Assembly: GCA_012511175.1 (NCBI GenBank)
Contig: JAAZGO010000016.1
Coordinates: forward strand, 1 to 40,034
From: Fastidiosipila sp.
GTDB lineage: Bacteria; Bacillota; Clostridia; Saccharofermentanales; DTU023
Direction: 5' to 3'
DNA: 40,034 nucleotides
A program made the position numbers and the translations under genes. This document shows, piece after piece, positions 1 to 40,034 of this stretch; positions within the stretch are counted from its first letter, which is position 1, and every line of letters begins with the position of its first letter. Under the pieces are notes generated by a model, which saw only the letters and a program-made list of their open reading frames with translations, did no database searches and was not told the DNA's origin.

Positions 1-368
<368 letters not shown>

Positions 369-373
369 AGATG

Positions 374-389
374 AGAGCCTTTTGGCTCT
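374..389 (-). other. Small hairpin in the 16S leader
   Basis: A perfect 6-bp stem (AGAGCC/GGCTCT) with a four-base loop lies just upstream of the mature 16S 5' end in the pre-rRNA leader. It may be part of a leader processing structure. It has no long T-tract and is not a convincing terminator. Confidence 0.4.
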
Positions 390-452
390 TAATTACTTGT
401 CTGTCCGCTTCCTCAATTCTTACTCAAAATTAAGGTCCCGTCTTTTTCGCAC

Positions 453-467
453 TGTTCAATTTTCAAG
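453..467 (-). promoter_or_regulatory. boxA-like antitermination element of the rrn leader
   Basis: The minus strand reads CTTGAAAATTGAACA about 30-45 bases downstream of the predicted rrn transcription start. This resembles the CTTTGAAAACTGAAC-type sequences seen in Bacillota rRNA leaders, which are thought to bind NusB/S10. The match is by eye and the role is inferred from position. Confidence 0.5.
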
Positions 468-503
468 GTCCATCCGCACCTTCCTCCCGAAAGGCGCTTT
501 GCT

Positions 504-532
504 AGAATAACAGCCATTACATGCCTTGTCAA
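504..532 (-). promoter_or_regulatory. rRNA operon promoter (sigma-A type)
   Basis: On the minus strand, a perfect -35 TTGACA (527-532), a 17-bp spacer and a -10 TATTCT (504-509) are visible. Transcription would start near 497 and run left through a leader of about 130 bases into the 16S gene. The consensus -35 and optimal spacing fit a strong stable-RNA promoter. The sequence upstream is AT-rich, which could act as an UP element. Confidence 0.85.
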
Positions 533-710
533 CTGCTGTTTCCTATGAATTTGCATTTCTGAATGTATAACGGTATAAAGGCCTTAAGTTCTGGTATCAG
601 GCCGCTTCAACCGGTATATCTTCCCTTTGATCCGGCCATGCGGCAGATTGAGCGGATTAAATCCATATGACATTTTTGTTTCACTATTTGTCCGGGCGTC
701 CGGTTAAGCC

Positions 711-744
711 GAAAAAGGGGCCACCTATTTTTGAGACAGCCCCT
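711..744 (-). terminator. Terminator-like inverted repeat
   Basis: Arms AGGGGC (716-721) and GCCCCT (739-744) enclose a 17-base loop that includes TGTCTCAAAAA. On the minus strand the stem is followed by a run of T (711-715). No minus-strand gene lies immediately upstream, so it may shield the rrn promoter from read-through, or it may be a remnant. The core TTTGAGACAGCC (plus strand) is repeated in the terminator at 4892-4946. Confidence 0.45.
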
Positions 745-993
745 CACATTTTTATACCCTGCTCTTGAGGTAAATCAGAAGACCGGTCACCTTCTTACAA
801 AACACTGGGAGCCGTGGTTTTGATCCTGCTGTTGACTTCTGAAAACTTGGGAAGCATCGCTCAAGACCATTTTGTACGACTGCCGCGTGAAAGACGGGAT
901 GAGTGCTGGAAAGGGTTTGAACAAGGCAAAGTGATTAACATTCGAGTTGTGCTAGCCTGTATTTTGAATTGAATCTTCACCTGGAGGCCAAGC
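745..993. other. Gap between the rrn unit and the ABC cassette
   Basis: No recognised gene is present. A plus-strand open frame of 52 codons (814-972, GTG start, TGA stop) begins with a hydrophobic stretch and ends 21 bases before the permease start. It matches nothing I know and has only a poorly spaced GGGAG before its GTG. A good Shine-Dalgarno GGAGG for the permease lies at about 983-987. I could not find a convincing promoter for the ABC operon. Confidence 0.4.
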
Positions 994-3900
994 GTGAATT
1001 TCCGAAATGGTATCAAGAGTATGCTCAGAACACCTGTACGCACGGGACTGTTCCTTCTGTTGATTGCGGCAACCACGGTCTTCCTCTTCCTTTCCCTCAA
1101 CACATGGTCCACCAGCAAGGCAGTCTTGCGGGACAGCAACCAAGTATTCACGACCATCGTGACACTCAAGTATCGGGATGTGGGCGGATCAGGCGAAGGC
1201 TACCTCTCTTCGGAGACCCTGGCGGATCTGGAGGCCATCGACTTTGATGCCATTGCATCCAATAAGCATGTGAAACTCTGGCAGCCGTCCAGTGTCTCCT
1301 TCGGATCCGCCCAAGGCTTCATGTCCAAGGCAAGGAGTTCACGCTACGCTTATACGGGCGTCTTCCTGGTAACCGGTATTCGACAGTATGATGCCGAGGG
1401 ATCCTACACCGGGAAGATCGTGGAGACCTTATATTCCATCAAACCTTATGAGAGCGGGCGAACCGTCTTCTTCCAAGGCAGCTTCGAAGAGCTGGGCTTT
1501 GAGCCGGATCAGGACGCCACTTATATCATTCATACGAAAAACATGAACCTTGACGGGAGCGGCCTGGCCCTACAGATCGTCCCTTTTTACAGTAGCAGAG
1601 CAGAAGACCACGGCATTGATACAGGCGCCATCAGCCCCTTCTACGAGGTCAGGCCCGACCAAGACCCTCTGACAACCGAAAGGGCCATCTATTATGAGAT
1701 TGCCGCTTATTATGACGCCATGAATCGTGCGCTGCCCGTTTACAGCGTCATAGATCTCTCAGGGATCGAAGAATTTCATCAGAACTATCTTCTTCTGGAA
1801 TCAGGACGCCTTTTTACAAGAGAAGAGGCGGAGGCCGGGAAGAAGCTGGCAGTGATCTCAACCACGGTGGCCAACAGGATGGAGCTGGAGCTTGGCGATG
1901 ACTTGACCGTCCTTTTGCCTGAAGAGGCCGTCCCCGGCTTCTATGAGTGGGGACTGGAGCTGACCCGTGAGGAGACCTATGAGATCGTCGGTATCGTCGG
2001 CTATCATGAGAACTACCATGAGAATATCTACGTCGCCGCAGCCGCGGTCGACGCCCGGCCTGCCGGCTACGACACGGACCTGGGACAGGCAACCATTGAG
2101 AATGGAAGCACGGCAAGCTTCCTTTCAGAGATCGGGCCCTTCCTGGCCGATGATATCGTCGTCACCGCCTATGACCAGGGTTACCAGACAATGGCGGACT
2201 CCATCTCGGTCGTCCGCAAGGCCTCTATTGCCCTCTCGGTCATCACCTTCTTTCTGACCTTGGCCGTTCTCATCTTCTTCGCCTATCAGTACGCCGGTTC
2301 CCAGCGCGAGGCCGTCGGCATCATGCGCAGCTTTGGCGCTACAAAAAAGGAGAGCCGGCGCTATCTCCTTGCAGGTTCTGGCCTCATCAGTTTTGCGGCC
2401 GTTACAGGCGGGATTCTCATTGGTATGCACTATGCGGAGGACCTGGTTTCCTACGTCCTTGACTTTGTCTCTGACCTTCAGGTGGTGGACATTCGCTACA
2501 GTGACGGTTTCCATGGTCTGGTCAAGCCCTTCAGTCCGGTAATTACCCTGTCCTATGGCTTTGCCGTCGCCGTCGGCCTGGCGCTTCTGGCACTGGCGCT
2601 GGGGATGTTACTCTTTTTTGCCGAGCGGACCATAAGCGGTCATCTGATCAGTCATAGGGAGAAGGTTCATATACCCCGCCCTGTCAAGGATTCTTCGGTT
2701 GCCTTCCGGGGATCCTTCCGGCAGGCTGTCCTGGCCATCCGCAGAAGCAAGGGGCGCTCCTGGCTCACTGTATTCCTGGGGGTGACCACCCTGCTCTTCC
2801 TGGCTTCCATCCCGCAAATGCTCAATTCCTATAAGCTTGCGCGGAATGAACTCTATGAGGGAACGGTTCTGATAGGCTATGCCTCCAAGAGAGATGGACA
2901 CTTCTCCGATCAATTAGTGATTCCCAATACCCAGGCGAAAATCCTGCTGGATGATGTCCAAGGCATAGAGGATGTTTCTTACAGCTACAAGACCCACTAT
3001 CAATATCTGGGTATCGTCCGGCATGCAGACGGCTCCCTGGGGAATGCCGAAAGTATGCCCAACATCACGAGTTCCTACCAGTTGGAAAATGTACTGGCAG
3101 CCTTGCATTATCAGCCCAACATCGTATTCACGGATCAGGTGGGTCAGGCCCCGGAGTTCCTCTTTTCTGAATTCCTCGGCAGCTTCATGGAGGGGTGGAG
3201 CGAGGAGCGTTTCAGCAAGAGGGACTGGAACATGCTGCCGGTGATCATCCCCCACGCCATGATGAGTGCCTATGCCATTGAGTACGGGGACATCATCAGT
3301 TTCTATACCCAGGATCACTTCTACGAGGCGCACTCGCCCTCTCTCAGGTTCATGGAGGCTGAGGTTGTCGGCTCTTTTAAAGGTTTAACGGCCTGGAGTC
3401 ATATCTACGCCCCGCCTCCCCTGGGGGCGCTGGAGCCCGGGAATTCATCTCTGAATGAGATTCTGAAGGAGATGGGCTTGGCCGATACGCGGCTCGAGAC
3501 AGGAAGATATCGCGCTCCCTTTGGGTTCTGGAAGGATTTTACAGAGCAGCAGATTCTGGACATCAGTCTGGACAATTACTACATCTCGTCCATGGCCTTC
3601 AAGATAAGCGATCCGGCAAAGCTGACCGCAGTCCGGGATTCGCTTGAAAAGAACGGTTTTTCCGGGCCAGGATTCGACGGAAGTATCCGTGTCAGTCTTG
3701 TCCTTGAAGATTCCCAGTTTTTGGAAAAAGTCCGCTCGATTGATCAGAGGAGCTTCTATCTGGAACTGCTCTACCCGGTTCTTATTGTCCTGGTCATGCT
3801 TCTTGGTCTTCTTACAGGATTCCTGTCGGTCAGGGCCAGGCGCGAGAACATTGCCCTCATGCGAAGTCTGGGTACCAGGAAGAGCGCTATCTTCCGAACC

Positions 3901-4098
3901 ATCTTCGGTGAACAGGCTCTCCTTCTCCTGCTGGGAAGCGGGATGGGGGCCGCCTTGTGGCTGCTTTTACGGGGACCTTCCGAACTCCAGTCAGTCAAGA
4001 CCTATGCCTTTATGATGGGTTACGCCGCCAGCGCCTTCATCTCCATTATCTTGCAGAACCGTAAGTCAGCCTTAACCGTATTAAGTGAGAAAGAATAA
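994..4098 (+). CDS. ABC transporter permease, FtsX-type, two-repeat
   Basis: This 1034-residue integral membrane subunit is probably an exporter or mechanotransmission permease of the MacB/FtsX superfamily. TM1 is at about residues 17-35, followed by a large extracytoplasmic domain. A first FtsX core has TMs at about 410-430, 463-480 and 518-542. A linker and TM at about 589-607 lead to a second extracytoplasmic domain. A second FtsX core lies at about 928-1020. Both cores carry the cytoplasmic-loop signature: REAVGIMRSFGATKKE in the first and RENIALMRSLGTRKS in the second. The start is GTG, chosen because GGAGG lies six bases upstream. The ATPase gene follows after 12 bases, so the two form one transcription unit. 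No substrate can be inferred; peptide, lipid or antimicrobial export are all possible. The cassette runs against the surrounding minus-strand genes. Confidence 0.88.
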   Translation: MNFRNGIKSMLRTPVRTGLFLLLIAATTVFLFLSLNTWSTSKAVLRDSNQVFTTIVTLKYRDVGGSGEGYLSSETLADLEAIDFDAIASNKHVKLWQPSSVSFGSAQGFMSKARSSRYAYTGVFLVTGIRQYDAEGSYTGKIVETLYSIKPYESGRTVFFQGSFEELGFEPDQDATYIIHTKNMNLDGSGLALQIVPFYSSRAEDHGIDTGAISPFYEVRPDQDPLTTERAIYYEIAAYYDAMNRALPVYSVIDLSGIEEFHQNYLLLESGRLFTREEAEAGKKLAVISTTVANRMELELGDDLTVLLPEEAVPGFYEWGLELTREETYEIVGIVGYHENYHENIYVAAAAVDARPAGYDTDLGQATIENGSTASFLSEIGPFLADDIVVTAYDQGYQTMADSISVVRKASIALSVITFFLTLAVLIFFAYQYAGSQREAVGIMRSFGATKKESRRYLLAGSGLISFAAVTGGILIGMHYAEDLVSYVLDFVSDLQVVDIRYSDGFHGLVKPFSPVITLSYGFAVAVGLALLALALGMLLFFAERTISGHLISHREKVHIPRPVKDSSVAFRGSFRQAVLAIRRSKGRSWLTVFLGVTTLLFLASIPQMLNSYKLARNELYEGTVLIGYASKRDGHFSDQLVIPNTQAKILLDDVQGIEDVSYSYKTHYQYLGIVRHADGSLGNAESMPNITSSYQLENVLAALHYQPNIVFTDQVGQAPEFLFSEFLGSFMEGWSEERFSKRDWNMLPVIIPHAMMSAYAIEYGDIISFYTQDHFYEAHSPSLRFMEAEVVGSFKGLTAWSHIYAPPPLGALEPGNSSLNEILKEMGLADTRLETGRYRAPFGFWKDFTEQQILDISLDNYYISSMAFKISDPAKLTAVRDSLEKNGFSGPGFDGSIRVSLVLEDSQFLEKVRSIDQRSFYLELLYPVLIVLVMLLGLLTGFLSVRARRENIALMRSLGTRKSAIFRTIFGEQALLLLLGSGMGAALWLLLRGPSELQSVKTYAFMMGYAASAFISIILQNRKSALTVLSEKE

Positions 4099-4110
4099 GA
4101 GGATCAAAGT

Positions 4111-4782
4111 ATGTGTATCATCCGCCTGGATTCAGTGCAATACAGCTATGTTAACCGCTATCAGACGGTAGAGGCACTCGAAAATGTCAGCTGCAGCTTC
4201 GAGCAGGGCAAAATCTATGCCATTATCGGAAAGAGCGGAAGCGGTAAATCCACTATGCTCTCACTCATGGCTGGTCTTGATTTGCCCAGGCAAGGTGATG
4301 TCTACTTCCGCGGTCAATCCACCCGTGACCTCGATCTTGATCAGTACCGCCGCGACCAGGTTGCCATCATTTACCAGAGCTTCCGCCTCTTTCCACTGCT
4401 CACAGCCCTTGAGAATGTCATGTATCCGATGGAACTTCACGGGATCAAGCCGCGTGTTGCCAAAGAGCGTGCCCAAGACTACATTCGCAGCGTATATCTG
4501 GGTAAAGACGAGTTTAACCGCTTCCCCTCCATGCTCTCGGGCGGCGAACAACAGCGCATTGCCATCGCCCGCGCCCTGGCCATGGATACCGACCTGATTC
4601 TTGCGGACGAGCCGTCAGGCAACCTGGATTCGGCGACAGCCCGGTCCATTATTGAACTGCTCGCTGACCTTGCCCACCAACAGAACTACTGTGTCGCAAT
4701 TGTGACCCATGACCGTGAAATCATGGATATGGTGGATGTGACCTACCAGATGCGTGATGGGGTGCTCCTGCAGGATGAGTGA
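4111..4782 (+). CDS. ABC transporter ATP-binding protein (LolD/MacB type)
   Basis: This 223-residue nucleotide-binding domain would power the preceding FtsX-type permease. All key motifs are present: Walker A GKSGSGKS (40-47), Q-loop Gln89, signature LSGGEQ (142-147), Walker B LILADE (162-167) followed by the D-loop, and switch His200. Length and motif spacing are normal for the LolD/MacB/FtsE group. The start ATG follows an AGAGGATC Shine-Dalgarno. The gene is followed by a bidirectional terminator, so it ends the operon. No two-component regulator, often linked to peptide-resistance exporters, is adjacent. Confidence 0.92.
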
Positions 4783-4891
4783 CGCGGGGCAAGGTCCTGG
4801 ATACGCAAAGTTTTTATAGATCAGTTGGTACGGATGGCTTTGCAGAGGGCTTCGGGACACACAGGTCAAATCACCCTGTTTTTCCGGATAA

Positions 4892-4946
4892 TAAAAAAAG
4901 GGGCTGCCTCTTAGCACTTAACAGTGTTTTGAGACAGCCTCTTTTG
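4892..4946. terminator. Bidirectional intrinsic terminator
   Basis: Arms AGGGGCTGCCTC (4899-4910) and GAGACAGCCTCT (4931-4942) pair with one wobble and one mismatch. A-rich sequence lies on the left and T-rich on the right, so the hairpin can end transcription on both strands. It sits between the convergent ABC ATPase gene (plus) and the small membrane protein gene (minus). It shares the GAGACAGCC core with the element at 711-744. Confidence 0.75.
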
Positions 4947-4980
4947 GTTACACCAGTCCACCTGGACCATGCGTTCCCTC

Positions 4981-5160
4981 TCAGCGGTCCGCCTTTTTCA
5001 TTTCCTCTTCCAGCTGTTCGGCCAGCTTCATTTCATAAGACCGCTTCTTGTTCCAATAGCGTTCTTTTCGTCCCTGCAGCTTCTGCATGAGGGCGACCAG
5101 GCCGATCAGGGCCGCCACGACGACGATCAGTCCAAGAAAATAATAAACTTTATCAATCAT
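4981..5160 (-). CDS. Small membrane protein coupled to pepF
   Basis: A 59-residue protein is encoded here. It starts MIDKVYYFLGLIVVV, with one transmembrane segment at about residues 5-25, followed by a highly charged tail rich in Lys, Arg and Glu that is likely a short amphipathic or coiled helix. Its ATG overlaps the pepF stop codon by one base (TAATG), so translation is probably coupled to pepF. I do not recognise the family. It may be a membrane tether or a regulator, but the sequence does not show which. The terminator at 4892-4946 lies just downstream. Confidence rests on the stop-start overlap and the clear TM-plus-charged-tail pattern. Confidence 0.65.
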   Translation of the reverse strand: MIDKVYYFLGLIVVVAALIGLVALMQKLQGRKERYWNKKRSYEMKLAEQLEEEMKKADR

Positions 5161-6998
5161 TATTTAACCAGGGCCTCCATCTCGTCCAGGGAGCGCTCAA
5201 AAGCGTCAAGCGCACCGACAATGGTCTCAGCCCGGGTCATGTCGACGCCTGCCTTTTTCAATACATCGATGGGCCAGTCAGAAGAGCCCGAGGACAGGAA
5301 ACCCAGGTAGCGGTCGACAGCCGGCTGCCCCTCCTTGAGGATGGTTTGGGCGAAGGCGGTGGCCGCCGCAAAGCCGGTCGCGTATTGGAAGACGTAGAAG
5401 TTGTAGTAAAAGTGTGGGATCCTGGCCCATTCGTTGGCGATATCGGGATCGAAGGTCAGGGCCTCGCCGTAGTACTTCTTGTTAAGTTCGCCGTACTGCT
5501 CACTCAGAAATTCAGCTGTCAGCGCAGTGCCGGACTCATCCGCCTCATGGATCAGGTGTTCGTACTCAGCGAACTGGGTCTGGCGAAAGACCGTACCCTT
5601 GAAGCCGTCCAGATAGTGATTGATAACGGCGGCCCGCATCTTGTCATCATCGGCTGTCTTCAAAAGATAGTCGGTCAGGAGCACCTCATTGCAGGTTGAG
5701 GCGATTTCCGCAAGGAAGATAGGATAATCCCCGTATTGGAAGGGTTGGGACTTGCGGGTGAAATAGGAGTGCAGGCTGTGGCCCAGTTCATGCGCAAGGG
5801 TATAAAGATTGTCCAGGGTGCCCTGCCAGCTGATCAGGATAAAGGGATTGGTGCTGTAGGAACCGCCTGAATAGGCGCCCGACCGCTTGCCGGTATTGAC
5901 GGCCCAGTCGATCCAGCGCTCTTCAAAGGCCTGCTTCAAAATGGCGACGTATTCATCTCCGAGCGGAGTCAGCGCTTCCAAAAGGATCTCTTTGGCCTGA
6001 TCAAAGGAGTAGTGCGAGTCGACCTCATCGACCAGCGACACGTACAGGTCATAGGAGTGGAGCTCCTCCACCCCCAGGATTTTTTTGCGCATCTTCACAT
6101 AACGGTGCAAGAGAGGGAGGCGCTGATGGACGGCCTCGATCAGGCTGTCATAGACCGATTCGGGGATGGCATTCCTGAAGAGCGACGCCTCACGCCCCGA
6201 TTTGAAGCCTCTGATGTTTTTGTTGTAGGTGTTAACACGGACGGCGTTGGACAACGTGGTGGCACAGGTATTTCGAAACTGGCCGAAGGTCTTGTACATG
6301 CTGGCGAAGGCCTGGCGGCGCACCTGCGGGTCACGGTTTTCCAGATAAAGGCTGTAATTGGCGTGGGACATCTCCAGGGTTTCACCCTTTTCATCCACGA
6401 TGGGATCAAAGGTCATGTCGGCATTGGACAGAATGCCGTAAATCTCGTCCGGACTCTCGAAGATTTGGCTGGCCCGGGCCAGGAGTGCCTCCTCCGCGGG
6501 TGACAGCTGGTACTTTTTCTCCCGGAAGATCTTGTCAAAGAAGTGGCGATAATGCGACAGCTCCGGCTTTTCATCCATAAAACCATGGATCGTTTCCTCC
6601 GGAATATTGGCAAGTTCCGGCTCAAACCAGGCGCCTTCCCCCATGAGGGTTGCCATCAGGGCGCCAAGGCGGCCTTTCATCGCCATGAAAGCGGGATCTG
6701 CTGTATCCTCATCGCTGCGATGAAAGGCGTAGGTTGCCAGCCGCATCACCTGATCGGTCAGGGATTCCCTCAGCTTGATGGCGTCAAACAAAGTCTGGGC
6801 GGACTCGGAGAGCCTGCCGGCATGTTTTTTCACTTCATCTTTTTTGCTTGCCAGATCGGCGAAGGAAGCTTCCCATTCTTCCGTTCCGGCAAAGACAGTG
6901 GTCATGTCCCAGCATTGATCAATGGGAACTTCAGAACGTTTCAGCTGCTTTTTTGTTTTTCCCTTGGCTGCGTCATTCCTTTTCATTTCATAAGCCAT
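5160..6998 (-). CDS. pepF: Oligoendopeptidase F (M3B metallopeptidase)
   Basis: This 612-residue cytoplasmic zinc peptidase degrades short peptides. The zinc-binding and catalytic motif HELGH is at residues 403-407, followed by SLHSYF. The third zinc ligand is probably the Glu in FLAEIASTCNE, about 25 residues later. The N-terminal half is the helical oligopeptidase_F region and the length is typical for the family. Longer in-frame starts exist, but the ATG at 6998 is preferred because AGGAG lies six bases upstream. That start overlaps the end of gyrA by 11 bases, so pepF is likely co-transcribed with and coupled to gyrA. A small membrane protein gene follows with a one-base overlap. Confidence 0.94.
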   Translation of the reverse strand: MAYEMKRNDAAKGKTKKQLKRSEVPIDQCWDMTTVFAGTEEWEASFADLASKKDEVKKHAGRLSESAQTLFDAIKLRESLTDQVMRLATYAFHRSDEDTADPAFMAMKGRLGALMATLMGEGAWFEPELANIPEETIHGFMDEKPELSHYRHFFDKIFREKKYQLSPAEEALLARASQIFESPDEIYGILSNADMTFDPIVDEKGETLEMSHANYSLYLENRDPQVRRQAFASMYKTFGQFRNTCATTLSNAVRVNTYNKNIRGFKSGREASLFRNAIPESVYDSLIEAVHQRLPLLHRYVKMRKKILGVEELHSYDLYVSLVDEVDSHYSFDQAKEILLEALTPLGDEYVAILKQAFEERWIDWAVNTGKRSGAYSGGSYSTNPFILISWQGTLDNLYTLAHELGHSLHSYFTRKSQPFQYGDYPIFLAEIASTCNEVLLTDYLLKTADDDKMRAAVINHYLDGFKGTVFRQTQFAEYEHLIHEADESGTALTAEFLSEQYGELNKKYYGEALTFDPDIANEWARIPHFYYNFYVFQYATGFAAATAFAQTILKEGQPAVDRYLGFLSSGSSDWPIDVLKKAGVDMTRAETIVGALDAFERSLDEMEALVK

Positions 6999-9618
6999 TT
7001 TTTTCTCCTGACTTCTTCTCTGCCACGTCCCCCTCATGGCCATCTTCGCTGGCCAGGGGTTCATCATTCAAATCCTCAGGCAAGGGGACGCCGTTGACTG
7101 TCTCGTGCTCCTGATCGTCCTCGCCGGTCACGATGGACATATCGACCACCAGGCCTTCGCGGCTCCGCATCAGGGTAACTCCTGAGGTATTGCGCCCTAA
7201 AACAGGGATTTCGCTTGCCCTGAAGCGGATGATGATCCCCAGATCGTTGATCAGAAGGACGTCATCCGTATCGTTGACCTGGGCCACGCCGACCAGTTTG
7301 CCCGTCCGCTTGGTTGTCCGGTAGGTGATCAGGCCTTTGCCGGCCCTGTTTTGCGGCCGGTAGTCGGACATCCTGGATCGCTTTCCGAAGCCATTTTCGG
7401 TCACCACCAGGAGGGTATCGTCGGAATAGGTGGCGATCATGCCGATGACTTCATCATCCTTGCCCAGCTTGATGCCCCGGACCCCCATGGTATTCCGGCC
7501 GGTGGCGCGGACCGAGGATTCGGGAAAGCGGATGGACATGCCTTTGCGTGTCACCAGAATAATGTCGTGGTCGTCATCGGACAGCCTGACATTGACCAGC
7601 CGGTCATCCTCCCGCAGATTGATGGCGATCAGGCCCCGCTTGTGAATGTTCTGGTAATCGGCCAGGGCTGTCTTCTTGACCATGCCCCTGGAGGTTGCGG
7701 TAACCAGGTAGCCGCCCTGGTCGAATGAATCAATCCGGATCAGGGTACGGACCTTTTCTCCGGGATCCAGGTGCAGGAGGTTGACAATGGCCATGCCCCG
7801 CGCCATACGGCCTGATTCAGGGACCTGATAGCCCTTCAGCCGGTAGCATTTGCCAAAGTCGGTAAAGAACAAAAGCGTCTGGTGAGTCGAAGTAATGATA
7901 ATGGTATCGACAAAGTCATCTTCACGCGGCTGCATGGCTGTGATGCCCCGGCCGCCCCTGTGTTGGGCGCTGTAAACATCGACCGGCATCCGCTTGATGT
8001 AGCCGGCGTGTGTCATGGCAATGACCACCTGCTCCTCCTCGATCAGCTCCTCATCATCGATCTCATATTCGCCGGCAGGGATAATCTCGGTGCGGCGCTC
8101 GTCGCCATAGCGGGCTGCGATGGCCCGCAATTCCTCCTTCATGACATCGTGCAGAAGCTCCCGGTCACCCAGGATGCGGCGGAAACCCCGGATTTTCTCC
8201 GTCAGGTCCTGATGCTCCGCCAAGAGTTTCTCCCGCTCCAAGCCTGACAGCCGCCCCAGCCGCATGTCGACCACATGCTGAGCCTGTTTTTCGGAAAACT
8301 CAAAACGTCCGCAAAGCCGGCTTTTGGCCTCTTCTTCGTCTTTTGAGGAGCGGATGATGCTGATCACTTCATCGATATGGTCGATGGCCAGCTGAAGTCC
8401 TTCCACCAGATGGAGACGGGCCTCAGCCTTTTCCAGGTCGAAGGTAATCCTGCGGGTGATAACCTCCCGCTGGTGGCAGATGTAATGCTCCAGCATTTCT
8501 TTCAGGCTGAGCTGCAGAGGCACGTATTTCCCCTCGTCTGGAACCAGAGCCAGCATGTTGGCACCGAAGGTGTCCTGCAGCTGGGTATGGCGGTAGAGCT
8601 GGTTGAGAACCACAATAGGGGTCGCATCCCGCCGCAGTTCCACCACAATGCGGATGGCATCGTGGCGGTCCGACTCATCACGGACATCGGAGATGCCCTC
8701 GATCCGCTTGTCCTTGACCAGCTCGGCGATCCGTTCAATCAGGCGGGCTTTGTTGACCATGTAGGGAAGGGAACGGATCACGATCCGGTAGCGGTTGCCC
8801 GACGTTTCTTCGATATCAGCATGGCCGCGCACTACAATCCGGCCCCTGCCCCGCCGGTAAGCCGAGCGCGAACCGGAAATCCCCATGATCTGTCCGCCTG
8901 TTGGAAAGTCCGGGGCTGGAATGTAATCCATTAAATCGTCCGTGGTCATCTCCGGATCGTCGATGAGATGAATGGTTCCCTCGATGACTTCCCCAAGATT
9001 ATGGGGAGGAATATTGGTTACCATGCCAACAGCGATGCCGGTTGAGCCGGAAACCAGCAAGTTGGGAAAACCCGCGGGCAGCACCGTTGGTTCTTCAAAG
9101 CGGTCATCGTAGTTTGGCTGGAAGTCGACCGTATCTTTGTTAAGATCCGCCATCATCTCCGTGCCCAAGCGGGTCAGCCGGGCTTCCGTGTAGCGGTAGG
9201 CCGCGGGGGGGTCGCCGTCACGCGAGCCGAAGTTGCCGTGGCCGTCGATCAGGGGATGCCGCATGGAAAAGTCCTGGGCCAGCCGGACAAGAGCATCGTA
9301 GACACTCTGGTCTCCGTGGGGGTGGAAACGCCCCAGGACATCGCCGATGGTAGTCGCGCTCTTGCGGTGCGGCTTATCCCAGGTGAAACCCTGGGTATAC
9401 ATGGAATAGAGGATTCGCCGGTGGACGGGTTTCAACCCGTCACGCACATCCGGCAGGGCACGGTCGGAGATCACGCTCATGGCGTAATCGATGAAGGATT
9501 TTTTCATTTCTTCGTCGAGATCGACGGGTATGACCAGATTGTCCGGATTTTGAAAGGCCTCATCCACGGCCGCTTCACGCATTTTATAATGATTGGTATT
9601 GTTTGGCTCCAAGGCCAT
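6988..9618 (-). CDS. gyrA: DNA gyrase subunit A
   Basis: This 876-residue type IIA topoisomerase subunit breaks and rejoins DNA. With GyrB it introduces negative supercoils. The N-terminal breakage-reunion domain contains the active-site Tyr143 (in [10 protein letters not shown]). The quinolone-determining segment is [11 protein letters not shown] (98-108). The C-terminal beta-pinwheel domain begins near residue 520. A GyrA-box-like motif, QHRGGRG (552-558), differs from the usual QRRGGRG. The position matching E. coli Ser83 is Gln104, and the Asp87 match is Asp108. The ATG at 9618 has GGGAGG five bases upstream. A ParC/topo IV identity is less likely because a box-like motif is present. gyrB is not in the window. 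Confidence 0.92.
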
Positions 9619-9688
9619 TTGTCCCTCCCTGCCGGCCGGATTGTATCGATCGGAATTACTTGAATTTCAGTAGGATTTTGTCCCCTTA

Positions 9689-9697
9689 ATTTTACCA
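9689..9697 (-). promoter_or_regulatory. Possible extended -10 promoter of gyrA
   Basis: The minus strand reads TGGTAAAAT about 70 bases before the gyrA start, which fits an extended -10 (TGn plus TAAAAT). No convincing -35 is present. The 154-base gap between rsmG and gyrA (9619-9772) holds nothing else I can identify. Confidence 0.35.
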
Positions 9698-9772
9698 CAG
9701 GCCGGCTCTTCCCGCTTAGCTGGCGCATGGGGCAGTCCGGTTGGAATGACTGTGTCTTTAATCAGTGGATTT

Positions 9773-10474
9773 TTATAGGGGCCTCTTTCGGATGACTGCC
9801 ATCCGTCTGGGAAAGGAAGGAGGGGTCGGGCCGGTTTTTCGGATCAAAACCAGGGATCGGGGCCTGTTCAGACCCGGCAGCCGGTAGGTGACAAGAGGAT
9901 CGGGAGTGCCCCCGAGCAGAGCCATGGCCCGCTTGGCTGATTCTTTTTCATCATCCTCACCCTTCATGGCAATCAGTTTCCCACCCGATTTGACGAAGGG
10001 AAGGCAGAGTTCCAGCAGGATAGGCAGGGTGGTGACAGCTCGTGCGACTGCCAGATCAAACTGTTCCCGAAAGGCCGGCAAACGTCCAAGCTCTTCAGCC
10101 CTGCCCTGGACGGCTGTCACCTGATCAAGCCGGAGTTGCTCGATCACATCTTTTAGAAATTTGATCTTTTTCAAGGTGGCATCAACCAGGGTCACCTGAA
10201 GGTCGGGCCTGACGAGAGCAAGCGCCATTCCGGGAAAGCCGGCGCCCGTTCCAATGTCGATCACGCGTGCGTTTTTGGGAATGCAGGCGGACAGCTGCCA
10301 GCTGTCTTCAAAATGGAGGGAGGCGATCGCTGCATCCTCCGTGATGGAGGTCAGATTCATCTTCTGGTTGGCCATTTTCAGAAGTTGGATGTAATGGGCC
10401 GTCTGCTCAAGGGCATCCCCCGGCAAATCGATTCCCGCTCTTTTTGCAGCTTCTGCGATCAGATTTCTATCCAT
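9773..10474 (-). CDS. rsmG: 16S rRNA m7G527 methyltransferase RsmG (GidB)
   Basis: This 233-residue SAM-dependent enzyme methylates N7 of G527 in 16S rRNA. Visible motifs are MNLTSI (39-44), HFEDS (54-58) and the SAM-binding glycine-rich loop [10 protein letters not shown] (73-82). Downstream are the acidic end of strand 2 (LVDAT) and the motif GRAEELGR. The start at 10474 (MDRNL) overlaps the end of mnmG by eight bases and has GCAGGGAC just upstream, consistent with translational coupling. It is the last gene of the rpmH-to-rsmG run. Confidence 0.94.
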
Positions 10475-12401
10475 TTTGTCCCTGCATGCCCTTTTGCTGT
10501 TCCAGCCAGACCAAAAGGACCTGGATGTCGGCGGGGGAGACACCGGAGACGCGGCTGGCCTGGCCTACGGAGACCGGCCGCCGCTCTGACAGTTTTTGCC
10601 GTGCCTCCAGCCGCAGACCCCTGATTGATTCGTAGCGGATGTGGCCGGGAAGTTTTTTGTCCTCCAGTTTCCGGAAACGTTCCACCCGGTCATGCTCCAG
10701 GCGGATGTAGCCCTCGTAATGGATTTGGATCTCGACGGCTTCTCTGACTGATGAGGGCAGTTGTGGCCTGTCTGGATCCAGGGGGGCCAGAGCAGCATAA
10801 GTCAATTCAGGCCTTTTCAACAGATCATAGAGCCTGGTGGTCCGCTTGAGAGGGGTGCTCCCCATTTCCTCCAGCAGCTGATCCGATGTGATTGTTTTTT
10901 TGACCGGGGTATCCAGGAGCCTTTTTTTCTCCTGTTCGATGGCTTCCTGTTTTTCCTGAAACTTCCGCCAGCGTTCCTGACTGATCAGGCCTATTTGGTA
11001 ACCAATCGGCGTCAGCCGGGCGTCGGCATTATCCTGGCGGAGAATCAGGCGGTATTCAGCCCGGGAGGTCATGAGTCGGTAGGGTTCATTGGTACCCTTG
11101 GTCACCAGATCGTCAATCAGAACCCCGATGTATCCCTCGGACCGGTCGATGACGATCGGTTCCCGTCCCTCCAGTTTCCTTGCGGCATTGATGCCCGCCA
11201 TCAGGCCTTGGGCGGCCGCTTCCTCATAACCTGACGAACCGTTGATCTGGCCGGCCAGGAACAGGCCGTCAATGCCCTTGACTTCCAAGGACAGATTTAA
11301 AATGGTCGGGTCAACGCAGAGGTACTCGATGGCATAGGCGGGCCTCATCATCTCCGCTTTTTCCATGCCCGGTACGGTCTCCAGCATACCCCGTTGCACA
11401 TCCTCCGGCATGGAGGTGGAAAGACCCGAGGCATACATTTCCTCAGTGTCCAAACCGGTTGGCTCCAAGAAGACATGATGCCTTTCGTGCTGGGGGAATT
11501 TGACAAACTTGTCTTCGATGGAGGGACAGTAACGGGGGCCCACCCCCTCAATGAGACCTGAGTAGAGGGGAGAGCGATCCATGTTATCTGTGAGGAGTTT
11601 CTTTGTTTCAGCCGTAGTCCAGGTGATGTAGCAGGGCAGCTCGGCAGCCGGAGCCCATTCGGGGTCATCTTCGTGTTCAAAGGAGAAAGGCCGGGCCACC
11701 CGGTCCGCAGCCTGCAATTCCATGCGAATGAGATCCAGGCTTCTTTTATGAAAACGCCCGGGCGTCCCCGTCTTGAAACGTCGGGTGGGAAGGCCAAGGG
11801 CTGTCAGGGCCTCGCCCAGGCCAACAGCGGGACTTAACTGGTCGGGCCCCGAGCTTCGGACGGAATCTCCGATGATGACGCGCCCGTCAAGGAAAGTACC
11901 GGGGCAAAGGATGACACAGGGAGCCTGGTAAAGTGAACCGGTGGCGGTGATTACACCTTCCATATGGTTTTCTTCCGCCATGAGGCCGGTGACCTCCTGC
12001 TGAATCAGCATGAGATTGGGCTCTCCTTCCAGCACCTGCTTCATTCCCCGCTGGTAGCCGGTCCGGTCCATCTGCGCCCGCGGAGACATAACCGCGGGGC
12101 CCTTGGTCGCATTCAGCATGCGGAACTGAATCATATGAAGATCAGCCAGGCGGCCCATCTCTCCACCCAGGGCATCGATCTCCCGCACCATCTGCCCCTT
12201 GGCCGTACCGCCGATATTGGGATTGCAGGGGAGATTGGCCAGGCTGTCCAAGGTCATGGTGAAAAGGATGACCCGCCGGCCCAGTCTGGCGGCCGCCAGC
12301 GCCGCCTCACAGCCAGCGTGCCCTGCGCCGACCACGATGATATCGGCCTGGCCAGCGGCAAAAGCGCCCGGCTTTCGTGATTCCTGCAAGAATGAAACCA
12401 C
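10467..12401 (-). CDS. mnmG: tRNA uridine-34 modification enzyme MnmG (GidA)
   Basis: This 644-residue FAD-dependent protein acts with MnmE to add the aminomethyl or carboxymethylaminomethyl group at C5 of wobble uridine 34. The FAD-binding Rossmann motif [11 protein letters not shown] is near residues 24-34. The family segments [11 protein letters not shown] and PGTFLDGRV are present. The helical C-terminal MnmE/tRNA-binding domain ends with the conserved [12 protein letters not shown]. The start is GTG at 12401, with AGGAG five bases upstream and ten bases after the mnmE stop. The order mnmE-mnmG-rsmG is typical of origin-proximal regions in Bacillota. Confidence 0.96.
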
Positions 12402-12411
12402 GCGGACTCCT

Positions 12412-13869
12412 CTACTTCCCGATACAGAAGCGGCCGAAGATTTCCTCGATCAAAGTTTCAGACACGTCATCGCCCGTGATGGCGGAAAGCTCAGTCAAGG
12501 CTTCCTTGAGCGTGATGGCGATCAGATCGAAGGACAGACCTTTTTCCAGATCCTGCTTTGCCTGTTCGACCAGATTCACCGCCTGGTCGATGGCTGCCTT
12601 GTGGCGTGCATGAGTCAGGATCTCATGACTTTCACCCTCACCTATCGGCCCGGCTGGTCTTTTTTCTCTCCTTTTATCCGCTTTCAGGCCCCCTTCTTCG
12701 ATGAATCCGACCAGAACCGCCCGGAGTCTTTCAAGATCCTCTTCCTGCCTTTGTGACCAGGCCAGGACAGGCGTTTGTGGGAAGTGTTCGGCCGCGTAGG
12801 CGGCGGGGTCCTCTTCAGGGGGCAGGGAGGGGCGAAGATCGTCTTTACCCAGGATTAGAAGAAGCGGCTGGCCCTCTTCAATCAGGCTCCTGATCCGCGC
12901 TTCCTCCTTTTGCCGGATGGCCGGTTCAGGCAGGGGAGGCGACAGGACCCAAAGGATCAGGTCTGCCTCCTCCAAGGCTCTTTCCGCGCGCGCGATTCCC
13001 TCGCGCTCAATGGGATCATGACTTTCATGGGTCAGGCCCGCCGTGTCAGTCAGATGGATCAGGTAGCCGTCGAGGGTCAGGTCGATTTCAACCGTGTCGC
13101 GTGTCGTTCCCGGAATAGGGCTGACGATGGCCCGGTCCCGGCCGGCCAGGGCATTGAGAATGGATGATTTGCCCACATTGGGGCTGCCCGCGATCACCAC
13201 AGCCAGGCCTTCCCGGATGACCCGTCCGCTGACAAAGGTATCGGACAGCCTGCCAAGTTCATCTGCCGCCTCCCTGAGTTCCAGAATCAGGGCAGCCCGG
13301 TCCTGGGAGCGCTCTTCCTCTTCATCCCAGTTAAGCAGCATTTCCAGATGGGCCAGGGCTCCGTAAAGCTGATCGACTCGTTTTCTCACCGTCCGCGAGA
13401 TGCCACCCCGAAGCTGGCGGAAGGCCACCTGGGCCTGTCGTTCGGCCTGGGCCCCGATCAGATCCATGACAGCCTCAGCCGATGACAGGTCCATCTTGCC
13501 GTTGATGAAGGCGCGTCGGGTGAACTCGCCCGGCCCTGCCGGCCGGCACCCTGCCGCGACTGCGCTGTCCAGGATGGCCTGACGGACAGCCCGTCCTCCG
13601 TGGCAGGAAACTTCGTAAAGATCCTCGCCTGTGTAAGAATGGGGCGCTCTAAAGCAGGCCAGGACCACCTCATCGATACCGCCCCAGATCCCGGGTGCCA
13701 AGGTATAGCCTTGCATCAGGGAAGGACGTACAGGTGACTCTCCGTAGGGCACAAAAAGCCGGTCGCAAATAGAGCCGGCCTGCGGTCCTGAAATACGAAA
13801 CACCGCCAAGCCGCTCACACCCGGCGGTGTTGAAAATGCCGCGATCGTGTCCATGTCAGACCGATTCAT
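12412..13869 (-). CDS. mnmE: tRNA modification GTPase MnmE (TrmE)
   Basis: This 485-residue, K+-activated GTPase is the partner of MnmG. The N-terminal formyl-THF-binding domain starts [11 protein letters not shown]. Conserved CHGG (89-92) and PGEFTRRAF are present. The G domain shows G1 GSPNVGKS (228-235), TTRDTVE and G3 DTAGL (275-279). The C-terminal FCIGK carries the conserved catalytic Cys. The G4 motif reads GKDD (341-344) rather than NKxD, which is unusual. The start is uncertain: the ATG at 13869 has AAGGAG only two bases away, and the in-frame ATG at 13854 matches the usual family start (MDTIAA). It follows khpB by seven bases. Confidence 0.95.
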
Positions 13870-13876
13870 GGCTCCT

Positions 13877-14650
13877 TCATCCCAGGATCTCCAGGCCGGC
13901 TGTGGGGGAGATCACCACATAACGTCGGGGTTCGGCGCCTTCGCTATAGGTTGTGATGCCCTCGGTATCCCGAAGCGTCAGGTGGACAATCCGTCTTTCA
14001 GCGGCACTCATGGGTTTCAGTCTGGATTCACGGCCTGTATCAAGGACCCGTTCCGCCATCCGCCTGGCCTGGTGCTGAATGCGCTGTTCGCGGCGGGTGC
14101 GGTAGCCCGCCACATCGACCATGACGCGAAGGTGCTCGTCCACGAAGCGGTTGGCCACAATGTTGGAAAGGTACTGGATGGCATCAAGTGTTTCGCCGTG
14201 GCGGCCGATGGCCACCCCGCAATCGCTTCCCGAGATCTCAATGTGTAAACTCCCGTCTTCGCCAAGATAGGATTCAATCCGTCCGTGGATGCCGATGCCC
14301 GACAAAATGGCTTCGATATAATCGAGTACTGCGTTCTCGGCGGAAACAAAACCGCGCTCCTGGTCGGCCACCTTCCATCCCTGGTCTTCTTCGTCTTCTT
14401 CGTCCAGGTAAGGGATGGGCTCGGAAATTTTCTCTTCCTTTTTGACCCGCTTCCGACCGGCCGGCAGGTGGTTTTCGTCCACCGTGACCCTGACGTGGGC
14501 AGGCCGCCGGCCAAAACCCAGCAAGCCACCCGTTTCTCCTTCATCAAGGACTTCAATCAGCGCAAAATCCTCACTGACTGCAAGTTCCTCCAATGCTTGA
14601 CTGATCGCTTCTTCGACCGTCCTGCCCGTCTTTTCAATGGTGCGTTCCAT
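13877..14650 (-). CDS. khpB: RNA-binding protein KhpB (Jag/EloR)
   Basis: This 257-residue cytoplasmic RNA-binding protein is linked in Gram-positives to cell elongation and sporulation. The Jag_N domain occupies about residues 1-50, with the glycine-rich GGLLGFGRRPA at its end. A charged linker follows. The KH domain contains GVAIGRHGETL (145-155). The R3H domain (about 190-250) includes MSAAERRIVH. The start at 14650 is chosen because AGGAGG lies nine bases upstream; an upstream in-frame ATG would overlap this site. It lies directly downstream of yidC, the classical position for this gene. Confidence 0.93.
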   Translation of the reverse strand: MERTIEKTGRTVEEAISQALEELAVSEDFALIEVLDEGETGGLLGFGRRPAHVRVTVDENHLPAGRKRVKKEEKISEPIPYLDEEDEEDQGWKVADQERGFVSAENAVLDYIEAILSGIGIHGRIESYLGEDGSLHIEISGSDCGVAIGRHGETLDAIQYLSNIVANRFVDEHLRVMVDVAGYRTRREQRIQHQARRMAERVLDTGRESRLKPMSAAERRIVHLTLRDTEGITTYSEGAEPRRYVVISPTAGLEILG

Positions 14651-14736
14651 GCAAGTAGCCTCCTCACGCACGAACCCCGGAATCCATCCGGTCCGAAGTT
14701 ATCCGAATCGCGGCCATGCCGCGGTTAATCTCGGGT

Positions 14737-15828
14737 TCAATCATCCTTTTTGCTTCTCAGGCGCTCAAAAAAGGCCTTGAATCCACCGCTCTTTTCAGGG
14801 CTCTCAATGGAAGATCCCCCCGGGCGCGACCGGTCAAAAACGGCCTGTTCCGCCGCGTGGGCCAGGCGGATCGGCTTGACGTAATACTGGTAACCGAGGG
14901 CGGATTGAATCAGGTACATAACATTTTGGAAGAGCCAGTAAAGGCACATGGACGCAGGCATGCTGAACATGGTGAAGAGCATGATGAGCGGCATAAAAAG
15001 GTTCATGCCCTTCATCATGCCGGCACCCGGATCCGGATCCTGGCCCCGCTTGGCTGGATTGGCCTTTTCCCGCTGTTTCTCTTCCTTGGTTTTTTCCGGT
15101 CTGGCTGTGCTCTTGCGCATGATCCTCATCTGGAAAAAATAGGTCAGCATGGTGATAATGATGAGCAGCACCAGAGGCAGCTGGATTTGCCATTGAGACC
15201 CAAACCATTGGAGCGGGTTGTAAGAAGGCGTCATGCCCAAATCCATCCCGAGAAATTTCGTATCGATGAACTGAGGCAGGCGGATCCAGCCATTCGAAAC
15301 GGACTGCTGAAGCGCGCTCCCCGAGGCATTCAAGCCATTCAAGACCGGAATATCCATGGATGCCACGTTTTTGACCTGGGCGGCTGTCATCAGGCCCTTG
15401 TCTCCAAGCATGTTGGCGATCTTGTAGATATTCTGCATATCGACGCTGCTGATGAATCGCAAAGGTGCCCTGAAAATGTAAATAATGGGCCAGATGACCA
15501 CCAGTTGGAGCAGGGTCGGCAGGCAGCCGGACATCATGGAAATGCCGTTTTCCTTGTAGAGCTGCTGCGTCAGTTCGTTCACCCTGGCCTGATCCTTGCC
15601 GTACCGCCGCTTGATTTCATTCACCTCCGGCTGCAGCATCTGCTGGCGCAAGGTGCTGCGCTGGCTCCTGAGGCCCAGCGGCATCAGAACCAGCCTGATC
15701 AGGATGGTAAAAAGAATGATCACCAGCCCGTAACTGTTCAGCCAGGTGTAGAGGGTTCCCAGCACCAGCCCGAACAAACTGTAAAGGGGATCCAGTAAAC
15801 CGAGCTGGACCGTTATCAATGATGCCAT
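14737..15828 (-). CDS. yidC: Membrane protein insertase YidC/Oxa1
   Basis: This 363-residue insertase places proteins in the cytoplasmic membrane, alone or with SecYEG. It has the Gram-positive layout without the large periplasmic domain. A long hydrophobic N-terminal part contains the conserved hydrophilic-groove Arg45 (ILIRLVLMPL). The cytoplasmic helical loop follows (KRRYGKDQARVNELTQQLY), then further TM helices (about 100-125, 210-235, 270-300). The C-tail is Lys/Arg-rich, which in Gram-positive YidC may contact the ribosome. No lipobox was seen, although the hydrophobic start could act as a signal. AAGGA lies about ten bases before the ATG. The gene follows yidD with a 17-base gap. Confidence 0.94.
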   Translation of the reverse strand: MASLITVQLGLLDPLYSLFGLVLGTLYTWLNSYGLVIILFTILIRLVLMPLGLRSQRSTLRQQMLQPEVNEIKRRYGKDQARVNELTQQLYKENGISMMSGCLPTLLQLVVIWPIIYIFRAPLRFISSVDMQNIYKIANMLGDKGLMTAAQVKNVASMDIPVLNGLNASGSALQQSVSNGWIRLPQFIDTKFLGMDLGMTPSYNPLQWFGSQWQIQLPLVLLIIITMLTYFFQMRIMRKSTARPEKTKEEKQREKANPAKRGQDPDPGAGMMKGMNLFMPLIMLFTMFSMPASMCLYWLFQNVMYLIQSALGYQYYVKPIRLAHAAEQAVFDRSRPGGSSIESPEKSGGFKAFFERLRSKKDD

Positions 15829-15845
15829 TTGTCTCTTTCCTTAAC

Positions 15846-16097
15846 TCAGCGGTTCAGCCGGCCGCCGTTTTCAAGCGGCAGGTCCCTGCTGTGACCGCAT
15901 ATTTTTTTATCCGGGACGGGATCGTACCCGCCTTTGCATAGCGGCTGACAGCGCATGATGCGCCAAAGGGAAAGCCCCGCCCCTTTGACCGCTCCGTGAA
16001 TTCTGACTGCTTCCTGAGCATAAGCTGAGCAGGTGGGGTTAAAACGACAGCACGCCGGGTGGGCGGGGGATAGATACCGTTGGTAAAAGGAGATCAA
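15846..16097 (-). CDS. yidD: Membrane protein insertion efficiency factor YidD
   Basis: This small membrane-associated protein belongs to the family that aids YidC-dependent insertion. The conserved core is complete: FYQRYLSP, CCRFNPTCSAYA, RIMRCQPLCKGGYDPVP. The start is uncertain. Between the rnpA stop and the core there is no in-frame ATG or GTG. The TTG at 16097 gives an 83-residue protein, which fits the family length, but has only a weak GGGG upstream. The next in-frame ATG (16295) would overlap rnpA by 122 bases. An ATG just upstream of the core (about 16136) is in another frame and stops early. Translation may depend on coupling to rnpA. Confidence 0.85.
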   Translation of the reverse strand: MISFYQRYLSPAHPACCRFNPTCSAYAQEAVRIHGAVKGAGLSLWRIMRCQPLCKGGYDPVPDKKICGHSRDLPLENGGRLNR

Positions 16098-16173
16098 GGT
16101 AAGAAGCCCCGACGCCGCAAAGGAAGGCCTTTCATCACCTCGATGGCCTGTCCCCCCTGCCTTGAAATTTTCT

Positions 16174-16575
16174 TTATTCGCTTTCACCTGCGGAGCTGCC
16201 GTTATTTTCTTCTGTTTCCGGTCTTTCCTGCCCGGCGCCGGAATCGATGATGAGCCGGCCCATGGCGCCGGCCAGGATAAGCAGTGCCGGCTCATCTTCC
16301 GGGTTCCATCTCGCCGTCACGATCAGGTCATAGCCCGGATGCAGCTTAACACGGCTCAATCTGAAAGATTCGCGCAAAAGCCTCTTTGCCCGGTTGCGCG
16401 GTACTGCCCCCCTGATGGCGCGGCTGACCGTAAAGCCGATCCGCGGCGCCTGCCGGGCATAGCCCCCGCGATGGCGGAAAGCGTGCAGACCCAGGAAGCT
16501 GTTCCTGTGATAAACACCGCGATGGTAGACGCGGGAGAAATCTCGGTTTCGCTTCAGTCTGTCCGCAACCGCCAC
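16174..16575 (-). CDS. rnpA: Ribonuclease P protein component
   Basis: This 133-residue basic protein assists the RNase P RNA in maturing tRNA 5' ends. The family signature is RNRAKRLLRES (60-70). The N-terminal part LKRNRDFSRVYHRG and the substrate cleft FTVSRAIRGA also match the family. The start is GTG at 16575, 16 bases downstream of the rpmH stop, as usual for the rpmH-rnpA pair. The C-terminal tail after about residue 115 is acidic and Gly/Ser-rich and is not part of the family core. Confidence 0.95.
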   Translation of the reverse strand: MAVADRLKRNRDFSRVYHRGVYHRNSFLGLHAFRHRGGYARQAPRIGFTVSRAIRGAVPRNRAKRLLRESFRLSRVKLHPGYDLIVTARWNPEDEPALLILAGAMGRLIIDSGAGQERPETEENNGSSAGESE

Positions 16576-16591
16576 CTTCCCGGACCCCGTG

Positions 16592-16726
16592 TCAGGACGA
16601 GAGCTTCTTTCGGCCCTTGAGCCGGCGCCGTTTCAAGACGGAGCGTCCGGCTGCCGTTGCCATTCTTTTTCTAAAACCGTGAACGCGGGAACGTTTCCTG
16701 CGCTTCGGTTGATAGGTCCGTTTCAT
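16592..16726 (-). CDS. rpmH: 50S ribosomal protein L34
   Basis: This 44-residue, very basic protein is an almost textbook L34: it begins [19 protein letters not shown], continues with RMATAAGR and ends GRKKLSS. The ATG at 16726 is preceded by a purine-rich GGGGGGAACC Shine-Dalgarno. It is the first gene of the rpmH-rnpA-yidD-yidC-khpB-mnmE-mnmG-rsmG series and is served by the promoter at 16810-16839. Confidence 0.98.
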
Positions 16727-16809
16727 TGGTTCCCCCCAATAATCGTTTTATCTCGACTTAAAAACACGGCGGTCTTATCTTTGGTCTGCCTAAAGGGCAC
16801 AACGAACGA

Positions 16810-16839
16810 ATTATACCGAATAGGCTGCCTGCCCGTCAA
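16810..16839 (-). promoter_or_regulatory. rpmH operon promoter
   Basis: On the minus strand, -35 TTGACG (16834-16839), an 18-bp spacer and a perfect -10 TATAAT (16810-16815) are visible. Transcription would start near 16803, leaving a leader of about 75 bases before rpmH. No terminator separates it from folD (stop at 16866), so some folD read-through is likely. Confidence 0.85.
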
Positions 16840-16865
16840 TCAGGCAAACAGTCCCTCCCTTTCCT

Positions 16866-17720
16866 TCACGCTTCCAAAGACCGTTCAGCCGCTTCAACTA
16901 CATGCTGCATCAGGATGGTAGTCGTGACGGATCCGACGCCGCGGGGCACCGGTGTAATGTTGGCAACAATCGGTTCCACCTCTTCAAAGGCCACATCCCC
17001 GACGAACTTTCCGTCTTCTTTCTCATTCATCCCGATATCAATGACTGTCTGGCCAGGCGCGACCATGTCGGCCCGAACCATTTCAGCCTTGCCGGCACAG
17101 GCAATAATCAGGTCACTTTCACGGGTGACGGCAGCCAGGTCCACCGTCCGCGTATGGCAGATGGTCACCGTCGCATGCTCGGCCAAAAGCATCATGGCCA
17201 CGGGTTTACCGATGACCAGGCTGCGGCCGATGACTGCCGTCCTGGCCCCCTTGATGGGGATCCGGTTGTGTTTGAGCATGGCAAGTGTCGCCTCGGCCGT
17301 ACAGGGGGCAAAACCCGTCCTCGAACCGGTGAAGACACCGGCCATGGAGGCCGAGCTGATCCCGTCCACATCTTTTTCAGGGCGGAGGGTGTCACAGATC
17401 GCTTCTTCATCAAGATGTCCGGGGAGCGGTCTGAAGAGGAGGCAGCCATGAACCTGGTCATCTTGATTGATTTTTTCAATCTCATGAATGAGGGTTTCCT
17501 GGCTGACATCCTCGGGAAGCACCCGGACAATGACGCGGACACCGATCTTTTCGGCCCGTTTCAGGGCCCCGCGTTCATAGTAGATATCATCGCCTTTCTC
17601 ACCGACACGAACGATGGCAAGGGTTGGTTCGACCCCCGCTCTTCGCAATTCAACCACGCGCCCGATCAGTTGCTCCGTCATTTGGTCCGCAACATCCTTG
17701 CCGAGCAAAATATTTGCCAT
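16866..17720 (-). CDS. folD: FolD-type methylenetetrahydrofolate dehydrogenase (cyclohydrolase doubtful)
   Basis: This 284-residue cytoplasmic enzyme of one-carbon metabolism normally catalyses both NADP-dependent methylene-THF oxidation and methenyl-THF hydrolysis. The second family signature PEKDVDG, the nucleotide-binding GRSLVIGKPVAM and the C-terminal PVPRGVGSVTT are present. In the first signature the conserved Tyr48 is kept, but the position of the catalytic Lys is Ala52. The position of the conserved Gln (VQLPLP in classical enzymes) is Phe96 (LFRPLP). Both residues matter for cyclohydrolase activity in characterised FolD enzymes, so this may be mainly a dehydrogenase. The ATG at 17720 has AAGGAG seven bases upstream. 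Confidence 0.92.
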   Translation of the reverse strand: MANILLGKDVADQMTEQLIGRVVELRRAGVEPTLAIVRVGEKGDDIYYERGALKRAEKIGVRVIVRVLPEDVSQETLIHEIEKINQDDQVHGCLLFRPLPGHLDEEAICDTLRPEKDVDGISSASMAGVFTGSRTGFAPCTAEATLAMLKHNRIPIKGARTAVIGRSLVIGKPVAMMLLAEHATVTICHTRTVDLAAVTRESDLIIACAGKAEMVRADMVAPGQTVIDIGMNEKEDGKFVGDVAFEEVEPIVANITPVPRGVGSVTTTILMQHVVEAAERSLEA

Positions 17721-17761
17721 GCTATTTCTCCTTTTTCCAGACTTTTTCGCGTATTTAGTCC

Positions 17762-17770
17762 ATTCTAGCA
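17762..17770 (-). promoter_or_regulatory. Probable extended -10 promoter of folD
   Basis: The minus strand reads TGCTAGAAT, an extended -10 (TGC plus TAGAAT), immediately downstream of the clpC terminator. The same CATGCTAGAATGG string forms the -10 region of the rpoB promoter at 31531. The -35 position would fall inside the terminator arm (TGAACG), a weak match. Confidence 0.5.
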
Positions 17771-17771
17771 T

Positions 17772-17806
17772 GAAAAAGCACCGCCGTTCATCTCTGAACG
17801 GCGGTG
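17772..17806 (-). terminator. Intrinsic terminator of the ctsR-clpC operon
   Basis: A perfect 12-bp stem (CACCGCCGTTCA/TGAACGGCGGTG) with a four-base loop is followed on the minus strand by CTTTTTC. It lies 25 bases after the clpC stop and is a strong rho-independent terminator. Confidence 0.92.
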
Positions 17807-17831
17807 GCCTGTCAGGGCAAGAGCCTTGGAA

Positions 17832-20414
17832 TTATTCGCTTTCCAGAACCTTTTCTTCTTCTCTTCCAGCGTCCGGCATTCGCCTGCCGACCACCAGATG
17901 TCCCAGGCCGGTGTCAAGATCGATTTCGGCTGTATCCCCTTTGGAAACCGTGCCATCAAGCAGGGCTTCCGAGAAGCGGTCCTCGACTTCAGTCTGAATC
18001 AAGCGGCGGAGCGGGCGGGCTCCATATTGAGGTTCATATCCTTTTTCAGCCAGCCAGTCTTTGGCCCGGCCGGTCACATCGGTCATCAGGCCGATGTCTG
18101 CAATCCGGGCAGACAGGCGGTTGATCATGATGTCAACGATCTTCCGCATGGTCGGACGATCCAGCATCCTGAAGAAGATGATCTCGTCAACCCGATTGAT
18201 AAATTCAGGCGAAAAGGCGCGGTGGAGCTCTTCCATGACCAGATCCCTGGCTTCCTGGTAGGTCTTGCCGCCATAGATCTCTTCTTCCTTGTGATCCGCA
18301 TCTTCTTGATCTTCATGTTCAAAGGCAAAGCCAATCCTCCGGCCCTCGGGGCCCACAAGCAGGCGTGCCCCGATATTGGAGGTCATGATAAGGATGGTGT
18401 TCTTGAAGTCGACGGTCCGGCCCTGGCCATCTGTCAGCCTGCCGTCCTCCAGGATTTGGAGCATGGCATTGAGCACATCAGGGTGGGCTTTTTCGATCTC
18501 GTCAAAAAGGACTACCGAGTAAGGCCTGCGCCGGACTTTTTCCGTCAGCTGGCCGCCTTCGTCGTAACCGACGTAGCCGGGCGGGGCGCCGATCAGCTTG
18601 GACACATCGAATTTTTCCATGTACTCCGACATGTCGATGCGGACCAGGGCATTCTCATTGCCGAACATGGTTTCTGCCAAAGCCTTGGCCAGCTCCGTCT
18701 TTCCAACACCGGTTGTCCCGAGGAAAATGAAGGAACCTGTCGGCCGGAAGGGATCCTTCAGTCCCAGTCTGCCCCGCCGGATGGCCTTGGCCACGGCCGT
18801 GACCGCTTCGTCCTGCCCCAGAACACGTTTTTTCAATTCATCCTCCAGGCGGCGGAGCCGCTCGCTGTCATCCTCAGTCAGGCTCCTGACGGGGATGCTG
18901 GTCCAGCTGGACACAATATCGGCGATCATGTCGGCAGTCAAAACCGGCCAGTCCTCACGGCTGGTGTCCAGGCTGCAATCGTGGAGCTCCTTAAGGCGCT
19001 CCGTCAATTCATCTTCCTGGACCTTGAGATCAGCGGCCCTTTCAAATTCCTCGTCCTTGACGGCTTTTTCCTTTTCCTCGATCACGGCATCAAGTTTCTC
19101 CCGCAGCTGCCGGATCTCATCCGAACCTCCCTCGAGATTGATCCTCAAGCGTGAGGCAGCCTCATCGATCAGGTCGATGGCCTTATCAGGCAAAAACCGG
19201 TCCGTGATGTAGCGGGTTGACAGCTGAACGGCTGCCTCAACCGCCTCGTCCGATATACGGACTCTGTGGTGACACTCATAGTGGGGACGCAGGCCGTACA
19301 AAATCTCAACTGTATCCTCCTCGCCCGGTTCACTGACCATGACGGGCTGGAACCGGCGTTCCAGCGCTGCATCCTTTTCGATGTGCTTGCGGTATTCGTC
19401 CAGAGTGGTCGCCCCAATCACCTGGACCTCGCCCCTGGCCAGCATGGGTTTGAGGATGTTGGAAGCGTCCATGGCACCCTCGGACGCCCCTGCTCCGATA
19501 ATGGTATGGAGCTCATCGATGAAGAGAATGATGTTGCCGGCCTCCACCGCCTCATCGATGCCCTTCTTCAGGCGCTCCTCAAATTCGCCCCTGTATTTCG
19601 ATCCGGCCAGCATACCGCTGAGATCGAGCGAAATAAGGCGTTTGCCCCGCAGGAGGTCGGGCACTTCATCCGAAACGATTTTTTGAGCCAGACCTTCCGT
19701 AATTGCAGTTTTACCAACACCCGGCTCACCGATCAGAACTGGATTGTTCTTGGTCCGGCGGCAGAGAATCTGTTCGATCCGCCGGATCTCCTCCTCCCGA
19801 CCGATGATGGGGTCAAAACGGTCTTCTGCCGCCATCCGGGTCAGGTCGCGGCTGAATTTGTCCAGGTTGGGCGTATCGGAGTCCTTTGTCTCCCGGTCCG
19901 TCCGCACCGATTCGGGACCTCTTCCCTGACCCTGCGGAAACGTTCCCTCCTGGCTGGCGTCCGACAGCCTGCTGTAAAACTGCCTGGGTGATATGCCGAC
20001 TCCCTCCAGGATCCGGACGGCCACACTGTCACCTTCCCGCAAAATCCCCATCAGCAGGTGCTCGGGTTCAATGACGCCGCTTTGCGTCCGTCCTTCTGCC
20101 TCCTTGGCGGCAAGGTTGACAACCAGGCGTGTCCGGGGCGTCATCATGCCGATAATCTGATTGCCGTCAATCTGTTCTGCCTGCTCCGGCGAAACATCGA
20201 CTGGCTGCTTTTGGTTGAGGACAGCCAGATGCCGGTTGATGGTCTGCGCGTCCAGTCCGGCCTGGGCCAGCAGGTCGCTGGCGGTGCCGGCGCGTTCGGC
20301 GATGATGCCTGCAAGCAGGTGCTCCGTTCCGATGTAGCCTGTCTCAAAGGATCGGGCCGTCACCCAGGCCGATCCCAGTGCCTCCCCGGATCTTCTTGAA
20401 AAACGTATCATCAT
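17832..20414 (-). CDS. clpC: ATP-dependent protease unfoldase ClpC
   Basis: This 860-residue Hsp100 AAA+ unfoldase delivers arginine-phosphorylated and adaptor-bound proteins to ClpP. Two Clp_N repeats occupy about residues 1-145. NBD1 has Walker A GEPGVGKT (229-236) and Walker B ILFIDE (297-302). The middle domain includes a UVR-like stretch (about 445-475). NBD2 has Walker A GTTGVGKT (566-573) and Walker B VVLFDE (634-639). The ClpP-binding loop appears as IGF (694-696). The first ATG has GGGGGAT upstream; the next codon is also ATG and could be the real start. It is the last gene of ctsR-mcsA-mcsB-clpC. clpP is not in the window. Confidence 0.96.
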
Positions 20415-20445
20415 TTTTTTATCCCCCGTAAACTAAGATTTCTTG

Positions 20446-21480
20446 CTAAGCTCGTTTTTCCAGCAGCGCCTGCCGGATAAGGGCAGCCCGCGCCTGATCC
20501 CTCTCCCTTTCATCCATAGGTTTACCGGCTCCCTGCTGGATGGCGCCTTCTCCTGTTTCAGTCATCAGTGACTGGATCAGGCCATAGTCCGGCATGCCCT
20601 CAAGTCCCAATTCCCTGCCCAGCCGGACAAGGGAAAGGAGTTTCATGGCTTCCTGGGATGTCATCAGGCGGGCTTGGGTTAGAAGACCCATGGCCCGGCC
20701 GACTTCATCCTCCAAAGCGGCAGGATCACGGTCATAGAGCATCCGCCTGGTTTTCCGCTCTTCCCGGGCCAGGTCAATGACAAGCCGGCCCAGATCGGTC
20801 AGAATGCTTTCTGCCGTGACACCCAGGGTGACCTGGTTGGACAGCTGGATCATATCGGCCCTGGCATCGGTCCCCTCACCTTCCGCCCCCCTCAGGACAA
20901 AACCCGCCTTAGAGAGTTTTTCCGCCAGGGGCCGGATGACCCCGGACCGGATCAGGCCCGGGACATGGAGCATGACAGAAGCCCGCATGCCGGTTCCGGT
21001 ATTGGTCGGGCAAGCAGTCAAGTAACCCAGGCGCTCATTTTTCGCGAAAGGCAGCCGGCTTTCCAGCGAGGCGGCGCATTGGCTGACCGTGTCTGCAGTT
21101 TCGTCCAGGCGGAGCCCCGCGCTGACCGCGTAAAGTCGCAGGTGGTCTTCCTCGTTGACCAGGATGCCCGATGCTTCTCCCGGAAAAAGAAGCAGGGCTT
21201 TGCCTTTCTTGCCAACCAGCATCCCCCGGCTGATGATCCGCCGTTCGGCCAGGGCCAGGGATTCAATGGCCCCCAACCCCTCCAGCTCAACAATGAGTGG
21301 TTTTTCACCCGAAGTCAGGCAGAGGGCCCGGAAGGCTTCAATCACTTTACCCTTGACATAGTCCAGCTCGTCCGCTTTCAGCCGCCAGGGAAAAGGCGTA
21401 TTCGCCAGGTTTCTGGCCAACCTGACGCGGGTGGAGATGACCACATCACTGACAGGACCCTCTTCCAGGTACCAGGCCAT
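20446..21480 (-). CDS. mcsB: Protein arginine kinase McsB
   Basis: This 344-residue phosphagen-kinase-fold enzyme phosphorylates arginines on misfolded proteins, marking them for ClpCP, and on CtsR. It shows STRVRLARN (16-24), NEEDHLR (109-115) and the loop CPTNTGTGMRAS with the conserved Cys157. The C-terminal RDQARA matches the RDxxRA phospho-arginine sensor described for McsB. It overlaps the mcsA stop by one base (TGATG), so the activator and kinase are translationally coupled. clpC follows after 31 bases. Confidence 0.96.
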   Translation of the reverse strand: MAWYLEEGPVSDVVISTRVRLARNLANTPFPWRLKADELDYVKGKVIEAFRALCLTSGEKPLIVELEGLGAIESLALAERRIISRGMLVGKKGKALLLFPGEASGILVNEEDHLRLYAVSAGLRLDETADTVSQCAASLESRLPFAKNERLGYLTACPTNTGTGMRASVMLHVPGLIRSGVIRPLAEKLSKAGFVLRGAEGEGTDARADMIQLSNQVTLGVTAESILTDLGRLVIDLAREERKTRRMLYDRDPAALEDEVGRAMGLLTQARLMTSQEAMKLLSLVRLGRELGLEGMPDYGLIQSLMTETGEGAIQQGAGKPMDERERDQARAALIRQALLEKRA

Positions 21481-21986
21481 CAGTCTTCGCCTTCTTTCTG
21501 CGCTTCATGCGCCCGGATCCGGTCTCTGATTTTGGCAGCTTCTTCATAAGCTTCATCCTCGATGGCCCGGGCGAGTTTTTTTCGCAGATCCGTGACCTCT
21601 GCCGGCAGGTCTTCTTTTTCCATAGGCTCGATGTGACGGGTATGACCCTGTACCCGCCGGAAAACAGGTTCCAGCACCGCGGCAAAAGTGTCGTAGCATT
21701 GCCCGCAGCCCAATAAACCGCTTTCCCTCAACTCGCGCTCAGTTTCTCCGCAGGAGGGACATACCCGCCGCGCTGGCCCCCTGTGCGGGGAGCCCGGGTA
21801 ACTGGGATAACCGAAGAGGGAAGGTCCCGGCAGGATGGAACCGAAGAGATCCTCCCACCAGGAGTCCGCACCTTGTCCGGGAGCCGCCGCACACCGGTCA
21901 CACAGGAATTCCGTCCGCTCCTGGCCATTGACGGCCCGGGTCACCCGGACGGTCGCCAGCCGCTGCCCGCACTTTTGGCACAGCAT
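21480..21986 (-). CDS. mcsA: McsA, zinc-binding activator of McsB
   Basis: This 168-residue protein activates McsB and takes part in the stress response. Cys pairs are at C3/C6, C29/C32, C76/C79 and C94/C97, enough for two zinc sites. A C-terminal UVR domain lies at about residues 131-165 (LRKKLARAIEDEAYEEAAKIRDR in part). The Gly/Pro-rich linker at 36-72 is variable in the family. Only two bases separate it from ctsR, so it is clearly in the same operon. Confidence 0.95.
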   Translation of the reverse strand: MLCQKCGQRLATVRVTRAVNGQERTEFLCDRCAAAPGQGADSWWEDLFGSILPGPSLFGYPSYPGSPHRGPARRVCPSCGETERELRESGLLGCGQCYDTFAAVLEPVFRRVQGHTRHIEPMEKEDLPAEVTDLRKKLARAIEDEAYEEAAKIRDRIRAHEAQKEGED

Positions 21987-21988
21987 GC

Positions 21989-22471
21989 CTATTCCTCCTT
22001 CTGGGCGGCAAGCCCCGTCAGCATCTGCCGGAAAAGGTCGGACCGCACACGGCTGCGCATGGGCAGGCTGATCTGCCTCAAGCTGGCATCCGATAGGGAG
22101 GCTTTCATGAGGAGAAGCATTTTCCTGGGGACCAGCTCCAGCTCCATCAGCTGATTGATCATGACATTGGCCTCATGCTGACTGAGCTGATCGGAGACCG
22201 ACCGGGCCAGATGCATCAGGTATTCGGCTTCCTCGGAATAGGGCACCCGGGTAATCCGGACGTAGCCGGACCCGCCCCTGCGGCTCTCTACCATGTAACC
22301 CTGCCGGTGGCTGAAGCGGGTCGTGATCACGTAGGTGATCTGGGAGGGTGCCACCTGAAGTTCAGAAGCAAACGCGTTGCGGGACAGCTCACAGGAACCG
22401 TCCTGCTCTTCAATTAAATCGAGAATCACTTTTTCGATCATGTCCGTCAAACTGCTCATGCCTGCCGCCAT
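21989..22471 (-). CDS. ctsR: Transcriptional repressor CtsR
   Basis: This 160-residue dimeric repressor of class III heat-shock genes (clp genes and its own operon) is itself controlled by heat and by McsB. The N-terminal winged helix includes APSQITYVITTRF. The glycine-rich wing ESRRGGSGYVRI contains the thermosensing tetraglycine-like region, here RGGSGY instead of RGGGGY. The C-terminal dimerisation domain ends near residue 155. The start is either the ATG at 22471 or the in-frame ATG at 22459 (MSSL), which resembles other CtsR N-termini; neither has a good Shine-Dalgarno. Confidence 0.94.
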   Translation of the reverse strand: MAAGMSSLTDMIEKVILDLIEEQDGSCELSRNAFASELQVAPSQITYVITTRFSHRQGYMVESRRGGSGYVRITRVPYSEEAEYLMHLARSVSDQLSQHEANVMINQLMELELVPRKMLLLMKASLSDASLRQISLPMRSRVRSDLFRQMLTGLAAQKEE

Positions 22472-22484
22472 TTCTTCAATAGAC

Positions 22485-22501
22485 TTATACTATCTTTGAC
22501 T
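22485..22501 (-). promoter_or_regulatory. CtsR operator-like direct repeat
   Basis: The minus strand reads AGTCAAA-GAT-AGTATAA. The known CtsR box is RGTCAAA-NAN-RGTCAAA. The first half matches perfectly, the spacer fits, and the second half matches 5 of 7. It lies just downstream of the -10 element, over the predicted transcription start, where bound CtsR would block initiation. This supports autoregulation. Confidence 0.75.
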
Positions 22502-22504
22502 TTC

Positions 22505-22533
22505 ATTTTATAATGAAAGGTCTCAGGGGTCAA
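22505..22533 (-). promoter_or_regulatory. Promoter of the ctsR-mcsA-mcsB-clpC operon
   Basis: On the minus strand, -35 TTGACC (22528-22533), a 17-bp spacer and -10 TAAAAT (22505-22510) are visible. A perfect 8-bp inverted repeat (CTTTCATT/AATGAAAG, 22500-22519) overlaps the -10. The predicted start is near 22498, inside the CtsR-box-like site. Confidence 0.8.
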
Positions 22534-22575
22534 GAACAAACGAACATCACTTCAGCTGACCTGCGCCCGCTTCCC

Positions 22576-23616
22576 TCACAGGGAATCCAGAAAACGATCC
22601 AGGGCCTCGTCTCCTTCAATCCTTCTGACCGGAACACCGTGGCTTTTTAAAAAGGCCTCGAATTGAGCCTGATGCTTGCGGGCGGTATCTTCCATGATAC
22701 TCAAATTATCTGGATCGTAAGCTGCGGACATGTCGGGGAAATCATTGGGCAGGCCGCATTGCTTCAGCTTGCTGTCCAGTTCATCGGAATACTCCAGGAC
22801 AGAAAAGAGAACCGTATAAGGATCGCCGGTCCGGCAGGCATGAAAGATTTTATTGTAGCTCTGTATCATTTCTTCATACCAACCTTCAAAGGCTTCCGCC
22901 ACCGGGCCCGGCGAAAGAGATTCCTTCAGCACTTGATCGATCAGGCAATTGGTTTCATCCAAAATTTTCTCACAGGCAGATTGGACGGACTGGATATCTT
23001 TTGCGAAAAATACTTCATCAGAGAGCCCGGCAAAACCACTGGGAATCAGGGGCATGGCGAGCAATTCATCTTTTAGGTGCTTCCTGCCCCTTATAATCAT
23101 GGACTGATTTAAAAGCGCGAGCGCCTGGGACAGGGAATCAATCATGCGGATTGCAGCCAGACGGACCTGCGATAAAGACCCCGCGGTCCGGGCTTTGAAA
23201 TACTCTTTGAATGATGAATCGAGCATCCGGCGCGAATGGCTGAGAAATTTTTCTTTGTCAGATGTATCAGAGGCTCTTAATTTCAGTTCATTGAACCGGC
23301 TCAAATCCTGCTGTGTGCTGAAAAACAGGACCTCCCCCTCTGTAATAATCGAACTCACAGGCTCTGCATGACTGGCGATTCTTTCAAGTCTTTCCCACGG
23401 CAGAGCCCACAAATCGAAACCAATTCCATCAAGAATGAAGGTAGAGGCCAGGTCAAGGCCCCGTTTTGTTTTAGGGACGAAATACAGATCCAAATCGGAA
23501 AACCCGTTCGTATCCCCATAAACAAAGGAGCCGTACAGATGGACGATTGCCACATCATCCCGATAATCCCTTTCAATCTTATTCAGCAGTTTATCCTTCA
23601 GTTTATTCAAGTCCAC
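22576..23616 (-). CDS. Nucleotidyltransferase-fold protein of unknown function
   Basis: The N-terminus is a polymerase-beta-type (MNT-like) nucleotidyltransferase domain: GSFVYG (29-34), then SDLDLYF with Asp41 and Asp43, and a third acidic residue Asp68 in FDLWAL. The motif thus keeps all metal-binding positions. The rest, to residue 346, is helical, resembling the accessory region of stand-alone nucleotidyltransferases. The GTG start at 23616 is chosen because CGGAGG lies five bases upstream; a longer in-frame ATG at 23694 would run through the rpoC-downstream hairpin. The substrate is unknown: antibiotic, tRNA and protein targets are all possible. No HEPN-like antitoxin partner is adjacent. 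Confidence 0.75.
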   Translation of the reverse strand: MDLNKLKDKLLNKIERDYRDDVAIVHLYGSFVYGDTNGFSDLDLYFVPKTKRGLDLASTFILDGIGFDLWALPWERLERIASHAEPVSSIITEGEVLFFSTQQDLSRFNELKLRASDTSDKEKFLSHSRRMLDSSFKEYFKARTAGSLSQVRLAAIRMIDSLSQALALLNQSMIIRGRKHLKDELLAMPLIPSGFAGLSDEVFFAKDIQSVQSACEKILDETNCLIDQVLKESLSPGPVAEAFEGWYEEMIQSYNKIFHACRTGDPYTVLFSVLEYSDELDSKLKQCGLPNDFPDMSAAYDPDNLSIMEDTARKHQAQFEAFLKSHGVPVRRIEGDEALDRFLDSL

Positions 23617-23676
23617 GGAAACCTCCGGAGAAAACAAAACGATTCCGGACAAAGAATCAAAAGGCCGGGAAACTGT

Positions 23677-23704
23677 GGGCGGTGCCGTTTTCACAGCACC
23701 GCCC
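23677..23704. terminator. GC-rich hairpin downstream of rpoC
   Basis: A perfect 9-bp stem (GGGCGGTGC/GCACCGCCC) with a 10-base loop lies between the rpoC stop and the nucleotidyltransferase gene. There is no clear T-run on the minus strand, so it may only attenuate transcription or protect the 3' end. Confidence 0.5.
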
Positions 23705-23764
23705 TATCTTTCGTGTCTGTCCTTATCCGGGCCGGGCCGGCTTCAATGCAGCCAGGAAAACCGG

Positions 23765-27565
<3,801 letters not shown>

Positions 27566-27582
27566 GACTCGACCTCTCTCCA

Positions 27583-30500
27583 TTATGCTTCAACCTCAAC
27601 TTGTTCGTATTCTGCCTCCGCTTCTTCATCCGGAGCCTGGTCACTGACCACCGCCCCTTCAGAGTCAAGGACACCATCCGTGAATCCCTCTTCGCCGAAA
27701 GCCTCTTCATCCGCGTCCAGGGCGGCTTCTTCGCCAAGCAGATTGAGCAGGGTCCGGTCGGTTACCGTCTCCTCGTCTTCCACGTCACCGCTGTCGGGAA
27801 TATCCATCTCCTCATTCTCCTCGGACAGGATATGGACGTCCAGTGACAGAGACTGCAGTTCCTTGACCAACACTTTAAAGGCCTCGGGAACTCCCGGTTC
27901 GGGAATATTCTCACCCTTGACGATGGCCTCATAGGTCTTGGTCCTGCCCCAGATGTCATCCGATTTGACGGTCAGGATCTCCTGGAGTGTATAGGCCGCA
28001 CCGTAAGCTTCGAGCGCCCAGACCTCCATCTCACCGAACCGCTGTCCGCCAAACTGAGCCTTGCCGCCCAGGGGCTGCTGGGTAACCAGCGAGTAAGGCC
28101 CGATCGAGCGGGCGTGGATTTTGTCATCAACCAGATGGAGCAGTTTCAGGTAGTACATGATGCCGACGGTGACCCGGTTCTCGAACGCTTCCCCTGTTCT
28201 GCCGTCGTAAAGTATGGTCTTGCCGTCTGTATCCATGCCGGCTGCCTTGAAGGCCTCGACCACATCCTGTTCATCGGCCCCGTCAAAGACGGGCGTGGCA
28301 ATCTTATAGCCCAGCTTGTCCGCCGCGGCACCCAGATGCAGTTCAAGCAACTGACCCACGTTCATTCGCGAGGGAACGCCGAGCGGGTTCAAAACAATGT
28401 CAAGCGGTGTGCCGTCGGGCAGGAAGGGCATGTCCTCCTCGGGGAGAATTTTCGATACAACACCCTTGTTGCCGTGCCGCCCAGCCATCTTGTCACCGAC
28501 CGAGATCTTCCGCTTCTGCGCCACGTAGACCCGGACCAGCTTGGTCACGCCGTGTTTCAACTGTTCATCGTTGTCACGCGTAAAGGTCTTGATATCGACC
28601 ACCACGCCTGATTCTCCGTGGGGGACCCGGACCGAGGTGTCACGGACCTCGCGGATTTTCTCACCGAAGATGGCCCGGTAAAGGCGCTCTTCGGGCGTCA
28701 GTTCTGTTTCGCCCTTGGGCGTCACTTTGCCGACCAGGATGTCACCGGCGTGAACTTCGGCGCCGATTCGGACGACACCCTCTTCATCCAGATCCCGCAG
28801 GGCATCGTCGGCCACGTTGGGAATTTCACGCGTAATTTCCTCGGGTCCCAGCTTGGTATCGCGGGCCTCGCATTCATATTCCGTGATGTGAATGGAAGTG
28901 TAGACATCGTCGCGGACCAGGCGTTCATTCAGGAGAATGGCGTCTTCAAAGTTGTAGCCTTCCCACATCATGAAACCGATCAGGACGTTGCGGCCAAGCG
29001 CCAGCTCTCCCTGATCCGTTGACGGTCCGTCAGCGATGATTTCGCCCGCCTCAATGCGATCACCCACGCTCACGAGCGGGCGCTGGTTAATGCAGGTTCC
29101 CTGATTGGACCGGTCGTATTTCTTGAGCTGATAGGTGGTGACGGCTTGATCATCAGTCCTGACGCGGATCAGGTCACCCGCCACGTGTTCGACTACGCCG
29201 CCTTTCGAGGCGATGACACAGACACCGGAATCCTTGGCAGCCCTGTACTCCATGCCTGTCCCGATAATAGGTGATTCGGTCTTGATCAGGGGAACGGCCT
29301 GGCGCTGCATGTTGGAGCCCATCAGAGCCCGGTTGGCGTCATCGTTGCCCAAGAAGGGAATCAGTGAAGTTGCGACGGAAACCAGCTGCTTGGGTGACAC
29401 GTCCATCAGATCGACCCGGTCGGGGTCGAGCTCGAAGAACTCGTCGCGGAAGCGGCAGGAGATTTTTTTACCGATGAAATGGCCTTCCTCGTCAAGCGGT
29501 TCATTGGCCTGGGCGATGTAATAGCGGTCTTCCTCGTCAGCTGTCAGGTAACGGACTTCGCCGGTCACCACCCCCGCCGCTTTATCGTAGACCCGGTAAG
29601 GGGTCTCAAGAAAACCGTAGCGGTTAACCCGGGCGTAAGTGGCAAGCGAGTTGATCAGTCCGATATTGGGTCCTTCCGGCGTTTCGATGGGGCACATGCG
29701 CCCGTAATGGGAGGAATGGACGTCACGGACTTCAAAGTTGGCCCGCTCGCGCGAAAGGCCTCCCGGACCCAGCGCGGACAAACGGCGTTTATGGGTCATT
29801 TCTGCCAGCGGATTGGGCTGATCCAGAAACTGCGACAGCTGGCTGGAGCCGAAAAATTCCTTAATGGCCGCAGAGATGGGCCGGGTATTGACGATATCCT
29901 TGGGAGCGGCCGCCTTGATGTCGGGAATGGTCTGCATCCGCTCGCGGACGACACGATCCATGCGGGAGAAGCCGATTCGCATCTGGTTTTGGAGCAGTTC
30001 GCCCACCGAGCGGATCCGGCGGTTGCCCAGGTGGTCAATGTCATCACCTTCGCCGACCCCGTATTCAAGACCGATGTAGTAACTCATCACGGCCAGAATA
30101 TCGTGCAGGGTCAGATGATGGGGAATTAGCTCCTGCCTGCGCGCAGCAAGCTGCTGACGCAGGAAGTCGGCAGGCTCGGCTGCCTCTGCTGCTTCCTCAA
30201 CAATTTCCCGCAAGACGGGCGTGTAAACTGATTCAGTGATTCCGGCTCCGTCGTAATCAATGTTTTCAGCGATCTCGCTGCCAAAAAAGCGCGTCAGGTA
30301 TTTTTTGGCTTCAACCCGCTCGTTCCCGACCACACGAAGCTGGTGTTCGAACTGGGTTACCGTATCGCCTGCCCGGTGGATTGGGTAGACATCAACCGAA
30401 TTAATGCCCGCCTGCTGGATGGCTTCGGCTGCTTCCGCCGTGATAATCTCATCTGCCAGGGCCAGCACTTCGCCATCACTGGTGATAATATCCGCAGCTG

Positions 30501-31368
30501 CCAGATGGCCGGCCAAGCGGGAAGCAAGGGCCAATTTCTTGTTCAGCTTGTAAATTCCGACCTTGGCCAGGTCATAGCGGTTTGGCTGGAAAAAGTTGTT
30601 ATGAAGCAGGGTCTGGGCTCCCTCGCGGGTATAGACCTCGCCGGGGCGCAACTTGCGGAAAAGTTCCTGCAACCCCTCATCGCTGGTCTTGCAGCCGTCC
30701 TTTTGCATGGTCATGAGCAGAGACTCTTCACTGCCCAGGACATCAATGATCTCCTCATCTGTTCCAATGCCGAGAGCGCGCAGGAGAATGGTCAAATGAA
30801 ATTTGCGCTGGCGGTCAACCCTCACCCAGAGGATGCGCTTGGAGTCGGATTCGAACTCGATCCAGGCACCGCGGTTGGGAATAACCTGGGCCGTATAAAG
30901 TTCCACCTCACTCTTGTCGCGGATGATATCGAAGTAAGCACCCGGCGAGCGGACCAGCTGGCTGATGATCACCCGCTCGGCCCCGTTAATGATGAAGCTT
31001 CCTGTTTCCGTCATCAGCGGAAACTCGCCGATGAATACGTCCTGTGTCTTGATGTCATCGTTGACACGGTCATGAAGCTGAACCTTCATATAGAGTTTTG
31101 CTGCGTAATTGGAATCTCTTTCTTTGCATTCTTCAATTGAATAGGTTGGATTGTCGATGTCGAAGTCACGACCGACAAAAGAAAGTTCGATATCGCCTGA
31201 AAAGTCAGTAATGGGCGACGATTCCTGAAGGACCTCCATCAGCCCCTCTTCAACAAACCATCTGTAACTGCTTTTCTGGATTTCAAGTAAATCCGGGATA
31301 TCGAGGATTTCGTCAATCTTTGAGTACGACATTCTTTGCACTCGTCCGTATTGAACGGGCTTTATCAT
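27583..31368 (-). CDS. rpoB: RNA polymerase subunit beta
   Basis: This 1261-residue subunit begins [12 protein letters not shown], like other Bacillota beta subunits. The rifampicin region reads [16 protein letters not shown] and [13 protein letters not shown] at residues 508-536, which happens to follow E. coli numbering: Gln513, Asp516, His526, Arg529 and Ser531 are kept, and residue 518 is Pro. The C-terminal 80 residues are a very acidic tail. The ATG has GAGGTG seven bases upstream. The promoter is at 31531-31559. rplJ-rplL, usually just upstream, are absent here. Confidence 0.97.
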
Positions 31369-31424
31369 CAGCGCTCACCTCACAAATCGAACCGGCTTGT
31401 TTCGCTCGCATCGCCTATCCGGCC

Positions 31425-31452
31425 TTGACGATGCTTGGTCACGTGATATAAT
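31425..31452 (+). promoter_or_regulatory. Probable murT-gatD promoter
   Basis: On the plus strand, -35 TTGACG (31425-31430), a 16-bp spacer and a perfect -10 TATAAT (31447-31452) are visible. Transcription would start near 31459, giving a leader of about 130 bases before the murT GTG. It faces the rpoB promoter, so the two transcripts would overlap. Confidence 0.7.
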
Positions 31453-31473
31453 TGCATCATCGCAGGGCTGGTG

Positions 31474-31492
31474 AACCACAGGTTCTGTGGTT
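31474..31492. promoter_or_regulatory. Perfect palindrome between the rpoB and murT promoters
   Basis: AACCACAG-GTT-CTGTGGTT is a perfect 8-bp inverted repeat with a three-base centre. It lies downstream of both facing promoters, inside both predicted leaders. It could be a repressor operator or an RNA hairpin present in either transcript. There is no T-run, so it is not a simple terminator. Confidence 0.6.
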
Positions 31493-31530
31493 GTTGGCAC
31501 GCAAAAACAGCGCCGGCGACACATCGAACC

Positions 31531-31559
31531 ATTCTAGCATGCTTTGATTTCCGGGTCAA
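31531..31559 (-). promoter_or_regulatory. rpoBC promoter
   Basis: On the minus strand, -35 TTGACC (31554-31559), a 17-bp spacer and an extended -10 TGCTAGAAT (-10 hexamer at 31531-31536) are visible. Transcription would start near 31524, leaving a leader of about 155 bases before rpoB. The same CATGCTAGAATGG string occurs before folD. Confidence 0.82.
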
Positions 31560-31590
31560 CAGCTTTTTTTATTTTGGGAAAGAGATTGAT

Positions 31591-32994
31591 GTGAAAGCAA
31601 AACGGTCACCGCGGTTTATCGCGACCATCCTGATCGTGCGGGCAACACGCAGGGTCATGCGTCTGCTCCATTTAAAAGCCACCCATTTCCCCGGTCAGCT
31701 GGCCAGCCGGCTTTGTCCCGATTTTTTATCGCGGATTGAAAAACCGGGCCACATCATTGCCATCACCGGAACCAACGGCAAAACGACGGTAGCCAATCTG
31801 GTTGCCGACATGGCCGAGAAACTGGGCCTCTCTTTCGCCCACAATGCCTATGGCAGCAACATCGAGGAGGGGATCATCACTGCCCTGCTCGACGCGGCGA
31901 CCCTGACAGGGCGAAAAAAACGACCACTGGCCATTTTGGAAATCGATGAGCGGGTTACGCGAATCGTCTTCAAGAGTCTGCGTCCCGACTATCTGCTTGT
32001 CACCAATCTTTTCCGTGAATCCTATCTGCGGAACGCTCACGGGGAGTTCATTTTCGATATTTTAAATGAGAGCATTCCCCCTTCAACCCAACTCATCCTG
32101 AACGCCGATGACCTCCTGTCCCAGCAGCTGGGAGAAAGCCGCCGCCACACCTCTTTCGGCATCGCGCGCCTGCCGGGTGAAGAGGCCTTTAACACCAGTC
32201 TGATCCGCGACGTCAATCTTTGTCCGCGATGCCAGGGTCCTTTGACTGACGACTTCATCCGCTACCATCATATCGGCCGATCCCGCTGCGAGGCCTGTGG
32301 CTGGAGATCCATGATCCCCGACTTTGAAGCGACCGCCGTGTCCTCCGGAACTCTCACCCTCTCGAACACCTTGGATAACAGCGAGGAGACCTATCCCTTC
32401 AAGGGGGAAAATATCCTGGAAGCTTACAATCTTTTGGCAGCCATTGCTCTGTTCAGAACCCTGGGTTATGGCCGGGAGATCATCGCCCGGATCTTGGGGG
32501 AAGTCGCCATCGGCGTAACAAGGAAAGAAATCATCCAGGCTGGGGACAAAAGGATCTACAGAATGCTGGCAAAAGGCAAGAACCCCATCGCTGTCAGCCG
32601 TGTCCTGGATGCCCTGTGCAGTCTGCCTGGCCGCAAACAATTCATCCTCCTGGTCGACACCAGCGTCAAGAAAATGTCAGAGGAGGACAACACGGCCTGG
32701 CTTTATGATACGGATCTGTCAATCCTTGCGGCGGAGGAGGTCACCCGCATAATTGTCGGCGGCCGCCGCGCGGAGGACATCCGGACCGCCCTGCTTTTTG
32801 CGGGCCTGCCGCCTGAAAAAATCAGGACCTGCCGGGACAAAAGTGAAACAGGATCCCTAGTGAAGCATTCGCAAGGTCCGGAAACACTCGCCATCCTTTA
32901 TGAACTATATTCAGAGCCGGTTTCGCGCAAGGTGGCGGCCTCCTTGCAGCGGGTATTCTCGAAGGCGGCTGCGGAAAGCGGGGTCAAGCCATGA
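31591..32994 (+). CDS. murT: Lipid II isoglutaminyl synthase subunit MurT
   Basis: This 467-residue Mur-ligase-like subunit, with GatD, amidates the D-Glu of lipid II. The ATP-binding loop GTNGKTT (60-66), the Glu-rich EIDE (117-120) and the MurT zinc ribbon Cys (211, 214, 233, 236) are present. The C-terminal DUF1727 domain has AWLYD with Asp373 at the expected catalytic Asp. Just before it, the usual NxxxADGxD-type segment is replaced by DTSVKKMSEED, which is atypical. The GTG start at 31591 is chosen because longer in-frame starts would overlap the rpoB promoter and the preceding residues do not look conserved. It overlaps gatD by four bases. Confidence 0.88.
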   Translation: MKAKRSPRFIATILIVRATRRVMRLLHLKATHFPGQLASRLCPDFLSRIEKPGHIIAITGTNGKTTVANLVADMAEKLGLSFAHNAYGSNIEEGIITALLDAATLTGRKKRPLAILEIDERVTRIVFKSLRPDYLLVTNLFRESYLRNAHGEFIFDILNESIPPSTQLILNADDLLSQQLGESRRHTSFGIARLPGEEAFNTSLIRDVNLCPRCQGPLTDDFIRYHHIGRSRCEACGWRSMIPDFEATAVSSGTLTLSNTLDNSEETYPFKGENILEAYNLLAAIALFRTLGYGREIIARILGEVAIGVTRKEIIQAGDKRIYRMLAKGKNPIAVSRVLDALCSLPGRKQFILLVDTSVKKMSEEDNTAWLYDTDLSILAAEEVTRIIVGGRRAEDIRTALLFAGLPPEKIRTCRDKSETGSLVKHSQGPETLAILYELYSEPVSRKVAASLQRVFSKAAAESGVKP

Positions 32995-33788
32995 AGGTTG
33001 AAATCATTTATGGGGAACTGGCCAACCTGCTAGGAGAACACGGCAGCCAGAAGCTACTTGCACAAACCTTTGGCGAAGACCACTTGATCCGGACCTTCTA
33101 TCCCGCCCTGCCGGCCTTTTTGAAGGGCGATGTCGATCTGGTTTACATGGGCCCTATGACAGAGCGGACACAAAGGCTGGTTCTTGAGCTGTGGCAGGGG
33201 CAGGCAAGCCGATTCCAGAAGGCTATTGAGGGAGGTACCGTCTTCTTCTTTGCGGGCAACGCGCTCGATCTGTTGGGGCGGACCATCCGCTATGAGGGAA
33301 AAGAGACGATTGAGGCACTGGGCCTATACCCCTTCGACACCTTCTGCCGCCGCTACGACCGGTACAACGAGGTGGTCTGTGCCAGCTTCAAGGAAATGCC
33401 GGTCATGGGTTTCCGCTCTCAGTTTACAACCCATACCGGCGACGCCGGCGCCTATCCCTTTCTCCAGGTCAATTATGGCTCAGGCATGAATCCTGACACC
33501 CCTTCCGAGGGCATACATGACAGAAATTTCTTCGCGACCGACCTCCTGGGACCCTTCCTGATCCTCAACCCTTCCTTTACCCGCTGGCTTTTCAATCTGA
33601 CAGGGTTCCGGGGTCCGCTTCCTTTCGAAGAGGAGATGACGGCCGCGGCGGCCATCAGGCTGACTGATTTTTTGGAAACCTACTCCCCGAAAAGCAAGGC
33701 GTACAAACTTATTCATGCCTATTTGCGAAAAGAGAACCAAATCCTGAATCCATCCGCCCGGCTCAAAAACGAGAACACGCCCCGTTAA
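32991..33788 (+). CDS. gatD: GatD-like protein without glutaminase active site
   Basis: This 265-residue protein has the GatD/CobB-type class I glutamine amidotransferase fold. In GatD the glutaminase supplies ammonia to MurT for lipid II amidation. The fold is recognisable from VYMGPMTERTQR (near 51-62), AGNALDLLG (88-96) and FATDLLGP (181-188). In functional GatD the middle segment is ICGGYQxLG, with the nucleophilic Cys; here that position is Gly89, with Ala88 before it. The catalytic His of the usual YLHGP is Leu186. The only cysteines are C119 and C130. It starts on ATGA overlapping the murT stop, so the pair is coupled. The protein is probably unable to use glutamine. Confidence 0.83.
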   Translation: MKVEIIYGELANLLGEHGSQKLLAQTFGEDHLIRTFYPALPAFLKGDVDLVYMGPMTERTQRLVLELWQGQASRFQKAIEGGTVFFFAGNALDLLGRTIRYEGKETIEALGLYPFDTFCRRYDRYNEVVCASFKEMPVMGFRSQFTTHTGDAGAYPFLQVNYGSGMNPDTPSEGIHDRNFFATDLLGPFLILNPSFTRWLFNLTGFRGPLPFEEEMTAAAAIRLTDFLETYSPKSKAYKLIHAYLRKENQILNPSARLKNENTPR

Positions 33789-33798
33789 GGGCGCGTTC
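33773..33798. terminator. Hairpin between convergent gatD and foldase genes
   Basis: Arms GAACACGCCC (33773-33782) and GGGCGCGTTC (33789-33798) pair with one mismatch around a six-base loop. On the minus strand the stem is followed by TCGTTTTTG, so it mainly serves the foldase gene. It overlaps the end of gatD. Confidence 0.55.
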
Positions 33799-33823
33799 CA
33801 CGTATAGGCGGCGCGATTTTTTC

Positions 33824-35440
33824 TCAACCCGCAGGCGTCAGCTCCGGGACTATCTCTTTTGGTTCAGCAGGCGGGCGGCCGAAAAGAGCGCTGAAAAAAT
33901 CCTTCTTGCCGACAAATTTCATGCCAAAGGGATGGCGCTTGACCTCAACGTCCCTGGTCACTTCCCCCATCCACTCATTGAGGTGAATCTCTTTAAGGGA
34001 TTCACGGATTCTGTCAGGCAGTTCCGGTTCATCGCCGTAACCTTCAAAATACATAATGTGATAACCATGGACGGTTTTGACAATGCCTGTATCACCCTTC
34101 TTGCGGCCATCCTCTGTGCACCAGCTTTCAAATTCGCGTACCATGGCGCCTGAAGCAACATCCCGGTAAAGACCGCCCGCCGCCTTGCTGCCTGGATCAT
34201 CGCTGTGCTGGATAACCAGTTTGACGAAAGAGGCCTCGGTTCTGTCGCCGTCGAGGTATTGCTGCAAGACAGCTTCAGCCTCTTTTTTCAGCTCTCCATC
34301 CGTCTTTTCGTCGGGGTCATTCTCCGGATTGCGGATCAGGATGTGGCGGACGGAATAAGGCCTGAAATCATCGCGTGACCGGCCAATAAACTGAACCAGG
34401 GTGACAGAGTTTGTCCCCTCGATCACCTTGGCGTCACCCTCTTTGCGGCTGTCGTCCTTCAGGAAGTCCAGGACAGCGGAACTGATCCGGCCCGCAGCTT
34501 CCTTTTTGAAGACCAGGGAACCAGGATTCTCTTCAATGAATTCTGCCTCTTCGTCGTCAACGTACTTGAGAATGGCCTCTTCAAAGGTAAACTCCCCCAG
34601 GTCCCCCAGAGCCAGGTTGACTGTTTCGACCAGGTCAGCCAGGGCTTCTTTTCGCTCTTCGGCGGTCGCGTCTTCGTCAGTTTTAATCTTGAAAACGTAG
34701 GAGTAATAGGAATAGACATCAAGCTTATCCCTATGCTCCTGATAAAACTCCTCAACCTTTTCATCGGACAAGTCAGCCTCTTCGCGGATGGCTTCCTCGT
34801 AGTAGTTGATCAGCATGGAGTTTCTCAGATCACGCTCAATCAGCCGCAGGGAGGCGCCCGGGCCATAATAAAGTTTGACCAGGCTGCTGACGCTTTGCCC
34901 GTGGTTCATGGCCAGCTGGGTGAATTGTTCCTCCAGGGACCGGGCATTCCTGTCCATCTCCGCCAATTGGTTCTCATCCGGTGAAAATCCCTCCGACTCA
35001 ATTTCGTTGAGGGCGCAATACATGAAAGTAATGCTGGGCAAGATCTGGTTGATGAATTCCTCACGGACGGTCGATCCGGGACCCATCTGCGATTCCTGAT
35101 CCAACACCTTCTGGAACTCGTCCGTGAAGGCCAGGCCAAGCTGTTCCGAGGCTGTCATGTTGCCCATGACCATGTTGAGATCGGCTGCTGTCAATTTGCG
35201 GCTGCCAACGGTCAGGGCCGTTACGGATCTGGTCAGGATACCAGCTGATGAAACGATCCAGACCAGGAGGCCAAGGACCGCCAGGACAGCCAGAAAAGCG
35301 AGAACAACTCTCTTCCAGATTGAGTGACTCTCAATCTTCTTCTTGTGGCCGTCCGATCCTTTCATCCGGGCCAGACGTGATTTCCGTTCGGCCCTGGCAA
35401 CCTGATGTTTCCAATCAGCTGACGTTTCTTTTTTAGTCAT
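33824..35440 (-). CDS. Membrane-anchored parvulin-type peptidyl-prolyl isomerase
   Basis: This 538-residue extracytoplasmic foldase has a basic cytoplasmic start (residues 1-41), one TM segment (about 43-65) and a SurA/PrsA-like helical chaperone region. The parvulin domain lies at about 361-468: it opens VRHILIR, includes SDDPGSKAAGGLYRDV and closes with VKTVHGYHIMYF. It differs from classical PrsA in lacking a lipobox; the anchor is a TM helix. The ATG is preceded by AGGAAGG with a seven-base spacing. It may assist secreted or cell-wall proteins; its neighbours do not narrow the client. Confidence 0.9.
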   Translation of the reverse strand: MTKKETSADWKHQVARAERKSRLARMKGSDGHKKKIESHSIWKRVVLAFLAVLAVLGLLVWIVSSAGILTRSVTALTVGSRKLTAADLNMVMGNMTASEQLGLAFTDEFQKVLDQESQMGPGSTVREEFINQILPSITFMYCALNEIESEGFSPDENQLAEMDRNARSLEEQFTQLAMNHGQSVSSLVKLYYGPGASLRLIERDLRNSMLINYYEEAIREEADLSDEKVEEFYQEHRDKLDVYSYYSYVFKIKTDEDATAEERKEALADLVETVNLALGDLGEFTFEEAILKYVDDEEAEFIEENPGSLVFKKEAAGRISSAVLDFLKDDSRKEGDAKVIEGTNSVTLVQFIGRSRDDFRPYSVRHILIRNPENDPDEKTDGELKKEAEAVLQQYLDGDRTEASFVKLVIQHSDDPGSKAAGGLYRDVASGAMVREFESWCTEDGRKKGDTGIVKTVHGYHIMYFEGYGDEPELPDRIRESLKEIHLNEWMGEVTRDVEVKRHPFGMKFVGKKDFFSALFGRPPAEPKEIVPELTPAG

Positions 35441-35500
35441 CTATCTACCTTCCTCGATCGCAGTCTGCGACACCTTGGATTTTCATTTCACGCGTAGGCA

Positions 35501-35509
35501 AGTGTAGCA
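35501..35509 (-). promoter_or_regulatory. Possible extended -10 of the foldase gene
   Basis: The minus strand reads TGCTACACT about 60 bases before the foldase start. This fits an extended -10, but no good -35 is visible. The 104-base gap before the HAD gene otherwise shows nothing clear. Confidence 0.3.
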
Positions 35510-35544
35510 CAAAGGACCTTGATTGAGAAACCGCATCCTGGCCT

Positions 35545-36216
35545 TCAAGCCGGCTTGACAAGCCGGAGTTTGGCCGGAAGGTCCTCCGCCCGCTCCAGCC
35601 AGAAAGCGGGCCCGAGGCGGTCGATTTCCTCCCGGTCCATAGAGGTCCATCCGACCGCGGCAAAATGGCATCCGGCCCGCCTGGCGCTTTCAAGATCCCG
35701 CACAGTATCGCCGACATAAAGCACCTGATCGGTCCGTGAGATGCCCAGCTTTTCCATGGCAAACAGGATCGGTTCAGGGTCGGGCTTATGCCTGGCGGTG
35801 TCTTCGGCGCAGACCCTTACGTCAAACAGGGCCGAGAGGTCAAAGGCATCCAGACAGATCGCCATGCCTTCACAACGGCGCGCTGTGACGATACCGGTGA
35901 GAAAGCCGCGGCTCCGCAAACTTTCCAGCATGGGCACAATGCCTTCGAAGAGGGTGCTGTGGGAAGCCGTCCGGGGAACACTCCAGCGGATGTATTCAGC
36001 CATCAAGGTTTCTCCCTGATCACCGTAGCGGCCGAAGGTGGCCACTAGGGGTTCGCCGACGGTGGAAAGGATTTCCTCGTCGCTGGGAATCCAGCCGAGG
36101 ATTTTGTTGAAGGTGTGGCGGTGTGAAGCCATGATCAGCGGTACGGTATTAATCAGTGTTCCGTCAATATCGAACAAAACCGTCGATATTTCAATTTTTC
36201 CGCGGTTTTCATTCAT
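35545..36216 (-). CDS. HAD-superfamily phosphatase (PpaX/Gph-like)
   Basis: This 223-residue haloacid dehalogenase hydrolase of subfamily IA has motif I DIDGTL (16-21), motif II VTARR, motif III Lys in RHKPDP and motif IV VGDTVRDLESA. Such enzymes include pyrophosphatase PpaX and phosphoglycolate phosphatase; the substrate cannot be fixed from sequence. The ATG at 36216 overlaps the end of the upstream CBS/CorC-type gene by eight bases, so the two are likely co-translated. AGG lies seven bases before the ATG. Confidence 0.88.
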   Translation of the reverse strand: MNENRGKIEISTVLFDIDGTLINTVPLIMASHRHTFNKILGWIPSDEEILSTVGEPLVATFGRYGDQGETLMAEYIRWSVPRTASHSTLFEGIVPMLESLRSRGFLTGIVTARRCEGMAICLDAFDLSALFDVRVCAEDTARHKPDPEPILFAMEKLGISRTDQVLYVGDTVRDLESARRAGCHFAAVGWTSMDREEIDRLGPAFWLERAEDLPAKLRLVKPA

Positions 36217-37558
36217 CACGATCCCTGCCTGCTTCTGCGTCTGCCCTTGTCACCCTGATCCGGACGATCCGGTTATCGGATATGGCCAGAACGTGAAAGG
36301 TCAGCGGGCCGTACCTCACGACAGGGCGTTCATGTTCTTCAGGAATCCGGTCCAGCAAATCGATGACGAGGCCCGCGGCCGTATCGTATTCGTCATCGTC
36401 AATGGCGACCCCTGTAATCCGGGACAAACGGTCAAGCGGATACCCCCCTTCCACCAGCCAGTTGCCCGGTGCGATCTGGATCATCTCCTGCCCCGCCTCA
36501 TCGTACTCATCCTCAATGTTGCCCACGATCTGTTCGACCAGGTCTTCAATGGTCAAAAGTCCTGCCGTACCGCCGTATTCATCGATAACGATGGCCATTT
36601 GGATGTGGTTTTTTTGCATCTCCCGGAATAAATCACTGATGTTCCGGGTTTCGGGAGTAAACCAGGCGGGCCGCATGATCGAGGCCAGAGTAAAACCATC
36701 TTCCCCCCGGGTCTTTTCCCGGTAAAAGAGGAGATCCTTGACATGCAGCACACCTACGATGTTATCGACCGACCCTTCGTAGACAGGAAAGCGGGTGTAG
36801 CGGGTTTCGTATAGAAAGGACATGGTCTCCTCAATACCCGCCTCTGCCGGCAAGGCTTCAATTTCCGTCCGGTGAGTCATGACCTCGCCAGCAATCTTGT
36901 CATCAAACTCGAAGAGGTTGGCGATCAGTTCCCGGTTGTCATCTTCAATAGCCCCGACGGCGTGGCCCGCTTCCAGCATCTGTAAAAACTCTTCTTCCGT
37001 CGGCGCGGGTTCCGGAATTTCAATGTCGCGAAGATGAAGGATCTTCAGGATGACTCCGCTGATTGAATAGAGAAGAAAATCCAGTGCGGCTGCCAGCAAG
37101 ATCAGCGGGGAAAGAAAATACCAGCTGTGCCTGACAAAGACAGCGGCTCTTTTCCCGCAAGCCCTTGCAGGGAGCATGAGCCCAAAAAGAAGCAGGAAGA
37201 AAAGGAAGAGGATGAAGAAAAGAGCGGTTAACCAGGCGGCCGTGGCCGGGCGCCCCACATGGGTCCATCTTGCAAGTGCGGGAATGGCAAAGGCCGTGCC
37301 GCAATAAAGATAAGCCGCCGCCACAAGAATACGGGCCATATCGATCCAGCGTTGGAAACGGGCCGGCTGCTCCAGCCAGCCATCAAGGACTGACTTCCTC
37401 CCCTCTTCCTTTGGAAGCGGCGGTCTCTCCTGCGAAAGCAGGCGGATAGCCTTCTGAAAGGCCGTGAAAAGGCCGAAGAGAAGGAGAATCAGAACCGACA
37501 CAAAAAGGGCCGGGCCAGCGGCCATTTCAAGCACTTGTGCAGTTATGCGGCTTGGCAT
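36209..37558 (-). CDS. CNNM/HlyC/CorC-family membrane protein with CBS domains
   Basis: This 449-residue protein has an N-terminal membrane region of about four TM segments (about 12-33, 76-93, 108-129, 148-170). A CBS pair follows (about 226-345), with MTHRTEIEALP and VIDEYGGTAGLLTIEDLVE. A C-terminal CorC/HlyC domain (about 358-440) carries GYPLDRL. Family members are linked to Mg2+ or Co2+ transport or resistance. The membrane part is not a close match to the usual DUF21 sequence. The ATG at 37558 has GGAGGT eight bases upstream. Confidence 0.88.
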   Translation of the reverse strand: MPSRITAQVLEMAAGPALFVSVLILLLFGLFTAFQKAIRLLSQERPPLPKEEGRKSVLDGWLEQPARFQRWIDMARILVAAAYLYCGTAFAIPALARWTHVGRPATAAWLTALFFILFLFFLLLFGLMLPARACGKRAAVFVRHSWYFLSPLILLAAALDFLLYSISGVILKILHLRDIEIPEPAPTEEEFLQMLEAGHAVGAIEDDNRELIANLFEFDDKIAGEVMTHRTEIEALPAEAGIEETMSFLYETRYTRFPVYEGSVDNIVGVLHVKDLLFYREKTRGEDGFTLASIMRPAWFTPETRNISDLFREMQKNHIQMAIVIDEYGGTAGLLTIEDLVEQIVGNIEDEYDEAGQEMIQIAPGNWLVEGGYPLDRLSRITGVAIDDDEYDTAAGLVIDLLDRIPEEHERPVVRYGPLTFHVLAISDNRIVRIRVTRADAEAGRDRDE

Positions 37559-37616
37559 CTTCGCGGACCTCCAGCTTTCTTCCTGTGTCAGGACACGTCC
37601 AAACAAGCAGATGGGT

Positions 37617-37650
37617 AGAGAAAAGACCAGTCATTCCCGGGGCTGGTCTT
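37617..37650 (-). terminator. Intrinsic terminator downstream of the EF-G-like gene
   Basis: Arms AAGACCAG (37623-37630) and CTGGTCTT (37643-37650) form an 8-bp stem around a 12-base loop. On the minus strand it is followed by TTTTCTCT. It separates the EF-G-like gene from the CBS/CorC-type gene. Confidence 0.8.
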
Positions 37651-37660
37651 CTTTCGAAGA

Positions 37661-37691
37661 CCCGCAGATACCCGTTCCCTTTATCTGCGGG
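37661..37691. repeat. Second hairpin after the EF-G-like gene
   Basis: A perfect 10-bp stem (CCCGCAGATA/TATCTGCGGG) with an 11-base loop lies between the EF-G-like stop and the terminator at 37617-37650. It has no T-run and may stabilise the mRNA 3' end or help termination. Confidence 0.6.
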
Positions 37692-37702
37692 CCTTGGTCA
37701 AT

Positions 37703-39775
37703 CTAATCTTCCTTTTGCGCTGCTGCCACTATCTTATCTGCGATATTCTGCGGTACCTGCTCATAACGGACAAATTCAATCAGGAACCAACCGCGCCCCT
37801 GAGTCATTGATTTCAGGTCGGTCGCGTATTTGGCAATCTCAGCGCGCGGCGCCTCCGCCTCAACAATCTGGTAGCCGGGAATGGTATCCGGGTGAATACC
37901 CAGGATACGGCCGCGCCGTTTGTTCAGGTCGCCCATGATGTCACCAAGGAAATCATCCGGAATATGAACCGAAAGCTTATCAATCGGCTCAAGCAAAACC
38001 GGGTCGGCCTGAGGAAGCCCTGCCCGATAGGCCAGACGGGCAGCCAGCTTAAAGGAGAGTTCATTGGAGTCAACCTCGTGGTAAGATCCATCAACCAGTG
38101 TCGCCTTGAGGTTGACAACCGGGTAGCCGGCCAGGACACCTTCAACGATCGCCTCTTGAAGCCCTTTTTCAACCGCGGGAAAATAGTTTTTTGGCACCGC
38201 GCCGCCAAAGACTTCCTCCGCAAATTCGAGCCCCTCTTCGGCGCCCGGTTCAAAAACAATCCAAACATCGCCATACTGCCCGTGGCCGCCTGTCTGTTTC
38301 TTGTGCCTCCCCTGCACTTTCACCTTCTTGCGGATGGTCTCGCGGTAGGCGATCCGCGGTTCGCTCAACCGCGCCTCAACGCCGAATTTCGATTTCAGCC
38401 TCGTTGAAATCACGTCCAGCTGGACCTCACCCAGGCCGGAAAGACGAAACTGGCGCGTCTCCGGATCGTTGACGATATCAAAGGTCACATCCTCGTCCTT
38501 GAGCCTGACCAGGCCTTGCATAATCTTTTCCTCATCGCCCTTGTTGACAGGGGAAATGGCCAGAGTCAGGCAGGGCACAGGCATCTCCGGAGGCCTGATC
38601 TTGACTGGCGCTCCTTTGTCCGTCAATGTGTCGAGGGTCACCGTCTCGGTAAGCTTGGCAATGGCGCCGATATCCCCGGCAATTATTTCTTCGGTTGGCA
38701 GCTGTTTTTTCCCGTTTTGGAAGTTGAGGCCGATCAGCCGTTCTTCTTTCTCCTGCCTGGCGTTATAGATAGTTCCCTCATCTTTCATGGTGCCTGAAAA
38801 AACGCGGAAAAGTGAAATGCGGCCGACAAAGGAATCGACAAAAGTTTTGAAGACAAAAGCTGCCAGGGGGCCGTCACTCTCGGAGTGCAGAAGAATTTCC
38901 TCACCGTCCTGACCAACTGCGGTTACCGGGTGGCCGTCCAGCGGAGTGGGGAAAAATTTTGTAAACAGATCAAGCGCGAATGAGACGCCCAAATTGGCCT
39001 GAGCGGACCCGGCAAAAACAGGCCGGATGGAGCCGCTGACGATTGCCTTGCGCATGCCCCTGGCTTCCTCTTCCGGCGTAAAGGGTTCGCCTTCAAAGTA
39101 TTTTTCCATCAATTCTTCGTCGTTTTCCGCGATCTGCTCCTTGATCTGCTCACTGTATTCCTCAATCCTGTCTGCATATGCCTCAGGAAGCTCGATGGCT
39201 TTTGCCTCTCCCTTTTTCCCTGAAAAGGTGTAGGCCTTGCCCCCCAGGACATCAATCAGACCCGTCATGTTTTCTTTATCCATTATGGGCAGCACGAGGG
39301 GCAGCACGCGCTGTCCGTAGGCTTCGCGCAAATCATTCAATGTCTTCTCAAAATCGGCGTTGGGTTCATCCATCCGGTTGATAAAAAAAGCGACGGGAAT
39401 CCCGCTGCCATCAGCATTCCGGACGGCTTTTTCGGCACCAACTGAAAGCCCGTCCTTGGCTGACATGACAATCAGGGCGATATCGCCTGCGAACATGCCA
39501 AGAATCTGCTCACCCAGGAAGTCAAAATCACCTGGCGTATCGATCAAATTGATTTTGTGGTTTTTCCATTCGCACCAGGCGACTGCGGTACTGATTGACA
39601 GGCCCCGCCGCATTTCCTCGGGGTCAAAATCGGTGACCGTATTGCCTTCGTTGGACCGGCCCATACGATCGATGACGCCTGCGTTGTAGAGAGCGGCCTC
39701 GACAAAGGCTGTTTTGCCGACGCCGCCATGACCCATCACGGTAATGTTTCGGATTTTCTCCGTCGTAAGTTTCAT
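37703..39775 (-). CDS. EF-G-like translational GTPase (EF-G2 type)
   Basis: This 690-residue protein has EF-G domain organisation: G domain, domain II, and domains III-V with the KNYFPAVEKGLQEA segment typical of domain IV. The G motifs deviate from canonical EF-G. P-loop is GHGGVGKT (15-22), not AHIDAGKT. G3 is DTPGDFDF, with Asp83 where EF-G and EF-Tu have the catalytic His. G4 is NRMD. This pattern marks the EF-G-like paralogue group found in many Clostridia, whose role is unclear. The main fusA, normally beside rpsL-rpsG-tuf, is presumably elsewhere. The ATG has AAGGGGG five bases upstream. It is a single-gene unit ending at a terminator. Confidence 0.9.
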   Translation of the reverse strand: MKLTTEKIRNITVMGHGGVGKTAFVEAALYNAGVIDRMGRSNEGNTVTDFDPEEMRRGLSISTAVAWCEWKNHKINLIDTPGDFDFLGEQILGMFAGDIALIVMSAKDGLSVGAEKAVRNADGSGIPVAFFINRMDEPNADFEKTLNDLREAYGQRVLPLVLPIMDKENMTGLIDVLGGKAYTFSGKKGEAKAIELPEAYADRIEEYSEQIKEQIAENDEELMEKYFEGEPFTPEEEARGMRKAIVSGSIRPVFAGSAQANLGVSFALDLFTKFFPTPLDGHPVTAVGQDGEEILLHSESDGPLAAFVFKTFVDSFVGRISLFRVFSGTMKDEGTIYNARQEKEERLIGLNFQNGKKQLPTEEIIAGDIGAIAKLTETVTLDTLTDKGAPVKIRPPEMPVPCLTLAISPVNKGDEEKIMQGLVRLKDEDVTFDIVNDPETRQFRLSGLGEVQLDVISTRLKSKFGVEARLSEPRIAYRETIRKKVKVQGRHKKQTGGHGQYGDVWIVFEPGAEEGLEFAEEVFGGAVPKNYFPAVEKGLQEAIVEGVLAGYPVVNLKATLVDGSYHEVDSNELSFKLAARLAYRAGLPQADPVLLEPIDKLSVHIPDDFLGDIMGDLNKRRGRILGIHPDTIPGYQIVEAEAPRAEIAKYATDLKSMTQGRGWFLIEFVRYEQVPQNIADKIVAAAQKED

Positions 39776-39805
39776 AGATTCCCCCTTGAGAAGTCATTTT
39801 TCCAT

Positions 39806-39811
39806 ATTATA
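39806..39811 (-). promoter_or_regulatory. Possible -10 of the EF-G-like gene
   Basis: A perfect TATAAT on the minus strand lies about 30 bases before the start codon. No good -35 hexamer is found at 16-18 bp, so the assignment is tentative. Confidence 0.4.
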
Positions 39812-39935
39812 ACGTATGCAAACTCAGCCAGCCGGCCCCGTACGCGGGCGGCAAAGATCAGTCGTCAGGTTCCAGCCTGGCGGTGAAATGGCGCAGAATT
39901 TTTTCCGCGCCCCGAGTTTTACAGTTATGAGAGAG

Positions 39936-39971
39936 GAAAGCCCTGCGGACCTTCGTAGTCGCAGGGCTTTC
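39936..39971. terminator. Strong hairpin near the right edge
   Basis: A perfect 12-bp stem (GAAAGCCCTGCG/CGCAGGGCTTTC) with a 12-base loop is followed on the plus strand by GGGGGTTTT. It probably ends a unit lying beyond the right edge, or works on both strands. The remaining 39972-40034 holds nothing I can identify. Confidence 0.65.
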
Positions 39972-40034
39972 GGGGGTTTTAGGGGATGCAGATAGTTGTT
40001 GTGCTATAGCTCCAGCGCGATGGATGAGAGGATC

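Follow-up and report, generated by a model that had tools for sequence, protein, structure and literature searches.

The window, a stretch of 40,034 nucleotides from a Fastidiosipila sp. contig, carries a two-gene locus that encodes a MurT-like ligase subunit and a GatD-like subunit (Table 1). In several Gram-positive pathogens, MurT/GatD is an essential enzyme, and its nitrogen donor is assumed to be glutamine. The murT reading frame opens at 31471, and the GTG start is placed on the basis of protein length and a purine-rich stretch upstream. The coupling of the two genes by a start/stop overlap, described in the initial annotation, is present. Elsewhere, the window contains an ordinary ctsR-mcsA-mcsB-clpC-type cluster (17832–22471, minus strand).

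Table 1 Features of the murT–gatD-like locus, in window coordinates.
Feature	Position	Strand	Remark
murT-like lipid II ligase subunit, 467 aa from GTG start	31591..32994	+	Pfam MurT_C, PDB match
MurT P-loop GTNGKT, intact	31768..31785	+	
MurT E-I-D-E, intact: Mg/ATP Glu108 and acceptor-carboxylate Asp110/Glu111	31939..31950	+	
MurT active-site/channel loop RESYLRNAH, remodelled from canonical RDQ(L/M)DR(Y/F)GE, new conserved His	32014..32040	+	
MurT Cys4 zinc ribbon, intact	32221..32298	+	four Cys
MurT Asn for triad Asp349	32689..32691	+	codon AAC
ATGA start/stop overlap, gatD-like ATG with murT stop TGA	32991..32994	+	couples both genes
GatD-like subunit, predicted glutaminase-dead	32991..33788	+	265 aa ORF
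Pro55 for oxyanion-hole Gly60 (S. aureus numbering)	33153..33155	+	
Glu58 (Asp in canonical GatD), conserved to at least 98% in clades N and E	33162..33164	+	
Gly89-Asn90 for nucleophile Cys94 and oxyanion-hole Gly95 (S. aureus numbering)	33255..33260	+	alignment
Arg124, the retained glutamine-capturing Arg128	33360..33362	+	
Leu186 for catalytic His189	33546..33548	+	codon CTG

The MurT-like protein is recognised by the Pfam MurT_C model (61.8 bits; cut-off 25), and its best PDB match is S. aureus MurT (E=4e-41). The P-loop, the Mg/ATP residue Glu108, Asn267, and the acceptor residues Asn85 and Asp110/Glu111 are all present. In S. pneumoniae, mutation of the P-loop Lys, N85, or the D/E pair abolishes activity. 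With its ATP, Mg, and acceptor-activating residues intact, the protein is predicted to remain a ligase, with lipid II amidation as its predicted reaction.

The glutaminase site of the GatD-like protein is lost. In alignments made with phmmer and MAFFT, Gly89 (codon GGC, 33255–33257) falls on the nucleophile of S. aureus GatD (Cys94; Cys107 in S. pneumoniae), and Leu186 (CTG, 33546–33548) falls on the catalytic His (His189; His206 in S. pneumoniae). The elbow and the loop align without gaps and no Cys lies close by, so that a replacement Cys or His nearby was rejected. The initial annotation had pointed out both substitutions and the lack of another Cys near the elbow, correctly, but it understated the loss: Pro55 and Asn90 replace the oxyanion-hole residues Gly60 and Gly95, and MurT carries Asn for the triad residue Asp349. 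In S. aureus, this Asp is the third triad residue of GatD and is lent by MurT (PMC6113224). There, the MurT substitution D349N severely reduces activity, and the GatD substitutions C94S and C94G abolish it (PMC6113224); in S. pneumoniae, Asp-to-Ala substitution at the equivalent position only lowers activity (PMC6085368).

The GatD-like protein scores below the cut-offs of the curated models GATase_3 (23.3 bits; cut-off 27) and NF045636 (36.1 bits; cut-off 400). An AlphaFold2 model of the single GatD-like chain, with 26 natural relatives as input, predicts a confident GatD fold (mean pLDDT 91.8). With Foldseek and VIA-align 2, all top PDB matches are crystal structures of GatD (Z 23–25, about 24), and the next fold is HisH (15.7). 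The model thus agrees with the earlier suggestion that the fold is otherwise intact. Judged from sequence and model, the protein has the fold of GatD but not the active site of a glutaminase; glutaminase activity is predicted to be absent, and annotation as a glutamine amidotransferase would be inappropriate.

The GGC codon of Gly89 is one base away from a Cys codon, as would suit a sequencing error or a pseudogene. However, none of the same-genus homologues from other assemblies that cover both sites has either residue (Gly or Ser for the Cys; Leu for the His), which excludes a sequencing error, and the changes are common to many genera. In addition, close pairs of glutaminase-dead GatD sequences mostly give dN/dS values of 0.06–0.18 where estimable, similar to those of canonical GatD (0.04–0.23), and the predicted fold is confident. 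Error and decay are therefore rejected, with a negligible chance of either; the view that the gene is kept rather than decaying is well supported, also by the large size of the family.

A GatD-like match is found in 205 of the 392 genomes of the class (Clostridia). Among 153 distinct GatD sequences, most of them accompanied by MurT, Cys, His, and Asp are all present in 67 and all missing in 57, and 12 have lost Cys and His and keep only the MurT Asp. Trees of concatenated MurT and GatD were built with FastTree and IQ-TREE after masking of the trait columns, and are unrooted. In the Clostridia tree of 111 pairs, the canonical type and nine pairs with isolated losses lie on one side of a supported branch (FastTree 98; IQ-TREE SH-aLRT 97), and the other 68 pairs fall outside it, in the three clades of the glutaminase-dead subfamily. 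Clade N (SH-aLRT 99), which contains the pair of the window, has a TGNA elbow and MurT Asn349; clade E (97) has a TGNS elbow and mostly Glu349; clade F (100) has a TGT elbow, TNGKS in MurT, and Asn349. With the root unplaced, one to three ancient losses of the glutaminase are possible. By sequence, the glutaminase-dead group also includes L040, from a cultured organism, Oscillospiraceae bacterium MH27-2. The subfamily is real and conserved, and is undescribed in the literature searched, in which we found no publication on a glutaminase-dead GatD/MurT.

In clade N, MurT residues K59, T60, N85, E108, D110, E111, N267, K315, and N316 and the four zinc Cys are conserved at 98–100%, and clades E and F come close to this. 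The ATP/Mg/acceptor residues (Lys59, Thr60, Asn85, Glu108, Asp110, Glu111, Asn267) and the zinc ribbon are conserved at 86–100% in clades E and F, with Ser for Thr60 in clade F. The loop corresponding to S. aureus residues 129–145 changes from the canonical motif to R(D/E)(S/Q)xxRN(A/G)(H/D) in the glutaminase-dead clades. In S. pneumoniae MurT, the equivalent loop borders the ammonia passage, and mutation of either Asp136 or Arg140 in it lowers activity; both positions are largely kept in the glutaminase-dead clades, as an acidic residue and an Arg. A His near the loop end is conserved in clades N and E and is mostly Asp in clade F. According to the S. pneumoniae paper, a His of this loop coordinates Mg in Mur ligases and is absent from MurT; the new His may handle ammonium or Mg. 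On the GatD side, Glu58 and Asn90 are new conserved residues at the old pocket in clades N and E, and the glutamine-capturing Arg is kept. The new pocket residues, the retained Arg, and the remodelled channel loop would all suit a ligase that moves another amine (a diamine, for instance cadaverine or putrescine, or an amino acid) to the D-Glu α-carboxyl, the old glutamine pocket binding or gating the donor. Negativicutes do bear polyamines on the D-Glu α-carboxylate (PMC10628300); no papers on a cadaverine transferase gene were found in the literature searched.

The distribution of the pairs bears on their function. A second, canonical murT–gatD pair, the search for which had been proposed initially, was not found in the own genome, where family searches return no second murT or GATase_3 gene. 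Among the 31 genomes with N- or E-clade pairs, none contains a canonical pair, against 12.7 overlaps expected if phylogeny is ignored. In genus g8, the canonical pair lies beside gyrB-recF-dnaN in five genomes, N or E pairs lie elsewhere in seven genomes (six of them sharing flanking genes), and no genome has both types. This pattern reads as the glutaminase-dead pair replacing the canonical pair, and it speaks against transfer of another amine by the N and E pairs. F pairs, on the other hand, are found together with a canonical pair in G351, and alongside N-type pairs in G304 and G381; the presence of clade F alongside the canonical pair would fit another amine.

The complex might also no longer make a peptidoglycan amide and instead be regulatory, or act as another ATP-dependent ligase on a different carboxylate. 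That the sequences diverge from both curated models (MurT and GatD) is in line with such a change, which is possibly true of clade F, a paralogue in some genomes. However, Asn85 and the D/E pair of MurT, which serve the acceptor carboxylate and Mg, show little or no variation, and the N/E and canonical pairs are mutually exclusive, making this explanation improbable. The new job for the pair that the initial annotation had considered becomes less likely in view of the replacement of the canonical pair.

The adjacency of gatD and murT is kept across genera, and no conserved third gene is found beside the pair across 26 loci; therefore, the pair appears self-contained. In particular, no conserved neighbour would make an alternative amine donor.

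In all eight genomes of the window's genus, including the own genome (G000), glutamine synthetase is undetected in family searches, as is a class II glutamine amidotransferase domain. Most of the genomes are MAGs, and gene absence is read from family searches only, with positive controls in 14 of 14 genomes. Besides the GatD-like protein, the own genome has two class I GATase domains (PF00117), those of CTP synthase and of a PuuD-like C26 peptidase; PF07685 gives no further match, and no orphan glutaminase was found in family searches. The CTP synthase (PyrG; L197:1468-3105, minus strand, contig C19 of G000) reads GIGLGMQ for GICLGMQ, the nucleophile Cys being replaced by Gly. The same replacement is found in 17 of 17 genomes examined in family f1 (own genome and 16 relatives; L217–L232), and readable PyrG from other families keep the Cys. 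Five Cys-less PyrG relatives also lack the His and Glu, which are kept in many members. Like the GatD of the window, this CTP synthase has Gly for the glutaminase nucleophile in a conserved enzyme, and its use of ammonia is predicted. A Glucosamine_iso (NagB-type) match is present in seven of the eight genus genomes, and the corresponding gene could make glucosamine-6-phosphate from ammonia.

The gene content leaves little room for a borrowed nitrogen supply, in which the pair would take ammonia from another cellular glutaminase or amidotransferase docked, perhaps, on the retained GatD fold. The only other PF00117 proteins of the own genome are the Cys-less PyrG and the C26 peptidase, PF07685 adds nothing, neither a class II GATase nor glutamine synthetase is detected, and the pair has no conserved neighbour. 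We regard such a supply as very unlikely, and the earlier idea that the pair borrows another amidotransferase finds no support. The glutamine-free genus also fits ammonia directly, and transfer of another amine, which is the main rival explanation, is in our view unlikely, if less so than a change to another ligase role.

Across 62 genomes, 15 of 41 with a glutaminase-dead pair lack glutamine synthetase, against 0 of 21 with a canonical pair (p 0.001, phylogeny ignored); by genus, the counts are 8 of 25 and 0 of 16 (p 0.014, phylogeny ignored). Other genomes with a glutaminase-dead pair (for example G398, G143, G332, and G045) retain glutamine synthetase and a Cys-intact PyrG, so that the change in GatD either came before the loss of glutamine or arose independently of it, and that loss alone does not account for it. 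Within the same family, G014 has a Cys-less PyrG and a canonical-looking GatD, and G017 has a second PyrG with intact Cys (L242) besides the Cys-less copy. The canonical-looking GatD/CobQ-type protein of G014 (L107) adjoins a cobalamin adenosyltransferase-like gene. We give even chances to the broader proposal that the genus of the window, and with it a large part of the family, have abandoned glutamine as a biosynthetic nitrogen donor and make CTP and the cell-wall amide from free ammonia, MurT/GatD being a branch of a wider ammonia-using subfamily in Clostridia.

For the pair itself, we favour, with some reserve, a glutamine-independent lipid II isoglutaminyl synthase that is fed by ammonia and has the inactive GatD as an obligate structural subunit. 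MurT would bind ATP and lipid II and activate the D-Glu α-carboxylate as canonical MurT does, and the nitrogen would come from cellular ammonia rather than from glutamine split by GatD. GatD, without nucleophile, base, oxyanion hole, and MurT-lent acid, would be retained as the structural or conformational subunit of MurT. We infer D-isoglutamine as the product and ammonia as the donor; the remodelled loop with its new His may help to bind or deprotonate ammonium. There is a precedent in S. aureus: in vitro, at pH 8.5, the complex of MurT and GatD-C94G can use NH3 to amidate lipid II, for which both subunits are required (PMC3266927). Accordingly, the initial statement that known pairs need the glutaminase stands for glutamine-dependent amidation and fails for NH3 at that pH. 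The S. aureus mutant complex does not use ammonia at pH 7.5 (PMC3266927), and an extra adaptation must therefore be assumed for the pair of the window.

Several results favour the ammonia-fed synthase: the loss of the triad and oxyanion hole across both proteins, the intact ligase residues, purifying selection, the canonical pair being replaced, and a genus with no detectable glutamine synthetase or class II GATase and a Cys-less PyrG. Against it stand the glutaminase-dead-pair genomes that keep glutamine synthetase, the co-occurrence of F pairs with canonical or N-type pairs, and the cases of G014 and G017. Because of this co-occurrence, clade F, at least, may do something else. Use of free ammonia, one of the options raised initially, is the best supported of them, given the C94G precedent and the nitrogen metabolism of the genus.

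Compared with the known MurT/GatD synthases (S. aureus SA1708/SA1707; S. pneumoniae 6fqb; S. pyogenes 9sq9), the pair is likewise a two-gene system of a zinc-ribbon Mur ligase and a GatD-fold subunit, with the ATP, Mg, and acceptor residues and the fold in common. It differs in that Cys94, His189, the oxyanion glycines, and MurT Asp349 are all replaced, in the remodelled 129–145 loop, and in scores far below those of the curated GatD and MurT models. The S. aureus C94G laboratory mutant has the identical Cys-to-Gly change, and its ligation of NH3 requires GatD; the pair of the window is, in addition, without the His, the oxyanion hole, and the MurT Asp, and carries further conserved changes. 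By analogy, the class I glutaminase domain of human carbamoyl phosphate synthetase I (CPS1) is retained although it is dead, and the enzyme uses free ammonia (PMC4655335). CPS1 is an unrelated synthetase of another pathway in a single polypeptide; the trait in common is a domain retained under selection after loss of the catalytic Cys, and the use of free ammonia by the pair of the window is predicted from its genomic context.

A natural and widespread form without a glutaminase site would separate the structural role of GatD from catalysis, and offers, ready to use, a test case for the acceptance of ammonia by MurT. It is also a warning for annotation, as a MurT/GatD operon need not mean glutamine-dependent amidation. 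The joint loss of glutamine synthetase, class II amidotransferases, and the PyrG Cys would make the lineage a natural model of glutamine-free nitrogen metabolism.

Clade F comprises L110, L112, L113, L117, L119, L120, L126, L128, L162, L166, L170, and L191–L193, has the MurT loop KDQVQRNGDP, and may have a job of its own. Assignment of the F-clade family to C. difficile by cell-wall-binding repeats was rejected; PF04122 was not found in seven genomes, and the published C. difficile peptidoglycan is therefore not applicable.

Inside the canonical side of the tree, there are several later, isolated losses of Cys or His, with too few events for an informative independent-pairs test of C94 loss against H189 loss. 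Apparently separate nucleophile losses (to Ser, Gly, or Ala) are seen in L111, L118, L148, L149, L155, L158, L165, and L169, in lineages where the pair is otherwise canonical or no murT is adjacent. In G017 (contig C45:49292-52293; L103 and L130), the murT–gatD pair is duplicated in tandem: one copy has His at the elbow, and the other has the elbow Cys (TCTAMD) and Met for the His. A relative (L022) resembles the copy with the elbow Cys (TCNAMD). In two genomes of the window's family, G019 (L106/L196) and G025 (L116), a single reading frame encodes a MurT–GatD fusion (822 and 737 aa, respectively), with canonical Cys, His, and Asp.
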